Below are positions 1 through 64,000 of a DNA stretch of 64,000 nt, piece by piece. Position numbers and translations under genes: made by a program. Positions within the stretch are counted from its first letter, which is position 1. The number at the start of each line of letters is the position of its first letter. The stretch covers positions 124,001 to 188,000 of the forward strand of contig JABTUV010000002.1 in the NCBI GenBank assembly GCA_015075175.1, in the 5' to 3' direction. The notes beneath the pieces were generated by a model. The model was not told the origin of the DNA, searched no databases, and saw nothing but the letters and a program-made list of their open reading frames with translations. The DNA is from a bacterium (GTDB lineage Bacteria; Hinthialibacterota; Hinthialibacteria; H5-UNCL2).

Positions 1-1280
1 TTGTCCGCCATCATCTGCTCCACCTTCCTGCAGGCGTGCATCACCGTGGTATGGTCCTTTTTTCCGAAAAAAGTCCCGATCTCGGGATAGGAATGGCGGG
101 TCAACTGCTTGCACAGGTACATGGCGACCTGCCGCGGCACCACGTACATGCGCGACCGGTTGGCGCCCAGAATATCCGCCGTCTTGACGCGAAAATGCTC
201 GGCCACCTTCTTCTGAATCTTGTCGATGGAGATGTTGCGGTGCTCGTTGTGGTAAAGGTCGCCCAACAACTTGCTGACGACCTCCACGTCAAGCGCGGCG
301 CCCTTGTAGGAGCTCATGTAGCAGAGAATGGTGACGAGGGCGCTCTCCAACTCGCGCACCGAGAGCTTGATCCGGTTGGCGATGAAATTGATCACGTCGT
401 CGGGCAGCGAGAGTCCCTCCTGCTCGCACTTCTTGCGCAGGATGGCGATGCGCGTCTCCAGGTCGGGGGCGGAGATGTCCACGATCAGGCCCCACTCGAA
501 GCGGCTGCGCAGGCGCGACTCCAGGGTGGGGATGTCCTTGGGAGGACGATCGCTGGAGATGACGATCTGCTTGTGGGCGTTGTGCAGCGCGTTGAAGGTG
601 TGGAAGAACTCCTCCTGGGTGGCCTCGCGGCCGGCCAGGAAGTGGACGTCGTCGATGAGCAGCACGTCGACGTTGCGGAACTTGGCCTTGAAGCCCTGCT
701 GATCGTTCTTCTTGATGGACTCGATGAACTCGTGGATGAACTGCTCGGCGGGCAGGAAGGCGACTCTCATGCCGCGATGATGATCCAGCACGTAGTGGCC
801 GATGGCCTGCATGACGTGGGTCTTGCCCAGGCCGGTGCCCCCGTAGATGAAGAGCGGATTGTAGGCCTCCGCGGGGGAGGCGGCGACCGCCTTGGCGGCC
901 GCGTGCGCCAGCGTGTTGTTGGGTCCCACCACGAAGGTGTCGAAGGTGTAGCGTTTGTTGAGCGGATACTCCCACTCGTAGGCGTCGTTGCGCGGCGCGG
1001 CCCGCTCGGCACGATGCGTGCGAGAAGGGAAGTCCTCCGCCACGATGCGAATGCGATGGTCTTCGCCCAGGTGGCGTTGCACGATCTCGCCCACCAGCTC
1101 GCGATAATGATTATCCAGGTAGTCCTTGTAGTAGGTGTTGGGAACCGAGAGCGTGACGAGGCCGGGTTGGCAGGAGCGGAGGCGAAGCGGACTCAACCAG
1201 TGCTCGAAGTCCTCGTCGTTCACCTCCAGCCGCAGCTGGTCCAGAACCTCGTCCCAATCGAGACTTAATTTCACCGCCAT
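1..1280 (-). CDS. dnaA: Chromosomal replication initiator DnaA (C-terminus cut by window edge)
   Basis: DnaA binds DnaA boxes at oriC and opens the origin. The frame is open from ATG at 1280 to the window edge, giving 426 residues, so only the last few dozen residues at most are missing. Domain I lies at residues 1-80, a short linker follows, then AAA+ with Walker A GGTGLGKTH (147-155) and Walker B LLIDDVHFL near 208-216. The domain IV DNA-binding signature DHTTVMHACRK is near 408-418, just before the edge. The start is preceded by the gene-free region 1281-1879, which looks like an origin. A long open frame on the other strand at 36-1268 is only its antisense shadow. Confidence 0.97.
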   Translation of the reverse strand, partial: MAVKLSLDWDEVLDQLRLEVNDEDFEHWLSPLRLRSCQPGLVTLSVPNTYYKDYLDNHYRELVGEIVQRHLGEDHRIRIVAEDFPSRTHRAERAAPRNDAYEWEYPLNKRYTFDTFVVGPNNTLAHAAAKAVAASPAEAYNPLFIYGGTGLGKTHVMQAIGHYVLDHHRGMRVAFLPAEQFIHEFIESIKKNDQQGFKAKFRNVDVLLIDDVHFLAGREATQEEFFHTFNALHNAHKQIVISSDRPPKDIPTLESRLRSRFEWGLIVDISAPDLETRIAILRKKCEQEGLSLPDDVINFIANRIKLSVRELESALVTILCYMSSYKGAALDVEVVSKLLGDLYHNEHRNISIDKIQKKVAEHFRVKTADILGANRSRMYVVPRQVAMYLCKQLTRHSYPEIGTFFGKKDHTTVMHACRKVEQMMAD

Positions 1281-1879
1281 CAATCACGGCCTCCGAGAAG
1301 ATTCTGTTGCGTTGCGTCCGTTCTCGCCCGCCGCCTGGGAAAAAAGACTCCCCCACCACCACTGCGGCTTCGTCCAGAGGTCGCCCACAAGTTTTCCACT
1401 ACTTATTCACATGGCCGACGGTATGCGCGGTCACCCGCCTGAAGAGGCGGAATCGGCCATGAAGATACGATACAGTCTATCTCCCCCGCCGGCATCCGCC
1501 GCGCCGCTAGATTCCCGGATTGAATCGCAAAGAGGAGCCATCCCTGGAGCAAGTCCCGTACGCGTCCCACCCGAGTTCCCTCCGCAACGCCATCTTCACA
1601 GGTTTTTCACATGCTGCACACGCTCGTTGGTGGAACGCGGCGACAATTACCACCGCCCGCGCGCGCCATGCAAGCTCTTTTTTTTTCGCGCCGATGTTCG
1701 ATTCAAGTTACGCGCGCGGGTGCATCGTGTATCCATGCGAGAGCACGAAACTTACCGCCGCCAGACGCGATGGCAAAAAAAATCGCCGCGCGGAATTCCC
1801 AAAAATTTGTTAACGTAATGGGGGCGGAGCGTGGAAAATCGCGGCTGCGGTGGGGGCGGCGAGGGCGAGGCGCGGATCG
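1281..1879. other. Gene-free stretch next to dnaA; candidate origin of replication
   Basis: About 600 bp separates divergent dnaA and the next gene, with no credible CDS. It holds TTATTCACA (1403-1411) and TTTTTCACA (1603-1611), both matching the relaxed DnaA box TTWTNCACA, and TTTTCCACT (1392-1400), one base off. The first two sites adjoin each other. T-rich patches at about 1678-1690 and 1795-1812 are locally AT-rich in an otherwise GC-rich region and could serve as an unwinding element. Position beside dnaA is typical of oriC, but box number is low and no GC-skew calculation was possible. Confidence 0.5.
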
Positions 1880-2368
1880 ATGAAGAGCAGGATGTGGCTC
1901 GTGGTATGCATGGTGGTGCTTGTGGGCGTGGGCTACCGCATTACGCGCAGCGCCTCGCCGGACAAGGCGGCGCGCAAGGCCTACGGGCAGTTGGAGAGCG
2001 CCTTCCAGGATCGCTCTCTTCTGCGCCTGCGGATGCTTCTGCCCGACGATTTCCGCGTGGACGGCGTGGGCGGCGTGGGCGAGGCGATGGCGGCCTGCCG
2101 CTATTTCTTTGAGCAGAACCGGTTGATTTACGTGGCCTCCAGCGTGCGCGTCGCCGAGGTGCGACCCGACGAGATCGAGTTGGCGGTGGAAGCGCGGCTG
2201 TCGGGCGTCGATGCCCAAGGTCAGCGATGGCGGGGCCTCTCCGACCAGTTCGACCCGCTCAGGTTTTCGCTGTTCGTCGAGAAACGGGAAAACGGCTGGG
2301 TTCCTGCGCGCATCGCGCCCGAGGAGCGGCTGCGGCGCGAGATCAAGGCGGTGGTGGGATATTGGTGA
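1880..2368 (+). CDS. Hypothetical membrane-anchored protein
   Basis: 162 residues. The ATG at 1880 is chosen over an upstream in-frame start at 1850 because GAGG lies about 10 bases before it and the protein then begins with a positively charged N-terminus and one hydrophobic segment (about residues 5-19, MWLVVCMVVLVGVGY). The remainder is soluble, mixed alpha/beta in character, with a conserved-looking pattern of acidic and aromatic residues. It might be an NTF2/SnoaL-like or DUF4440-type fold anchored in the inner membrane, but I do not recognise the family. It is divergent from dnaA across the putative origin and followed by a palindromic repeat. Confidence 0.6.
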   Translation: MKSRMWLVVCMVVLVGVGYRITRSASPDKAARKAYGQLESAFQDRSLLRLRMLLPDDFRVDGVGGVGEAMAACRYFFEQNRLIYVASSVRVAEVRPDEIELAVEARLSGVDAQGQRWRGLSDQFDPLRFSLFVEKRENGWVPARIAPEERLRREIKAVVGYW

Positions 2369-2373
2369 AAAGG

Positions 2374-2543
2374 GCCGACAGGACGTCGCCCGGACCGGCA
2401 ACTGCAAGTCGCCGCTACGGAGGGCGTTTCCCCGTAGCGGCGACTTTCAGTCGCCGGTCGTGTCGGCATCTTGCCGACACACCGGTGCAGTCGGGGGGGA
2501 CAGGATGTCGCCCAGACCGGCGACTGCAAGTCGCCGTTACGGA
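2374..2543. repeat. GTAG-type palindromic repeat (CGGCGACT family), compound copy
   Basis: Intergenic block built of hairpins: arms of CCGGCAACTGCAAGTCGCCG, then GTAGCGGCGACTTTCAGTCG, then GTGTCGGCATCTTGCCGACAC-like palindrome at 2460-2480, then a second inverted copy ending at 2543. Outer ends read GTAG or GTAA in front of the palindrome. The same components recur at 24942-24965, 25820-26460 and 29766-29866. See the RAYT finding. Confidence 0.8.
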
Positions 2544-2544
2544 G

Positions 2545-2985
2545 TCAACGGGCTTTCAGGATGAGCAGCAGGGTACCGTCTTTGTAGGCGCCGCCGCCCG
2601 AGATGAAAGGCTCGCGTACGCGCGCGTTCACCTTGTTCTGCTTGCCGCCCTTCTCCCACGCCACGACCACGGGAACCTTGCCCTCCTCGGCGGGTTTGAC
2701 CGCCACGGACACGGAGAAGCCGCTCTCGATGGCGATCCGGTGGGTGTTCTCCATGCCGGCGTCCAGCGACGCGGACGACATGACGGTGGCCGCGTTGTAT
2801 CCCAGTCGGCGGATATCGCCGGCCACGTCGGAAAGGCTGCCGGGGATGTCGGGCTTGTCGGTCTTCCTGGCCAGAACCAACCGGATGGAGAGCGACGTGG
2901 GGTCGGCGGCCTCGGCCGTTGCCGCTGCCAGGAGCAGCGCGGCTACCAGGCTCAGGGACCACAAGCGATTAACCGGACGGAACAT
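2545..2985 (-). CDS. Hypothetical exported protein, third gene of the ECF sigma operon
   Basis: 146 residues with a clear Sec signal peptide (about residues 1-26, ending LLLAAATAEAADP). The mature part has a repeated pattern of beta-strand-like segments and no motif I recognise. The ATG at 2985 overlaps the end of the anti-sigma gene by 17 bases, so it is very likely translated with the sigma/anti-sigma pair. A periplasmic partner that senses or responds to envelope conditions is a reasonable guess from context only. Confidence 0.6.
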   Translation of the reverse strand: MFRPVNRLWSLSLVAALLLAAATAEAADPTSLSIRLVLARKTDKPDIPGSLSDVAGDIRRLGYNAATVMSSASLDAGMENTHRIAIESGFSVSVAVKPAEEGKVPVVVAWEKGGKQNKVNARVREPFISGGGAYKDGTLLLILKAR

Positions 2986-3496
2986 GATTCTCGCTTTCCG
3001 TGCTCCAGGAGAACATCACGACCGGCGTCAGGCTGCCGGGCAGTTGATACGTGGTGACGTGCGTGTCGGCGTCGATTTCGTCCACCTCGGCCAGAAGCTC
3101 GGCCGCCGGCGGCGGGCCGTTGGATACGACGTTGGCTGCGAAATCCGGACGCGACCCGGCGGAGTCTGGTCCAACCGTAACGGGCCACTGCCACCATACC
3201 ACGGCCAGGAGAGCGGCGCAAGCGGCGGCAGCGACCCAGCGAGGTTGCAGCCAGAGGCGCAACAAGTCACCCAAGGTCCAGGCCTGGGGCCGCGCCAAGC
3301 GGCGCTCCAGTCGGCGATAGAAGGCCGCCCCATCGGGCAGGCGCCGCGGCTGGGGGCAGGCCGCCCGCAACAAGTTTGAGAGTCGGCGTTGCTCGGCCAG
3401 CCAACGCGCCTCCTCGCCCCCCTCGGGCGTCGCGTCCCCGTCGTAGAGCGCGCGCAAAAGGCGCTCCTCTCGTCCCTTCGGTTCTTCGGCGTTCAT
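2969..3496 (-). CDS. Putative transmembrane anti-sigma factor
   Basis: 175 residues from ATG 3496, whose ATGA overlaps the stop of the ECF sigma gene. The N-terminal cytoplasmic part (1-85) is helical and charged, with a predicted membrane helix at about 87-104 (WVAAAACAALLAVVWWQW) and a periplasmic tail of about 70 residues. The zinc HxxxCxxC motif of ZAS anti-sigmas is absent. Assignment rests on operon position, size and topology, all typical of membrane anti-sigma factors that hold an ECF sigma until an envelope signal releases it. A longer in-frame start at 3604 would lie inside the sigma gene and is rejected. Confidence 0.7.
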   Translation of the reverse strand: MNAEEPKGREERLLRALYDGDATPEGGEEARWLAEQRRLSNLLRAACPQPRRLPDGAAFYRRLERRLARPQAWTLGDLLRLWLQPRWVAAAACAALLAVVWWQWPVTVGPDSAGSRPDFAANVVSNGPPPAAELLAEVDEIDADTHVTTYQLPGSLTPVVMFSWSTESENHVPSG

Positions 3497-4137
3497 GGCG
3501 ACCTCGTTCCGTCCCTCCCGGGTTCCTCCAGCAGGGGTCGCAGCCGTCGCGCCAACTGGTTGCGCGCGTAAAACAGCCGCGACATCACCGTGCCCACGTT
3601 GCATCCCACCGTCTCGGCGATCTCCTGGTAACTCATCCCCTCGAATTCCCGCAGTTCCAGGACCGTGCGGTGTTTCTCCGAAAGTTCTTCCAGCGCCTGT
3701 CGCACCCGCAGCAACATCTCGGCGTCCGCCGCCGTCTGGGTCGGCGAAGGCGCGGCATCGGGCAGGACTTCCGACAGCGCCCGGTCGTCCTCCTCGGCTC
3801 GGGCGTCCAGGCTCACTAAACGCCCGCCCCGGGCCTTGCGCACGTGGTCGAGGGCGACGTTGCGGGTGATGCGGTAGAGCCAGGTGAAGAGTGAGGATCT
3901 CCCGGCGAAACCGCCCAGCCCGCGATGCGCCTTCACGAACGTCTCCTGGGCCACGTCCTCCGCCTCCGCTTCGTTGCCGACGATCCGGTAGGCGATCCGG
4001 TACACCCGCTCCCGGTAGCGCTCGACCAGCTCGCGGAAGGCCGCTTCCGAGCCTGACCGGCAGGCGTCAACCAAGGCCGCGTCGTCCGCGGTTTGCAGGT
4101 CTGTAAGTTTGGACGGAATGGCCGCGGGTTTATTCAT
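3493..4137 (-). CDS. RNA polymerase ECF sigma factor (RpoE-like)
   Basis: 214 residues. Sigma region 2 spans about 33-100, with the core-binding and -10 recognition block (YRIVGNEAEAEDVAQETF, then SSLFTWLYRITRN). Region 4 spans about 140-195, with a helix-turn-helix around MSYQEIAETVGCNVGTVMSR. A variable acidic linker separates them, as in group 4 sigmas. The gene overlaps the anti-sigma gene by four bases (ATGA). A TATAAA box sits at about 12-20 bases upstream of the ATG. Targets cannot be read from this window; the divergent Tyr-rich gene at 4363 is a possible one. Confidence 0.92.
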   Translation of the reverse strand: MNKPAAIPSKLTDLQTADDAALVDACRSGSEAAFRELVERYRERVYRIAYRIVGNEAEAEDVAQETFVKAHRGLGGFAGRSSLFTWLYRITRNVALDHVRKARGGRLVSLDARAEEDDRALSEVLPDAAPSPTQTAADAEMLLRVRQALEELSEKHRTVLELREFEGMSYQEIAETVGCNVGTVMSRLFYARNQLARRLRPLLEEPGRDGTRSP

Positions 4138-4362
4138 GGTCTGAATTTATACCGTAGCACACCCACCGGCGCAGGACTTGATCCAAATCATGATTGAGAG
4201 CCTGTCTCATGTCTCAGGATGCGCGAAAGCCCGCCTGAGCGTGGGGGTTTTTATACTTTCACGTCGAAATCGGACGTTAGAAGCCTGAATATTTTCGGTG
4301 GTCGGTGCGTCCCAAGCGTTAGTAGAATTGAAGCCGGAACGCGCCGGAGAGGGAGGACGAAC

Positions 4363-4797
4363 ATGAAACGCATGTTGACACTGGCCGCCATCCTGTTGGG
4401 TTTGCCCATGCTCGCCGCCGTGCCTTCCCATGCGGGCGGATGGAGCTTCGGGCTTAGCTACTCCAGCGGCTATCCGTACTACGGACGGTCGTACTGCGCG
4501 CCGGCCTACGTGTATCGCCCGGCGGTCGTGTATCGCTCGTATTACGCGCCGGTGTATTACCACTATCGGGCGCCGGTACGCAGCGTGTACGTGGAGCGGG
4601 TTTACGCGCCCAAGTACCGCGCCTACCGGGACTACGATCGGCATCGGGATAATCGGCATCGCAGCAGCTTCTCGGTGGATTACGGGCGGTACGGACGGCA
4701 CGAGGATCTGTCGATTTCGTATCGGTCGGGAGGTGGAGGCTGGGTGCCGGGATACGTGGACGGGCACGGGCGATACGTGCCAGGCTACTACCGCTGA
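4363..4797 (+). CDS. Tyr/Arg-rich exported protein
   Basis: 144 residues. ATG 4363 is preceded by GGGAGGA (4351-4357), and the protein starts with a signal peptide (1-24, cleavage after SHA-like sequence). The mature part is low complexity, about one quarter Tyr with many Arg, Pro and Ser in repeating YR/YY pairs, and ends in GYVDGHGRYVPGYYR. Such sequences occur in small surface or stress proteins of many Gram-negatives with YXXY repeats, but the function is unknown. Divergent from the ECF sigma operon and ended by a strong terminator. Confidence 0.7.
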   Translation: MKRMLTLAAILLGLPMLAAVPSHAGGWSFGLSYSSGYPYYGRSYCAPAYVYRPAVVYRSYYAPVYYHYRAPVRSVYVERVYAPKYRAYRDYDRHRDNRHRSSFSVDYGRYGRHEDLSISYRSGGGGWVPGYVDGHGRYVPGYYR

Positions 4798-4818
4798 GAG
4801 CGGCACGCCGCGAGCACG

Positions 4819-4849
4819 AAAAGGGCCGCCTTGGGCGGCCCTTTTTTTG
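4819..4849 (+). terminator. Rho-independent terminator
   Basis: A 10-bp perfect stem AAGGGCCGCC / GGCGGCCCTT (4821-4830 and 4834-4843) with a three-base loop, followed by a run of T. It lies 20 bases after the stop of the Tyr-rich gene. Confidence 0.9.
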
Positions 4850-4975
4850 TGGCGCCGGCGTCTCGCCAGCTGGCGTAGAAGGCGCCTCGCCCCCACGCTT
4901 CGCGAGCGCGCCGCGGGACGCCGAAGCGTGTAGGCAGGATGCCTACACGGCGAGCCGGCAAGATGCCGGCGCTAC
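4850..4975. repeat. Compound palindromic repeat, GCCGGCATCTTGCCGGC family (copy 1)
   Basis: Right end GCCGGCAAGATGCCGGCGCTAC reads GTAG followed by the palindrome on the minus strand, and an inner palindrome GTGTAGGCAGGATGCCTACAC lies at 4928-4948. The left half is diverged. Other copies: 12035-12154, 43628-43751, 58121-58253. Confidence 0.75.
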
Positions 4976-5043
4976 GGCGTTGGCGCGACGGCGCGAAAAT
5001 TCCTGCTGCGGGGGGCGGGGGAAACCGCTAGGCTCTTCGGCCT

Positions 5044-5769
5044 ATGATCCACGTGGTCCTGCCCGCCTATAACGAAGAAGAAAACCTGCCGGGCCTCCTG
5101 GCAGCGTTCGCGGCGCTGGTCGCGCACGCAGAAGAACCCTACCGGATCTACGTTGTGGACGACGGCAGCGCGGATGGGACCGCGGCTGCGGCGGAAGGCT
5201 TCTCCCGTTCCCTGGACGTGCGCGTTCTGCGACACGGAGCCAACCGGGGCCTGGGCGAGGCGCTGCGGACCGGTTTCTCGGCCGCGCTGGCCGACGCCGC
5301 CCCCGACGACGCCGTGATTACCATGGACTCGGACAACACCCATTCCCCCGACTACGTCCCGGCCATGGCCGAGAAGCTGCGGCGCGAGCGCCTGGACATG
5401 GTCGTAGCGTCGCGCTACTGCCCGGCCGCGGGGCAGACGGGCGTGCCGAGCCTGCGCCGCGTGCTCTCGGGCGGCGGCAATCTGCTCTTTCGTCTGGTCC
5501 TGCGGCTGCCGGGCTTGCGGGATTACCCTTGTGGCTATCGCTGCTTCCGCGCGGGCAAACTGCGCGAGGCGATGGAGCTCTTTGGAGACGATTTCGTCAC
5601 GCGGCGGGACTTCAGCGTCACCGGCGAGATCACGCTGCGCATGAGGCGGGTGACGCGCGCCTTCGGAGAGGTTCCCTTCGTTCTGCACTACGAGCGCAAG
5701 CACGGCCGCAGCAAGATGCGCGTGCTGCGCACGGTCTTCTCGACGTTGCGGCTGCTGTTTCGCGGATAG
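5044..5769 (+). CDS. Family 2 glycosyltransferase, dolichyl/polyprenyl-phosphate sugar transferase type
   Basis: 241 residues, GT-A fold. Residues 1-10 (MIHVVLPAYNEEEN) and the nucleotide-binding DDGSADGT (about 39-46) are canonical, and the metal-binding DSDNTH is near 98-103. The end, RKHGRSKMRV, is the usual C-terminal signature of DPM1/GtrB-like enzymes. There is no C-terminal membrane domain, so it is the soluble DPM1 type, which transfers a sugar from a nucleotide donor to a polyprenyl phosphate at the inner membrane. No RBS stands out and the gene stands alone between two palindromic repeats. Confidence 0.85.
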   Translation: MIHVVLPAYNEEENLPGLLAAFAALVAHAEEPYRIYVVDDGSADGTAAAAEGFSRSLDVRVLRHGANRGLGEALRTGFSAALADAAPDDAVITMDSDNTHSPDYVPAMAEKLRRERLDMVVASRYCPAAGQTGVPSLRRVLSGGGNLLFRLVLRLPGLRDYPCGYRCFRAGKLREAMELFGDDFVTRRDFSVTGEITLRMRRVTRAFGEVPFVLHYERKHGRSKMRVLRTVFSTLRLLFRG

Positions 5770-5780
5770 CGGATGTGGAA

Positions 5781-5801
5781 GGTGGGTGGAACCCACCCTA
5801 C
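5781..5801. repeat. GTAGGGTGGGTT palindrome supplying a stop codon
   Basis: On the minus strand it reads GTAGGGTGGGTTCCACCCACC. The TAG inside GTAG is the stop codon of the SRPBCC gene (5798-5800). Related copies lie at 17179-17200, 18668-18680 and 52320-52344. Confidence 0.75.
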
Positions 5802-6352
5802 AGGAGGACGGCCTTGCCGCGGCGCGGGGGCAGCGGCAGGACGTTGTCGGCGTCCAGCTCGCCGGTCTCCAGCGGCGGCGGCAACGATTCCGGCAGGGTC
5901 GGCTTCGGGCGGGACAGCAGCGTCAACAAGGCGCGCTCGCGGTGCTCGAAGAGGCGGGCCAGCGCGCCTTCCACCAACCATCGGTTCAACAGCCGGCCAA
6001 CCCATCCGTATTTCAAACGGTATTCGACCGACTCGACGACTTCCGTGCCCCAGCTCGTCTCGGAGAGGCGGATTTCATGCCGCCAAGCGGCCAGAGGACC
6101 GGCGTGCATCTCTTCCAGCAGGCGCTGGGGTGGGATGAGTTCGCGGATTACGCTGGTCCAGGCCCAGCGCCGCAGAAAAAACGAAAACCGGAGGAACACG
6201 AACGCGCCCGGCGCAAGGGCGCTGCGGCGGTCTTCCACCTCCACGCGATAGCGGCCGGGCGTCAACCGCGCCAATTGCCCGGGATTGGACAGGACTTCCC
6301 AGACCCGTTCCCGGTCCGCCGGCGCCACTGCGTGGTACTCGAAGCGATGCAT
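5798..6352 (-). CDS. SRPBCC (START-like) family protein
   Basis: 184 residues from ATG 6352, which has GGAG four bases upstream; a longer start at 6412 adds 20 residues without family character. The pattern (HRFEYHAVAPADRERVWEVLSNPGQLARLTP near the N-terminus, then alternating strands and a long C-terminal helix containing WVGRLLNRWLVEGALARLFEHRERALLTLL) is that of polyketide-cyclase/ligand-binding SRPBCC proteins such as YesIJ/CoxG relatives. The ligand is unknown. The stop TAG is provided by a GTAG repeat. A structured leader or small RNA with its own promoter lies about 180 bases upstream on the same strand. Confidence 0.75.
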   Translation of the reverse strand: MHRFEYHAVAPADRERVWEVLSNPGQLARLTPGRYRVEVEDRRSALAPGAFVFLRFSFFLRRWAWTSVIRELIPPQRLLEEMHAGPLAAWRHEIRLSETSWGTEVVESVEYRLKYGWVGRLLNRWLVEGALARLFEHRERALLTLLSRPKPTLPESLPPPLETGELDADNVLPLPPRRGKAVLL

Positions 6353-6532
6353 AACTCCACCCCGCCAACAAACCGGTTCCAAGCACCGCCGACTGATCTC
6401 TAACGCCTGCAACGGGTGGTTTATTGCCCCGTTACACTCCCCAACCAGATCAACGCTCGCCTGGCCGGAGGAGATTTGCGCGTCGCCGGTGGTTTCTCCA
6501 CTTTAAAGACGGCTGGGTTGGTGCTGGAGTTA

Positions 6533-6680
6533 CAAAAAATCGGGGGAAACCGCCCGTACCGAGACTGTCCCTCGCTTCAGTCTCAGCCGGTTTCGGCTTC
6601 CCCCCAAGATCGTGCGATTGCTCAGAATCGCGCTTGCCCTTATCACGGTCTCTCGATGCTTTGAGGCTTCCGCCTCGTTG
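6533..6680 (-). ncRNA. Candidate structured small RNA or leader
   Basis: Read on the minus strand from about 6680, the sequence forms consecutive hairpins: GAGGC-GGAA-GCCTC (tetraloop), GCGATT-loop-AATCGC, AGCCG-AAAC-CGGCT and GAGACTG-loop-CAGTCTC. It ends in a bulged GC stem with loop TTT (6541-6556) followed by T6 (6539-6534). TTGACA lies 17 bases from TATTCA just upstream. There is no convincing reading frame. It matches no RNA family I can recall (not SRP, 6S, tmRNA or a known riboswitch). It could be an independent sRNA or an attenuating leader of the SRPBCC gene 180 bases downstream. Confidence 0.5.
6534..6556 (-). terminator. Rho-independent terminator of the structured RNA
   Basis: On the minus strand, a GC stem CGGG(C)GG / CC(C)CCG with loop TTT is followed by six T (6539-6534). 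Confidence 0.65.
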
Positions 6681-6686
6681 ATGATG

Positions 6687-6715
6687 TGAATACAACAGCG
6701 CGTGACCGATGTCAA
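6687..6715 (-). promoter_or_regulatory. Sigma-70-type promoter for the structured RNA
   Basis: Perfect -35 TTGACA (6715-6710), 17-bp spacer, weak -10 TATTCA (6692-6687) on the minus strand, in an AT-rich patch that contrasts with its surroundings. Confidence 0.5.
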
Positions 6716-6855
6716 GAAAAAAATCGTATAATTTTTGTTCCGATTACGAAATATTTCATGTAAGTCATGCATGTTCAGATAGTTAAGCTAATTACAGAAA
6801 CTGTAGAAGTGTGGGATTGAGGCTGCGACGCAGGCGCAAATTCGCCCGCACAGGA

Positions 6856-6906
6856 CCCCTCGATACGTCCTGCGGCCTACTCGGGGCAAGGCGCTGCGCA
6901 GCTACG
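6856..6906. repeat. 51-bp dispersed repeat overlapping the hyuA stop
   Basis: About 90% identical (46 of 51 positions) to 37676-37726. It contains a hairpin GGCC-TTC-GGCC-like core flanked by CCCCTCGATACG and TACTCGGGGC. Read on the minus strand it starts with CGTAGC, whose TAG is the hyuA stop codon. Confidence 0.8.
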
Positions 6907-8931
6907 CTTTTGGGAGGCCGATGGCGCGGCCGACCAGGTCGCAGCGCAGAAACGTGGTTCCGCCCAAGTGCGCCGGGCCTTGGATGAAGTGGTCTTCTTC
7001 GCGCAGGTCGAGGGTGAAGCGCCCGGCGCCCGCACGCATCGCCATTTCCTCCAGAATCTCCCGCAGGCGCTTGCGGGCGTGATCTTTTGCGGCGTCCAGG
7101 TTGTCGAACTCGGCCTGCTCGTGGGGCGTGTGGACGGTGAAGCAGCCGACGCCGCTGTCCTTTACGAGTACGGAAGCGGCGATCTCGATGCGTGCGGAGG
7201 CGGCGCCGACCGCATTGGCGACGGCGCCATGCTCGGGCAGGCGCAGCTCGGCGTCCAGAACCCTGGCGACCTCGGGCAGGAGCAGCGCGGCGGGTGCGCC
7301 AAGACCGACCAGCGGCGCCTGCAGCCGGGGCCGCAATTGAACCCAACGGCCGCCCCGGCGGGTCTCGGCGACGGCGCGCCGCGCAAAAGCCGCGTCGTCC
7401 CAGTCCTCCTCGCGCGGACGCTCCGGCTCGTCCAGCGCCTTGCGAAGTACCAACTGGGCGAGTCGCTCCGTCATGAGGGAGAACACGTCCGAGATGAGCG
7501 CCTCGCGGCCGCTTGCGTAGCGTTGCGCATAGAGCGTGAGCGCCGTCTCCGCCGCCGCCGCGTTCCAAAGGCGCAGGTCGCCGCGCGCGTGCCACAGGTC
7601 GGTCGGCGTGAGACCCGCCAATCCCACCAAGCCCGCCCGAACCAACTCCTCCCAGCCCAACAGCTTAGAGTCCATCACGTCGGCGCGATGGGCCAGCCAC
7701 GACAGGTGCATGGGGCCCTCGCTCTCCAGGATGTCCAACATGCGCGCCTGGTTGCTGCGCAAGGGAAGACCGGCATGGCGGGCGATCAGGACGAGAAAGT
7801 CGCCCGGCTGGTGGTGGTAGCCGATCTTGTCGGGAGTCTCCAGGAACTGTTTGAGTTGCTCGTGGACGGGGGGGTACTGCGTAGCCAGGAAGCAGAGGGG
7901 GATGGCTCGCTCGGGACCGAGTGCGAGGAGGGCGGGCTTGCCGCGGCGATGGTTGAGGCGCACGGCGATGCGGCTGTCGCCGCCCAGACCCTCGGTCGAG
8001 AGCGCCAGCGCGGGGAAAGCGAGATGCCGGCCGCCGACCTCCGCGCCGGTCGCGCGCAGGATGGGACGCCCCTCGTGCAGCATGGCCGCGTCCGAGGTCG
8101 TGCCGCCCACGTCCAGGACGAGCATGTCGCTTTCGCTTGCCGTCAGCGTGCGGGCGCCGACCGCGCTGGCGGCGGGGCCGGAGGCGACCGTCTCGATGGG
8201 GCGCTCCAGCGCGCGGCGATGGTCCATCAGCGTCCCGTCGCCCTTCACGATGTACAGCGGCGCGTTCGGCAACCGCTCCAGAAGCACGGCGTGCACCGAG
8301 TCGATCAGGCGGCGGATGAGCGGCAGCAGGCGCGCGTTGTGGGCGGCGGTGTTGGCGCGATCGACCGCCCCCAGCTGCTGCGAGAGTTCGTGCCCGCAGA
8401 CGACCGGCAGGTCCCCGACGGATTGCGCCAGCTTTCTTACCGCCAGTTCGTGAATGGGGTTCCTAATGCTGGAGATGCCGGCGACGGCGAGCGCCTCGGC
8501 GCGCTCGCGCTCGATCAACTCGCGGATGGCGGCGGTCGCGGCGGCTATGTCGAGAGGCTGACTTTCTCGGCCCGAGATGTCGATCTTGCCGGGGACGTGG
8601 CGCACGCGCGAGAAGTGCAGCGCCGCCAGGTTGGTCTCGTCCATGCCGATAAGGACGAGACCGACGCGCCCGCCGCGATCCTCCACCAGCGCATTGGTCG
8701 CCAGGGTGGTCGAGAGTCCCACCAGTCGGACCATGGAGAGAAGGTCCCTCGGCAGTTGTTCGACCGCCTGCCGGATGCCGAGGGCGTAGTCGTGGCGCGT
8801 GGTGGAGCCTTGGCGGCGGCCTGCACCGCACGCGCGGCGAAATCGAAGATAACCGCGTCGGTGTAGGTCCCGCCCGCGTCAATGCCCAGTGAAAGCCCTT
8901 CCGAATGCAACCAGAGATGATCTTCGTTCAA
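6902..8931 (-). CDS. hyuA: Hydantoinase/oxoprolinase family protein, HyuA type (one frameshift)
   Basis: Predicted ATP-dependent hydantoinase or 5-oxoprolinase-like subunit with an ASKHA (actin-like) fold. The N-terminal phosphate motif LGIDAGGTYTDAVIFD is in one frame (from TTG 8931), and the remaining ~610 residues, with second motif VLDVGGTTSDAAML, are in another; the switch falls near 8808. Restoring one base gives about 676 residues, the normal family length. The TTG start overlaps the TGA of the upstream gene, which suggests coupling. No HyuB partner is present. The stop comes from a dispersed repeat. The long antisense frame 6968-8866 is a shadow. Confidence 0.85.
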
Positions 8932-9609
8932 GAATGCGACTCCTTGGTACGGGGATCGAGGGAGTAGGCCGCCAGCACGCAGCCGGGCCAGTCGGCGTCC
9001 GCGACGGCGGCGAAAACGTCGGAGGATGGGCCGGATCGGACAACCCGATCCCTTCCAGAAAGCGCAGCAGGATGCGATAGCCGTCGGGCGTCAGGACGGA
9101 CCTGGATGAAACTGGATGCCGTACGTGGGATGGCCGTGGACCGCCAGCGCCATGCACTCGCCGTCCTCGCTGTACGCGCCCGGGCGGACCGTGGGGGGCA
9201 GACTCTTCTCGTCTACCACGAGGCTGTGGTCGCGCATGGCGGGGAAGGGTGAGGCCAGGTCGGCGAAGAGCGGGAAGCCGTCGTGGTGGATGAGAGAAGG
9301 GAAGCCGTGGCGCACGCGCCGCGCGTTGACCACGCGCCCGCCGACGGCGACGGCAATCGCCTGGTGTCCGAGGCACACGCCCAGGATGGGAATCCTGCCC
9401 GAGAAGCGCCGCACCAGTTCGACCGAGACGCCGGCGTCTTCCGGTCGGCCCGGTCCGGGCGAGATCAGGATGGCCTCGGGCCGCGCCGACTCGACTTCGT
9501 CCACCGTGAGCTCGTTGTTGCGATGGACGCAGACCTCCTGGCCCAGCTCGCGCAGATACTGCACGAGGTTCCAGACGAACGAGTCGAAGTTGTCGATGGC
9601 CAGGATCAT
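8928..9609 (-). CDS. Glutamine amidotransferase, anthranilate/aminodeoxychorismate synthase component II (two frameshifts)
   Basis: Class I glutamine amidotransferase that feeds ammonia to TrpE or PabB. From ATG 9609: MILAIDNFDSFVWNLVQYL, SPGPGRPEDAG, nucleophile loop GVCLGHQA (Cys near residue 79), then GIQFHP. One base is missing right after FHP (near 9103); the next frame gives SVLTPDGYRILLRFLEG. A second one-base deletion near 9020 would restore a tail ending at TGA 8930-8928, overlapping the hyuA TTG start. trpG and pabA cannot be separated because no trpE/pabB is nearby. It lies downstream of hisF-hisI across a palindrome array. Confidence 0.85.
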
Positions 9610-9614
9610 GGCAT

Positions 9615-9786
9615 CTCGTAGGGTGCGCACCGCGCACCGGCGTTTCATGTTGGTTGCGAGTCGGTGCGCAGTGCGCACCCTACGCGGTGGCGGTTTGGTG
9701 CGCAGTGCGCACCCTACGCGGTGGCGGTTTGGTGCGCAGTGCGCACCCTACGCGCCGGCGGTTTGGTGCGCGGTGCGCACCCTACT
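9615..9786. repeat. Tandem GTAGGGTGCGCAC palindrome array
   Basis: A first hairpin at 9617-9635 is followed by four copies with 34-bp period from 9663 (9663, 9697, 9731, 9765). Each carries the perfect palindrome GGTGCGCAGTGCGCACC and, on the minus strand, GTAGGGTG at its edge. It separates hisI from pabA/trpG, and the hisI stop TGA abuts the last GTAG. Single or paired copies occur at 20832-20852, 52276-52297 and 58885-58951. Repeat identity including the intervening GCGGTGGCGGTTT rules out CRISPR. Confidence 0.85.
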
Positions 9787-10166
9787 CAGTACACCGTCGA
9801 GGGGTCGAAGACGAGCTCTCCTTCCACGCGCAGGGTGGTCTTGTCGTCGGACAGCACGCGATGAAAGCAACTGAACCGGCCGGTGTGGCAGGCGGCGACG
9901 TTCTGCTTGACGCGGAACACCAGCGCGTCGCCGTCGCAATCCAGCGCGACGCGCCGCACTTCCTGGGTGTGGCCGGAGGTCTCGCCCTTCAGCCAGAGCT
10001 TTCCCCGCGAACGGCTATAGTAGTGCATAAGACCCGTCTCCAGCGTCTTGCGCAACGCCTCGTCGTTCATGAACGCGCACATGATGACGTCCCCGCTTGC
10101 ATCGTCCACGACGATGGCGGTCAGCAGGCCGTTCTTGTCGAACTTCAATTCGTCCCAGAGATTCAT
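9786..10166 (-). CDS. hisI: Phosphoribosyl-AMP cyclohydrolase
   Basis: 126 residues from ATG 10166 (GGGAGG upstream). It opens the purine ring of PR-AMP in histidine biosynthesis. The signature DCDGDALVFRVKQNVAACHTG contains the metal-binding Asp and Cys residues, HTQEV and SCFHR follow, and C-terminal Cys/His ligands are intact. It is the stand-alone form without the HisE pyrophosphohydrolase domain, so hisE must be elsewhere. It is 17 bases downstream of hisF, the next step but three in the pathway, in the same operon. Confidence 0.96.
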   Translation of the reverse strand: MNLWDELKFDKNGLLTAIVVDDASGDVIMCAFMNDEALRKTLETGLMHYYSRSRGKLWLKGETSGHTQEVRRVALDCDGDALVFRVKQNVAACHTGRFSCFHRVLSDDKTTLRVEGELVFDPSTVY

Positions 10167-10183
10167 GGTTCCTCCCGATGGGT

Positions 10184-10969
10184 TCACACCACCGCGGCCT
10201 CGGAGGCGGTGCGGCGCATGGGGATGCCGCGCTCGCGCAGGTAGCGACGGGCGTCGCCCACGGTGTACTCGCCGAAGTGGAAGATGGATGCCGCCAGGAC
10301 CGCGTCCGCCTCGCCCAACACCAACGCCTCCCAGAGATGCGCCAACGAGCCGGCGCCGCCCGAGGCGATGACGGGAACGCCCACGGCGCGCGAAATCGCG
10401 CGCGTAAGCGGGATGTCGTAACCGTCCCTGGTTCCGTCGCAGTCCATGCTGGTGAGAAGAATCTCTCCCGCGCCCAGCTGGACCACGCGCTCCGCCCAGG
10501 CGACCGCGTCCAAACCCGTGGGCGTGCGCCCGCCGTGGATGTAGACTTCCCAACCGTTCTCTTCCGGCCGGCGGCGCGCGTCGATGGCGACCACGGTGCA
10601 CTGGCTGCCGAAGCGGTCGGCGGAAGCCTTGACCACGTCCGGGTTTTGCACCGCGGCGGTGTTCAAGCTGACCTTGTCGGCTCCCGCGCGGAGCAATCGG
10701 GCCACGTCGTCCACGCTGCGCACGCCGCCGCCCACGGTCAGGGGCATGAAGACCTGCTCGGCGGTCCGTTGTACCACGTCGATCATGGTCTCGCGTCCGT
10801 CGCTGCTGGCGGTGATGTCCAGAAACACCAGTTCATCCGCCTCCTGCGCGTCGTAGGCGCGGGCGATCTCGACCGGATCGCCGGCATCGCGCAGGTTGAC
10901 GAAGTTGACGCCCTTCACGACCCGCCCGCCGGTCACGTCCAGACAGGGAATTATGCGCTTGGCCAGCAT
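10184..10969 (-). CDS. hisF: Imidazole glycerol phosphate synthase subunit HisF
   Basis: 261 residues, (beta/alpha)8 barrel cyclase that joins with HisH to make IGP and AICAR. N-terminus [20 protein letters not shown] is typical, with catalytic Asp in CLDV (residue 11) and in [10 protein letters not shown] (near 130). Phosphate loops VGGGVRS and ASGGAGS are intact. ATG 10969 follows GAAGGAG at good spacing, and a consensus promoter lies at 10996-11025. HisH is not in the window. Confidence 0.97.
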
Positions 10970-10995
10970 GGTTCTCCTTCCCCTTGCGAAGGCTG

Positions 10996-11025
10996 AGTTT
11001 AAGCATACGCTGAGGCAAGTGTCAA
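10996..11025 (-). promoter_or_regulatory. Sigma-70 promoter of hisF-hisI
   Basis: Minus-strand TTGACA (11025-11020), 18-bp spacer, TAAACT (11001-10996, four of six). It is 27 bases upstream of the hisF ATG. Confidence 0.6.
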
Positions 11026-11048
11026 TTGCCGGCCGGGCAGCAGGAGCG

Positions 11049-11077
11049 TTGACACCCCGCCGGCCATGAGCTATAGA
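11049..11077 (+). promoter_or_regulatory. Sigma-70 promoter of the polysaccharide cluster
   Basis: TTGACA (11049-11054), 17-bp spacer, TATAGA (11072-11077). It is a near-consensus promoter divergent from the hisF promoter and 43 bases before the first glycosyltransferase. Confidence 0.7.
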
Positions 11078-11119
11078 TAAACCGTCGTAAATGCAGAGAA
11101 TTTAGGGGACTAGCGAGAC

Positions 11120-11998
11120 TTGCCGGCGACTGTGAGCGTGCTCATCGTCAGTTTCAACTCGGGCGAGCATCTGGCCCACACGCTCAGCAAGCTGTGCACC
11201 CCGGGATGCGGCGCGCAGGTGCTCGTGTGGGACAACGGCTCGGGGGACTCGACGCCGCTGATCCTGGAGCGCCATCAGGATCGGGTCGCGCGGCTGGGAG
11301 ACGGGCGCAATTACGGTTACGCCTACGCCGTCAATCGACTGCTCTCGGCGGCGACGGGCGAGTGGTGGTTGCTCATCAACGGCGACGTGATTGTGGATGG
11401 AGAGAAGCTGGAACAGATGGTGCAGGCGGCGAAGGGGCTGCCGCAGCCGTGCCTGGTGGGTTTCGGACAGATGAATGAGAACGGCACACCGCAGTTGACT
11501 TGGGGGAATCGTCCGAGACTGGCCACGGAAGGGGAACGCCGCCGCCGCACGCGGGCCTTCAGTCGCGGCGAGGGCGCCTGGCCGGCGGAGAGTCCGATGG
11601 AGGTGGACTGGCTCTCGGGAAGCCTCGTTTTCGGCTCGCGCGAGAGCTGGCGGCAGGCAGGCGACTGGGATGAGGCGTATTTTCTTTTTTTTGAAGACGC
11701 CGAGTTCTGCCTGTCGGCGAAAGAGCGGGGCGTGCGGATATTCTACGACGGTCGGGTGCGAGTGCTGCACGGGCACGGCAAGAGCATGGAGACGCGGCCG
11801 GCGCTGGCGCGGGCGGCCTATCGCCATGCGCAGAGAATCTACTGGATGCGCCACGGCAGCGGGTGGGAGAGGCTTCTGGCACGGTTGTATCTGGCCGGTT
11901 GGCGCGCGCTGTGGTGGGCGGACATGACGCCCTTGGGCCGGACGCTCTTGGAGCACTACCGGCGACTGCAGCGGCGCCGCCCGGGCGAGCCGCTGTGA
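11120..11998 (+). CDS. Family 2 glycosyltransferase, rhamnosyltransferase-like
   Basis: 292 residues if TTG 11120 is used; GTG 11132 (SVLIVSFNSGEH) is an equally good start. GT-A features: SVLIVSFNS, WDNGSGDST (near 40), RNYGYAYAVN, LLINGDV (the DXD equivalent), and the later block DEAYFLFFEDAEFCLSAKERG typical of WbbL/rhamnosyltransferase enzymes. It probably adds a sugar to a lipid-linked polysaccharide repeat. It is first in a run with a GT4 enzyme, a phosphoglycosyltransferase and a Wzy-like protein. Confidence 0.85.
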   Translation: MPATVSVLIVSFNSGEHLAHTLSKLCTPGCGAQVLVWDNGSGDSTPLILERHQDRVARLGDGRNYGYAYAVNRLLSAATGEWWLLINGDVIVDGEKLEQMVQAAKGLPQPCLVGFGQMNENGTPQLTWGNRPRLATEGERRRRTRAFSRGEGAWPAESPMEVDWLSGSLVFGSRESWRQAGDWDEAYFLFFEDAEFCLSAKERGVRIFYDGRVRVLHGHGKSMETRPALARAAYRHAQRIYWMRHGSGWERLLARLYLAGWRALWWADMTPLGRTLLEHYRRLQRRRPGEPL

Positions 11999-12034
11999 GC
12001 CGAAGAGATAGAGCACCGGAGAGCGGCACACGGC

Positions 12035-12154
12035 AGCGCCGGCATCTTGCCGGCTTGCGTGGGTGGCGTCCCGCCCCACGCTTCTCTCCTGCCGCCCGAT
12101 TGGCGAAGTGTGGACAGGATATCGACACGCAAGCCGGCAAGATGCCGGCGCTAC
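12035..12154. repeat. Compound palindromic repeat, GCCGGCATCTTGCCGGC family (copy 2)
   Basis: Perfect 27-bp outer inverted repeat (12035-12061 and 12126-12152), each arm itself containing the palindrome GCCGGCATCTTGCCGGC. Between them is GTGGGTGGCGTCCCGCCCCAC-like hairpin sequence. The right end reads GTAG on the minus strand; the left end is GCAG. It lies between two glycosyltransferase genes. Confidence 0.85.
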
Positions 12155-12184
12155 GGTTTCTAGTGCGCAACTGTGGGAGACGCG

Positions 12185-13272
12185 ATGGCGAAGGTTCTGC
12201 ACTACGTGGCCAGTTTGCGCGGCGGGGCGGCCGTAGTCGCGCTCGAGCTGGCGCGCAGGCTGCCCGCGGAAGGCATCGACTGCGCGCTGGCCGCGCCCTC
12301 GACAATCCGGCCATGAAGGGCCGGAGAGCCAACTGGGCGCGCGTGCATCTCTGCCGGGATCGCGCCGCCCTCCTGCGTATCCTGGCATGGAGCGGCCGGC
12401 CATCCTGCACTGTCACGGACATCGCGCCGCCTGGACCGGCCGCCGCGTGCGCGGCGATGTAAAGATCGCCGTCACTTATCACGGCTTCCACGTGCCGCAC
12501 TATCGCACCGGCATGGCGCGGCTGCTGGTCGGGCTGTGGAGAACCACGCGCTGGCTCGGACCCACTTGGTGATTTTCGTATCGGAAGAGGATCGGCGCAC
12601 GGCGAGGCGCGTGGTTGCACGGGACCCGGCACCTCGCCCGTCCGCCCTTTCACGTGATCGCCAACGGCATCGACGTGGAACGGTTTCGACAGGGAAAACG
12701 TGCACCGGTGCGACGCGCGGAGTTGAATCTCGCGGACGGTGATTTCGTGATAGGCTACGTGGGGCGTTTTCATCGGCAGAAGTCGCCGGGCACGCTCCTC
12801 TGCGCGCTGGCGGAGCTGCGGGCGGACCTGCCGGCGGCGCGGCTGCTCATGCTCGGCGACGGCCCCTGAGGCGGACTTGAGGCGTCAGGCGAAACGCGCC
12901 GATCTCTCGGACCGGGTCCGGTTTCTTCCGCCGCGGGCGGACGTGGAGCGGTTGTATCCGTGTATGGATGCGTTGGCGCTGCCGTCCCTGTGGGAGGGCC
13001 TTCCCCTGGCGCTGCTTGAGGCCGGAGCCGCGGGCGTGCCGGTCGTGGCCAGCGACGCGCCCGGCATCCGCGAGCTGGTGGCGCACGAGACGACCGGCCT
13101 CTTCTTTCCAGCGGGCGACGCCTCGGCTCTTTCCCGCGCCCTCGTTCGACTGGCCCGCGATCCGGCCCTCGCCGCCCGGATGGCCGCCGCATTGCTGAAG
13201 CGCGTGGAGGAGAACCACACCGTGCAGCGCATGGTCCGCGATCACGCCGCGCTCTACCGGACGGTGCTCTAA
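12185..13272 (+). pseudogene. Family 4 glycosyltransferase, broken by several frameshifts
   Basis: Reading frames join to one GT4 (GT-B) enzyme: start MAKVLHYVASLRGGAAVVALEL at 12185; then HCHGHRAAW and TYHGFHVPHYR; LVIFVSEEDRRTARR; IANGIDVERFRQGK; GYVGRFHRQKSP; and the donor-binding block ALPSLWEGLPLALLEAGAAG with GIRELV and GLFFPAGD. At least five frame changes occur between 12300 and 12870, each explained by one missing base (for example S-DNPAMKG at about 12301). The last 130 codons are intact to TAA 13270-13272, which overlaps the next ATG. It is either a decayed gene or, more likely, an error-rich patch. Confidence 0.8.
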
Positions 13273-14693
13273 TGCGCCCGAAGGGTCCCCTCTTCTGGTT
13301 CGTGGTGGTGGATTTGACGACGCTCCTCATCGCCTTCTACCTGGCGTGGTGGTTTTTCGAGCAGACCGATCCCAACGCTTCCTTCGACCACCACCTGGGC
13401 GTGTTCGCGCACGTGCTGTGGGCGCTGCCGGCGCTCTTGGCCGCCAAGCTGGCCATCTTGGGCCTTCTGCGCCTGTATGACTTCATCACCAATCGCACCG
13501 ACATCGATATAATCTACCTGGCGGTGTGGGCCGTCGGGGCGGGGGCGGCGTTCGAGGTGCTGTTTCTGTCCTACGTCAAGGTCTTTCACATCGACACGAT
13601 GATGCGGGACGAGGTGAGGCTGGCGGTGCAGATTTCGCGGGCGCTGGTGGCGTACAACGCGCTGTTTACCTTTCTCGGCATCACCGGCTGGCGGCTCATG
13701 TATCTGCGGCGGCGGCGGCGCTGGGGATACGATCGGGCGCGGGTCTTGGTGGTGGGTGCGGGGGAGGTCAGCCGCAGCGTGTCGCGCGAGATCGACAGTT
13801 ATTCGGCGCAGGGCCATGAAGTGGTGGGATTTGTGGAGGACGGGGTCGAGGCGGGGGCGGGCGACTCGCCGCTGCTGGGTCGGGTCGAGGACATCCCGCG
13901 CCTGGCGCGCGACAAGAACGTGCACGAGATTCTCATCGCCTCGCAGCGCACCAGCCGTCGGCGCCTCTTGGAGATTCTCGCCCTCTGCCGTGAGACCGAC
14001 TGCACGCTCTGGCTCATGCCCGACGTGTATGAGACCATCGTGGGCCAGGTGGACTGCCAGATGGCGGGCATCCCGCTGATCCAGCTTTCGACGCTGGCGC
14101 GCAAGCGCCGCGCACTGGCCGTTAAGCGCGCCCTGGACGTGGCGGTCGCGCTGATGGTGATCTTCCTCTTCGCACTGCCCGCGCTGGTGATTAGCGTCTT
14201 GATAAAGACGACCAGCCGTGGCAAAGTCATCTTCGGTCAGGAACGGGTGGGGCAGCATCATGCGCCGTTCACCCTCTATAAGTTCCGCACCATGCGGGAA
14301 GGCGCGGAGGAGGAGTCCGGGCCGGTGTTGTCGTCCCCGGATGATCCGCGCGTGACCGGCGTGGGACGGATTCTGCGCCGCTTCCATCTGGATGAAATCC
14401 CGCAATTCTGGAACGTTCTGTGGGGAGACATGAGCCTCGTCGGACCGCGGCCCGAGCGTCCCGTTTTCGTCGCCCGGTTTGAAGCCGAAATCCCGGCCTA
14501 TCGTCTGCGCTTCGAGGTCAAACCGGGTATGACCGGACTGGCCCAGGTTTACGGTCATTACGCCTCCTCGCCCGAGCACAAGCTGCGCTACGATCTCTCC
14601 TACATCCACAATTTCAATCCGCTGCTGGACCTGAAGATACTCCTGGCCACGCTCCTGCATCTTTTCACCGGCCAGCGCCCGCGGGGGTTGTGA
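13272..14693 (+). CDS. Polyprenyl glycosylphosphotransferase (WbaP/WcaJ type)
   Basis: 473 residues. It initiates a polysaccharide repeat by moving a sugar-1-phosphate to undecaprenyl phosphate. Several N-terminal membrane helices (1-140) precede a Rossmann-like CoA-binding domain ([13 protein letters not shown], about 155-270). The catalytic domain follows: [10 protein letters not shown] membrane hairpin, [46 protein letters not shown] (about 375-398). The start ATG overlaps the TAA of the upstream GT4 gene. The stop is overlapped by the GTG start of the next gene. Confidence 0.93.
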
Positions 14694-16945
14694 GGCGCGC
14701 CATGCCCTTCTCCTCGCAACGCCTCGCCGACTATCTGGACCACCTGTCGCGGCTGGCGCTGGGTTCGCTCTTGGTCGTTTTGCCGTGGATCATCGACGTC
14801 AGGCTCTTCGTGGTGGCCACGGACGAAGGGCGGTATCTCAAGATCGAGTGGACGGTCGCCGTGGTGCTGCTGCTTTTTGCCGTCCGGACGCTGTGCCGGA
14901 GCGGCCGGGCGGGCGTGAGCCTTTTTACGCTCGGCTTCTATCTCTTCGTCCTCGTGCACGTAGTGGGCCTTCTTGCAGGGTCGTCCGGTGTGACCTCGTT
15001 CCACCGCGAGATGTTCTTTCGCTACGCGACGCTGATCCTGGTCGCGCCTCTGCTCTACCATCTCCTGCGCGACTACGAGGACTTGGGCATGATGCGCGTG
15101 CTGGTGCTTGTTGGGGCGCTCCTGCCCACGCTGTACGGACTCTGGCAGCAGTTGATTTTCGCCTATCCCATTCCCAATCTCGCCTGGTGGCGGGACCCCA
15201 TGGGGTGGGAGCCGAACCAACTGCTCAAGAGCCGCATCGTCTCGACCTTCGGCAATCCCAACTACTTCGGCAGCTATACGGCGGCGGCGTTTCTGTTTCT
15301 TTCTCCCCTGGCGATCCGGCATCGCAAAAACAGTCTGCGGCTGGGGGCGTTGGTCGCGTTGCTGCTGGGAATGCTGGTGTGCATCTACACCACCAAGTCG
15401 CGCGGGGCGGTGATGGCCCTGATCGTGGGCGGCTTCGGGATGCTCTGGTTCGGCGCCTTCCTCCTATCGCGGCGGGGGCATCGCTGGGCGGTGCGCGGCG
15501 GGATCATACTGGCCATGCTCCTGGTGCTGGTGGGATTCATGTACAAGGGGCGCCAGGCGACGGGACAGGAGAGTTTGATCGACCGCATCGGGGAGGGCCT
15601 GCAGGGGCGCAGCCCCAGCATCAACAACCGCATGGTTCTCTGGCAGGCGGCGCTGGCGCTGTGGAGCGAGCGGCCTCTCCTGGGCGCCGGCCTGGAGGAG
15701 TTCAGCATCCAGTTCATTCCCACCCTGCAGGCGATGCTGGAGGACCCGGCGCACGACAGCTATCGCGTGATCGTGGCCAACATGGAGTCGATTTACGCCA
15801 CCAACGCGCACAACGAGTATCTGCAAGTGCTGGCGGAGCTGGGGTTGCTGGGCGCGGGGGTGTTTCTGTTCTTCAACGTGGCGATTCTGTGGGGGTTGGT
15901 GCGCATCCTGCGCGAGCGGGCGCGGCGGCGCCTGCGGCGCAGCGACGCCACCTTTTACGTGCTGGGCACGATCGGGGCGATGCTGGCGGTGCTGACCGAC
16001 GCGGCCGTCAGTTTTCCGCTGCGATTGCCGGTCAATGCCTTCTATTTCTACTTCTTCTGCGGGATTGGGCTGGCGCTGATCCGGCGGCTGGGAGGCGACG
16101 TGGTGCTGCCCCTGCCGGCCCAGCCGCGCGCCTTCTGGCGGCCCGCGGCGGCGCTGTGCCTGCTTTTTTCCGGCGGCGCCGTGCTCGCCTCCTGGGGCCG
16201 CGAGTATCCCGCCCGCCACTTCTTCTACCTGGCCAAACTTGAAGTGGACAAGCTGGTCAAGAACGAGCTGGAGGCGGAGCGCGAGGCGCGCCGGCAGCTC
16301 TATCGCGTGCTGGACTTCAGCCCCGACCACGGCGAGGCGCATTTCCTCTTGGCTCGCGTCCTCGGCACGACGACCGAGTTCGCCGAAGCCCAACGCGAAC
16401 TGCGCCTGGCCGCCAAGACCTGGGGCAATCCCGGCGTGGACCTGCAATCCGGCAACCTCTATTTCGTCAACAACGAGCTGGCCCGCGCCCGCGAAAAATG
16501 GCAGAAACTGGCCGACCTGCATCCCAAGATGGAGCGCATTCATTACATGATCGGCCTGACCTACTACCGCGCCGGCAATCTGGACCGGGCGCGCGAGGAA
16601 TTCGAGACCGACTTGAAGTATCATTCCGACCAGGAGTACGCCAAGGAAGTGTATTTCTACCTGGGTGAAATCGCGCGCATGAAGGAGGAGTGGAGCAAGG
16701 CCGAAGGGTACTACTACAAGACGTTGAACAAGAGCAAGCACCATTTTTACGCGCATCTGCGGCTGGCGGAGCTCTACAGCGGGCCGATCGAGAATCCCAA
16801 GGCCATGCTGGACCACGTCACCGAGGCGGAGCGGCTGGCGCGGCTCTCACGGGATACCCAGGTGTTGCAGGAATTCGAGAAGTCGAATCGAGAGATCAAG
16901 GCTCGGGCGGCAAGGATGATCCCGAATCTCCGGCCCCGCCCTTAA
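14690..16945 (+). CDS. O-antigen ligase/polymerase (Wzy/WaaL-like) with C-terminal TPR domain
   Basis: 751 residues from GTG 14690 (ATG 14702 is an alternative). Residues 1-510 hold about 12 membrane helices with the O-antigen ligase core: STFGNPNYFGSY in a loop, TKSRGAVMAL, and a large periplasmic loop ending ATNAHNEYLQVLAELGLLGA (Wzy_C signature). Residues 520-751 are soluble TPR-like helices (EAHFLLARVLGTTTEFAEAQRELR, HYMIGLTYYRAGNLDRAREEFETDL). It presumably polymerises or ligates lipid-linked glycan on the periplasmic face. The TPR part may recruit partners. Confidence 0.9.
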   Translation: MRRAMPFSSQRLADYLDHLSRLALGSLLVVLPWIIDVRLFVVATDEGRYLKIEWTVAVVLLLFAVRTLCRSGRAGVSLFTLGFYLFVLVHVVGLLAGSSGVTSFHREMFFRYATLILVAPLLYHLLRDYEDLGMMRVLVLVGALLPTLYGLWQQLIFAYPIPNLAWWRDPMGWEPNQLLKSRIVSTFGNPNYFGSYTAAAFLFLSPLAIRHRKNSLRLGALVALLLGMLVCIYTTKSRGAVMALIVGGFGMLWFGAFLLSRRGHRWAVRGGIILAMLLVLVGFMYKGRQATGQESLIDRIGEGLQGRSPSINNRMVLWQAALALWSERPLLGAGLEEFSIQFIPTLQAMLEDPAHDSYRVIVANMESIYATNAHNEYLQVLAELGLLGAGVFLFFNVAILWGLVRILRERARRRLRRSDATFYVLGTIGAMLAVLTDAAVSFPLRLPVNAFYFYFFCGIGLALIRRLGGDVVLPLPAQPRAFWRPAAALCLLFSGGAVLASWGREYPARHFFYLAKLEVDKLVKNELEAEREARRQLYRVLDFSPDHGEAHFLLARVLGTTTEFAEAQRELRLAAKTWGNPGVDLQSGNLYFVNNELARAREKWQKLADLHPKMERIHYMIGLTYYRAGNLDRAREEFETDLKYHSDQEYAKEVYFYLGEIARMKEEWSKAEGYYYKTLNKSKHHFYAHLRLAELYSGPIENPKAMLDHVTEAERLARLSRDTQVLQEFEKSNREIKARAARMIPNLRPRP

Positions 16946-17025
16946 TCATGTTTAATCTTGATCTTGATCCTGCCCTTGCCCTTGCTCGTAGTGCCGTTTC
17001 TCAAGAAGTAGTTGCGGGAAACGAG

Positions 17026-17071
17026 AAACCGAGTCCGGCAGTAGCGGTGCTCCGCGTATCGAGAGGACGAC
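17026..17071 (+). repeat. ACCGAGTCC-GTAGCGG-GTATCGAGAGGA repeat (copy 1)
   Basis: AAACCGAGTCC is followed by GTAGCGGTGCTCCGCGTATC and GAGAGGACG. Copies with longer hairpin interiors lie at 18786-18867 (minus) and 36771-36853. The surrounding gene-free stretch 16946-17282 otherwise contains an inverted AAGATC-type run (16949-16988), a diverged GTAAGGTTGGTT palindrome (17179-17200, minus) and the AAGATT run before cysS. Confidence 0.7.
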
Positions 17072-17233
17072 CGGGGCGCTACAACTTTTCTTGAAACGGC
17101 ACTAGTCGTTTTCTTCCCGCTGCGACTTCCGATTGCAGGGGATAGGCTTTACGATGGTCGGGCGGCGTTTGCGCCAGTCGTGGGTGGAACCAACCTTACG
17201 CAGCTGAATAGGATGAGGATTCGGTCCAGCGGG

Positions 17234-17280
17234 TGGATGGATTAAGAGTAAGATTAAGAGCAAGATTAAGATTGGGAGTG
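17234..17280 (+). repeat. AAGATT/AAGAGC hexamer run in the cysS leader
   Basis: Eight imperfect hexamers (GATTAAGAGTAAGATTAAG...) run up to the GGGAG Shine-Dalgarno of cysS. The same hexamers occur at 16949-16988 (inverted), 18961-19062 and 50718-50826. Confidence 0.8.
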
Positions 17281-17282
17281 AC

Positions 17283-18671
17283 ATGCCTAAGTTCTACAAC
17301 ACGCTTTCACGTCGACTTGAGGAGTTTCGTCCGCGGGTGGAGGGCCGAGTGGGCATGTACACCTGCGGGCCGACGGTCTACGATTACGCGCACGTGGGAA
17401 ACCTGCGCTATTTCGTTTTCGTGGACGTGCTGCGGCGCACGCTCTTGCGGCGAGGCTACCGCCTGACCCATGTCATGAACCTGACCGACGTGGAGGACAA
17501 GATCATCGCCGGCATGGCGCGTACCGGCAAGGACCTGTCCAGCTACACGCAGCCTTACATCGACGCCTTTTTTTCCAGCCTGGCGGACCTGCGCATTCAA
17601 CGCGCCGAGGTTACGCCAACCGCCACCGGCCACATCGAGGAGATCGTGGCCCTGGTTGAGGCGCTGGCGGAACGCGGACACACCTATGAGAGAGACGGCT
17701 CCATCTACTACCGCATCCAGACCTTTCGCGAGTATGGAAAACTCTCAGGCGTCAACCTGGACGAGGTCAAGGTGGGCGACCGCGTGGACCTGGACGAGTA
17801 TGAGAAGGAGGACGCGCGCGATTTCGTCTTGTGGAAGGCGGCGAAAGAAGGCGAACCCTTCTGGGAGACGCGCATCGGGCGCGGGAGGCCCGGCTGGCAC
17901 ATCGAGTGCTCCGCCATGGCGATGAAATACCTGGGCCCGCACTTCGACATTCACTGCGGGGGCGAGGACCTCATCTTTCCCCATCACGAGAACGAAATCG
18001 CCCAGAGCGAGGGCGCCTCGGGACAACCCTTTGTGAACTACTGGCTGCACGCGCGGCATCTGCTCGTGAACGGGCAGAAGATGTCCAAGAAACTGGGGAA
18101 CTTCTACACGCTGCCCGACCTGGTCGCCCAGGGCCATGCGCCGCTGGCGATCCGGTTGTTCTTCCTGCGCAGCCATTATCGCGATCCGCTCAACCTGTCG
18201 GAAGAGGCGTTGGTCGGCGCCGCTGAGGCGCGCGAGCGTATCGTCAGCTGCCATCGCCGCCTGGCGGAAGTGGTGGGAGACGGGGAACCAAGCAAGCCGA
18301 TCGCGGAGGAGATCGCCGCCGATCTCGGGAGGTTCGACGCCTGCCTGGACAACGACTTGGATACGCCCAACGCTATCGCCGTGGTGTTCGAGATGGTGCG
18401 TCGGACCAACCAGCGGCTGGCGGCGGGGGAATTGTCGCGTGCGGACGCTATGGCGCTGCGCGCCTTGCTGGAAAACGTCGACGGCGTGCTGGCCATCCTG
18501 CCGGAAGCGCCCGCGGGAGCGGATGCGGAGATCGAGCGCCTAGTGGCGGAACGCCAGGCGGCCCGAAAGCGCAAGGACTTTGCGACCGCCGATCGTATCC
18601 GCGACCAGCTGGCGGCGGAGGGAATCGTGCTCGAAGATACGCCCCAGGGAGTGCGCTGGTACCGCAGGTAG
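17283..18671 (+). CDS. cysS: Cysteinyl-tRNA synthetase
   Basis: 462 residues, class I aaRS that charges tRNA-Cys. HIGH-type motif TVYDYAHVGN (residues 31-40), zinc ligands Cys28 in YTCGP and the ECSAMA...HHENE set (about 208-237), KMSKS equivalent KMSKKLGN (about 266-273) and the C-terminal anticodon-binding DALR-like region ending QGVRWYRR are all present. GGGAG lies seven bases before the ATG. The AAGATT run forms its leader. The stop TAG lies in a GTAGGGTGG repeat start. Confidence 0.97.
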   Translation: MPKFYNTLSRRLEEFRPRVEGRVGMYTCGPTVYDYAHVGNLRYFVFVDVLRRTLLRRGYRLTHVMNLTDVEDKIIAGMARTGKDLSSYTQPYIDAFFSSLADLRIQRAEVTPTATGHIEEIVALVEALAERGHTYERDGSIYYRIQTFREYGKLSGVNLDEVKVGDRVDLDEYEKEDARDFVLWKAAKEGEPFWETRIGRGRPGWHIECSAMAMKYLGPHFDIHCGGEDLIFPHHENEIAQSEGASGQPFVNYWLHARHLLVNGQKMSKKLGNFYTLPDLVAQGHAPLAIRLFFLRSHYRDPLNLSEEALVGAAEARERIVSCHRRLAEVVGDGEPSKPIAEEIAADLGRFDACLDNDLDTPNAIAVVFEMVRRTNQRLAAGELSRADAMALRALLENVDGVLAILPEAPAGADAEIERLVAERQAARKRKDFATADRIRDQLAAEGIVLEDTPQGVRWYRR

Positions 18672-18785
18672 GGTGGATTCTGCCCCATTCTCAGAAGGTG
18701 GGACAGTCCCTCACCAGGTATTGCCTCATCCTTTGAGGATGACAAGCCAAGTCAGCTCGGAAGGCGGGCCGTTCGCCTCCATGCC

Positions 18786-18867
18786 CTCCTCTCGATACGC
18801 GGCCCGAAGTCAAATCTCGCATTTCATGCAGGTTATCTCCCGGGCCGCTACTTGCGGACTCGGTTTT
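18786..18867 (-). repeat. ACCGAGTCC-GTAGCGG-GTATCGAGAGGA repeat (copy 2)
   Basis: On the minus strand: AAACCGAGTCC, GTAGCGGCCCGG, an interior with TGCGAGATTTGACT, CGGGCCGCGTATCGAGAGGA. The interior resembles that of the copy at 36771. It sits in the gene-free stretch 18672-19066, with a GGTGGGACAGTCCCTCACC hairpin at 18701-18720 and the hexamer run that follows. Confidence 0.7.
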
Positions 18868-18960
18868 TTCGTTCTTCCCGAACTATGGCATGGCTCATTC
18901 TTGGGAACAGGCACTCTCGCCTGTCTGCCGGGCAGGAATGCCCGGCCCACCCGGGATGGA

Positions 18961-19062
18961 TGGCAAGATAAAGAGCAAGAGCAAGATAAAGAGCAAGAGC
19001 AAGAGCAAGATTAAGATTAAGAGTAAGATTAAGAGTAAGATTAAGATTAAGATTAGGACAAG
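18961..19062 (+). repeat. AAGAGC/AAGATT hexamer run
   Basis: About 17 hexamers, first mainly AAGATAAAGAGC and AAGAGC, then AAGATT and AAGAGT. It ends four bases before the response regulator stop, so it is downstream of that gene. Confidence 0.85.
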
Positions 19063-19066
19063 GGGG

Positions 19067-19429
19067 TCAGGCGGCTGCCACGTAGCCCACCATTTCCGAA
19101 ATGCGCATGATGTCGAAGGGCTTGGAGACGACGGGACGGCCGGCGGCGGCCAGAAACGAACGGGTCGCGTGACTGACTGCGTCGCCGGTAATGAAGACGA
19201 CCCGCTCGGCCTGCGACGGCCGGTATATCTTCAACCACTCGTAGATTTGCATGCCGTCAAGGTCGGGCATCCAGAGGTCGAGAAACACCACGTCGTAGCT
19301 CTCCTCCTGCAGGAGGGCGAGGCCGCGGGTTCCGCCGTCCGCGGTCGTGACGGCATGGTCGTCCAGCGCCAACACGTCCGCCAACAGCTGCGTGACGGCC
19401 TCGTTGTCGTCAATCACCAGGATGCGCAC
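19067..19429 (-). CDS. Single-domain response regulator (CheY-like)
   Basis: 120 residues from GTG 19429, chosen because GGGAGGG precedes it and it begins exactly at the receiver domain (VRILVIDDNEAV). Acidic pocket DD (residues 7-8), phospho-acceptor Asp in VVFLDLWMPD (near 52), Thr in VVFITGDA (near 82) and Lys in VVSKPFD (near 104) are intact. There is no output domain. The partner kinase is not adjacent. The in-frame extension up to 19555 has no family character. Confidence 0.85.
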   Translation of the reverse strand: MRILVIDDNEAVTQLLADVLALDDHAVTTADGGTRGLALLQEESYDVVFLDLWMPDLDGMQIYEWLKIYRPSQAERVVFITGDAVSHATRSFLAAAGRPVVSKPFDIMRISEMVGYVAAA

Positions 19430-19757
19430 GATGGCCTGTCCCTCCCTGGAATGGAGGCGGGGCAGGAACCCCGCTCCATCGTCCCGTCCGGTCTGTACAG
19501 GACGGAAGGCAAGCTCCGGACCGTGTTCCGGTTCCGTCGCTTGACCAACGACCAAGTGAATGAAACGCCTGCCCCCACGGGCGACCGCGATACCTGAGTT
19601 ATCGGCGGTCGTCCGCTTTAAGTATAGCGCGAATCGTGGGATACGTGTATCGTACGGGGCGGAACTCGGCGCCGCGCCGCCTCTTATCCAACATCTTGAG
19701 GACCGCCATAGGCGACGGCGCCATATCTTGTAGTCGAACTGTCAGAGAGAGTCGTTC

Positions 19758-20835
19758 ATGCGCATTGGGATCGTGGGTCTGGGGGCCTCGGGGAAAACCA
19801 GTTGCTTCAATGCCTTGACCGGCTCCCACGCCACGACCGGCGGCTTCGGAGCGGGCGGGCTGGAGACGCACATGGGAGTGCTGGCCGTGCCCGATGAGCG
19901 CCTGTGGGCGTTGTCGTCGCTCTGCAAGCCGAAGAAGACTACCCCGGCGACCATCGAGTTCACCGACGTTCCCGGCCTGGGAGGGCACGGAGGATTCGGT
20001 CGCAAGGCGCTGGCCGACCTGCGCGACGCCGACGCGCTCCTGCTCGTCCTGCGGCTTTTTCATTCCGACACGGTTCCCCATCCCGAGGGTTCGCTGGATG
20101 CCGTGCGCGACCTTTCCCTGATTTGCACCGAGTTGGCTCTGGCGGACTTGGAGATTGTGGACAAGCGGCTGGAGCGCATCGACAACCAGATCAAGAAAGA
20201 GACGAAAGAGAAGCAGGAGCTGCTGCAAAGGGAGAAGCTCCTTTTGGGCGAGATCAAGGCGCGGCTGGAGCATGACGAAGCGGTGGAATTGGACGCGGCG
20301 GACCGTAAGCTCCTGGGCGGCTATGGATTCTTCTGTCTGAAGCCGCAGGTCTGGCTGGCCAACGTGGGCGATCTGTCCGACGCGGAGGAGGCGCGCGGCT
20401 GGGAGCGACTGCGTGCCGAGGGTGCGCGCCGCGGCTGCCCGACCGTGGTGATGAACGCGGCGCTGGAGTGCGACCTGGCCGAGTTTCCGCCGGAGGAACG
20501 GCAGGAATATTACTCCGCCGTGGGACTGGAAGGTCCGGCGGCGGGAGAACTGATCCGGAGGAGTTATGCCGCGCTGGGGCTGATCTCGTTCTTTACCGTG
20601 GGTGAGGACGAATGTCGGGCTTGGACGATTGCCCGCGGCACGCTTGCGCCGGCCGCGGCGGGCTGCGTCCATTCCGACTTGGGCGCGGCTTCATCCGCGC
20701 CGACGTGGTCGCTTATCCCGACTTCATGGCGGCGGGGTCCTTCACAAGGCCAAGGAGAAGGGCACGCTGCGCACCAGAGAAAACATTACCAAGTGCAGGA
20801 CGGCGACGTGATCATCGTGCATTTTCCGTGTAGGG
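19758..20835 (+). CDS. ychF: Redox-regulated ATPase YchF/OLA1 (C-terminal frameshifts)
   Basis: OBG-family P-loop protein that hydrolyses ATP and binds ribosomes. G1 GLGASGKTS (residues 7-15), DVPGL (G3), coiled coil (about 125-175), and the unusual ANVGD in place of NKxD. Up to about residue 315 the frame is intact. The TGS domain then spreads over three frames (GRGFIRADVVAYPDFMAAGS, then KAKEKGTLR, then VQDGDVIIVHF) before TAG 20833-20835. Three or four one-base deletions explain this. The stop is the TAG of a GTAGGGTGCGC repeat. Confidence 0.9.
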
Positions 20836-20852
20836 TGCGCACCGCGCACCGC
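20832..20852. repeat. GTAGGGTGCGCAC palindrome after ychF
   Basis: GTAGGGTGCGCACCGCGCACC; its TAG ends ychF. Confidence 0.8.
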
Positions 20853-20915
20853 CGGCAAACCGAAGTTTGTACTCGCGCTTGTACTACGGAGGGGCTGCGG
20901 CGGCGGTTTTAAGTG

Positions 20916-20943
20916 TTGCCAATTGCGAAGTTTACGATACACT
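20916..20943 (+). promoter_or_regulatory. Putative promoter of wecG
   Basis: TTGCCA (20916-20921), 16-bp spacer, TACACT (20938-20943); 59 bases before the likely ATG 21003. Confidence 0.4.
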
Positions 20944-21002
20944 GACGGCATGACGTGAGGTCGCCGGCCGGCAGGATTCGAGGCGACCCTCCGAGGACGA
21001 CC

Positions 21003-21674
21003 ATGGCGCTGCGGAAACCTCTCAAGCTGGATCATCCCGCGGATACGGGCGGACCTCCACCCTTCTGGGCGTGGAGATCAACAACCTGACGGTCGAGCAG
21101 TTTCTGGAGCGGCTGACCGAGTTCGTTCATTCTCCCAGAACCAACCACATCGCCTACGTCAACATCGACTGCATGAACATCGCGCAGGTGGACAAGAACT
21201 ATGCGCGCATCCTGCGTGAAGCGGACCTGGTCTATCCGGACGGGATGGGCGTGGTGTTCGCGTCGTGGATCTTCGGCCAACCGCTGCGGGAAAGAGTCAA
21301 CGCGGGGGACCTTCTGCCCGAGTTCTGCCGGTTGTGCGTGGAGCGCGGCTACAAGCTGTTTCTTCTGGGAGGAGAGCCGGGGATCGCGGAGAAGGCGGCG
21401 GAAAACCTGGTGCACGGCATCCAGTTCTCCATTGTGGGGACGCGGCACGGCTACTTTGAAGAGAAGGACAGCCCCACCCTGATCGAAGAGATCAACGCCA
21501 GCGGCGCGCACATTCTCCTCGTGGGCATGGGCGCGCCCCGCCAGGAGGTGTGGATCCGCCGACATAAAGAGGCGCTCTCCGTGCCCGTGGCCTGGGGCGT
21601 GGGCGCCCTGTTCGACTATTACGCCGAGAAGTTCCGCGCGCCCCCGTCTGGATGCGCAAGATCGGCCTGAGTGG
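21003..21674 (+). CDS. WecG/TagA/CpsF family glycosyltransferase (frameshifted), apparently fused to the next domain
   Basis: GT26 enzyme that transfers a sugar (N-acetylmannosamine-type in the family) to polyprenyl-linked acceptor. Family landmarks: TSTLLGVEINNLT, NIDCMNIAQV, ADLVYPDGMGVVFASW, LFLLGGEPGIAEKAAE, LLVGMGAPRQEVWI, WGVGALFDYYAEK. Frame changes occur near 21045 (start region) and at about 21640-21670. The end of the family domain ([29 protein letters not shown]) runs into the downstream phosphoglycosyltransferase frame with no stop between them, so the corrected gene is a single fused protein. Confidence 0.8.
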
Positions 21675-23126
<1,452 letters not shown>

Positions 23127-23133
23127 GAAGAAC

Positions 23134-23601
23134 ATGCAGAGCAGTTCCAAGGCCGCAATCTTCGCCACGCTCGCGCCGGAGATCGGGCGCGCCGTCAAGT
23201 CCGCGCCGGACTTGGACTCCGCTTACCGGTCGGTCGTCAAGCTGATGGCTGCGCGCGTCCCGCATTTCAACTGGACGGGCATCTACCTGCTGGAAGGCGA
23301 CACGCTGGTGCTGCACAACTTTGTCGGCAGGCCCACGGAGCACACGCATATTCCGGTGGGGCGCGGCGTCTGCGGCGCGGCCGTGGCCGAGAAGCGGAAC
23401 ATCATCGTTGAGGATGTCACGAAGCACGAGAACTACCTGGCCTGCAGCCTGGAGACGCGCTCGGAGATCGTCGTGCTCATCAAGGACGGCGCGAAGATCA
23501 TCGGGCAGATCGACGTCGACAGCGACACGGTCGGTGCGTTTGACGCGGAGGACGAGCGGTTCCTGGGCCTGGTCGCGAGGCTTCTGGCGGAGCGCGCGTA
23601 G
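23134..23601 (+). CDS. GAF-domain protein, free-methionine-(R)-sulfoxide reductase type
   Basis: 155 residues from ATG 23134; a start at 23107 would overlap the previous gene. The fRMsr signature is present: NWTGIYLL, GRGVCGAAVAEKRNIIVEDV (Cys80), and YLACSLETRSEIVVLI (Cys104). The 24-residue spacing matches the resolving/catalytic Cys pair of the family; the third Cys of E. coli MsrC is absent. It probably reduces free Met-R-sulfoxide in the cytosol. The stop TAG is part of GTAG followed by TTGCGCAGCGTGCTGCGCC, another palindrome. Confidence 0.8.
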   Translation: MQSSSKAAIFATLAPEIGRAVKSAPDLDSAYRSVVKLMAARVPHFNWTGIYLLEGDTLVLHNFVGRPTEHTHIPVGRGVCGAAVAEKRNIIVEDVTKHENYLACSLETRSEIVVLIKDGAKIIGQIDVDSDTVGAFDAEDERFLGLVARLLAERA

Positions 23602-23715
23602 TTGCGCAGCGTGCTGCGCCGGGCGGCGCAACCACGCGCCCGTTGCAACCACTACCCCTGCACGCTATTTTCACGCTTTCAACGACAACTCATTGCGAGA
23701 GAAGGGCATTCCATC

Positions 23716-24933
23716 ATGACGCAGGGCATTCCGCAGGAAGTCTATAAGCAACGCCGCGAGGCGGTACTGGACGCAATCGGGACCGGCGTGGCGCTCGTGC
23801 CCGCCGGCGAAAGCTCCAATTCCCTGACGGGTCTCTGGGACCCCGACTGGAACTTCTATTATCTGACCGGCATCGAGAACGAACCCGGCGCCATGCTGCT
23901 CCTGGAGGGCGGACAACAGCGCGACACGCTGCTCTTTCTGCGTCCCCTCGATCCCGAAGTTGAAGCCTGGGACGGCCTGCGCCATACCATTGGCGCGCGC
24001 CTCCGGCAGCAGATGGGGGTGGAGAAAATCCATCGGCTGTCGGCACTGCCGGGCATGTTGAACCAGGCTGCGCGCCGCACGCGCCGACTGGTGTGCCTCC
24101 TGCCCTTCGCCGCGTACAACAGACCGCTCTCCGCGGACCTGGCCATCTTCAAGCAGGTCGCCGACCACGTGCCCGGCGTCAAGATCGAGGACATGACCGA
24201 CCTCCTGCCCGCCCTGCGCTGCAGGAAGGACGCGCATGAACTGGCGCTGATGCGGCAGGCCGTATCGATCACCATCGAGTCGATGCTGGAGGCGGTTCCC
24301 AAGATCAAACCCGGTCTGCGTGAGTATGAGTTGCAGGAGATGCTGGAGCACGGTTACAAGACGCGCCACGCCCGTCGCACGGCGTTTTGCACCATCGTCG
24401 GCAGCGGGGTCAACTCGACCGTGCTGCACTACCGGGCCAACGACGAGCCGATGCAGGACGGCGACGTGGTGGTGGTCGATACGGGCGCCAGCTACATGAA
24501 GTACAGCGCCGACATCACGCGCACCTTTCCCGTCTCCGGCCGCTTCAGTGAAGAGCAGGCCAGGATTTACGACCTCGTTTTGGACGTGCAGAAGAAGATG
24601 ATCGAGCGGGTGGGACCGGGCATCACGCTCTCAAGCGCTGGCGACCGGCCGGGCGTCAGAGGAGATGATGGAGGCGACACCCTGGGTACGTGGGATTACA
24701 GCAGCGCCACGGGATCGGACACTACCTGGGCGTGGAAGTGCGCGACGTGGGCGGCCGCAAGCGCCCGCTGGAGCCAGGCTGCGTGATCACGGTCAGGCCG
24801 GGCATCTACGGCCCGACAAAGCGGGGATTCGCATCTGGCCTATAGGACGACGTGCTGCGTGACGGAAAGGGCCGCTGGTGCTCTGCGGCGATGCCTGGGA
24901 CGACGGGCCGGGATGCTGGAGCAACTGGGGTGA
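23716..24933 (+). pseudogene. pepP: Xaa-Pro aminopeptidase (aminopeptidase P), 3' end frameshifted
   Basis: M24 metallopeptidase that removes the N-terminal residue before proline. Intact to about residue 310: N-terminal creatinase-like domain (LTGIENEPGAMLLLE), then VGSGVNSTVLHYRANDEPMQDGDVVVVDTGASYMKYSADITRTFPVSGRF, which holds the first metal ligands (D in VDTGA, D in SADITR). From about 24640 three or more frame shifts follow, with recognisable HGIGHYLGVEVRDV (metal His), GCVITVRPGIY (Glu replaced by Arg as read) and PDKAGIRI in other frames, ending near TGA 24931-24933. ATG 23716 fits the family start. Confidence 0.8.
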
Positions 24934-24941
24934 TAGTGGTT

Positions 24942-24965
24942 GTAACGGCGGCATGTTGTCGCCGG
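24942..24965. repeat. Single palindrome of the RAYT-linked family, left of the transposase
   Basis: GTAACGGCGGCATGTTGTCGCCGG; the same hairpin recurs inside the array at 26112-26135, so the transposase remnant is flanked on both sides. Confidence 0.6.
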
Positions 24966-25049
24966 TATGCCCGTGCATTGCTCCGCAATCCGAAGAAGGA
25001 ACGATCTGATCATGCCGGCACTGTCGAAATCGAGGAATGATGCGAGTCG

Positions 25050-25761
25050 ATGACACGCGACGATGCCCGTGGCGGCGACAAGCGTCGCGTCAAGAGCATC
25101 GAGGACGTCCCGCGCCCGCGCGCCGGGACGTCACCATGCGCACAGGCTTGACGCCTACCCACACTGGCGACTGGGCGGACGCCATGTATTTCGTGACGTT
25201 TCGGACGTGGTTCAGCAGAGTGGTTCGAAGAGCACCTTGCCGCCATGGGCCGCGCGCCGACGGGGCGGGCAGCGAACCATCGCCGGTTTGCGGGTGGGAA
25301 ATGCGCCGCCTGCTGCGGCGAGTTGGTCAGCACGCTGGATCAGGGTCACGGCGCCTGCTGCATGAAGGACGTCGCATTGCACGGATCGTGGCCGAATGCG
25401 ATCCGGAGACATAATCGTGATCGGTACCGCCGACCCGCGCGTGGTGCGTCATGCCAATCCGTCCACGTCGTCGTTCGACCCTTGCGGGGGATGGGTGGAA
25501 GGATCGTGCAGTCAGGCGCGAAGGGCTCTTCGCCGCCGACAATCGACTGCCGCGCGGCGGGGTCTGGCAGCGTGGCCACGTTCGACCTCCGATTATCCGC
25601 GATGAAGCTATGAGCATACCGGGCGGGCGGTGCGATACGTGGTGGACCGGAATCCGCCCGAAGGCGAAGGAAGCGCTGGCCAAGTGGGTCTGGGCGCCGC
25701 CTGTCGGCGTGGATGCGCGACCTACGACCTGGGCGTGGAGGAATCGACTACGCCTGTCTAG
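25050..25761 (+). pseudogene. REP-associated tyrosine transposase (RAYT), decayed or error-ridden
   Basis: No single frame spans it, but family blocks occur in order on the plus strand: HRLDAYPHWRLGG (25141-25179), DAMYFVTFRTW (25178-25210), LDQGHGACC.KD and ARIVAE (about 25335-25405), RDRYR, a VMPN-VHVVVRP block (25448-25482) which is the HUH site once one or two bases are restored, GSVWQR...IRDEA (25558-25612), RAVRYVVDRNPP (25627-25665) and a TTWAW end before TAG 25759-25761. This is the Y1/HUH single-strand transposase of the TnpA-REP family. At least six frame changes are needed. It borders a tandem palindrome array. Confidence 0.75.
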
Positions 25762-25819
25762 CGGCGAGCACGACAAGAGCCTGGCGGTGCGCGACGAGAT
25801 GTCCCATCAGGTCAGTTGG

Positions 25820-26460
25820 CGCGCGACCTAGCGACCTGGAGGTCGCCGTTGCAGAGGAATAGCGGCGGCGGCGACGATTGTCGCCGGTCTCGAGACGATC
25901 CGTCCGGCGGCTGGTGCGCGCCGCACGAGCAGGATGCCGACGTCGACCGGCGGCCTGGAGGTCGCCGTTGCGCGTGCAACCCGTAGCGGACTCTGCCGTC
26001 GCCGGTCTCGGGACGTCCGTCCCCGGCGGAGATCGAAGCCTGTGTCGGCAGGATGCCAACGTCTTGACCGGCTACAGCCTGGAGGTCGCCGTTGCGGGGA
26101 ATAGCGTTGGCGGCGACATGTTGTCGCCGGTCTCGGGGACGTCCCGTCCCCGGGGGTGGGCTGACTTGTGTCGGCCGGATGCCGACACGACCGGCGACCT
26201 GGAGGTCGCCGTTACGGGGGAATAGCGCCGCGGCGGCTCCCCGCTGGCCGGTCTCGGGACCATCCCGTAAACCCCGGCGGTGCGCGCAGTTATGTCCGGC
26301 GGGATGCCAAAACGACCGGCGGCCTGGAGGTCCGTAGAAACCAGTCGAAACCTAGCGGCGATAAAGTGTCGCCGGTCTCAGGTGATTCTCGTCCGCCCCG
26401 GCGGACCCGCGACATGTGTCGGCGGGATGCCGACGACCGGCGACCTGGGTCGCCGTGCGT
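25820..26460. repeat. Tandem array of RAYT-linked palindromic units, about 120-bp period
   Basis: The core CCTGGAGGTCGCCGTT starts at 25835, 25953, 26079, 26198, 26323 and 26444 (spacing 118-126). Each unit carries CGACCTGGAGGTCG, GCGACATGTTGTCGC, GGGACGTCCC and GTGTCGGCAGGATGCCGACAC type palindromes with unit-to-unit drift. It lies between the transposase remnant and moeB, whose last codons run into it. Confidence 0.85.
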
Positions 26461-27268
26461 TCCGCGCATGGTTTATCGTCCGGCGCCGATAGTCGAACGG
26501 CGCCAGGATGCTGGGATGCTCGCCGCAGACCTCGCACTCGGCGTTCTTGGGAATCCGTACCCGCCGGAACTCCATCGTCAGAAGATCCACCGTCAGCAGA
26601 TACCCGGCCAACGTCTCGCCGATGCCCAGAATCAGCTTGAGCACCTCCGTCGCCTGCAGCGTCCCGATCACGCCGGCGATCGCGCCCAGCACCCCCGCCT
26701 CCTGGCAGCTGGGAACGAAGCCGGGCGGCGGCGGCTCGGGAAACAGGCAGCGGTAGCACGGCCCCCGGCCGGGCAGGATGGTCGTCAATTGGCCCTCGAA
26801 CCTGAGAATCCCGCCGTGGACCAGCGGCTTGCCCGACAACACGCAGGCGTCGTTGATGAGAAACCGCGCCGGAAAGTTGTCCGTCCCATCGACCACAATG
26901 TCGTAGTCGGCGATCACGGAAAGTACGTTTTGGGACGTGAGACGTTGCCGATGCGGGACGACTCGGACGTCGGGATTGAGGGCCGAGAGTTTTTCGCCCG
27001 CCGACTGGACCTTGGGCCGCCCCACGTCGGGGGTATGATGAAGAATTTGGCGCTGCAGGTTGGAGAGATCGACGGCGTCGCTGTCCACGATGCCCAGCGT
27101 ACCCACGCCGGCGGCGGCCAGATAGTAGGCGACGGGGCAGCCCAGCCCGCCCGCTCCGATCACCAAGACGCGCGCGGCGGCGATCTTTTCCTGCCCCTTG
27201 CCGCCGACTTCCTTGAGAATGATGTGGCGACTGTAACGCTCGATCTGTTCGTCGGTGAATTCAATCAT
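26378..27268 (-). CDS. Sulfur-carrier adenylyltransferase, MoeB/ThiF/MoeZ family
   Basis: 296 residues, E1-like. It adenylates the C-terminal Gly of a ubiquitin-fold sulfur carrier. Nucleotide loop GAGGLG (39-44), DGTDN (128-132), zinc Cys pairs CYRC (171-174) and CEVC (245-248), and the Cys loop PSCQEAGVLG (Cys188) are present. There is no C-terminal rhodanese domain, unlike MoeZ. The last 40 residues run into the repeat array and may not be native. The cysO-like carrier lies just upstream in the same operon, so it is the probable substrate. Confidence 0.9.
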   Translation of the reverse strand: MIEFTDEQIERYSRHIILKEVGGKGQEKIAAARVLVIGAGGLGCPVAYYLAAAGVGTLGIVDSDAVDLSNLQRQILHHTPDVGRPKVQSAGEKLSALNPDVRVVPHRQRLTSQNVLSVIADYDIVVDGTDNFPARFLINDACVLSGKPLVHGGILRFEGQLTTILPGRGPCYRCLFPEPPPPGFVPSCQEAGVLGAIAGVIGTLQATEVLKLILGIGETLAGYLLTVDLLTMEFRRVRIPKNAECEVCGEHPSILAPFDYRRRTINHARNARRPRSPVVGIPPTHVAGPPGRTRIT

Positions 27269-27282
27269 GCTCCCGTGCCTGC

Positions 27283-27376
27283 CGGGAAAAATAGGGTCAG
27301 CGTCTATTTATACAGTCGGTCCTATGCTATACGGAGGAACTCTCGGCACAAATAGGCGCTGACCCCATTTTTCCCG
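27283..27376. repeat. 27-bp inverted repeat inside the sulfur operon
   Basis: Arms 27283-27309 and 27350-27376 match at 25 of 27 positions (AAATAGGGTCAGCG against CGCTGACCCCATTT), with a 40-bp centre. The AAATAGGCGCTGACCCC motif is familiar to me from sequences beside Y1 transposases. The element fills the gap between moeB and the cysO-like gene. Confidence 0.8.
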
Positions 27377-27378
27377 CT

Positions 27379-27654
27379 TCAACCTCCCGCCACGGCGGGC
27401 ACGATGGAGACCTCGTCGCCGTCCTTGATGGGCGTGGTCTCGCCGGACAGGAAGCGGATGTCCTCCTGATTCACGTACACGTTCAGGAAGCGCCGCAACC
27501 GGCCCGTCTCATCATACACCCGCTGGCGGAAGCCGGGGAAGCGGTTATCCAGGTCGGCCAGGAGTTCGGCGATGGTACCGCCGTCGGCCTCAACCTCGAG
27601 TCGGTTGCCGGCGACGGCCTGCAGCGGAGCGGGTATGCGCACGGTGATGCTCAT
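27379..27654 (-). CDS. CysO-like ubiquitin-fold sulfur carrier (ThiS/MoaD superfamily)
   Basis: 91 residues, beta-grasp. It ends in the required Gly-Gly (IVPAVAGG), the site of adenylation and thiocarboxylation. From memory the whole C-terminal half (RRFLNVYVNQEDIRF, IKDGDEVSIVPAVAGG) resembles mycobacterial CysO much more than ThiS (about 66 residues) or MoaD. CysO donates sulfur to O-phosphoserine bound by CysM. Here the PLP neighbour is instead a threonine synthase homologue, whose substrate is O-phosphohomoserine. GTTGAAAC precedes the ATG and no strong RBS is seen. Confidence 0.85.
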   Translation of the reverse strand: MSITVRIPAPLQAVAGNRLEVEADGGTIAELLADLDNRFPGFRQRVYDETGRLRRFLNVYVNQEDIRFLSGETTPIKDGDEVSIVPAVAGG

Positions 27655-27704
27655 GTTTCAACAAGGCCTCCAACCAAGGGAAAATGCACGCGAGAGAACA
27701 GGAA

Positions 27705-27747
27705 GCGGGGCCGGAAACCTCTCCCCCACACGTAGTTCCGGCCCCGC
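27705..27747. repeat. 12-bp inverted repeat between thrC and cysO-like gene
   Basis: GCGGGGCCGGAA (27705-27716) and TTCCGGCCCCGC (27736-27747), with a 19-base loop. In the operon mRNA this would be a stable hairpin in the 131-base gap, and may set relative expression or protect the mRNA. There is no T-run. Confidence 0.6.
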
Positions 27748-27785
27748 CTCTGCCGGGTTCCGCCGGGTCGCGGCGGTCCCATGTC

Positions 27786-29051
27786 CTAGGCCGCGATGGC
27801 CTCCTTCTGCAACTCCTGCCAGGCGGCCTCGAAGTGTTCGACGCGCGCCTCCACGCGGACGGGCTGCGCCAGCGCCCCGTCCAGCGCCGCCTGGGTCTTC
27901 AGTCCATTGCCGGTAACGGCGACCACGATGGACTCGTGGCGCGGGATCACGCCCGACTCGCTGAGACGAACGGCGCCCGCCAGCGTCGCGCCGCCGGCGG
28001 TTTCCGCAAAGATGCCCTCGGTCTCCGCCAACAGCTTGATGGCGCCGATGATCTCCTCATCGGGAACCGCCACGGCGCTGCCGCCCGTAGCCTTCAGACT
28101 TTCCAGCACGGTGTAGCCGTCGGCCGGATCGCCGATGGCCAGCGACTTGGCGATGGTATTCGGCTTCTGGGGCACGATGCGGTCGCGGCGGTGGAGGAAG
28201 GCGTCGACCACGGGGCAGCAGCCTTCCGGCTGGGCGGCGTGGATGCGCGGCAACTCCCCTTCGACCAGTCCCACCTTGACGAACTCGTCGAAGCCGCGAT
28301 GCACGCGGGGCAGAAGCGTCCCGCCCGCCACCGGCAGGACGACGTGCCTGGGAAAGCGCCAACCCAGCTGCTCGGCGATCTCGAAGGCCATGGTCTTGGC
28401 GCCCTCGGCGTAGTAAGGGCGCAGATTGACGTTGGCGATGCCCCAACTGGGGTGCCGCGCGGTCAACTCGGCGCACAACCGATTGACCGCGTCGTAGTTG
28501 CCCTTCACGGCGACCACGGTCGGGCCGTACACGAGCGAGTTGACGATCTTGGCCGCTTCCAGGTTGTCGGGAATGAAAACGATGCAGGGCAGGCCGGCCT
28601 GCGCGGCGTGGGCGGCGACGGAGTTGGCGAGGTTTCCCGTTGAGGCGCAGGCGAAGAGTTCCAGGCCCGTTTCCAGCGCGCGCGAGATGGCGACCGGCAC
28701 GACGCGGTCCTTGTAACTGAGGGTGGGCGCATTGACCGCGTCGTTCTTGATATACAGCTCGGAAACGCCCAATCGCTCCGCCAGCCGTCGCGCGCGCACC
28801 AGCGGGGTGAAGCCGTTGCTCTGGCCGACCTGCGGCAGGCCGGTGAGGGGCAGGAGCTCGCGATAGCGCCAGATGTTCTGCGGGCGCGAGTAGATGAGCC
28901 CGCGCGACAGGTAGCGACGGATGGCGCCGTAGTTGTAGCGCGGTTCCAGCCGTCCGAAGCAATGCTCGCAGACGGTCAGGTTCTCCAACGGATAATTCCG
29001 GCCGCAGTCGCGGCAGGCCAGGCCCTGCACGTGGTGAATATAACTGCTCAT
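27786..29051 (-). CDS. thrC: Threonine synthase family PLP enzyme (possible homocysteine synthase)
   Basis: 421 residues from ATG 29051; the in-frame extension to 29105 overlaps the upstream gene. An N-terminal zinc ribbon (CRDC 13-16, CEHC 28-31) is followed by fold-type II PLP domain: SNGFTPLVRARRLAERLG, PLP Lys114 in TLSYKDRVVPVA, ASTGNLANSVAAHAA, phosphate loop VLPVAGGTLLPR, ETAGGATLAGAV, VTGNGLK. This is canonical for class with zinc ribbon. Standard reaction: O-phosphohomoserine to threonine. Its operon (TusA-like, CysO-like, MoeB) and a SAM-I riboswitch argue that it may instead, or also, take sulfur to make homocysteine. Confidence 0.88.
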   Translation of the reverse strand: MSSYIHHVQGLACRDCGRNYPLENLTVCEHCFGRLEPRYNYGAIRRYLSRGLIYSRPQNIWRYRELLPLTGLPQVGQSNGFTPLVRARRLAERLGVSELYIKNDAVNAPTLSYKDRVVPVAISRALETGLELFACASTGNLANSVAAHAAQAGLPCIVFIPDNLEAAKIVNSLVYGPTVVAVKGNYDAVNRLCAELTARHPSWGIANVNLRPYYAEGAKTMAFEIAEQLGWRFPRHVVLPVAGGTLLPRVHRGFDEFVKVGLVEGELPRIHAAQPEGCCPVVDAFLHRRDRIVPQKPNTIAKSLAIGDPADGYTVLESLKATGGSAVAVPDEEIIGAIKLLAETEGIFAETAGGATLAGAVRLSESGVIPRHESIVVAVTGNGLKTQAALDGALAQPVRVEARVEHFEAAWQELQKEAIAA

Positions 29052-29299
29052 GCGTCCGGCCCCCTTTCGATCAGGAGCCGGAAAACGCCGTCCTCCGGCT
29101 CGCACGCCAGCACGCGGTGGCCGTCGCCGGTGATGCTGCGGGGCACGTTGCGGATGGGCGCGCCGGGATCAATGAAAATCTCCAGCACCTCGCCCGGAGC
29201 CATGCGCTCCAGCCGCAACTTGGTCTTCACGTAATTCATGGGACAGGCGACGCCTCGCAGGTTGAGCGAGGCCTTGGCACAGACGGTCGGTGTGGTCAT
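29048..29299 (-). CDS. TusA-family sulfurtransferase
   Basis: 83 residues from ATG 29299, preceded by AAAGGAG. The hallmark LNLRGVACPMNYVKTKL carries the CPxx motif with persulfide-bearing Cys19. It then has the compact alpha/beta fold ending VFRLLIERGPDA. TusA proteins relay persulfide sulfur to acceptor enzymes. The stop overlaps the thrC ATG (ATGA), so the two are translationally coupled. It is the first gene after the SAM-I riboswitch, and would feed sulfur into the CysO-like carrier or directly to the PLP enzyme. Confidence 0.88.
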   Translation of the reverse strand: MTTPTVCAKASLNLRGVACPMNYVKTKLRLERMAPGEVLEIFIDPGAPIRNVPRSITGDGHRVLACEPEDGVFRLLIERGPDA

Positions 29300-29347
29300 A
29301 AGCCACTCCTTTCGGGGTGTTACGGCCACGTGCTCTGCCGAGTCGAA

Positions 29348-29381
29348 AAACAAAAACCCCAACTCGGCGAGAGCTGGGGTC
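29348..29381 (-). terminator. Riboswitch terminator
   Basis: Nine-base-pair stem CCCCAGCTC / GAGTTGGGG (29381-29373, 29367-29359) with a five-base loop, followed on the minus strand by TTTTTGTTTTT (29358-29348). Confidence 0.9.
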
Positions 29382-29670
29382 CTTCGAGTCAGCAAATATG
29401 CTGGTCCCTGAGCTTCCCCGCTCTCTCATCTCCCGGAAGTTACACGCCCGTCGAGTAGCCGGGCGATCGGAACTTCGGCGCCTGTTGGGGGTGGGGCAGA
29501 CATTCCTGCCTGCCGTTTCCCTCCCAAGCCGAGACGCGCCGTACTGGTTTAACGCGCCTCCCGAAGCCCCCCTCCGTTGGATTTGGCACCGGACGATCAA
29601 TACGAGGGTTGCGTACGATCCGGTTGCCGTGGTTTCACAGGGCCAGTCCCTCCACCACTCTAGATAAGAG
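29348..29670 (-). promoter_or_regulatory. SAM-I (S-box) riboswitch with transcription attenuator
   Basis: Minus-strand RNA from 29670: P1 5' strand CTCTTATC (29670-29663), then AGAGTGGTGGAGGGACTGGC, CCTGTGAAACCACGGCAACC, P3 CCGGA...TCCGG closing on GTGCCAAATCC, and 3' core GGGAGATGAGAG near 29424-29435, which pairs with P1. These are the S-box consensus blocks. P4 is greatly extended (about 140 nt instead of about 20-30). The platform: antiterminator GAGAGCGGGG (29427-29418) pairs with CCCCAGCTCTC (29381-29371), which otherwise forms the terminator. SAM binding to P1 hides the antiterminator, so high SAM turns off the tusA-thrC-cysO-moeB operon. Confidence 0.92.
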
Positions 29671-29714
29671 CTACGTGGTAGTCCCCGACGGATCGGGGAC
29701 CTATGTTGGGGCGA

Positions 29715-29742
29715 ATAATAATGGGAAAATGGGCCGTGTCAA
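29715..29742 (-). promoter_or_regulatory. Promoter of the SAM-regulated operon
   Basis: Minus strand TTGACA (29742-29737), 16-bp spacer, TATTAT (29720-29715, five of six). Transcription would begin near 29708. A GTCCCCGA/TCGGGGAC hairpin (29681-29700) comes before the aptamer. Confidence 0.7.
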
Positions 29743-29765
29743 GTACTTTTTTGCGCCGGCATCTC

Positions 29766-29866
29766 GTAGCGGCCACCTGCGGGTCGCCGGTTGTGTCGGC
29801 ATCCTGCCGACACACGCCCTCGGGAACGGGACGTCCGCGGGACCGGTGACAGGATGTCGCCGCTAC
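29766..29866. repeat. GTAG-type palindromic repeat, compound copy
   Basis: GTAGCGGCCACCTGCGGGTCG at the left, GTGTCGGCATCCTGCCGACAC inside (29793-29813), GGGACGTCC, and an inverted right end reading GTAGCGGCGACATCCTG on the minus strand. Same components as the array at 25820-26460. Confidence 0.8.
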
Positions 29867-29879
29867 GGGCGGGCGCGGC

Positions 29880-30371
29880 TCATGCCCTGGCCTGCGGCTG
29901 GGGCAGGTCGGCGATCTCCAGCGTAACGCGCAGCCGGAACGGCCCCAAGGCGCTGGCGAAGGGCACGTCCAGCCAATGCGACTGGGAGGGATAATCGACG
30001 GCGTAGCGTACGCCGCGCACCACGGTGGGCAGGGCCAGGTCGATGGGCGCGCCGCTCTTGGCCAGCCGCGCCCGCGCGATCCCCGCGACCGCGTTGACCA
30101 GCTCCGCCACGAAGTCCATCACGCTCTCGTCCACCACCCGCGTCTCCGTGCCGCGCACGCGGCTGACCATCGAGAGGGCGGTGGTGACGGGGAACGACAG
30201 CGCCGCCATGCCGCGCGCCGGCCCGGAAAACCCGATCAGGGCAGTGATGTCGCGCGGCTGGCCCATCTCCTGCACGATCCCCAGCTCGCCCCGCTTGACC
30301 TCGGTGGAAAGGACCGTGGAAAACAGCTCGTATACGGCCTCAATGAATGGATTGACGTATTCGGCCTTCAC
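29880..30371 (-). CDS. CheX-family chemotaxis phosphatase
   Basis: 163 residues. The phosphatase signature ExxN is at Glu90/Asn93 inside DFVAELVNAVAGIARARL, as in CheX/CheC/FliY proteins that dephosphorylate CheY-P. The N-terminus (YVNPFIEAVYELFSTVL) and the mid-region GFSGPARGMAALSF fit CheX. The ATG overlaps the cheW stop (ATGA). No che kinase, receptor or flagellar operon is in the window. Confidence 0.8.
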   Translation of the reverse strand: MKAEYVNPFIEAVYELFSTVLSTEVKRGELGIVQEMGQPRDITALIGFSGPARGMAALSFPVTTALSMVSRVRGTETRVVDESVMDFVAELVNAVAGIARARLAKSGAPIDLALPTVVRGVRYAVDYPSQSHWLDVPFASALGPFRLRVTLEIADLPQPQARA

Positions 30372-30970
30372 AAAGACTCGATCTCCTCGTATGCGCTCGC
30401 CAGGGTCGGCTGGGCCGCGTGGGCGCTCGCGTGAGCCGTCGAGGTGTCAAACGGTGGGGTGGCGGCGACGGCAAGCGCGTTCCAGTCGGCTGTGCTCCAT
30501 CCGGCCAGGAGGCGATCCAGATCCAGAAGCACAGCCACGCCCCCGCGGTCGCTGCGGGCGACCCCCAAGACCGGCGCATGACATTCAGCCAGTACCGGCG
30601 GGTCCTGGATGGCGCCCGCGCCGAAGTCGATCACGGTATAGACCGTGTCGACCGACAGCGCGACGCCCACGACCTCGCCTTCCAACCGTGCTGCGGCCAC
30701 GATGGCATTCTTTCCCGGGGCGGCTGAAGTCCCGCCCAGTTTGCCCGCCAGGTCCAGGAGGGGCAGCGCATGGCGGCGAAACTCGATCATTCCCAGCACA
30801 TGCGGCGGAGCCCCCGGCAAGGGAGTCGCTCCCACCCGCCCCAAGACGTGCACGACCCGCGCGACCGGCAGTCCGAACAGCGTCCCGCCCGCCGAAAAGG
30901 TCAGGTACTTGCCCGGTTCCGCGGTCTCTCGCCCCACCATCTGGACGCGCAGACCTTCGCCCGGCGACAT
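30368..30970 (-). CDS. CheW-like adaptor protein
   Basis: 200 residues. A CheW SH3-like double barrel spans about 18-160 (KYLTFSAGGTLFGLPVARVVHVLGR, PHVLGMIEFRRHALPLLDLAGKLG, AIVAAARLEGEVVGVALSVDTVYTVIDF, VLGVARSDRGGVAVLLDLDRLL), followed by a 40-residue Ala/Thr-rich tail. It couples receptors to CheA. It is translated together with cheX. The PLLDLAGKLG segment is the usual family landmark (LPVIDLRxxLG). Confidence 0.85.
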   Translation of the reverse strand: MSPGEGLRVQMVGRETAEPGKYLTFSAGGTLFGLPVARVVHVLGRVGATPLPGAPPHVLGMIEFRRHALPLLDLAGKLGGTSAAPGKNAIVAAARLEGEVVGVALSVDTVYTVIDFGAGAIQDPPVLAECHAPVLGVARSDRGGVAVLLDLDRLLAGWSTADWNALAVAATPPFDTSTAHASAHAAQPTLASAYEEIESL

Positions 30971-31117
30971 GGCTCATCTTCCCCCAATTCTCCAACCTCG
31001 GGTGCAGTCGGCCCGGCAGGTGCTCGTAGAGGCGTCGTTCAACAACCAAATTAAACCGCTGAATCGAGCCGTTTTCCAGTGGCGTGCGCGATTATTGCCG
31101 GCCCGCCGCGGGGTGGG

Positions 31118-32560
31118 TCAATAATCGTCGCACGGGGGAACAGCCTGCATGGAAGCAAAGGCGGCCAGGGCACGCACGCGGGCGGCCGCGTGATCGACGA
31201 TGGGGCCGGGATAGGTGGGCGCCAGGGCGCCTGGGGGCGCCTTGGCCGGTTGATGCAACAAACCGTCGGGCAGCGCCGCCAGCTCGGGTATCCAGCGGCG
31301 TATGTAAACACCCCCTGGGTCGAACCTGCGGCCCTGCAAGGTCGGATTGAAGATGCGAAAGAAGGGCGCGGCATCCGCGCCGCATCCCGCCGACCACTGC
31401 CAACCCAACGAATTGTTGGCCAGGTCCGCATCGACCAAGGTGTCCCAGAACCAGCGCGCCCCCGCCCACCAGGGCAACAAGAGATGCTTGGTCAGGAAGG
31501 AGGCGACGACCATCCGAACCCGGTTGTGCATCCACCCGGTATGCCAGAGTTCCCTCATGCCCGCATCCACGAAGGGAAAGCCGGTCGAGCCGCGCTGCCA
31601 AGCCGACAGGGCGCGCGCGTCGCGGCGCCAGGGGAAGCTGGCGAACTCGGGGCGCAGCGGCCGTTCCGTGGTAGCGGGGAAGTAGTGCAGAATGTGATGG
31701 GCGAACTCGCGCCAGCCCAGTTGCCGCAGGAAGGCTTGCGCGCCGGGGTCGTGGGCGGCGCGCCGGGGCTTCTTCTCCTCCAACGTGCGGACGGCGTGCC
31801 AGACCTGCCGCGGCGACAGCTCGCCGAAATGCAGGTGGGGAGAAAGGCGGCCGGTCCCGACCAGGTCGGGCCGGTCGCGGTTCCGGGGATATTGCGCCAT
31901 TCGGTCCAGGAGCTGCGAGAGGCGGGTTTCCGCGCCCCTGCGTCCCGGTTGCCAGGTCTGGCGCAGGCCGGCGTCCCAGGGGACGCGGGGCAGCAGATCC
32001 AGCGCTTCCAAGGGCGTGCTTTCGGGCCAGCGATGTGGAACAGGGAGGTGGGATGGCTCGGCCAGAGGCGTGGACGGCTCAATCTGTCCAAGACAGGCGT
32101 TCCAGAATGGCGTGAACACGCGATACGGTCCGCCCTGGCGGTTGCGAACTACTTCCGGGGGAAAAAGCGTCGTGCCCGCAAAGTTCCGGCAGGTGATCCC
32201 GCGCGCGTGCAGGGCGGCGGTCAGTTGTTCGTCGCGCCGGGCTACCGCAGGCTCGTAGCGGCGGCTGAAGAAGACCGCATCCGCGCCCGTCTCCCTTGCC
32301 AGCTTGAGCAGCTCGGCTTCCGTGGGGCCGCGTCGGAGAATCAGCCGTGAACCCTTCGCCTCCAGCTCCCCTGCGAGAGACCGCAGCGAATAGTGCAACC
32401 ACCACCGGCCGGCGGCGCCCGGCGGCCAGGGCGCCTCTTCCTCCGGCGCCCAGACGAACACCGGCACGACGAAACCCCCGCGTTCCACGGCGGCAGCAAG
32501 GGCCTCGTGGTCCGCCAAGCGAAGGTCAGTCCGAAACCAGACGAGCGTGGGCCGAGTCAT
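31118..32560 (-). CDS. phrB: Deoxyribodipyrimidine photolyase (class I cryptochrome/photolyase family)
   Basis: 480 residues from ATG 32560 (MTRPTLVWFRTDLRLADHEAL). An N-terminal alpha/beta antenna domain is followed by the helical FAD domain with GWREFAHHILHYFP, RRDARALSAWQRGSTGFPFVDAGMRELWHTGWMHNRVRMVVASFL, DADLANNSLGWQWSAGCGADA and FRIFNPTLQGRRFDP. It repairs UV cyclobutane dimers using light. The start lies 35 bases inside the end of the NDH-2 gene upstream; a longer in-frame start at 32668 would overlap more. No partner pigment genes are seen. Confidence 0.93.
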   Translation of the reverse strand: MTRPTLVWFRTDLRLADHEALAAAVERGGFVVPVFVWAPEEEAPWPPGAAGRWWLHYSLRSLAGELEAKGSRLILRRGPTEAELLKLARETGADAVFFSRRYEPAVARRDEQLTAALHARGITCRNFAGTTLFPPEVVRNRQGGPYRVFTPFWNACLGQIEPSTPLAEPSHLPVPHRWPESTPLEALDLLPRVPWDAGLRQTWQPGRRGAETRLSQLLDRMAQYPRNRDRPDLVGTGRLSPHLHFGELSPRQVWHAVRTLEEKKPRRAAHDPGAQAFLRQLGWREFAHHILHYFPATTERPLRPEFASFPWRRDARALSAWQRGSTGFPFVDAGMRELWHTGWMHNRVRMVVASFLTKHLLLPWWAGARWFWDTLVDADLANNSLGWQWSAGCGADAAPFFRIFNPTLQGRRFDPGGVYIRRWIPELAALPDGLLHQPAKAPPGALAPTYPGPIVDHAAARVRALAAFASMQAVPPCDDY

Positions 32561-33902
32561 GGCCGGGCTTCTCCGATTCTTCGTGCCATCCTCCTCTGTG
32601 CAGACCCAGCTGGACGTAATCCCGCGTGAAAAGGAGCGCCAGCGTCCAGTCCAGGGCGATGCGCACACGCCGCGTCCAACCGGGCATCTTCATCAGGTAG
32701 ACCGTACGCCAGAGAAACCAGGCGGGAAAACCCGAGAGTTTGACGCCGAAGACCTTGGCGACGCCGGTGCGGCATCCCAGCGCGACCAGCGATCCCTGGT
32801 GCCTGATGTCGCAGGGGCGGGCCGGTTGGCCCTGCAGTACGCGCGCCAGGTTGCGGGCCAAGGCCACGCCCTGCCGCACGGCGTGCTGCGCCGTGGCCGG
32901 ATAGGGCTTTCCTTCCGCGTCGATATTGACCGCGCAGTCGCCGATGGCCCACACGTCGCTGCAACCCGCGACCCGCAGGTCCCGCTCGCACAGGACGTAT
33001 CCGCGCTCGTCGATCGGCAGTTTCAACCTGGCAATCAGCGGACTGGGGGCGATCCCCGCGCACCACAGCACGGTGCACGCAGGCAGGACGGCGCCGTCGG
33101 TGAGGATGACGTGATCTTCGCGCACTTCGCGCACCGAGACGTTGAGGCGCACGTCGATGCCGCGTTTCAGGAGGTGCAGGCGGGCGTATTCGGACAGGTC
33201 GTTTTCGGCGATGGAGGATAGCAGTTTATCGGCGCGGTCGATCAGCGTGACCTTGATCTCATCGCGGCGGATGGTGCGATAGAGGCGGCGCGCGGACGAG
33301 AGCAGCACCTCCAGTTCGCCGGCAGCCTCGACGCCGGTGAAGTTGCCGCCCACGACCACGAAGTGCAGGCGCGCCCGGCGCGCCGCGGAATCGGTCAAAG
33401 CGTCGGAAATTTCCAGCATCTGGATGGCCCGGTCGCGCAGGCCCACGGCGTCCGCCAGGCTTTTCAGCTGGAAGCCGTACCGGGACAGGCCGGGCACGGG
33501 CGGCAGGAGCGTCACGCTGCCCGGCGCCACGACCAGATGGTCGTAGCCCATGCGCGAGACGTGCTCCTCGCCCGCAACCTGGTAGACGACTTCGCGGCGC
33601 TCTTGGTCCACGTCCAGAACTTCGGCCATGATAAAGCGGGTGGTGGAGAGGAAGCGCCGGATGGAGACGACCGCGTGGCGCGGCTCCAGGCTGCCCGTAC
33701 CCGCCTCCATGAGCAGGGGATGGAAGACGAAGTAATTGTGGCGGTCGAAGAGTACGATGTCGACCGGCAGGCCGCGCGCGCGCCGCTCCAGTTCCTGGGC
33801 GCAGTAGGCGCCGGCGAAGCCGCCGCCCAGAATGAGAACGCGCCGGGAATCACGGCGGCCTGCGGCCGGGACGTGGTCCACGGGTTTTGCGTCCGGCGGC
33901 AT
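32526..33902 (-). CDS. ndh: Type II NADH dehydrogenase (NDH-2)
   Basis: 458 residues from ATG 33902 (preceded by AAAGGAG). It oxidises NADH and reduces quinone at the inner membrane without proton pumping. FAD-binding RVLILGGGFAGAYCAQEL (about 20-37), NADH-binding HFVVVGGNFTGVEAAGELE (about 165-183), second FAD contact VWAIGDCAVN, and QHAVRQGVALARNL are present. The C-terminal amphipathic region (FPAWFLWRTVYLMKMPGWTRRVRIALDWTLALLF) gives membrane attachment. It overlaps the photolyase start by 35 bases. Confidence 0.93.
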   Translation of the reverse strand: MPPDAKPVDHVPAAGRRDSRRVLILGGGFAGAYCAQELERRARGLPVDIVLFDRHNYFVFHPLLMEAGTGSLEPRHAVVSIRRFLSTTRFIMAEVLDVDQERREVVYQVAGEEHVSRMGYDHLVVAPGSVTLLPPVPGLSRYGFQLKSLADAVGLRDRAIQMLEISDALTDSAARRARLHFVVVGGNFTGVEAAGELEVLLSSARRLYRTIRRDEIKVTLIDRADKLLSSIAENDLSEYARLHLLKRGIDVRLNVSVREVREDHVILTDGAVLPACTVLWCAGIAPSPLIARLKLPIDERGYVLCERDLRVAGCSDVWAIGDCAVNIDAEGKPYPATAQHAVRQGVALARNLARVLQGQPARPCDIRHQGSLVALGCRTGVAKVFGVKLSGFPAWFLWRTVYLMKMPGWTRRVRIALDWTLALLFTRDYVQLGLHRGGWHEESEKPGHDSAHARLVSD

Positions 33903-34362
33903 GGCATCGGCTCCTTTCGGCGTCACGTTAACATGGCAGCCAGGGAATGAGAAGCAGGGGTGTGAGGGTTTCCGCGATGGTCTTGAGGGGGATGGCGCGC
34001 GCGATGGCACGGCGATTGCCGGCCTTCGACACGCGGCCCGAAGAAGGATCTCCTTTCAGTGGAGGGAGGCGGTCGGGCCGCTGCTCAGGCCTGTCGGTTC
34101 CGGTTATCGCCGATCCCATGACCCTCGAACAAGTACTCCGACAGCCCTGAGCAGGATGGCCTGAAGCGCGCGGCGGACTTGCGCGAATGCAGAAAGCTTG
34201 CTTCGCTTCAGGCCATCCGTGTCGAAGGGCGGTCGCACCGCGGCGCGGCACGCAGCCCAACCGCGGTGCAGGCGGACTAAAGAAAAGGTTGAAACAGCGG
34301 CGCGGGCGGGTAAATTCAAAGGCCCGGCCGCAAGGCCGAACCCTTGGAGGGGAAGGGAGCCC
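33903..34362. other. Gene-free stretch between divergent ndh and TPR gene
   Basis: 460 bp with no credible CDS. It contains a 15-bp perfect inverted repeat (34154-34168 and 34204-34218, GGATGGCCTGAAGCG) with a 35-base loop, and GC-rich text near 34225-34285 with repeated CGCGG units. I see no clear promoter for either neighbour. Confidence 0.6.
34154..34218. repeat. 15-bp inverted repeat
   Basis: GGATGGCCTGAAGCG and its exact complement 35 bases later. No T-run follows, so it is not an obvious terminator. Confidence 0.7.
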
Positions 34363-35712
34363 ATGGGAAAATCGACAGGCGCGTCCGGCAAGTCGGCGGT
34401 CCCCACCCGAAAAAAGACGCAACCGCTGGTCGCCTTGCTGGGCCTGGCGATCCTCCTGGGATTGGTCTTTTACGTGGTGCGCGTGGGGTTGCCGGAGTGG
34501 CGCAGCGGGTCGGAACCGTCGGTTTCCCTGCCGGCGACGCCGTCGCCTGCGCCAAGCCCGGCCGCGCCCATCCGCGCATCGGCGACCGCGGAAGCAGAAC
34601 GTTTCACGGCGGAGGGCGTGCGGCAGCTTCTGCAGAACCGAATGGAAGAGGCCAAGGAGAGCCTGGACCGGGCGCTTGCGGCCTCGCCCGGTTACGCTCC
34701 CGCCAAGCTGGCCCTGTTCGAGTACTACAATATGCGGCGCGACTTTGAGAGCGCCATCCGCGAGGCCAGCGAAGTGCTGGCGGCGGACCCGGCCAACCTG
34801 GACGCCCGCTTCGCCAAGGCGGTGGGCCAGACCCACCAGCGGTACAACGACGAAGCGCTGGAGACGCTGGCGCCGCTGTTGGAGCGGGAACCGCGCAATT
34901 CGCGCTACCGCTACTATCAGGCGTTGGCGCTGGTGCAGAAGGAGAAGTTCGAGGCGGCGTTGGAGGCGCTCTACAAGGTCGCCGACGACGCCGTGCAGGA
35001 CGCGCAGTACTTCAACTTGCGCGCGCAGATTCTGTGCGACGAGGAACGCTGGGCGGAGGCCCTGCCCGACTGGGACCAGCTTCTGAAACGGGAACCGACC
35101 AACGACCACGCCGCCGGCATGAAGGGACTCTCTATGGCCTACGCGGGCCGGCGGCAGGAGGCGCTGGGCTGGATGCAGCGCGGCCTCCTGATCGAGGTGG
35201 ATGATCCCGCCACGCTGCGCGAACAGGCCGCCGACGCCCGCAAGCGCGGCGACGAGGAGACCGCCCGCAAGTACGAGGAGCTGGCCGATCGGTTCGAGAA
35301 GTTCATCGCCGAGCGGGATCGCCTGTTGGCCGCCATTTCAGCCAACCCCGCCGATCCTGACCTCTATTACGACCTGGGCGTGCTGTATCGGGAGAACGAC
35401 TTTGTATCCCGCTCCATACCCGTGTTCCTGCGGGCGCTGGCGCTGGACGGGAGCCACGCCCCCGCCATGCTGGCGCTGGGCGACGTCTACCTGTCGCTGC
35501 ACGAACCGCGCATGTACTTCCGCTACTTGGAGCGCTATCTCAAGCTGAAGCCGGAGGACCTCCAGGTGCGCATGACGCTGGCGCTCGAGTACGAGAAGTT
35601 CCGGCGCTTCCCCGACGGCCTGCGCGTGATGCGCGAGTATCCCCAGGCGGTTCATCCTGACATCGAATACGTGCGTACCCTCCGGCGCATGAAGCGCTCG
35701 GCGGGGGAGTGA
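34363..35712 (+). CDS. Membrane-anchored TPR protein
   Basis: 449 residues. ATG 34363 follows GGAGGGGAAGGGAG. A cytoplasmic basic N-terminus is followed by one membrane helix (about 23-42, LVALLGLAILLGLVFYVV), a Pro/Ala/Ser-rich linker and then about nine TPR-like helical repeats from 75 to the end (AEAERFTAEGVRQLLQNRMEEAKESLDRAL, NLDARFAKAVGQTHQRYNDEALETL, and so on). TPR arrays usually scaffold protein complexes; the partner is unknown. The next gene starts four bases after its stop, so they form an operon. Confidence 0.85.
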   Translation: MGKSTGASGKSAVPTRKKTQPLVALLGLAILLGLVFYVVRVGLPEWRSGSEPSVSLPATPSPAPSPAAPIRASATAEAERFTAEGVRQLLQNRMEEAKESLDRALAASPGYAPAKLALFEYYNMRRDFESAIREASEVLAADPANLDARFAKAVGQTHQRYNDEALETLAPLLEREPRNSRYRYYQALALVQKEKFEAALEALYKVADDAVQDAQYFNLRAQILCDEERWAEALPDWDQLLKREPTNDHAAGMKGLSMAYAGRRQEALGWMQRGLLIEVDDPATLREQAADARKRGDEETARKYEELADRFEKFIAERDRLLAAISANPADPDLYYDLGVLYRENDFVSRSIPVFLRALALDGSHAPAMLALGDVYLSLHEPRMYFRYLERYLKLKPEDLQVRMTLALEYEKFRRFPDGLRVMREYPQAVHPDIEYVRTLRRMKRSAGE

Positions 35713-35716
35713 GGCC

Positions 35717-36622
35717 GTGAAGGTCCACGTGGTCACGGGCTTTCTGGGGTCGGGCAAGACCACCTTTCTGCTCAACTTCGTGCCCAGAATGGCGCGCGGA
35801 GAGCGGATTCTCATTCTCGTCAACGAGTTCAGCCAACTGGGCATCGACGGGCCCATCCTGTCGCGCGGCGGCCTGTCCACCATCGAGCTGCCGCACGGCT
35901 GCATCTGTTGCACTTTGGCGGTGGGACTGCTGCAAACGCTGGAGAAGGCCCGCTTCGAGCTGGCCGCCGACCGCGTGCTGATCGAGCCGACCGGCATCGC
36001 CGTGCCCTCGCAGATTCACACCCTGCTCTCGCAGCCTCCCGCCGACGGCTGGTGCGAGGTTGGGCCTTACATCGGCATGGTGGACGCCGGCCGCTATCGC
36101 CAGATGGCGACGGGGCTGTACGTGTTCTGGAACGACCAAGTGGAAACCTCGGACGTGCTGCTGCTCAACAAGATCGACAAGGTGACGGCCGCCGAGCGGG
36201 AGGCGATCACGGCGGACCTGTCGGCCCGCAATCCGACCGCGCGCATCTTCCCGACGCTCTACGGGGTCCTGCCGGAAAGCGAATGGGACGGCATCCTGGC
36301 GGGGAGGCACTGCCGGCCCGCGGAACGCAGACACGCGCATCTGACGCCCGAGCAGAAGCGCGTGGAGTGCTGGGACTTCTCGTCAAGCGAGCCGCTGCCA
36401 CGCGCGCGCGTCGAGGCGTGGCTGGCGGCCATGAATGCGGGCCGCTTCGGCGACGCCTTGCGCGCCAAGGGCGATGTTTTCGACGAACAGGGCGGCCGCC
36501 ATCTGGACTGGGTCCCCGGCGACGTGCACTGGACGGAGCCTGTGGGTCAGGAGACGCGCCTCGTGGTGGTCGGACGGGACTTGGACAGAAACGGCCTCGC
36601 GCAGGCGCTGGCAGGGGGGTAG
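35717..36622 (+). CDS. COG0523-family metal-associated GTPase (CobW/ZigA/Yjia-like)
   Basis: 301 residues from GTG 35717. G3E-family P-loop GTPase: Walker A GFLGSGKTTF (8-17), metal-binding signature GCICC (61-65), switch/DRVLIEPTG, NKID (about 151-154). The C-terminal CobW_C-like domain is present but short. Family members deliver or insert metal ions (zinc, cobalt, iron) into client proteins; which metal cannot be read here. It is directly downstream of the TPR gene. The stop is a TAG within GGTAGGG. Confidence 0.85.
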   Translation: MKVHVVTGFLGSGKTTFLLNFVPRMARGERILILVNEFSQLGIDGPILSRGGLSTIELPHGCICCTLAVGLLQTLEKARFELAADRVLIEPTGIAVPSQIHTLLSQPPADGWCEVGPYIGMVDAGRYRQMATGLYVFWNDQVETSDVLLLNKIDKVTAAEREAITADLSARNPTARIFPTLYGVLPESEWDGILAGRHCRPAERRHAHLTPEQKRVECWDFSSSEPLPRARVEAWLAAMNAGRFGDALRAKGDVFDEQGGRHLDWVPGDVHWTEPVGQETRLVVVGRDLDRNGLAQALAGG

Positions 36623-36770
36623 GGACGGGAAGACGGGCGTCAAACCGCCGTGCCTCTCGATACGGCCCCCAAGGAAAAGCGCGGCCTTCATGGAAGTGCG
36701 TCGGCGGGGCCTAGGCTTACATTTGTGCGTCTTGCCTTGAATAGATGTGTTTGGAAAGGGTTCCGGAAAA

Positions 36771-36853
36771 AAAACCGAGTCCTCGAGTAGCGGCGCGCTG
36801 GAGTGCCCGCTTGAACTGCGAGATGTAACTTCGCGCCGCGTATCGAGAGGACG
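36771..36853 (+). repeat. ACCGAGTCC-GTAGCGG-GTATCGAGAGGA repeat (copy 3)
   Basis: AAACCGAGTCC, GTAGCGGCGCGC, interior with TGCGAGATGTAACT, CGCGCCGCGTATCGAGAGGA. It occupies the middle of the gene-free stretch 36623-36948, which also has a partial CTCTCGATACGGCC at 36655-36668 and a GGGTGACTGTCCC motif at 36926-36938. Nothing else coding is seen there. Confidence 0.7.
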
Positions 36854-36948
36854 GAGTGGACGCGTCAGCCCGTCTTCGGAGCGGCCTCGGTTTTTGGGTT
36901 CTCTACGGATGAGGCAGGGCCTCATGGGTGACTGTCCCTGGCGGCGCC

Positions 36949-37209
36949 TCAGGCCAGGATGTCAAGCAGATTTCCCAGCAGCTTGTCCTCTGCGCGGATC
37001 ACGGCGGCGTTGGCGGCGACGGCGTGCCTGGAGGCGAGGAGGTTGACCGCTTCCCGGGAAAGATCGAAGCGATCCTCGGGTTGCGGGAACTGGACGGCGG
37101 GATCGGCGGGGACTTCCTGTCCGGCGCGGGCGATGCGGGCGGCGGACTGTTCATACCGTCGCAGGGCCGAGTGAATGCCGGCGAGCGCCGAGTTGATTGC
37201 ATCCACCAT
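36949..37209 (-). CDS. Short flagellar basal-body rod-like protein
   Basis: 86 residues from ATG 37209, which overlaps the upstream stop (TGATG). The N-terminus INSALAGIHSALRRYEQSAARIARAG matches the rod/hook N-terminal helix (family: SALSGLxAxxxRLxVxAxNIANxxT), and the C-terminus VNLLASRHAVAANAAVIRAEDKLLGNLLDIL matches the rod/hook C-terminal helix. The middle domain is almost absent. This resembles short FlgB/FlgC-type or DUF-like rod proteins. It may be a minimal axial component or a relic; no other flagellar gene is nearby apart from the upstream small ORF. Confidence 0.6.
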   Translation of the reverse strand: MVDAINSALAGIHSALRRYEQSAARIARAGQEVPADPAVQFPQPEDRFDLSREAVNLLASRHAVAANAAVIRAEDKLLGNLLDILA

Positions 37210-37466
37210 CAGGTGCACTCCGGAACGTCGGCGCGGCGCTCGACGATGGAGACTCCCAGTCCCCCGCCGGGTTGCACGCGCGCGTTTAGGTTGCGAAGCT
37301 CTTCCAACGTCAGGGTCAGCCCGCAGCGGCGGTTGACTTCCGCCAGTACCGCCTCCGGCTCGCGCGCCATGCGCCCGCCCTCCAGTCGCAGGATGGACTC
37401 GATGCGCTTGATCGTCGTGGGCGGCAGGTCGGTCCCCGCCGGTTGCTTGTGGCATCGCCCCTTCAT
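37209..37466 (-). CDS. Hypothetical small protein, coupled to the rod-like gene
   Basis: 85 residues from ATG 37466. It is basic and helical, with IKRIESILRLEGGRMAREPEAVLAEVNRRCGLTLTLEELRNLNARV. I do not recognise it. Operon position before a rod-like protein suggests a flagellum- or secretion-related chaperone or regulator, but nothing in the sequence proves that. A longer start at 37547 has no RBS. Confidence 0.45.
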   Translation of the reverse strand: MKGRCHKQPAGTDLPPTTIKRIESILRLEGGRMAREPEAVLAEVNRRCGLTLTLEELRNLNARVQPGGGLGVSIVERRADVPECT

Positions 37467-37639
37467 GAGGTTATTATACCGCGGGAAAGAGACCGCGACA
37501 ACCGCCTGCGCAGGCGGCGAATGGATCTTTCCGGAGGTCCGCAACATGGTGGTCAGTTGAAGCCGTTTCTGGTAGGCTTGCGGCAGCCTGAATAAGTTCT
37601 GTAACGGCAGGGAGGCCGGGAGCGTTTAATCCGCCAGCC

Positions 37640-38983
37640 ATGAGACTACCCGTTTGCTTCACATGCGGCGCTGCGCCCCTCGATACGGCCTTCGGCCTAC
37701 TCGGGGCCAGGCGCTGCGCAATTACGGCGCTGTTGGCCGCCCTCGTCTGGCTTTGCGGGGGCTGTGCTCTGCCCGGCAGCGGCGTCGGCGCCACCGCCCC
37801 CGCCGACGCGACCGGCGAATCCCTCCTGGGCGTGGACAAGCAGAAGAAGCCTCGCGACTACATCGTGCCCGTGTTCGTCATCGACCTGGTGCGCGGCCCC
37901 ATGGAGGCCTACCTGTCCACCGTGGGCAATCTGTACCCCGTCAGCCAGCAGGTGATCGCGCCGGAGATATCCGGTGTGATCGCGTTCGCCAGCGCCTGGA
38001 AGGAGGGCGACTTCGTCGCGGCGGGGACGCTATTGGCCGAACTGGACAACGAAGAGATTTCCTTCGCCGTGCGCGACGCCAAACTCAAGCTCTCCGCCGA
38101 CGAAAGCCAACTCGGTCCCGCCCTCGCCAAGCTGGACAAGGCCAAGTCCGACCTGGACTTCTTCAAGCGCCAGTACGAACGCGGGGCGGTCTCCAAAGAC
38201 GAACTGGAGCGGCGTGAGCTGGCGGTGATCGACGCCGAGTCGGCGGTCACGGCGGCCAGAAACGCCATCGCCGCCGCCAAATCCGCGCTGGAAAAAGCCG
38301 AACTGCGGGCCAAGAAGTCCAAACTCTTCGCCCCCTTCGACGGCCAGCTGGTCAACAAGGAGTTTCTGGCCACCCAGCGCACCAGCCAGGAAGTCGAACC
38401 GCTCACGCGCAAAGAGGGGCAACTGGTGCAACCGGGCGAGGCCCTCTTCGGGATTTTCAACGACAAGATCATGCGCGTGGAAGTGGACGTGTCGGGCAAG
38501 GACATCGGCAAGGTCAGGCCGGGCCAGCGCGCGCTGGTGCACGTCTACGCCCAGGACGGCATCGACACGGTGGGCCGGGTGGCGGACATTTCCACCAGCG
38601 TGGACCCTACCAGCCGCGCGTTCAAGGTGCAGGTGCACGTGGACAATTCCGAGCGTCGCCTGTCGCGCGGCATGTTCGCGCGCTGCGACCTAGTGGTCGA
38701 GGAGCGGGCCGACGCGCTCGCCATTCCCCGCGAAGTCACCCAGATGCGCAACAACCGCCTGGTCGTCTTCGTCGTGGACGACGACGGCATCGCCCGCGAG
38801 CGCGCGGTGGAACTGGGCATCGAGAATCGCACCCACGCCGAGGTTACGAGCGGCCTGTTGGAGGGCGAACGGCTGATCGTGCGCGGTGCGGAAACCCTGA
38901 AGGACGGCACGCCGGTCAAGGCCAGCAAACTCGATGAGACTCTCTCTTCGCAACCTGGGCAAACGGTATCCCAACGGTCATAG
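37640..38983 (+). CDS. RND efflux periplasmic adaptor (membrane fusion protein)
   Basis: 447 residues. The N-terminus contains a hydrophobic segment (ITALLAALVWLCGGC) with a possible lipidated Cys near residue 45. HlyD/AcrA architecture: GVIAFASAWKEGDFVAAGTLLAELD (lipoyl half 1), coiled-coil hairpin (about 135-215, LGPALAKLDKAKSDLDFFKRQYERGAVSKDELERRELAV), lipoyl half 2 with KLFAPFDGQLV, beta-barrel and proximal domains (LAIPREVTQMRNNRLVVFV). It bridges inner-membrane pumps and TolC. Residues about 12-29 are encoded by a dispersed 51-bp repeat, so the true start may be later. It overlaps the next gene by 50 bases. Confidence 0.9.
   Translation: MRLPVCFTCGAAPLDTAFGLLGARRCAITALLAALVWLCGGCALPGSGVGATAPADATGESLLGVDKQKKPRDYIVPVFVIDLVRGPMEAYLSTVGNLYPVSQQVIAPEISGVIAFASAWKEGDFVAAGTLLAELDNEEISFAVRDAKLKLSADESQLGPALAKLDKAKSDLDFFKRQYERGAVSKDELERRELAVIDAESAVTAARNAIAAAKSALEKAELRAKKSKLFAPFDGQLVNKEFLATQRTSQEVEPLTRKEGQLVQPGEALFGIFNDKIMRVEVDVSGKDIGKVRPGQRALVHVYAQDGIDTVGRVADISTSVDPTSRAFKVQVHVDNSERRLSRGMFARCDLVVEERADALAIPREVTQMRNNRLVVFVVDDDGIARERAVELGIENRTHAEVTSGLLEGERLIVRGAETLKDGTPVKASKLDETLSSQPGQTVSQRS
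37676..37726. repeat. 51-bp dispersed repeat inside the adaptor gene
   Basis: About 90% identical to 6856-6906. It lies within the presumed signal-sequence region of the membrane fusion protein. Confidence 0.8.
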
Positions 38984-39836
38984 GGCGGTCGCCGGGCTGA
39001 CCCTGGAGTTGTCGCGCGGCATCGTGGGGCTTTTGGGGCCCAACGGCGCCGGCAAGACCACGACGCTCGGGATGCTGGCGACGACCGCGCAGCCGACCGA
39101 GGGCGAGATTCTGGTCGACGGTCGTCCCCTGCGAAGCGTGTTGCGCGACTATCAGCGGCGGCTGGGATACCTGCCCCAGCACTTCGAGCTGCCCGCGCTT
39201 CTGGAAGTTCACGAAGTGCTCGAATTCATGGGCGGATTGTGCGGCCTCTCGTGTCAAGAGGCGCGCAACCGCACCGACCAACTGCTGGAGACCGTCGGGC
39301 TGGCGCGCGTCCGACACCGCCGCGTCAAGCATCTCTCCGTGGGCATGACCCGCCGGCTGGGCATCGCCCAGAGCCTCGTGGGCGATCCCGACGTGCTCTT
39401 CGTGGACGAACCCACCACCGGCCTGGACCCCGAGGAGCGCAACCGCTTCTGCTCGCTGCTTGCCCGACTGGGCCGGGAGAAGACGGTGGTCTTTTCGACC
39501 CACATCGTCAGCGACGTCGAGGCGGTCGTCTCGCGCGTGGTGGTGCTGGACGGGGGAGTGTTGGCATACGACGGGGCGCCGTCCGGGTTCGTGTCGCGCG
39601 CGACGGGCCACGTCTATCGCGTGTTGATTGCGCCGGAGGAACTGGAGGCGCTGTCCCGCCGCCATCATCTCGCGTCGGTGCGCGAGGAGGACGGTCGCCT
39701 GTGCGCGCGCATCGTCATCGCGGGAACGCCGCCGCCCGAAGCCGTCCCCGCCGAACCCACCTTCGAGGATGCGTATCTCTATCACTTCCGCGTCCTGTCG
39801 GGCGCCGAACCCCGTGGACTCTGGACGGCCGCATGA
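38934..39836 (+). CDS. ABC transporter ATP-binding protein
   Basis: 300 residues. Walker A GPNGAGKTTT (34-43), Q-loop YLPQHFEL, signature LSVGMTRRL (about 138-146), Walker B VLFVDEPTTGLDPEE and switch His in FSTHIVSDVE are complete. The C-terminal 80 residues are a DUF4162-like extension common in ABC-2 exporters. It pairs with the membrane protein encoded immediately downstream (ATGA overlap). The substrate is unknown; the location in an efflux cluster suggests drug or lipid export. Confidence 0.92.
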   Translation: MRLSLRNLGKRYPNGHRAVAGLTLELSRGIVGLLGPNGAGKTTTLGMLATTAQPTEGEILVDGRPLRSVLRDYQRRLGYLPQHFELPALLEVHEVLEFMGGLCGLSCQEARNRTDQLLETVGLARVRHRRVKHLSVGMTRRLGIAQSLVGDPDVLFVDEPTTGLDPEERNRFCSLLARLGREKTVVFSTHIVSDVEAVVSRVVVLDGGVLAYDGAPSGFVSRATGHVYRVLIAPEELEALSRRHHLASVREEDGRLCARIVIAGTPPPEAVPAEPTFEDAYLYHFRVLSGAEPRGLWTAA

Positions 39837-40537
39837 AGAACGTCCTCCGCTCCGAAATCACGCTCTTCGTCGGCATCTCGCGGCGCCTGTTCACGCTCTC
39901 GGCGGCGCCGCTGCAGTTTGTGCTCCTGCTTCTGCCTTTGGCCTCGCTGTGGGTGGGATTGCCGACCCCAAGCGAGGCCTACGCGCAGTGTCTCTGGCTG
40001 ACGCTGGCCGCCTCCGTCCTCCTGTCCATGAATCTCTTTCCCCAGGAGATGGAGGACGGGACCCTGGAGGTGACGTTCACGCTGCCCTCGCCGCGCGACC
40101 GGCTGGTGTTGCGGCAGGCCTCGACGGTCTGGATTTGGCTGGCGGTCTTCCTGGCCGTGATCGATCTGCTTTACTTTTTCCTGTCGGGCGCATCGCCCTG
40201 GCGCATGGCGCTGGCGGTCCTGCCGCCGGCCCTGCTTTTTTCCAGCGTGACGCTGTGGCTGTCGGCGGTGTTCCGGTCGGGGCCGCTGGCGGGGCTGGTG
40301 GTGGGCGTGGCCGCGTTGCTGCATTATCGCTACCTGCCGCGGATCGCCTTTCTGGCGCTCTTTGTGGATCCCTTCGCGGCCGTCACCGACAGCGCCGGAC
40401 GCATCATCGAGGAGAGCCAGGCGGTCGGCGCCTGGACGCCCGGCTATGCTGCCGCTTTCTGGTCCCTGGTGCTCTTCTACGTCTTCGTCGAACTGCTCCT
40501 GCGCCGCATGCGCCGGAGCGAACTCTGGCTCAGGTAA
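39833..40537 (+). CDS. ABC-2-type transporter membrane protein
   Basis: 234 residues from ATG 39833, overlapping the ATPase stop. Six hydrophobic helices: 21-43, 52-70, 102-122, 130-150, 157-177 and 207-226. The block FPQEMEDGTLEVTFTLPSPRDRLVLRQ is the conserved cytoplasmic loop typical of ABC-2 permeases (CcmB/NatB-like). It is one base from the following RND gene's ATG, so it is part of one transcript from 37640 to at least 43625. Confidence 0.85.
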   Translation: MKNVLRSEITLFVGISRRLFTLSAAPLQFVLLLLPLASLWVGLPTPSEAYAQCLWLTLAASVLLSMNLFPQEMEDGTLEVTFTLPSPRDRLVLRQASTVWIWLAVFLAVIDLLYFFLSGASPWRMALAVLPPALLFSSVTLWLSAVFRSGPLAGLVVGVAALLHYRYLPRIAFLALFVDPFAAVTDSAGRIIEESQAVGAWTPGYAAAFWSLVLFYVFVELLLRRMRRSELWLR

Positions 40538-40538
40538 C

Positions 40539-43500
40539 ATGCACAAGCTCGTCTCCGCCGCGCTCCAGTATCCCGTCACCATCCTGATGCTTTTTGTGGG
40601 CGTGATCCTCCTGGGTGTGATCGCCCTCGAGCGGCTGCCGACCAACCTGTTTCCCGACATCGCCATGCCCCGCATCACCGTCGTGGTGGATACGGACGGG
40701 CTGTCGCCCGAGGAGGTCGAGCGGCGCATCAGCCGCCCCCTGGAGCGCAGCATCGCCACCCTGCGCAACGTGCGCTCGGTGCAGAGCATCTCGCGCGCCG
40801 ACCAGTCGGTGGTGACGGTGGACTTCGACTGGGACACCGACCTGGATTACGCCTTTCTGGACGTGAAGAAAGCCGTCGGCGACCTGCGCGAAGAGACGAG
40901 AAGCACGAACATCTTTCGCTTCGATCCCAATGCGCTGCCCATCCTCACACTGGCCCTCTTGGGCGAGGCGAATCCGGTGGACTTGCGCCAGTGGGGCGAA
41001 AAGACCCTCAAGCCGAGCCTGGAGCGCATCGACGGAGTCGCGCAAGTGGAGGTCTCCGGCGGGTTGGACAGCGAGGTCCGCGTCCAGGTCAATCCCGAAC
41101 TGCTCATCGCCTACGGCATCGACTACAACAGCCTGCCCGCCTCCATCAGGAACGCCAACGTCAACTCCTCCGGCGGCTGGATCGAGGATCGCAACCGGCG
41201 CTACGTGGTGCGGGCGCTGGGCGAATACCAAAGGCTGGCGGACATCGGGGCGACCGTGGTGGGCTACCAGGGCAACGTGCCGGTCACGCTGGCGGACGTG
41301 GCGGAGAGCATCACACTGTCCGCGCGCAATCGCGCCAACCTGGTGCGCTACAACGGCCGGCCCGCCGTCGGCCTGGCTGTCTTCAAGGAGCCTGACGCCA
41401 ACACCGTCCTCTCCGTGCGCAAGGTCCGCGAGGCGCTCGTCCAGCTGGTTCCCGCCGATTCGACGCGCTTCAAGATCGAGGTCGCCTACGATCAGTCCAG
41501 TTTCATCAACGCCGCCATCGGAGAAGTCAAGTCGGCCGCGCTCTGGGGCATCCTGTGGGCGACCCTGGTACTTTTCCTGTTTCTCAGGCGGCTTGCTCCC
41601 ACCCTGATCATCTTCGTCGCCATTCCACTCTCCATCGTGGCGACGTTTAATCTCATGTACTTCTCGGGCCTGTCCTTGAACATCATGACGCTGGGCGGGC
41701 TGGCCTTGGGGGCGGGCATGTTGGTGGACAACGCCATCGTGGTGATCGAGAACATGTTCCGGCGGCGGCAAGCGGGCGACGACGCCGCAACCGCCGCGCG
41801 CCTGGGAACCTCCGAAGTCGCCGGAGCCATCCTGTCCGCGACCCTGACGACCGTGGTCGTTTTCTTTCCCATCGTTTACGTGCACGGTTTCACCGGCCTC
41901 CTGTTCCGAGAGCAGGCGCTGACGGTGTGCTTTTCCCTCCTGGCGTCGCTCGCAGCCGCCGTTCTGCTCATTCCCGTGCTGGGCGCGCGCTATCTGCGGG
42001 CGCGGCGCGTGGCGCGGCATCGCCTCTCGGAATGGTACGGGCGCGCGTTGGCGCTCGTCCTGCGCCCGACCGGCCAACTGGCTGTGGTCGCCGCGCTCGC
42101 GGCCGCCCTTGCCTGGAGCATCTGGACGCTGCCCCGCATCCCGCGCGAACTGGTCCCCGACGCCGACCAAGGCCAGTTCGTGGCGCGCCTGACCATGCCC
42201 CTGGGCAGCAGTTTGGAAGTCACCGACGAGGCGGTGCGACGCCTGGAGGGCCGCCTTGAGGAACTCGGCGACACGGTCCAGATGTATTACACGCGCATCG
42301 GGGAGTCGGAAGAAACCGCCCGCCGCGCTCAGGACGTATTGGCGGGCCCGCACCTGGCCGAGATCAGCGTCACCCTGGCGACCCGCGAGGCCCGCTCGCT
42401 TTCAACTCGCGACGTGGTGGACATCTTGGAAGCCGAGCGCGCGCAAATCTTCGGCGCGCAGATCGAGTACGCGCTGGAACAGAACAGCGTGGAGGACTTC
42501 ATCCGCTCGGAGGAGTCGCCCATCGTGGTCGAGGTGCGCGGCGAGCATCTGGAGACGCTGGCCGACCAGGCGCGGCAGATCATGGACCGGCTGGCGCACG
42601 CCGGCGGCTTCATCAACCTGCGCAGCAACCTGTCCGCCGGTTTTCCCGTGGCCGACATCCGTCCCGACAAGGCGCTCCTGGCCGACTACGGCCTGGACAC
42701 GGAGAAGGTCGCCGCCGCCGTGCGGGCGCAGGTCGGGCCGCAGGTTGCGTCGACCTACCAGGACCTCGAATCGGAAAAGGACATCGTGCTGGAAATGCAT
42801 CGTCCCAACGTGGACATCGTCTCCACGCTGCGGGAGATCGCCATCGCGCGGCCCGGCGGCGGCACGGTGCGACTGGGCGACATCGCCGAGATCGTCCTGG
42901 AGCCCGGCCCGCGGGAAATCCTGCGCCGCGACGGCGACCGCTACATCTCGGTCTCCGCCGACCTGCGCGGGCTGACGCTTTCGGAAGGCGTCGAGCGCGC
43001 CCGCGCCGCCCTCGCCGACGCCCCCTTCTACGCCTCCATCACCGGCGAGGAGGAGCGCCGCGCCGAGTCCTTCCGGAGCCTCTCGTTCGCCCTCGTCCTG
43101 GCCCTGGTTCTCGTCTACATGGTCATGGCCTCGCTCTTTGAGTCGCTGCTCTATCCCTTCATCGTGATGACGACCGCGCCCTTGGCGCTCATCGGCGTGA
43201 TCGCCGCCTTCGTCCTCACCCACCAGACCATGAACATGATGGCCTACATCGGCATCGTGATGCTGGCGGGCATCGTGGTGAACAACGGCATCGTGCTGGT
43301 GGACGCGATCAACCGGCAGCGCGCGGAGGGCGGCCAGCTGCGGCCGGCCATTTTGGAGGCGGCGCGGCGGCGCCTCCGGCCCATCCTGATGACCAGTTTG
43401 ACGACCGTCATGGGGCTGTTGCCCATGGCCGTCGGCATCGGCGAGGGCGCTGAATTGCGCTCGGCCATGGCCATCGCCGTCATCGGCGGCATGGTCAGCA

Positions 43501-43625
43501 GCACCTTTCTCACGCTGCTCTTCGTGCCCGTTTTTTATCTCTGGATGGCGCGGATCAGCGACGTCGTGGTCGCCGCGATCACCGCGAGGGCGCGCCGCCG
43601 GCGGGAGGAGCGGGCCGGTGCATGA
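40539..43625 (+). CDS. RND-family efflux pump, inner-membrane transporter (AcrB/HAE type)
   Basis: 1028 residues from ATG 40539. Two repeats of six helices with large periplasmic loops: VSAALQYPVTILMLFVGVILLGVIALERLPTNLFPDI at the N-terminus, MTLGGLALGAGMLVDNAIVVIENMFRRR in TM4 (VDN, with one acidic residue of the AcrB pair replaced by Asn), VVNNGIVLVDAINR and MTSLTTVMGLLPMA in the second half. Driven by proton motive force, with the adaptor at 37640 and a TolC-type channel. Antisense frames here are shadows. Confidence 0.95.
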   Translation: MHKLVSAALQYPVTILMLFVGVILLGVIALERLPTNLFPDIAMPRITVVVDTDGLSPEEVERRISRPLERSIATLRNVRSVQSISRADQSVVTVDFDWDTDLDYAFLDVKKAVGDLREETRSTNIFRFDPNALPILTLALLGEANPVDLRQWGEKTLKPSLERIDGVAQVEVSGGLDSEVRVQVNPELLIAYGIDYNSLPASIRNANVNSSGGWIEDRNRRYVVRALGEYQRLADIGATVVGYQGNVPVTLADVAESITLSARNRANLVRYNGRPAVGLAVFKEPDANTVLSVRKVREALVQLVPADSTRFKIEVAYDQSSFINAAIGEVKSAALWGILWATLVLFLFLRRLAPTLIIFVAIPLSIVATFNLMYFSGLSLNIMTLGGLALGAGMLVDNAIVVIENMFRRRQAGDDAATAARLGTSEVAGAILSATLTTVVVFFPIVYVHGFTGLLFREQALTVCFSLLASLAAAVLLIPVLGARYLRARRVARHRLSEWYGRALALVLRPTGQLAVVAALAAALAWSIWTLPRIPRELVPDADQGQFVARLTMPLGSSLEVTDEAVRRLEGRLEELGDTVQMYYTRIGESEETARRAQDVLAGPHLAEISVTLATREARSLSTRDVVDILEAERAQIFGAQIEYALEQNSVEDFIRSEESPIVVEVRGEHLETLADQARQIMDRLAHAGGFINLRSNLSAGFPVADIRPDKALLADYGLDTEKVAAAVRAQVGPQVASTYQDLESEKDIVLEMHRPNVDIVSTLREIAIARPGGGTVRLGDIAEIVLEPGPREILRRDGDRYISVSADLRGLTLSEGVERARAALADAPFYASITGEEERRAESFRSLSFALVLALVLVYMVMASLFESLLYPFIVMTTAPLALIGVIAAFVLTHQTMNMMAYIGIVMLAGIVVNNGIVLVDAINRQRAEGGQLRPAILEAARRRLRPILMTSLTTVMGLLPMAVGIGEGAELRSAMAIAVIGGMVSSTFLTLLFVPVFYLWMARISDVVVAAITARARRRREERAGA

Positions 43626-43627
43626 AG

Positions 43628-43751
43628 GTAGCGCCGGCATCCTGCCGGCTTGCGTGTGGGCATCAGGCCCACACGCTTCGACAACTCTGCGGCGAGCGGA
43701 CGCGCGGGGGCGGGACGTTCCCCGCGCGAGCCGGCGGGACGGCGGCGCTAC
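43628..43751. repeat. Compound palindromic repeat, GCCGGCATCCTGCCGGC family (copy 3)
   Basis: Begins GTAGCGCCGGCATCCTGCCG and ends with the inverted ...GCGGCGCTAC. The inner GTGTGGGCATCAGGCCCACAC palindrome is at 43653-43673. It lies between the two RND-containing gene groups. Confidence 0.85.
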
Positions 43752-43775
43752 GTCTGAACGGAGGCGGTACCCTCT

Positions 43776-46488
43776 ATGAGCGCCGTGTTGCACTTCGCGC
43801 GCGTCGAGTGGTTGATGCATCGGCGCAGCCTGCGCGCTTGGCTGCTCTTCGTCCTGCTTGTCTTTCTATCACGTTACTTTTTTATGCACCTCTATGGTCA
43901 GGCGACGGGCGCGGAAGGGTGGCGGCGTGTGGGCGGAACGCTGGCGGCCTGGGCGCTCGATCCCATCGGCGCCGCGCTGCTGCTCTCCGGGCTATTCTTT
44001 GCCATCGACGCGGCGGGTTGGGCCGAGCGGCCCGCCTATCGCGAGATTCTCTTCCCCCGCCCCTTCTCCAACGGCGCCATGGTTCTGGGACGATTTCTGG
44101 GCATCTACGCCGTACTTGTCATCGCCTGCCTGGCGCCGCTGGGTACGCTGGCGGCGCTGGTGGGACTTCCCGGCGGACCGTCGCTGGACTGGGGCGCGTA
44201 CGCCTGGATGCTGGCGCACGTGTGGTTGCCGGGACTGGCGGTCGTGGTGGCGGCGGCGCTGTGGATTCGCGGTCTCGTGCCCAGCACGCTGGGGGCGGGC
44301 GTGGTCGCGCTGGCGGGATGGTCCGCGCTCATGTACCTTTCCATCCACTTGCCCGACTTCTCGCTGTTTCACGTTCCCTTGGAGCGCCTGCGGGCGGCGA
44401 CGGGCTACACGGGCGGCGCGGGTCTCCTCCTCTTGTCGCGGCCGCTGTGGGGATGGATGGCGGTCGAGCTGGCACTGACGGCGCTGTTTCTGGCGGCGGC
44501 GGCGCTGGCGCTGGATCGCACCGGGCGGCGCGTGGCGCCGCGCGGCGTCCGATGGTGGCAGACGCCCACCCTTCGCAGTCTCGCCCTGGCCTTCTGGCCC
44601 GGCAGTTCGCCCGGTAAGACCGCGCTCGCCCTGCTCGGCTTCGGGGCCGGCGCGCTCCTCGCCCTGGCGGGCTTGGATTACCGGCAGTATCGCGCGCATC
44701 TCGCGCTCACCCATCGGCTGGAGGCCGAACTGGCCGCCGTGACAGGAGGCGATGAGGTGCGCCGCGTAGGGGCCTTGGAGGGCGTTGAGAGACTGATCCT
44801 CTCCGAGCCGCCTGCGCCCGCCCTCGTTGCGTCGAGAGAGATCGACCTGCGCTTCGATCCGGCCACGGGACATCTCTCCGCCAGCGCCGCCCTGGGCATC
44901 CGACCGGCCACGGGTGAGGCGACCATGCTCTTTCTGCTCAATCCGGGCTTGGTCGTGGAGAGCGCGCAGTGGAGCGACGGGCGGAACGCGAGCTTCACGC
45001 GCCGGTTCAATCAGTTGGAGGTCAACGCGCCCGACGGAGTCGAGGCGACATTGACGGTCGCATACCACGGTAAACTGTTGATGCGTCATCCTGACAGCGT
45101 CGTCCTGCCCGCGTGGAAGCGCTACCAGCCGGCGACCGCGCCGCGCCGCTTCGTGCATCTGGATGCGGCGCTGGGGTGGTTTCCCGAGCCGGCGGCCATT
45201 GCGCGACGGGGTCTGATCGCGGCGCACGAAGCCGCCCCGCCGGAGCCGGCGCCGTTTCTCGTGCGCGCAGAAGGCGTACGGGGCCTCTCGTGGGTCGCCG
45301 GCGGCGATGAGCCGACGAGCGGCGCATGGCAGAGCCATGGGCCAGCGCGGGACCTGGGGGCTTATGCTGGGGCGTATCAGGTAGTGGAGGGAACGATGCA
45401 TCCCTGGCCCCTTGTTTGGGGGACGTTGCCGCTGCGACTTTATCATTTTCTGGGCGGCGCGCAGCGCATCATCTACCTGTGGGACAAGCGAAATCCTGGC
45501 CAGCGGGATGGCCCGGTTTACCGGGCGAGTATCCGCTTCCCGCGACTGTCGGTCGTCGAGACGCCGGACGAGGCCGCGTGACGGCGGGCGCGGGCTGCTC
45601 TCCGATTCGCGGCCGCGACCCTACATGCAGGTGGCCCGCGCGGAAGAAGAGGAGGCGCGGGCGGAGTGGTGGATCTGCGGCGGCGCTTCCGCTACCTGGA
45701 CCCGCCAGGTCAAGACCCTTCAGGACAAGTTGGTCAGCGACTATCTGCGCTCGGGCGTGGTCGCGCGCTCGCCGCTCTTGCATGAAGCCCTGCCGCGCTA
45801 CCTGTCGCGGTTTCTCTCCTCGCACGAGCGCGCGCTGGCCATGCAGGAAAAGACGCGCGAGTTCGACGTGACCGCGCGCCTGGCCGGCTACTATCGCCTG
45901 CCGCTCTCCGAGGCCGCCGCCCTGCGCTATCCCGAGCGCGCCGAGGTACTGGAAAAGCGCGGCATGGCCCTCTTCCACATGCTGCGCTTCCGCCTGGGCG
46001 AGGAACGCTGGCGGAATCTCCTGCGCGCGTACTCCGAGACCTACCGCTTCCGCTCCGTCGATTGGCCCGACTTCCTGCGCCTGGCCGAGGCGCATCTCGG
46101 CGAGAGCCTCGCCGACTTCCAGCGCGAATGGATCGACGAGGGCGCCCTGCCCCAGTATGAAATCCTGCGCGCCGACGCCCTCATGTTCGACGATCCCGAC
46201 ACTCTCGGCATGGACTATCGCGTCACGCTGGAAATCGCCAATCGCGGGACCGGCGGCACTCCCGTCCCCATCTATCTCCGCACCGAGCGCGACCGCATCT
46301 TTCAGACGCCCCGCATCCCCGCCGGGGAGTCGGTCGTCCTGCGCCTGGAAGTCCCCGACCGGCCGCTCTTCGCCGAGGTCGATCCGCAGGGCTGGATATT
46401 ACAGCTGCCGCGCTACATGCCCGAGGCGGAGACCTACGCCCACGACTACCGCAAGGTGGAAATCTGGGAGAGGATGGCCGGACGATGA
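43776..46488 (+). CDS. Membrane protein with C-terminal M1-peptidase-like domain (one frameshift)
   Basis: The N-terminal 270 residues have about seven membrane helices, in the style of ABC permeases fused to M1 aminopeptidase-like domains. The soluble domain follows (IDLRFDPATGHLSASAALGIRP..., EVNAPDGVEATLTVAYHG). The frame stops at 45581 but the sequence continues in another frame from about 45590 (GLLSDSRPRPYMQVARAEEEE) to TGA 46488, giving about 904 residues when joined. LLHEALPRYLSRFL and the C-terminal M1 helices are recognisable. The HExxH zinc motif is not seen (region reads WWICGGASATW), so it may be inactive or mis-sequenced. Confidence 0.7.
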
Positions 46489-49400
46489 AGCTCTCCGCCT
46501 GGGCCGTCCGCCGCCGCGTGACCACCAGCATGATCTGCCTGGGGATCGTGCTGCTCGGCTCCATTTCCTATCGTCAGTTGCCGCTGCAGCTCTTTCCCGA
46601 CGTGGTCTATCCGGGCATGGGCATCCACGCCCGCCTGCGCGAGGCGACTCCGCGCGAGATGGAGGAGGAGCTCACCGTCCCCATCGAGAACGCTGTCGCC
46701 TCGCTGCCGGGCGTGCGCAAGATCGAGAGTTGGACCGGCTTCTGGGGCTGCTGGACCAACGTCGAGTTCGACTTCGGAACCGACATGCGTTTTTCCGGCA
46801 TCGAGCTCTCCGAACGGCTGGAAGTGCTCAAGAAGAGGTTCCCCAAAGAGCGGCTGGAGTACGGCGTCTTCCAGTGGGACACCAACGACCTGCAGAACCG
46901 CTTTTTCATGGAGTTGTGCGTCACCGGCGAAGGCTCTCCCGAGATGCTGCGGGACGTGGTGATGACGCGCATCAAGCAGCGCCTGGAGGAAGTGGACGGC
47001 ATCTACAACGTGGAGCTGGGGGGCGTGGAGCCGCGCGAGATGGGCGTGACGCTGGATCCGCGGCGCATGCGCCACTACCAGGTCCCCTTCTTCCAACTGG
47101 TGCAGCGCATCCAGTCGTGGAGCAACGAAAAGGTCTACCTGGGCAAGCTGCAGACGGCCCAGGGGCAGGCCTACGTGCGGCTGGCGGAGAAGTTCGGCAG
47201 CGCGGAAGAACTGGCCGCCCTGACGGTCGATCCGAAAACCCGCCTGCGCCTCTCCGACGTGGCGGAGGTAGCCGAGTCGGCCGGCAACCAGAATTCGCTC
47301 TATCGCGTCAACGGCCGGCCCAGCATCGGCCTGCAACTGGAAAAGGAGGCGGGCGCCAATCCCCTCCGCACCGCCGCCCGCGTAGAGAAGGTGCTCGAAC
47401 GCATCAACGCCGGCCAGCTGCCGCCCGGTTACTCCGTCGAGATCCTGCAGAGCCAGGCGGAAATCCTCTCGCGCATCATGGCCAAGATCGCCAAGCTGGC
47501 CCTCACCGGCATCGCCCTGGCCGTCGTCGTCCTCTTTGTCTTCGTCCGCCACGGCCTCATCACCCTCACCGTCGTGCTGGCCATCCCCCTCTCCATCTTC
47601 GGGACCTTCAACTTCATGTACGCCAATGGCATGACCATCAACATCCTCTCCATGGTCGGCATCACGCTGGCCATCGGGATGCTGGTGGACAACAGCATCG
47701 TGGTGTTGGAGAACATCTATCGCAACTACCAGTTGGGCAAGTCGCGGCTGGAGGCGGCCTGCCAGGGAGCCGACGAGGTGGGCCGCGCCATCACCGCCAG
47801 CACCCTGACGACCGTGATCGCGTTCGCCCCCATCTTCTTCCTGCACGGCGAGGTGCGTCTGATCTTCCGCGAGATGGGACTCTCGATCGTCTTTCCGCTG
47901 CTGATCTCGCTGCTGGTGGCGATCACGTTCGTGCCGATGGCGACGTACTTCATCCTCTCCATCGAGTCGCGGCGGCGACAGGAGCGGCTTGCGGAGCGGC
48001 GCCGGCGCGGCTTTTTCCGCCGGGCCTACGTGCTCCTCCTGTCGGGTTCGCTGCGGCATCGCGGCCGCCTCCTGGCCGTGGTGGGGCTGGTGATTTTCTT
48101 TACCTGGGCCTTCCAACGCAATCAGTTGGATCAGGGGTATCTCGAGCGCAACCTGGAAGAGGACGTGTTCAACGTGCACATCACCATGCCCGAGGGCAGC
48201 CAGCGCGCGTCCACGGACAAGGTGGTGCGCGAGGTCGAGGCGATCCTGGCCCAGAAGAGCAAGTTTCCCGAGATCAAGCGCTTCTCGGCGTGGGTCTATG
48301 ATGATCGGGCGCGCATCGTGGTGCGCATGGACCCGGACGTGGCCGGCCGCGTCAAGGAGCAGCTCAAGGAGGCCATCCTGGACGAGACGGAGGGCGTCCC
48401 CTTGGCCGAGATCGGCTTTCGCCGCCGCAGGATGGACCCACAGGCGGGCATGGTCGGCTTCGGCGAGTCCGGCCGCCTGGAACTGCGCGGCCCCGACTAC
48501 GACGTGCTGCTCTCCGTGGCCGCCCGCGTCGAGGCCTTTCTTCTCACCATCCCCGGCATCCGCGAGGTCGCCAACGATCTCTCCACCGGCGCGCCCGAAG
48601 TCCGCCTGCAGATCGACCGCGAGAAGGCCAGCCTGCTCAAGATCAACGCCCTGGCGATTCAACAGGCGGTGCTTTCCGCCAACGCCTCCGGCCACGTCTC
48701 CCAGGTGCGGCTCTATCGCGGCGAGGACGACATGGCCGTGGTCTTTCGCCTGGAGGGCGCCGATACGCGCATCCTTGCCGACCTGCGCCAGGTCGACGTG
48801 TGGAGCGCCGACGGCCGCGCCTTCCCTCTGGAGGACGTCGCCGCCTTCACCCTCGGCGACAGCCCCGGTTTCATCCATCGCCGCGACCAGGAACGCATCG
48901 CCGCCATCACCTTTACTACCGACAACGTGCGCAAGAAGACCGACGTCATCGCCGACATCAAGCGCCTCGGCAGTTACGTCGTCCTGCCCCCCGGTTACAG
49001 CTTTGAACTGGAGGGCGAGCAGCGCCAGATCGACGAAATGCTCGCTTCCCTGCGTCAGGTGCTGCTTCTGGGGTTCCTGCTCGTCTATATGGTGATGGCG
49101 GGGCTTTTTGAGGCCTTCTTCGCCCCTTTCGTCATCATGTTCACCGTGCCCCTGGCGATTGTCGGCGCTATTTGGGCGCTGCTTCTCACCGGCCACCAAT
49201 ACGACGCCATGGCGGCGATGGGCTCCATCTTTCTTTTGGGCATCGTGGTCAACAACGGCATCGTGTTCATGGACTTTGTCTCGATGCTGCGGCGCCGGCG
49301 CAACTACGGGCACGTGCGGGCCATCCTGACCGCGGGCCAGTACCGCCTGCGGCCCATTTTCATGACCAGCCTGACCACCATCCTGGGGCTGCTGCCGTTG

Positions 49401-49595
49401 GCGTTGAAGACGGGGGAGAGCAACCCCTGGCGGCCGCTGGCCTGGGTCGGCATCGGCGGCATGTCGGTCTCCACGCGTCTGACGCTGGTGGTTTTGCCGG
49501 CGGAGTACCTGACGCTGGAGCGGACGCTGGACCGCTGGCGCTGCCTGGCCAGGCGGGGCGTGGGCGTGGCGGCGCTTCTCTTTCCGCGCGCCTGA
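46485..49595 (+). CDS. Second RND-family efflux transporter
   Basis: 1036 residues, ATG overlapping the previous TGA. N-terminal MKLSAWAVRRRVTTSMICLGIVLLG, then QLFPDVVYPGMGIHARLREATPREMEEELTVPIENAV, TM4 VGITLAIGMLVDNSIVVLENIYRNYQ, and second half IVVNNGIVFMDFVSML with MTSLTTILGLLPLALKTGE. It is only distantly like the RND at 40539. No separate adaptor lies next to it, so it may share the one at 37640 or act as a heteromeric partner, as in MdtBC. Confidence 0.93.
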   Translation: MKLSAWAVRRRVTTSMICLGIVLLGSISYRQLPLQLFPDVVYPGMGIHARLREATPREMEEELTVPIENAVASLPGVRKIESWTGFWGCWTNVEFDFGTDMRFSGIELSERLEVLKKRFPKERLEYGVFQWDTNDLQNRFFMELCVTGEGSPEMLRDVVMTRIKQRLEEVDGIYNVELGGVEPREMGVTLDPRRMRHYQVPFFQLVQRIQSWSNEKVYLGKLQTAQGQAYVRLAEKFGSAEELAALTVDPKTRLRLSDVAEVAESAGNQNSLYRVNGRPSIGLQLEKEAGANPLRTAARVEKVLERINAGQLPPGYSVEILQSQAEILSRIMAKIAKLALTGIALAVVVLFVFVRHGLITLTVVLAIPLSIFGTFNFMYANGMTINILSMVGITLAIGMLVDNSIVVLENIYRNYQLGKSRLEAACQGADEVGRAITASTLTTVIAFAPIFFLHGEVRLIFREMGLSIVFPLLISLLVAITFVPMATYFILSIESRRRQERLAERRRRGFFRRAYVLLLSGSLRHRGRLLAVVGLVIFFTWAFQRNQLDQGYLERNLEEDVFNVHITMPEGSQRASTDKVVREVEAILAQKSKFPEIKRFSAWVYDDRARIVVRMDPDVAGRVKEQLKEAILDETEGVPLAEIGFRRRRMDPQAGMVGFGESGRLELRGPDYDVLLSVAARVEAFLLTIPGIREVANDLSTGAPEVRLQIDREKASLLKINALAIQQAVLSANASGHVSQVRLYRGEDDMAVVFRLEGADTRILADLRQVDVWSADGRAFPLEDVAAFTLGDSPGFIHRRDQERIAAITFTTDNVRKKTDVIADIKRLGSYVVLPPGYSFELEGEQRQIDEMLASLRQVLLLGFLLVYMVMAGLFEAFFAPFVIMFTVPLAIVGAIWALLLTGHQYDAMAAMGSIFLLGIVVNNGIVFMDFVSMLRRRRNYGHVRAILTAGQYRLRPIFMTSLTTILGLLPLALKTGESNPWRPLAWVGIGGMSVSTRLTLVVLPAEYLTLERTLDRWRCLARRGVGVAALLFPRA

Positions 49596-49599
49596 GCGG

Positions 49600-50640
49600 C
49601 GAGGAGGAGATTCGCTGCGCCATCTGGCGACTCTGCCCGCGCGCCGCTACAATCGTGCCGAGCTGGCCCAGCTGCCGCTCTCGCTCTCGGCGCGCAACCT
49701 GACCGTTCTATATCGGGACCGCGGCCGCGAGCTGGGGCTGGCGTGGCGCGAGTGGCGGCAACGGCGTGGGGCGTCCCGCCGCGCCTGGCCGCGCCCATTC
49801 CCCGCCGCGCCGCGTGGTTTGCGGCGTCTACGCCCTGCATGAAGTCGATTTCACCCTCCAAGCGGGCATGATCGGCCTTCTGGGTCCCAACGGCGCGGGC
49901 AAGACCACCCTCCTGCGCCTGCTCTCGCTGCTGACCGTGCCCACCCGCGGCGACGTGGAAATCTGCGGCCTTTCCGCCGCCGGCATCGCGCCGAACTGGG
50001 CCCCGCTGATTGGCTTCATGCCCCAGTCCTGGTTTCGGCGCCTTTCGCTGCGCCGACTATCTCAACCAGCAGGGCCATCTGGCGCGGCCTCGGCGATCCC
50101 GCGGCGCCCGCGCGGGAGGCGGTCGAGCGCGCCCTTCTTTCCGTCAACCTTTACGATCGCAGAAACGACCGCATCCGCCATCTCTCCGGCGGCATGAAGC
50201 AGCGCCTGGGCATCGCCCAGACGCTCCTGCATCTGCCCTGCATCATCATCGTGGACGAGCCGACCGCCGGTCTTGACCCGATGGAGCGCATCCAGCCCAG
50301 CAATCTGTTGGCCAGCCTGGCGACCGACCGCATCGTGATCTTTTCCACGCATATTGTGGACGACATCGGCCCAGTTGCGACCGGCTGCTGGTTCTGAGGC
50401 GGGCGAGTTGATCTATTCGGGCGGGCGGCGCGAGTTGGTCGCCCGCAGCCGCGAGCGCGTCTGGGAGTGGGTCGTCGGCGAGCGAAGCAGTTCCTCGGGC
50501 GTGGCGGAAGTGGCGCAGACGCTGGTCGCGGAGGGTCGCGGGTACGCGCGATTTCGCCTGAGCGCCCCGTCCCCGACGCGCGCTCCGTCGATCCGCGCCT
50601 GGAGGACGTACATTTCGACCTCCGCCGTTTCCAAATATGG
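49600..50640 (+). pseudogene. ABC transporter ATP-binding protein, frameshifted
   Basis: Blocks in several frames join to one ATPase: an N-terminal extra region (HLATLPARRYNRAELAQLPLSLSARNLTVLYRD), then YALHEVDFTLQAGMIGLLGPNGAGKTTLLRLLSLL (Walker A), GDVEICG, IGFMPQS (Q-loop), a shifted segment, HLSGGMKQRLGIAQTL (signature), IIIVDEPTAGLDPMERI (Walker B), IVIFSTHIVDDI, and LVLRRGELIYSG. At least four frame changes. It probably belongs with the permease/M1-like protein at 43776, as ATPase of an ABC exporter. GAGGAGGAG lies at 49604-49611 as a possible RBS. Confidence 0.7.
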
Positions 50641-50717
50641 ACTGCGGCGGCTGCCGCGCCTGAGCGGAATCGTGATCGCTCTTGCTCGTAATCTTGTTCT
50701 TGGTCGTGCTCGATTAC

Positions 50718-50826
50718 GGCAAGATTCAGATTAAGAGCAAGAGCAAGAGCAAGATTAAGATTAAGATTAAGATTAAGATTAAGATTAAGATTAAGATTAA
50801 GATTAAGATTAAGATTGAGATTAAGA
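50718..50826 (+). repeat. AAGATT hexamer run in the tolC leader
   Basis: About 18 hexamers, starting with AAGAGC units then at least 11 near-perfect AAGATT units in a row, ending 19 bases before the tolC ATG. Slippage here would change leader length, not the reading frame. Confidence 0.9.
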
Positions 50827-50845
50827 CCTTGCGGGAGTACCGAAA

Positions 50846-52279
50846 ATGCGCATCCAAGCGTGGAGCCTTGTTCTCATCTCCATTTTCTCGTTCGGTCGGG
50901 GTTCGGCCGGCGATCTCTTCACCGCGCCGCCGCCCGACGGGCGACTCTCGTTGGACGAAGCGATGCGGCTGGCCTTGGCCCATAACGAAGCCATCCGACG
51001 CGCTCAGCTCGCCCAGGAAGCCGCCGAGCTCCAGCTGGGCGTGGTCCGCGCCGACTTTTCGCCACTGGTCAACGTCTCCGCCAGCGCCCGCGAGGCCGGA
51101 ACCCGCAGCCGCGACGTCTTTTCCATCGCCGGCCAGACCTTTGGCTCCGGCCGCATCGTCGAAGATACCGAGTACGACCAGCAGCTGGCGCCGGTGCTTT
51201 CCAAGCGCTGGACCAGCGGCCTGTCCACCTCGCTTTCGGGCAGCGTGGGCTATAACAGCGACAGCGACGTGCCGTCGGTAGTCGAGTGGCGGGCGGATTA
51301 TCCGCTTTCCGGCAAGGAGCGCGCGCGCATCCGTGAGCGCGTGGACAACGCGCGCCTGCTGGCCGAGCAGCAGGCCAACGCCGCCGTAGTGTCGCAAGAA
51401 GACATCCGGCTGGCGGTCATCTCCGCGTATTACGCCGTCATCCAGGCGTCCGAACAGGCCGGCATCGTCATCGACTTCCTGCGGCAGAGCAGAAGCATCC
51501 TGGATTACAACGAATCCATGCTCTCCGGTGGGTTCGTCGCCTCGCTTCAGGTGGACGAGTCGCGCATCGAGGTTCAGCGACGGCAGGCCGATCTCCTCAC
51601 GACCGAGGACCAAGTCGCCGCCCGACGCGAGGCGCTTAACGTACTGGTGGGTCTGCCTGTGGACGCCAGCTATGTTCTGGTCGAGGACCTGCGCCTCACT
51701 GAAAACACCAAGTCGCTGGAGCAGTGGATCGCGGAGACGCTGGCCGCCAACCTGAATCTGTCCAACCTGGACAAGTCGCTGGCCATGCAGTTGAATTCGC
51801 TGGAGGTGACGCGGCGGCTGGACAACGCCGACGTGCAGCTGGGCGCCTCCGCCCGTCGCACCGAGGACGGCGACGAAACCCTGATGCTGGAGTTGACGCT
51901 CTTCTGGCCGCTCTACGACGGTGGGGTGAAGCGCATGTTGACCGAGTCAGCCTACAAGGACATCCAGTCCAACCGGTTGGCGCGCTGGAACCTGGAGCGG
52001 CAACTGGTGGCGGCGGTGCGCGACGACTATCGCCGCCTCTCCAGCGAGTGGAGCCGCGCCGCCATCCTGCAGCAGAGCGTGGCGCTGGCCGAGCGCAACA
52101 TCGACATCGCGCGCGAGAACTACGAGGCCGGGCGCCTTCCGTATCGCAACTTCGTGGACATTCAGCTGGACCTGGCCAATGCGCGGGACAGTCTGATCGC
52201 CTCCCAGGTCAGCTACAAGGTCGCGTTGGCGCGACTGTCCTCGCGCGTCCATCCCTCGCCCTGGCAGACCGAACGGTAG
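50846..52279 (+). CDS. TolC-family outer membrane efflux channel
   Basis: 477 residues with a signal peptide (1-22, to GSAG). Two OEP repeats: LSLDEAMRLALAHNEAIRRAQLAQEAAELQLGVVRADFSP (about 34-73) opens the first, and coiled alpha-barrel helices are rich in Ala, Gln and Arg. The second includes LFWPLYDGGVKRML and ERNIDIARENYEAGRLPYRNFVDIQLDLANARDSLI. It forms the outer membrane exit duct for the upstream RND and ABC pumps. The stop TAG lies in a GTAGGGTGCGC repeat. Confidence 0.93.
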   Translation: MRIQAWSLVLISIFSFGRGSAGDLFTAPPPDGRLSLDEAMRLALAHNEAIRRAQLAQEAAELQLGVVRADFSPLVNVSASAREAGTRSRDVFSIAGQTFGSGRIVEDTEYDQQLAPVLSKRWTSGLSTSLSGSVGYNSDSDVPSVVEWRADYPLSGKERARIRERVDNARLLAEQQANAAVVSQEDIRLAVISAYYAVIQASEQAGIVIDFLRQSRSILDYNESMLSGGFVASLQVDESRIEVQRRQADLLTTEDQVAARREALNVLVGLPVDASYVLVEDLRLTENTKSLEQWIAETLAANLNLSNLDKSLAMQLNSLEVTRRLDNADVQLGASARRTEDGDETLMLELTLFWPLYDGGVKRMLTESAYKDIQSNRLARWNLERQLVAAVRDDYRRLSSEWSRAAILQQSVALAERNIDIARENYEAGRLPYRNFVDIQLDLANARDSLIASQVSYKVALARLSSRVHPSPWQTER

Positions 52280-52345
52280 GGTGCGCACCGCGCACCGCCC
52301 GGCGGGAAGTCGCAGGAGGCTAGGGTGGGTTCTCCCCACCACTCT
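52276..52345. repeat. Paired GTAGGGTGCGC and TAGGGTGGGTT palindromes between convergent genes
   Basis: GTAGGGTGCGCACCGCGCAC at 52276-52297 ends tolC; TAGGGTGGGTTCTCCCCACC at 52321-52341 overlaps the stop of the histidine kinase gene on the other strand (CTA 52320-52322). Confidence 0.75.
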
Positions 52346-54144
52346 CTGGCGCCCCCGGCGCGGCTATGCCGACCGCCGTTTCGCTTTCCGGCGGCAGCGG
52401 CGGCGCTTGCGCCGGCAACCACAGTCTGAAGGTGCTGCCTTCCTCTCCCGGCTCTCCGCCCAGATGCGCCCGCCGTTGGATTCGACGATGCTCTTGGTTA
52501 TCGACAGCCCCAACCCCGTCCCGCTCGCCTTGGTCGTGAAGAACGGATCGAACACCGGTGCAGCACCTCGGGATCGATGCCGTGTCCCTGGTCGGCGACT
52601 TCCAACTCGACGTAATCGATCCCGCGCTCGGACCGGGGACGCGCGCTGATGCGCAACTGCCCGCCCAGCGGCATGGCGTCGCACCCGTTCGAGATCAGGT
52701 TCAAGAGCGCGCGCCGCAGCTGCGCCGGATCGGCATGGAAATGCCGCGCGGCGGGATCGATCTCGACCTTGAAGCGGATGCCCCGCGACAGGTACGGCGT
52801 CTTGTCGATGCCCGCCAGCGCCTCGGCGATGAACGTGTCGACGGCGACCGTTTCCCGGTTGGTTGTGCGGGCGCGGCGTAACGCAGCATTTCGTCCACCA
52901 AGTGCTCGAGGCGCTGGACTTCGCCGGTGATGATGCCGACATAGCGTTCCAGGCGTTTCCTCTGGGCCTCAGGGACGTTCTCGAGGGGAGTTTGGCGATG
53001 CGCCGGGCGAATCCGCCGATGGAGACGAGGGGATTACGCAGCTCGTGGGCCACGCCGGTCGCCATCTCGCCCAAGGCCGCCAGCTTCTCGCGCGCGACCA
53101 GGCGCTCCTGCGCCTCCGACAGCTCCCGCTGCGCGCGCTGCACGGACTCGAAGAGATGCGCATTCTCGATGGCCACGCTGGCCTGCGAGGACAGGGTGAC
53201 AAGCAGGCGCCGGTCCGACACCGAGAAGAAGTCCTGCGCGCCGCCCTCCCGGTAGATGGAAAGCGCGCCGATGCACGCGTTCTTGGCCACGATGGGCGCG
53301 GCAATAAAGCACAGGTTGCCCAGCCGCCGGCTTTCATCCCGAAAGGGGTTGTGTTCGTCGGGCGAGGCGACCTGAGGGAAGTGGGTCTGCGCCGCGGCCG
53401 CCGCCACCTTTTCCTCAAGGAGGTACGCCTCCGGCGGAAGCGCCTCGGTCTCCTCGTGATGCTCCATCGCCAGGATCAGCCGTCCCCCCTCCTGGAGCCG
53501 CAGGATCGCTCCCCGGGCCGACAGCAGGCTGGTTCCCACCTCGCAGATGCGACGCAACAACTGGTCCCGCTCCAGCGTGGACGAGATGATCTTGCCCACC
53601 TCGTTGAGCGTGATCAGTTCGTGCAGGCTGCGCGTGGCTTTCTGGTACAGCTGGGAGTTGCGGATCGCCCCGGCCACCTGGCCGGCGACGGAGGTGAGGA
53701 ACTGCACTTCCAGCGGCTCGAACTCGCGCTCCTCCGCCGTCTGGACGTTGATCACTCCGATGATGGCGCCGCGCGAGATCATGGGCGCCGACAGGATGGA
53801 CGAGAATCCCAGCTCGCCCGTCTCGGGAAAGTAGAGAAATCGCGGATCCTCAGCGGCGTTGCTGATGGCGACCGGCCGGCCCTGCGCCGCCACCGTCCCC
53901 GTGATCCCCTGGCCGACCGGCATCCGTACCTTGCCCACCGACGCCGGATTCAGCCCCTGCGTCGCTTTCAGCACCAGGTTGCGGTTCTCGATCAGGTAGA
54001 TGCTGCACACGTCCACCCGCATGTTGATGCACACCAGCCGCACGATCTCACGCATCACATCGTCCAGCTCCAGCGTGGAGTTGACCAGCTTGCTGATCTC
54101 GTTGAGCGCAGTCAGTTCGGCGATACGAAGGTACGTTCGCTCAT
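52320..54144 (-). CDS. Sensor histidine kinase with two GAF domains (frameshifted)
   Basis: Cytosolic: no membrane helix. From ATG 54144 (one base missing just after it): [22 protein letters not shown]1 with [18 protein letters not shown]2 with [18 protein letters not shown], coiled linker, H-box [21 protein letters not shown]-box [15 protein letters not shown]1 [12 protein letters not shown]2 [23 protein letters not shown] and end [17 protein letters not shown]. The kinase region between about 53000 and 52400 is spread over three frames. It is the likely partner of the NtrC-type regulator at 55493. Frame upstream of 54144 is repeat sequence and not coding. Confidence 0.85.
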
Positions 54145-54196
54145 GGCCGCATTGTACTGCGGAGCGTGTTGCGGGGCAAGGGACGCGCGCGCTTCT

Positions 54197-55020
54197 CTCT
54201 GAGGCCGTGGTATTGTCCCCTCTCCCTTGGGGAGAGGTGAAGATCGCGCTACGCGCCCCTCTCTCAAGGAGGGACGGTCCCCTCCCTTGGGGAGAGCTTC
54301 TCTCTGAGAGCGCGCTGCAACGATGCGGTATCGTGTCCCCTCGCCCGGCGCCGCGCCGACCTCTGGGGAGAGGTGAAGATCGCGTGCTACGCGTCCCCTC
54401 CCACAGGAGAGAGAGCAGTCCCTCTCCCCGGGGAGGGTTAGGGTGAGGGGGTATGCAACGATGTCCGGCGGGCATCCCTCTCCCCGGCGCGGGCCGCGCC
54501 GAGAGGGAGAGGTGAAGATCGCGCCACGCGCCCCTTCTCCAAGGAGATGCGCGCCTGGGGGAGATGCGGCGTGAGTGTGGAGCGAGGCAACGATGCGGCG
54601 CCGGAGGCCCCCTCACCCGGCGCTACGGAGAGGGCGCCGACCTCTCCCTCAGGGAGAGGTGAAGATCGCGCGCGCGCCCCTCTCTCAAGGAGAGGTTGTC
54701 CGCCTCCCGCGGGAGAGGTTACTGGAGGGCCCCTTTCGATGCGGCGCGCTCAAGCGAGCCCTCACCCGGCGCTGCGCCGACCTCTCCCTCAGGGAGAGGT
54801 GAGATCGCGCCTACGCGCCCTTAGGAGCCATTGAGGCGGAGAGGGTTATGTGTGGAGGTGAGTGCGCCGCAACGATGCGGCGTGCCGGAGGCGGGCATCC
54901 CTCAGCCCGGCGCTGGGCGCCGACCTCTCCCTCAGGGAGAGGTGAAGCGTTGCGGCTTCGCGCCCTCTCTCGCGGGCGAGAGATTGTCACCCTCCTCCCC
55001 AGGGAGAGGGCCAGCGTGCA
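54197..55020. repeat. Tandem array of CTCTCCCTCAGGGAGAGG palindromic units
   Basis: Six or so degenerate units of about 110-150 bp. Recurrent words: CCTCTCCC(TCAGG)GAGAGGTG, AAGATCGCGCTACGCGCCCC, TCTCTCAAGGAGAGG, GCAACGATGCGG, CCCTCACCCGGCGC. Palindromes are dense. It fills the 1-kb gap between the divergent kinase and regulator operons; no gene is seen within it. Confidence 0.8.
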
Positions 55021-55173
55021 GACGACGGCGCGTCAATCGCAGCCGCCGCAACCTCTTGCGATGGCATCGGGCGGCCAGTCCCCGCTTGATTTTTCCCAAT
55101 CGATTCTATCCGGCTGTGGACGAGACATCCGGCACGGGGGACGCATGAGAACCAAACAGAAGAAATATCGGCA

Positions 55174-55496
55174 ATGGACGAACCGACCGCCTGGGACTCC
55201 CCCTGGACGTTGGTGCTGCTCTTGGCGCTCTTGTGCCTGGGCATGGGGTTGTGGTTGAGCGTGCCCGGTCCGGTTGGACCCCTGACTCGCCCTCCGCCCT
55301 GGCCGAGCGCTTCCTGGGCGATCCCGCCGCCCGGAAGGCGCTTGAGCAGATGCGCGACGACCACCAGGAGCGCCTGGCTGCCATGAAAACCGACCACCAG
55401 GCGAAGGTGGACAAGTTGAAGGGGCAAATCCAGGCGGCGCGGCGCGAGAACGCCCGCCTGCTTGGGGAAATCGAGAAACGGTCCGCCACGCCATGA
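55174..55496 (+). CDS. Small single-pass membrane protein with coiled coil (one frameshift)
   Basis: From ATG 55174: short acidic N-terminus, one membrane helix (about 12-31, LVLLLALLCLGMGLWLSVPG), then after a one-base deletion near 55275 the frame ERFLGDPAARKALEQMRDDHQERLAAMKTDHQAKVDKLKGQIQAARRENARLLGEIEKR, a long charged coiled coil. About 107 residues. The stop overlaps the ATG of the NtrC-like gene (ATGA), so they are co-translated. Function unknown; an accessory to the signalling system is plausible. Confidence 0.65.
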
Positions 55497-56929
55497 GCGA
55501 AACCCGCGCCGGTAAGACTCCCAAGGGCAGCGTGCTGGTCGTCGACGACGAGCGCAACATGTGCCGCATTCTGAACAAGGTACTGAGCGACGAGGGTTAC
55601 CGCGTCCATTGCGTGCACACCGCCGAGGACGCCCTCGCCTGGCTGCCCGGAAACCACGCCGACATCGTGCTCACCGATTTGCACCATGGCCGGCATGGAC
55701 GGCTTGGACCTCCTGGAGCAGGTCCGTCCCATCAGCCGGAGACCTGCGTGATTGTCGCGACCGCCTATTCGACGGTGGAAAACGCGGTGCAGGCGATGAA
55801 GGCGGGTGCCGCGACTACGTCAAGAAGCCATTGACAACGACGAGCCTGGTCCCATCCTGCGCAACGCCATGGAGCGGCAGCAGCCGCTGGAGCAGAACCG
55901 CTACCTGCAGCAGCAGCCATGAGCGCTTCCAGATGGACAACATGATCGGGCGTCGCCGCCCATGCAGAAGATCTACGACCTCGTGCTCAAGGTGGCGCCG
56001 CTGGACAGCACGGTCCTGATCTCGGGCGAGAGCGGGACGGGCAAGGAACTGGTCGCGCGCGCCATCCACCATCATTCGCATCGCGCCAAGAAGCTCCTGG
56101 TCGCCTTCAGCTGCGCCTCGCTGCCCTCCGAACTCCTGGAGAGCGAGTTGTTCGGCTTCGAGAGGGGCGCCTTCACCGGTGCACACCGTGAGAAGAAGGG
56201 CCTGGTCGAGGCGGCGGAAGGCGGCTCGCTCTTTCTCGATGAGGTGGGCGAGATGCCGCTCGAGCTGCAGGCCAAGTTTCTGCGCTTCCTGGAGTCGCGC
56301 CAATATCGGCGTCTGGGCAGCACCGCCGCCCGCACCGCCGACGTGCGCCTGATCGCGGCGACCTTTGCGAACAGAACCTGGCCGTCAGCGGTCAGGATAG
56401 CCCGCGAGGACCTTTTCTTCCGGCTCAACGTGGTGCAGATTGCGCTTCCGCCCCTGCGCGAGCGGGGTCGAGGATATTCCCCGCTGGTCAAGCACTTCAT
56501 CGGATTTTCAACGAACGTTACGGCGCTCCATTACTGGCATGGACCCGGAGGCCATGCAGGCGCTCTTGTCTTACGACTGGCCGACAAACGTGCGCCCTGC
56601 AGAACACGCTGGAAAACACCATGGTGACCTGAGCTCGGAGTGATCGAGACCCCGGACCTGCCGGCGCGCATCCTGGGCGGGCCGCCAGCCATGGGCGGTC
56701 AAGGACATCCCGCCTATACCGGGCTGTCGTTTCGCAAGGCCAAGGAGGCCTTGAGCGGCAGTGCTTCCGTTCCCTCTTGTCCTCGACGGAAAACAACGTG
56801 ACGCGGCCGCCTTGGAAGCGCGGGTTGTCGCGCCGCCAACTCTACGAGAGCTGCACAAGTATCATCTGCGCGCGAGAGGACGAGGAGATGCCCGTCGAGC
56901 CGGCGGGTGAGAGCGCTTGGGACGAGTGA
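55493..56929 (+). CDS. NtrC-family sigma-54-dependent response regulator (frameshifted)
   Basis: Receiver domain (VLVVDDERNMCRILNKVLSDEGY, phospho-Asp in IVLTDLH), then AAA+ activator domain: ISGESGTGKELVARAIHHHS (Walker A), ELFGFERGAFTGAHREKKG (the GAFTGA loop that contacts sigma-54), SLFLDEVGEMPLELQAKFLRFLE (Walker B), FFRLNVVQIALPPLRER, and the Fis-type HTH tail NNVTRAA...RQLYE before TGA 56927-56929. Frame changes at about 55690, 55830-55960, 56370 and several in 56470-56900. It activates sigma-54 promoters, probably including the one at 57171. Confidence 0.85.
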
Positions 56930-56941
56930 TCCTCCCATGCT

Positions 56942-56963
56942 ACTGTGCGGAAATCCGCACAGT
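56942..56963. repeat. Nine-base-pair hairpin after the NtrC-like gene
   Basis: ACTGTGCGG / CCGCACAGT with loop AAAT, 13 bases after the stop. There is no T-run directly after, but T-rich sequence follows from about 57003. It may be a terminator or a processing hairpin. Confidence 0.5.
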
Positions 56964-57170
56964 GGCGGGGCGATAGTATAGCTTACTTCCTCGCACATGT
57001 CAGTTTTCTTTTTTTGATGAATCTCCAATTAGATTCCTAACTATATGTTTTCACTAAAGTTACATCGGGCTTCAATTCGGGTGAATTCCCGCCGTTTCTC
57101 GCCTGCTTCGCTTTCGCAAGTCTTTATTTATCAAGAGGATAAGCAACAAGTCGAGCGCAAGTCACGATTC

Positions 57171-57186
57171 TGGCACAAGCGTTGCT
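57171..57186 (+). promoter_or_regulatory. Sigma-54 promoter
   Basis: TGGCAC-AAGCG-TTGCT: GG and GC elements separated by exactly 10 bases, the invariant -24/-12 spacing. The predicted start site (about 57197) is 26 bases before the sigma gene ATG. The upstream 230 bp (56930-57170) is AT-rich and could hold activator sites; I cannot identify them. Confidence 0.85.
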
Positions 57187-57222
57187 TGTAATGCGGCTTG
57201 GAAGCAGAAAGGAGCGAGCGCC

Positions 57223-58052
57223 ATGGCCCGACCGCTGGAAAGCTGGATGTGTATCTGAAGGCGATCAGCAGGGTTCCGTTGCTTTCGGCCGACGAGGAGC
57301 GAGTGCTGGCGGAGCGCGCAGCACACGGCGACGCAGAGGCCAAACGCCGCCTGGCCGAGGCCAACCTGCGCTTCGTGGTCAAGATCGCCAAAGCGTATCG
57401 CCACCGGGGCCTGCCTCTGTTGGACTTGATTCAGGAGGGCAACGTCGGCCTCATGGAGGCCATCAACAAGTTCGACTATCGCAAGGGCTTCCGGTTGACG
57501 ACCTACGCGGCATGGTGGATTCGGCTCTACATCCAGCGGGCGCTGGAGCAGAAGGCGCATCCGGTCAACATCCCCATCAACAAGATCGAAATCCTGCGCA
57601 AGATTCACACGCTGGAGCAGGAATTTCTGCATGCGCGCGGGCGCATGCCCTTCACCCACGAAATCGCCGAGCGGCTCGGGCTGCCCATGCGCAAGGTGGA
57701 CGAGGTTTTGCAGCTGGATACCTCGTTTATTTCGCTGGAGTCCAGCGCCGAAGAGGACGGTGTGCCGATGGAACGGGTCATCTCCGACCAGCGCATTTGT
57801 GCGCCCCAGGAGTCGCTGCGTTACGAGGAGATGGACAACCGGCTGGAGCGCGCCATGACGGTGCTTTCGGCGCGGGAGAAGGACGTGATCGAACGGCGCT
57901 ACGGGCTGGACGCCTCCGGCAGCCCCTGGAGCCTGCGCAAGATCGGCAAGGCGATCGGACTCTCGGCGGAGGGCGTGCGGCGGATCGAGGAACAAGCCCT
58001 GCTCAAACTACGCCGCGCGCGCGTCCGCCGGTTTGTTGAGGGTCTGATCTAG
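57223..58052 (+). CDS. Sigma-70-family RNA polymerase sigma factor (group 2/3)
   Basis: About 276 residues. Region 1.2/2: LDVYLKAISRVPLLSADEERVLAERAAHGDAEAKRRLAEANLRFVVKIAKAYRHRGLPLLDLIQEGNVGLMEAINKFDYRKGFRLTTYAAWWIRLYIQRAL, with -10 recognition residues conserved. Region 3 follows, then region 4 with LRKIGKAIGLSAEGVRRIEEQALLKLRR. ATG 57223 has AGGAG upstream but needs one base restored at about 57240; otherwise TTG 57198 is in frame. Alternative sigma (RpoS/RpoH/FliA-like class uncertain) made under sigma-54 control. Confidence 0.9.
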
Positions 58053-58081
58053 TTGCACTCTACCCACACCCCTGCTCCCGC

Positions 58082-58120
58082 GAAATCGGCGGTGCTCCCC
58101 GGCGCCGCCGATTTCCTTTT
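58082..58120 (+). terminator. Rho-independent terminator after the sigma gene
   Basis: 11-bp perfect stem GAAATCGGCGG / CCGCCGATTTC (58082-58092, 58105-58115) followed by CTTTT. The GTAG repeat begins at the next base. Confidence 0.75.
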
Positions 58121-58253
58121 GTAGCGCCGGCATCCTGCCGGCTCGCGTGGGCGGCGTCCCGCCCCCAGGCCTCGCCGCGCGTCCGGGGCGCTTGTCACTC
58201 CGAAGCGTGTGGGCAAGATGCCCACACGCAAGCCGGCGGGACGCCGGCGCTAC
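58121..58253. repeat. Compound palindromic repeat, GCCGGCATCCTGCCGGC family (copy 4)
   Basis: Begins GTAGCGCCGGCATCCTGCCG, has GTGGGCGGCGTCCCGCCC and GTGTGGGCAAGATGCCCACAC inside (58207-58227), and ends with inverted GCCGGCGCTAC. It is the most complete of the four copies (133 bp). Confidence 0.9.
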
Positions 58254-58312
58254 GGTTTCCCGGTCGACGCCTTGATTTCTCCGGCGCGGTCGCCTATCTT
58301 ACTTGCGTCAGC

Positions 58313-58400
58313 GGAGGGATGGCCGAGCGGTTGAAGGCGCCGGTCTTGAAAACCGGAACGGGGCGACCTCGTTCGTGGGTTCGAATCCCTCCCTCCGCCA
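58313..58400 (+). tRNA. tRNA-Ser (anticodon TGA), two bases missing in T-stem
   Basis: Acceptor GGAGGGA (58313-58319) pairs with TCCCTCC (58390-58396), then G and encoded CCA. TGGCCGAGCGGTTGAAGGC D-arm, anticodon loop CTTGAAA with TGA, and long class-II variable arm (eight pairs, loop CGA) are correct. The T-arm reads GTGGG-TTCGAAT-CCC and then goes straight into the acceptor strand, so the last two bases of the T-stem (expected AC) are absent. The functional molecule should have them; this supports base deletions in the assembly. Confidence 0.92.
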
Positions 58401-58414
58401 GGAAGGAATGAGAC

Positions 58415-58503
58415 CGGTGGGACTTATGGGACCTATGCGGCATCCGCCGCGGAGACACCGGCATTCGCGCAAAGTTTCATGGGTCCCATAGATCCCATAA
58501 TCC
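58415..58503. repeat. ATGGGACCTATG / CATAGATCCCAT inverted repeat
   Basis: GTGGGACTTATGGGACCTATG (58417-58437) faces CATGGGTCCCATAGATCCCATAA (58480-58501). Purine-rich ATGGGAC words in opposite directions around a 42-bp centre. Origin unknown. Confidence 0.6.
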
Positions 58504-58516
58504 CAGGATAACCGCC

Positions 58517-58888
58517 ATGCCTACGCCCATCACCGTCGAAGTCGCCGGCAGAGTCTATCAGGCCGAGCTTGCCGATACACCATTCGCGCGAAAGGTCTAC
58601 AAGGCGCTGCCCATCGCGGCGCGCGGCAATCGCTGGGGCGAGGAGATTTACTTCAGCACGCCCGTGTCGGGAGGGCTGGACGAGACGGCCGACGACGTGG
58701 TCCCCGTTGGGACCATCGGCTACTGGCCGCCGGGCAAGGCCATCTGCTTCTTCTTCGGGCCGACGCCCGTCAGCGAGGATGACGAATGCCGCGCCGCCAG
58801 CCCGGTGAATCAGATCGGCAGGTTCCTGTCCGACACGGAATCGCTCAAACAGGCGCCGGACGGGGCGGAAGTGGTCATCACGGCGTAG
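58517..58888 (+). CDS. Cyclophilin-like fold protein (TM1367/DUF family)
   Basis: 123 residues. The pattern WGEEIYFSTPVSGGLDETADDVVPVGTIGYWPPGKAICFFFGPTPVSEDDECRAASPVNQIGRF matches the small cyclophilin-like family (Pfam Cyclophil_like). These lack the PPIase active site of true cyclophilins, and their function is unknown. ATG 58517 is directly after the inverted repeat; AACCGCC precedes it and no good RBS is seen. The stop TAG is the TAG of a GTAG repeat shared with the convergent oppC. Confidence 0.8.
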   Translation: MPTPITVEVAGRVYQAELADTPFARKVYKALPIAARGNRWGEEIYFSTPVSGGLDETADDVVPVGTIGYWPPGKAICFFFGPTPVSEDDECRAASPVNQIGRFLSDTESLKQAPDGAEVVITA

Positions 58889-58951
58889 GGTGCGCACCGC
58901 GCACCGACGCCGCATCTCGCGGGCTCGAATGGTGCGCGGTGCGCACCCTAC
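58885..58951. repeat. Inverted pair of GTAGGGTGCGC palindromes
   Basis: Left GTAGGGTGCGCACCGCGCAC and right GGTGCGCGGTGCGCACCCTAC. The two outer GTAG sequences give the TAG stop of the cyclophilin-like gene (58886-58888) and of oppC on the opposite strand (58950-58948). Confidence 0.9.
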
Positions 58952-59796
58952 TTTTTCAATTGCGGGTCCAGCGCGTCGCGCAGGCCGTCGCCCACGAAGT
59001 TGAGCGAGAATAAAATCACGGTCAGGACCGCGCCGGGGAAGATCAGCATCCACGGATAGCTCTGCATGGCGTCCGCCCCCGCCTTGGCCAGCTTGCCGAG
59101 GCTCGCGTAAGGATCGGGCACGCCCAGCCCGAGGAAACTCAGAAAAGACTCCTCCAGCATCACCGCGGGGACCATCAGCGTCGAGTAGACGATGACGGGG
59201 CCTAAGACATTGGGCAGAATGTGCCGGAAGAGAAAGCGGCGGCGGCCGCAGCCGACGGCGCGCGCCGCCTCCACGTACTCCTTCTCCTTCACCGACAGCA
59301 CCTGGCCGCGTACGATGCGGCTCATGGTCAGCCACTGCACCGCCCCCAGCGCGATGAAGAGATTCAGGATGCTGCGTCCGAAGACGACCAGGAGAATGAT
59401 CACGAGGAACATCCAGGGCAGGCCGTAAAGGATGTCCACGACGCGCATCATTACGTTGTCCAGGCGGCCGCCGGCGTAGCCGGCGACGGCGCCGTAGGTG
59501 ACGCCGATGACCAGACTGACGGCGGTCGCCAAGAGTCCCACCGCCAGGCTGATGCGGGTCCCGTAGAGCACGCGCGACAGCAGGTCGCGCCCCAGGTCGT
59601 CGGTTCCCAGCGGATGGGCCGGACTGGGCGGGCGCGGGCCATATTCCAGGTTGATGCGTTCCTGCGGCGGGATCGGCAGGATCGGCGCCGCCAGCGCCAG
59701 TCCGACGATCACCGACAACACGATCATCGATCCCACCGCCATGCGATTGCGCATGAGCAGGCGCAGGGCGATGCGCGTCGGGCCGAGGGCTTTCAT
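58948..59796 (-). CDS. oppC: Oligopeptide ABC transporter permease OppC
   Basis: 282 residues from ATG 59796. N-terminal helix RNRMAVGSMIVLSVIVGLALAAPILP and OppC_N domain, then periplasmic HPLGTDDLGRDLLSRVLYGTRISLAVGL (OppC hallmark), five further helices and the EAA loop EKEYVEAARAVGCGRRRFLFRHILPNVLGPVIV that docks the ATPases. It ends in LRDALDPQLKK. It overlaps the oppB stop by four bases. OppD/OppF ATPases are not in the window and must be encoded elsewhere or left out by the edge. Confidence 0.95.
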   Translation of the reverse strand: MKALGPTRIALRLLMRNRMAVGSMIVLSVIVGLALAAPILPIPPQERINLEYGPRPPSPAHPLGTDDLGRDLLSRVLYGTRISLAVGLLATAVSLVIGVTYGAVAGYAGGRLDNVMMRVVDILYGLPWMFLVIILLVVFGRSILNLFIALGAVQWLTMSRIVRGQVLSVKEKEYVEAARAVGCGRRRFLFRHILPNVLGPVIVYSTLMVPAVMLEESFLSFLGLGVPDPYASLGKLAKAGADAMQSYPWMLIFPGAVLTVILFSLNFVGDGLRDALDPQLKK

Positions 59797-60716
59797 TTCG
59801 TGCCGTACCTCACGCGCGGATCCAGGATGGCATAGGCCACGTCGACCAGGAGATTGAAAAACACCAGCAGCGTGGAGTAAATCAGCACCGTACCCAGGAC
59901 CACGGTGTAATCGCGATTGAGGGCCGAGAGCACGAAATAGCGCCCCAGTCCGGGGATGGAGAAGATCGACTCGATCACGAGGATGCCGGTGAGCACGTGG
60001 GCGCTGGCCGGTCCCAGGTAGGAGACGACCGGCATGACGGCGGGACGGAGGGCGTGACGCAGGATGACGAGGCGCTCGGGCAGCCCCTTGGCGCGAGCGG
60101 TGCGAATGTAGTCGGTGCGAATCACTTCCAGCATCCCGCCCCGCGCCAGCCGCGCAATGTAGGCCGTATAAGGCAAAGCCAGCGCGATCGTGGGCAGGAT
60201 CATGTAACGCGCGCCCCGCCAGCCCGCGACCGGCAGCCAGTGCAGCGTGAGCGAAAAAAGCAACACCAGAAGCGGCCCCAGAACGAAGTTGGGAATGGAA
60301 ATCCCCGTCATGGAGCACGACATGAGGAGATGGTCCAGCCAGCTGTTCTGGCGCGCGCCGGCCAGGATGCCCGCCGACAAGCCCAAAACGACCGCCAGCG
60401 CCATTGCCATCGCGCCCAACAAGAGCGAGGTTCCGAAACCATCGGCGATGATCTCGTTGACAGTGCGACCTTCGTATTGAAACGACGGCCCCAGGTCGCC
60501 GCGCAAGAGGCCGCCCATGTCGATCAGGTACTGCCGCCAGACGGGCTTGTCGAAATGATACTTGGCCTCCAGGCTGCGCCGTACCTCTTCCGTCATGTTG
60601 CGTTCCTTGTCAAAGGGACCGCCGGGCGCCCCCCGCATGATGAAAAAGGAGGCGCTGGCGATGACGAAGATGACGGGGATGACGGACAGGAGGCGCTTGA
60701 GGATGTAGGTGGTCAT
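59793..60716 (-). CDS. oppB: Oligopeptide ABC transporter permease OppB
   Basis: 307 residues from ATG 60716 (MTTYILKRLLSVIPVIFVIASASFFIMRGAPGGPF). Six helices, periplasmic loop with NMTEEVRRSLEAKYHFDKPVWRQYL and GDLGPSFQYEGRTVNEI as in OppB, EAA loop DYIRTARAKGLPERLVILRHALRPAVMPVVSYLG, and the end AYAILDPRVRYGTK. It overlaps both neighbours by four bases, so oppA2-oppB-oppC are translationally coupled. Confidence 0.95.
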   Translation of the reverse strand: MTTYILKRLLSVIPVIFVIASASFFIMRGAPGGPFDKERNMTEEVRRSLEAKYHFDKPVWRQYLIDMGGLLRGDLGPSFQYEGRTVNEIIADGFGTSLLLGAMAMALAVVLGLSAGILAGARQNSWLDHLLMSCSMTGISIPNFVLGPLLVLLFSLTLHWLPVAGWRGARYMILPTIALALPYTAYIARLARGGMLEVIRTDYIRTARAKGLPERLVILRHALRPAVMPVVSYLGPASAHVLTGILVIESIFSIPGLGRYFVLSALNRDYTVVLGTVLIYSTLLVFFNLLVDVAYAILDPRVRYGTK

Positions 60717-62302
60717 GAGGCTGCCGGCAGGAGCGAAACTTCCTTGAGCGGGCGCAGCGAGAGCGCGTTGAAGGGCATGTTCTTGATGCGCGGGCTGACC
60801 AGTTCGCGCGCCACCAGGTGGTAGAGGGGGGCGATGGGACGGTCGACACGCACGAGGAGGTTCTCCGCGCTCATCAGCTGCTCCAGCCGCCGCGCCGGCT
60901 CGGGCAGGCGGTCGGCCTGCTCCACGTAATGGTCGAAGTGATGGTTCGAGTAGCCGCAGTGGTTGTTGCCGTTGTTGGTCGTGAAGATGCCCAGAAAAGT
61001 GATGGGATCGTAGAAGTCGCCGTACCAGCGGGCGCGCGAGAGGTCGTAGCGCATGGCGGCCCGCTCGGCCAGATAGACTTTCCATTCGCACTTGCGGATG
61101 CCCAGGTTGACGCCCAGATGCTCCTGCCACATGGCCTGCAGGGTCTCGACCAAGCGCACGTGCACGTCCTGTTGATCGACCAGGATGTCGAGCGTGGGGA
61201 AGCCGGCGCCGCCGGAGAAGCCCGCCTCCGCCAGGAGCCGCCGCGCCTCCACCGGATCGAAGAGAGACTCGGCGGGCGGCGGCGACCAGCCCGGATAGCC
61301 CGGCGGAACCAACGCCGTGGTCGCAACCTCCCCCGCCCGCGTCACGTATTTGACGATCTTCTCCCGGTCGATGGCCAGCCCGAAGGCCTTGCGCACCTTC
61401 GGATTGTCAAACGGCCTTCGCGTCGTGTTGAACTCCACGTACATGGTGCCCCACAGCGTGGTGGCGCGATAGTCGGGATGCGCGCTGAGCCGGTCGATGT
61501 GCCCCTGCGGAATGTCCCGCACCCACAGCGTCTCGCCGCGCTCGTACATCTTCACGCTCGTGTCCAGGTTCTCCGTGGTGTAGATGACGACGCGCTGGAG
61601 CTTCACCTTGCCGGCGTCGTAGTAGTGGGGATTAGGCTCCAGCACGATGCGATGGTTCTGGCGATGCTCGACCAGCGTGAAGGGGCCGTTGCCCACGAAT
61701 GTCTCGGGGCGAATCCAGGTGACACCGAGGTCGGTCGCGCTCTTTTTGGTCGGCATGTAGGTGTGAAAGGCGGCCAGGTAGAGAAAGTAGGGCGTGGGGA
61801 CGACCAGTTCGACGACCAGCGTTTTCGCATCCGGCGCGGAGACGCCCACGCTGGAAAAATCGGTGGTCTTGCGCTCGTGGTAGGCCTTGGCGCCCTGAAG
61901 GAAGAACAGATAGTCGGCGTACTGCGAACCGGTGCGAGGGTTGAGCACGCGCTCCCAGGAATTGACAAAATCCTGCGCCGTGAGGGGAGTTCCATCGCTC
62001 CAGAGGCTGTCGCGCAGATGGAAGACGAAGCGCCGGCCGTCGGCGGCGGCGTCCCAGCGCATGGCTATCCCCGGTGCAATTGCCAGCGTGTGCGGATCGA
62101 TGGTGACGAGGCCCTCGAAGAGTTGCAGGGCGACGGTAGCGTCGGAGAGGCCGGTCATGAGCGCGGGATCCAGATGCTCGGGTTCGGCGGTCAGATTGAA
62201 GTAGAGCGTCTGGGGCGGGTCGGGCGGCTCGCCGCCGCCGCAACCGCACAGGGAAGCGACGCCCACCGCCGCGGTGGTCGCCAAGAACTCCCGCCGTCTC
62301 AT
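60713..62302 (-). CDS. Oligopeptide-binding lipoprotein (second copy, OppA-like)
   Basis: 529 residues from ATG 62302, which overlaps the TGA of the first binding protein. N-terminus MRRREFLATTAAVGVASLCGCGGG combines twin-Arg and lipobox features (Cys near 20). Family 5 solute-binding fold: EPEHLDPALMTGLSDATVALQLFEGLVTID, YTFHLRD equivalent FVFHLRDSLWSDGTPLTAQDF, NGPFTLVEHRQNHRIVLEPNPHYY, and AFGLAIDREKIVKYVTR. It delivers peptides to OppBC from the periplasmic face of the inner membrane. Confidence 0.92.
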   Translation of the reverse strand: MRRREFLATTAAVGVASLCGCGGGEPPDPPQTLYFNLTAEPEHLDPALMTGLSDATVALQLFEGLVTIDPHTLAIAPGIAMRWDAAADGRRFVFHLRDSLWSDGTPLTAQDFVNSWERVLNPRTGSQYADYLFFLQGAKAYHERKTTDFSSVGVSAPDAKTLVVELVVPTPYFLYLAAFHTYMPTKKSATDLGVTWIRPETFVGNGPFTLVEHRQNHRIVLEPNPHYYDAGKVKLQRVVIYTTENLDTSVKMYERGETLWVRDIPQGHIDRLSAHPDYRATTLWGTMYVEFNTTRRPFDNPKVRKAFGLAIDREKIVKYVTRAGEVATTALVPPGYPGWSPPPAESLFDPVEARRLLAEAGFSGGAGFPTLDILVDQQDVHVRLVETLQAMWQEHLGVNLGIRKCEWKVYLAERAAMRYDLSRARWYGDFYDPITFLGIFTTNNGNNHCGYSNHHFDHYVEQADRLPEPARRLEQLMSAENLLVRVDRPIAPLYHLVARELVSPRIKNMPFNALSLRPLKEVSLLPAAS

Positions 62303-63895
62303 GGCATCGCCCCGCGCTGCACTGATAGAAAGTCCAACGGATGGAAGTTCCAGGCGTTGTCGTGCCAGTTGACCACCCACGGTTGCACCAGGTTGCGGTT
62401 GACGGTAGAAGTAAAGCGGCGCAATCGGCATCTCGCGCAACAGCAGCGCCTCCGCCTGGGCGAAGATTTGCGCGCGCCCGTCCGGGTCCGTCTCTTGGTT
62501 GGCCCGCTCGATCAGGGCGTCGTACTCCGCGTTCTGCCAGCCGGTGTTGTTGTTATTGAACGTGTCCATCGTGTCCGAGCGCCACATGTCCAGAAAGGTG
62601 TTGACGTCGGGATAGTCGGCGATCCATCCGCCGCGCGCGATGTCGTAATCCAGCTTGCGCACGTCCCAGAGGTAGACTTTCCACTCGCGGTTTTCCAGCG
62701 CGATGTCGATGCCCAGGTTCTCCTTCCACATGGATTGCACCGCCTGGGCGATGGCCTTGTGGTTTTCGCTGGTGTTGTAGAGTAGTGTGAGGCGGGGAAA
62801 GCCCTTTCCCCCGGGAAAGCCGGCCTCGGCCAGGAGCTGTCGCGCCTTCTTTACGTCGTAGCCCGGACCCGCAGGCGGGCGGTAGCGCGTGATGGTGGGG
62901 GGCGTGACGTGGTCGGCCGGCCGCTCCCCGCAGCGCGTGATGAACTTGACGATCTTCTCTTTGTCGATGGCCATGTTGAGCGCGTGCCGCACGCGGACGT
63001 CGTCCAGCGGCTTGCGCGTCACGTTGAAGCGATAGAAGTTCGTCCCCAGACTGTCGCCGTTGTGGTATTCCGGCATCGCCATCACCGCCTCGGCTCGGCT
63101 TACGGGGAAGTCCGTCACCCACTCGGTTTCCCCCGCCATGAACATGTTCAGGTTGGTGTCGATGTTGTCCGAGGCGTAGATTTCCACGCGCTCCAGCTGG
63201 ACCGCCTCCGCGTTCCAGTAGTGCGGATTGCGCACGACCACGATGCGGTCGTTGGGCACCCATTCTTTCATCAGAAACGCCCCGTTGGCCACGAAGTTGG
63301 CCGGGCGCGTCCAGCGCTCGCCGTGCGTCTCCAGCGCGCGCCGATTGACCGGATAGTAGGGGAACATGGCCACCAGCGTGAGAAAGAACGGGCAGGGATG
63401 GTTGAGTTGCACCACGATGGTCCTCGGGTCCGGGACCTTGATGCCCACCTCCTCCCAGGTGACCTCGCCGTTGAAGTAGGGCATGGCGTTGCGGATGTAG
63501 CGCAACTGGTCGGTGTAGATGGCGCCGGTGGTGGGCGTGAGCAGCCGTTTCCAAGAATACTCGAAGTCGTGCGCGGTGACGGGATCGCCGTTGCTCCAGG
63601 AGGCGTCGCGCAGGTGAAAGGTATACACGAGCTGATCCTGGGAGATGTCCCAGCGTTCCGCCATGCCGGGCAGGACGGTCGTCGAGCTGGGATCGGTGGG
63701 ATTGACGCGCACCAGTCCTTCCAGCATGGTGGAACAGGCGCGCACGTCGGGTACGCCGCCGATGTGCGCGGGGTCCAGCGTTTCGGGTTCCGCGCCGTTG
63801 TGGAAGCGAAAGACGCCGCCGCCGGGCGCGGACTTCCCGCCGCAAGCCGTGAGCGCGACGCACGCCAGCATGGCCGCAAGCTGATACAGCCTCAA
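62299..63895 (-). CDS. Oligopeptide-binding lipoprotein (first copy, OppA-like; frameshift near the end)
   Basis: From ATG 63895 (GGAGGAAGGAGCAG upstream). Lipoprotein signal MRLYQLAAMLACVALTACGG (Cys18). SBP family 5: GAEPETLDPAHIGGVPDVRACSTMLEGLV, FHLRDASWSNGDPVTAHDFEYSWKRLL, NGAFLMKEWVPNDRIVVVRNPHYW, LNMAIDKEKIVKFITRCG. The frame as given runs on into the next gene to give a false 1060-residue fusion. One extra base near 62410 removed gives the typical end NRNLVQPWVVNWHDNAWNF...RGAMP and TGA 62301-62299. Confidence 0.92.
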
Positions 63896-63966
63896 GCTTC
63901 TGCTCCTTCCTCCGCTCCCCCCTTAACAAGGGGGCCTGGGGGGGTCTGTCTCACCCGCACGAGTCG

Positions 63967-63998
63967 GATATGCTTGACGCGGCCCCTCGGTTTGTCAA
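63967..63998 (-). promoter_or_regulatory. Possible promoter of the opp operon
   Basis: Minus-strand TTGACA (63998-63993); the best -10 candidate GCATAT (63973-63968) is at 19 bp, which is weak. A CCCCCT...AGGGGG inverted repeat at 63924-63938 lies in the leader. Confidence 0.35.
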
Positions 63999-64000
63999 CC

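Follow-up and report, generated by a model that had tools for sequence, protein, structure and literature searches.

One operon on the minus strand of the window, the whole 64,000-nucleotide stretch of DNA that was analysed, consists of a promoter, a SAM-I riboswitch and a terminator-like hairpin, followed by tusA, the gene of a threonine-synthase-like fold-type II PLP enzyme given the working name ThrCx, a sulfur carrier gene and moeB. Its features are:

29715 to 29742, minus strand: sigma-70-like promoter TTGACA-16-TATTAT (11/12 consensus matches; shuffles give a mean of 0.1)
29551 to 29670, minus strand: full SAM-I riboswitch aptamer, RF00162 (61.1 bits, gathering threshold 44.4, E 1e-11)
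29352 to 29384, minus strand: terminator-like hairpin with U tail, a probable attenuator, placed between aptamer and tusA
29048 to 29299, minus strand: tusA-like sulfurtransferase, 83 aa, CPMN motif (PF01206, 70.6 bits)
27786 to 29051, minus strand: ThrCx, 421 aa, with an N-terminal CxxC...CxxC (PF00291, 227 bits; TIGR00260, 276 bits)
27379 to 27654, minus strand: CysO/MoaD-like sulfur carrier, MetO-like, 91 aa, ending AVAGG (PF02597, 73 bits)
26378 to 27268, minus strand: MoeB/ThiF-type E1 adenylyltransferase without a rhodanese domain (PF00899, 297 bits)

The promoter and the full S-box aptamer proposed in a first-pass annotation of this DNA were both recovered. The aptamer clears the gathering cut-off of its covariance model and is the only SAM-I match in the whole genome. 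The attenuator proposed there corresponds to the hairpin and U tail at 29384-29352; such hairpins are expected by chance 0.7 times in this stretch, so that by count alone it is not above chance, and it is credible because of its position between the aptamer and the first gene. The leader fold has a z of -4.4. The tusA-like reading of the first gene holds at the level of the domain match, but the cysteine motif is CPMN, not CPxP. The ThrCx start overlaps the tusA stop as ATGA, and domain matches bear out this coupled thrC-type gene as well as the 91-residue carrier ending in GG and moeB. The C-terminal tail of moeB past the ThiF domain extends into an intergenic repeat array.

The plainest reading of the operon is an ordinary threonine synthase that SAM regulates at the point where the threonine and methionine branches part, the sulfur genes being mere neighbors. 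With 276 bits ThrCx exceeds the 167-bit cut-off of the TIGR00260 threonine synthase model, and the nearest folds to its AlphaFold model (pLDDT 90.5, fold-type II) are threonine synthases (Z 39.6-48.8), first among them the plant enzyme complexed with SAM, all of which speaks for this reading. With ordinary ThrC (PDB 1uim, 6cgq, 2zsj) ThrCx shares the fold, the PLP-lysine motif and probably the substrate; identity to bacterial ThrC structures is 33-37%, and a sequence search found no solved structure within the ThrCx clade. Unlike ordinary ThrC, however, ThrCx stands in a sulfur-transfer context and, in comparison with 11 ordinary ThrC proteins, has ~33 sites at which each group carries a different, nearly invariant residue, which argues against the plain reading. 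The ordinary signature is not found in ThrCx: SFKDRGM at the PLP lysine is S[FY]KDRVV, the serine/threonine loop STGNTSAS is STGNLANS, the PLP-phosphate loop GNAGN is of A[GS]GSL type, and the HRLEG-type Arg is replaced by Y214, while R211 is newly invariant and C278 stands where ordinary ThrC has Ala. In the PDB 1uim alignment the lost arginine falls on Arg160 of Thermus ThrC, which we take to be a ligand of the substrate phosphate.

ThrCx-like proteins of 61 genomes separate clearly by identity, one group lying at 49-59% and the other at ~40% or less, and a tree of 85 sequences, made by a quick method, places all 65 ThrCx proteins including that of the window on one branch with support of 100, apart from ordinary ThrC; the window branch is rather long within the clade (0.95). 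The Microcystis enzyme (L144, M. novacekii), with a carrier gene adjoining, lies inside the clade, and by clade membership ThrCx is a probable orthologue of MetM, placed via this enzyme rather than via the S. albulus sequence.

MetM is known from a Streptomyces methionine route via O-phosphohomoserine, described by Hasebe, Adachi, Maruyama, Hamano (2024, Appl Environ Microbiol 90:e01247-24, PMID 39311576). As related in PMC12172450, MetM is a homocysteine synthase that uses O-phosphohomoserine as its substrate, and S. albulus metM has a SAM riboswitch upstream. S. albulus metO resembles the sulfur-carrier gene beside Microcystis thrC, the M. aeruginosa ThrC is 51.6% identical to MetM and its neighboring gene product 47% identical to MetO, and homologues occur in cyanobacteria (PMC12172450). 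The "possible new homocysteine route" of the first-pass annotation is thus not new, to judge from the 2024 Streptomyces work (Hasebe et al. 2024, as cited in PMC12172450). The window operon has in common with S. albulus MetM/MetO a ThrC-like enzyme, a neighboring carrier gene and a SAM riboswitch upstream, this last being a feature of S. albulus that is not universal; it differs in including TusA and a rhodanese-less E1 in the same operon and in its distant lineage.

The source genome (5.0 Mb) is 84% complete, and because of this single gene absences are weak evidence. It gives no match to MetX (E 1e-50), MetA or DUF39/HcyBio. Two divergent PF01053 proteins are encoded on contigs other than that of the operon; racemase and methionine gamma-lyase models fit them best, all the curated cut-offs shown are missed, and among the models shown those of MetB, MetC, MetY and MetZ have cut-offs far above their scores. 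The search for conventional genes that had been proposed as a check thus turned up no MetX, MetA or DUF39 match and two PF01053 enzymes below the MetB/MetC/MetY/MetZ cut-offs. A PF02574 methyltransferase is present.

The proposed check for a second thrC did find one, although it is split. This ordinary thrC adjoins a homoserine dehydrogenase gene and is interrupted by a XamI-type restriction endonuclease gene followed by an N6-adenine methyltransferase-like gene (so read from an NPPY motif found by eye; no NCBIfam match), the insertion being bordered by a ~327-bp duplication of thrC that is 96% identical. ThrCx may be the only intact thrC-family member in the source genome, and because the ordinary thrC is split, the window ThrCx might have to make threonine. 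The split gene lends weight to the ordinary threonine synthase reading and also to a bifunctional enzyme that would make both threonine and homocysteine from O-phosphohomoserine, with carrier loading setting the balance. Both readings can also draw on the Microcystis orthologue, which makes threonine in vitro: a 2025 paper reports that it acts as threonine synthase and as threonine deaminase, and did not establish that it forms homocysteine (PMC12172450). Among published findings, these activities weigh most heavily against an exclusive role in homocysteine synthesis (PMC12172450). Nevertheless, if SAM repressed the sole threonine synthase, the cell would run short of threonine whenever methionine is abundant, and a distinct thrC-family gene is retained in nearly all relatives, so that the bifunctional enzyme is considered unlikely.

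The wider distribution bears on the same question. A sample of 386 genomes drawn from across the bacterial families yielded ThrCx in 68, among them Cyanobacteria, Omnitrophota, Nitrospirae, Acidobacteria, Binatota, Deltaproteobacteria and Phycisphaerales MAGs, as well as the actinomycete Nonomuraea. A plasmid search matched one unannotated actinomycete replicon. The same 386 genomes contain MetX in 106 cases, DUF39 in 75 and MetA in 19; any of the three occurs in 17/68 ThrCx genomes versus 176/318 others (odds ratio 0.27, p 3.7e-6, uncorrected for phylogeny). This anti-correlation agrees with the earlier suggestion that the operon replaces known methionine routes, although the 17 ThrCx genomes that retain a known homocysteine route count against it. 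MetX, MetA and DUF39 are all lacking in 51/68 ThrCx genomes, a PF01053 enzyme is absent from 46/68 (E 1e-40) and present in 13/14 control genomes, and 39/68 have none of the three and no PF01053 (MetB/C/Y/Z-type) enzyme. Thirty-two of those 39 genomes encode an S-methyltransferase belonging to PF02574, a family with homocysteine methyltransferases among its members, and in these 32 ThrCx is the sole visible candidate for homocysteine formation. At least one further thrC-family match occurs in 66/68 ThrCx genomes. From this second gene and the distribution it follows that methionine and threonine are probably served by separate enzymes.

In the gene neighborhoods a carrier homologue lies no more than 6 kb from ThrCx, and on its strand, in 98/109 loci, versus 0/4 control ThrC loci; MoeB accompanies 29 and TusA 14 of the 109. 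Of the 38 ThrCx loci scanned, 16 have a SAM-I riboswitch upstream in the same orientation and 2 more have SAM-II, an unrelated class, which makes 18/38 together. A SAM riboswitch lies upstream of the Nonomuraea locus (L183), and none was found at the cyanobacterial loci L144 and L148 among the loci scanned. It had been asked whether the same operon stands behind S-boxes elsewhere, and the cluster does recur behind SAM riboswitches in several phyla. On a Nitrospirae contig (L165) the row reads TusA, MoeB, JAB, ThrCx, carrier, NIL and ordinary thrC, and continues with genes for a proposed homoserine kinase (TIGR02535), an aspartokinase-like protein and a cysteine-synthase-like protein; on another contig (L137) metK is near ThrCx. 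NIL domains, in some cases fused to the carrier, occur in 36 loci; in the transporter ATPase MetN, NIL is the domain that binds methionine.

Against an ordinary threonine synthase, then, stand the other thrC-family match in 66/68 ThrCx genomes, directly adjoining in L165, the recurrence of carrier, E1 and TusA across phyla, and the anti-correlation of ThrCx with other homocysteine routes. A plain threonine synthase was rejected on the second thrC elsewhere, the context and the signature residues, and we regard it as highly improbable.

Two other thiocarboxylate systems invite comparison. The M. tuberculosis CysO/CysM/Mec+ route shares with the operon a carrier ending GG, an E1 and a fold-type II PLP enzyme, and by the same carrier/E1 logic ThrCx could make cysteine from O-phosphoserine and the thiocarboxylate; the occurrence of cysK-like genes in 30 ThrCx neighborhoods is in keeping with this. 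However, the M. tuberculosis route needs a JAB protease, and the 84%-complete window genome shows no match to one (PF14464). ThrCx scores very weakly with the cysM and cysK models (35.7 and 37.1 bits vs cut-offs 394 and 351), on which cysteine synthase was rejected, the genome has its own strong cysteine synthase that clears the cysK cut-off, and the SAM riboswitches indicate methionine, so that a cysteine-forming system is extremely improbable. Cysteate synthase was likewise rejected (TIGR03844, 84 bits vs cut-off 325). The Wolinella succinogenes protein-thiocarboxylate route would share with the operon a carrier thiocarboxylate as homocysteine sulfur donor (PMC5764234), and E1 and SirA/TusA-type helpers are common to both (PMC1779556), but it uses MetY, an O-acetylhomoserine sulfhydrylase of fold-type I, whereas the window uses a ThrC relative. 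A MetY route of the Wolinella type was rejected for the source genome, in which no MetX was found and the PF01053 genes are unlinked and far under the OAH sulfhydrylase cut-off.

The preferred reading is that the operon very probably encodes a MetM/MetO-type pathway producing homocysteine from O-phosphohomoserine. The direct basis for it is gene content and order, regulatory signals, clade, conserved context and complementary distribution. The genome checks, the clade and the reported S. albulus MetM/MetO chemistry favor the homocysteine route from O-phosphohomoserine and carrier that the first-pass annotation had predicted. By analogy the window ThrCx likely catalyzes the same reaction as S. 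albulus MetM. MoeB would adenylate the C-terminal GG of the carrier, and TusA, in place of the absent rhodanese domain, would hand over sulfur to give the carrier thiocarboxylate. Hasebe and co-workers are said to have found that thiocarboxylated MetO gives its sulfur to MetM. ThrCx would carry out gamma-elimination of the O-phosphohomoserine phosphate, the carrier sulfur being added at C-gamma in place of water at C-beta, and homocysteine would be released and then methylated to methionine. SAM formed from methionine would close the operon via the SAM-I riboswitch and terminator.

The supply of sulfur and the release of product appear to be modular. The pairing of TusA with a rhodanese-less E1 in the window fits the rule of Iyer et al. 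2006 for one class of sulfur-assimilation operon, in which E1 is always without a rhodanese domain and a SirA (TusA-type) protein, the predicted rhodanese replacement, is always present (PMC1779556). As a rule for the whole ThrCx clade it was rejected, since 22 rhodanese-less E1 genes have no TusA nearby. A JAB protease lies near 3/61 carriers ending exactly in GG and near 19/37 extended carriers (odds ratio 20, p 1.5e-7 for all loci; 4.8, p 0.03 with cyanobacteria excluded). In the CysO system an adduct arises between product and carrier. The window carrier has a GG end, and no JAB match was found in its genome.

The window operon is a newly found and well-equipped member of the MetM/MetO type with a TusA and rhodanese-less E1 supply module, and it is not a new pathway because MetM/MetO has already been described in Streptomyces. 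The present analysis adds the breadth of the pathway, its complementary distribution, its use of two riboswitch classes, a set of signature residues, and the variation among its modules (TusA, E1, NIL and JAB). Tentatively, and with somewhat less than even confidence, MetM/MetO may be a widespread route, present in about one-sixth of the sampled genomes, that takes the place of the acyl-homoserine and DUF39 routes across many phyla, with modular variants absent from the literature searched: a TusA-fed form with rhodanese-less E1, fusions of carrier and NIL that may act as methionine sensors, and extended carriers with JAB as against GG-ended carriers without it. If so, there would be two different ways of carrier maturation or homocysteine release.

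Many bacteria, mostly uncultured, look methionine-deficient, being without metA, metX, metB, metY and DUF39, and a MetM/MetO-type operon probably fills this apparent gap. The pathway is easily overlooked because general models of threonine synthase and MoaD/MoeB pick up its genes. Price et al. 2018 held that at least one homocysteine pathway was still to be found, naming Aquifex, Pyrolobus and Acidimicrobium (PMC5764234); the 2024 MetM report and the distribution in 386 genomes indicate that MetM/MetO is one such missing pathway. Pathway-prediction tools should consequently include MetM/MetO, with the fixed residue differences serving as an annotation rule.

The ordinary threonine synthase gene (thrC) of the source genome is interrupted by about 3.1 kb of other DNA, at a locus (L065) that lies outside the window:

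L065:8264-12457 (G000 contig C34, about 40.3-44.4 kb): split ordinary thrC

The interrupting segment carries a XamI-type restriction endonuclease gene (domain match to PF09572, 337 bits) together with a methyltransferase-like gene, and is bordered on both sides by a 327-bp duplication of thrC whose copies are 96% identical. The interruption looks like a restriction-modification insertion with a long target duplication. Another PALP gene of this genome, dehydratase-like and about 74 kb from the operon, is seemingly broken across several frames:

G000 C12:225442-226306 (L014, L017): dehydratase-like PALP gene

Within the window, GC-rich repeats with a 46-nt core and 119-125 bp spacing directly follow moeB, the last gene of the operon, and overlap its C-terminal codons:

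25825-26440: array of five imperfect repeats

Elsewhere, a single genome (G270) holds two diverged copies of ThrCx, the threonine-synthase-like enzyme of the operon (L171 and L172; 47% and 43% identity to the window ThrCx), and the second copy may have a different role. In one ThrCx cluster the sulfur carrier is confirmed to be fused to a NIL domain:

L128:8275-8790: carrier-NIL fusion

Carrier tails suggest the same fusion in the clusters of L052, L055, L057, L058, L109, L118, L174 and L182. No description of a carrier-NIL fusion was found in the literature searched; the fused domain may allow the carrier to sense methionine. Two further ThrCx clusters are preceded by SAM-II riboswitches (RF00521), in L168 with a panB-like gene intervening:

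L173:3749-3822: SAM-II riboswitch
L168:5502-5575: SAM-II riboswitch

These belong to an unrelated riboswitch class and represent convergent control of the same ThrCx-cluster genes.
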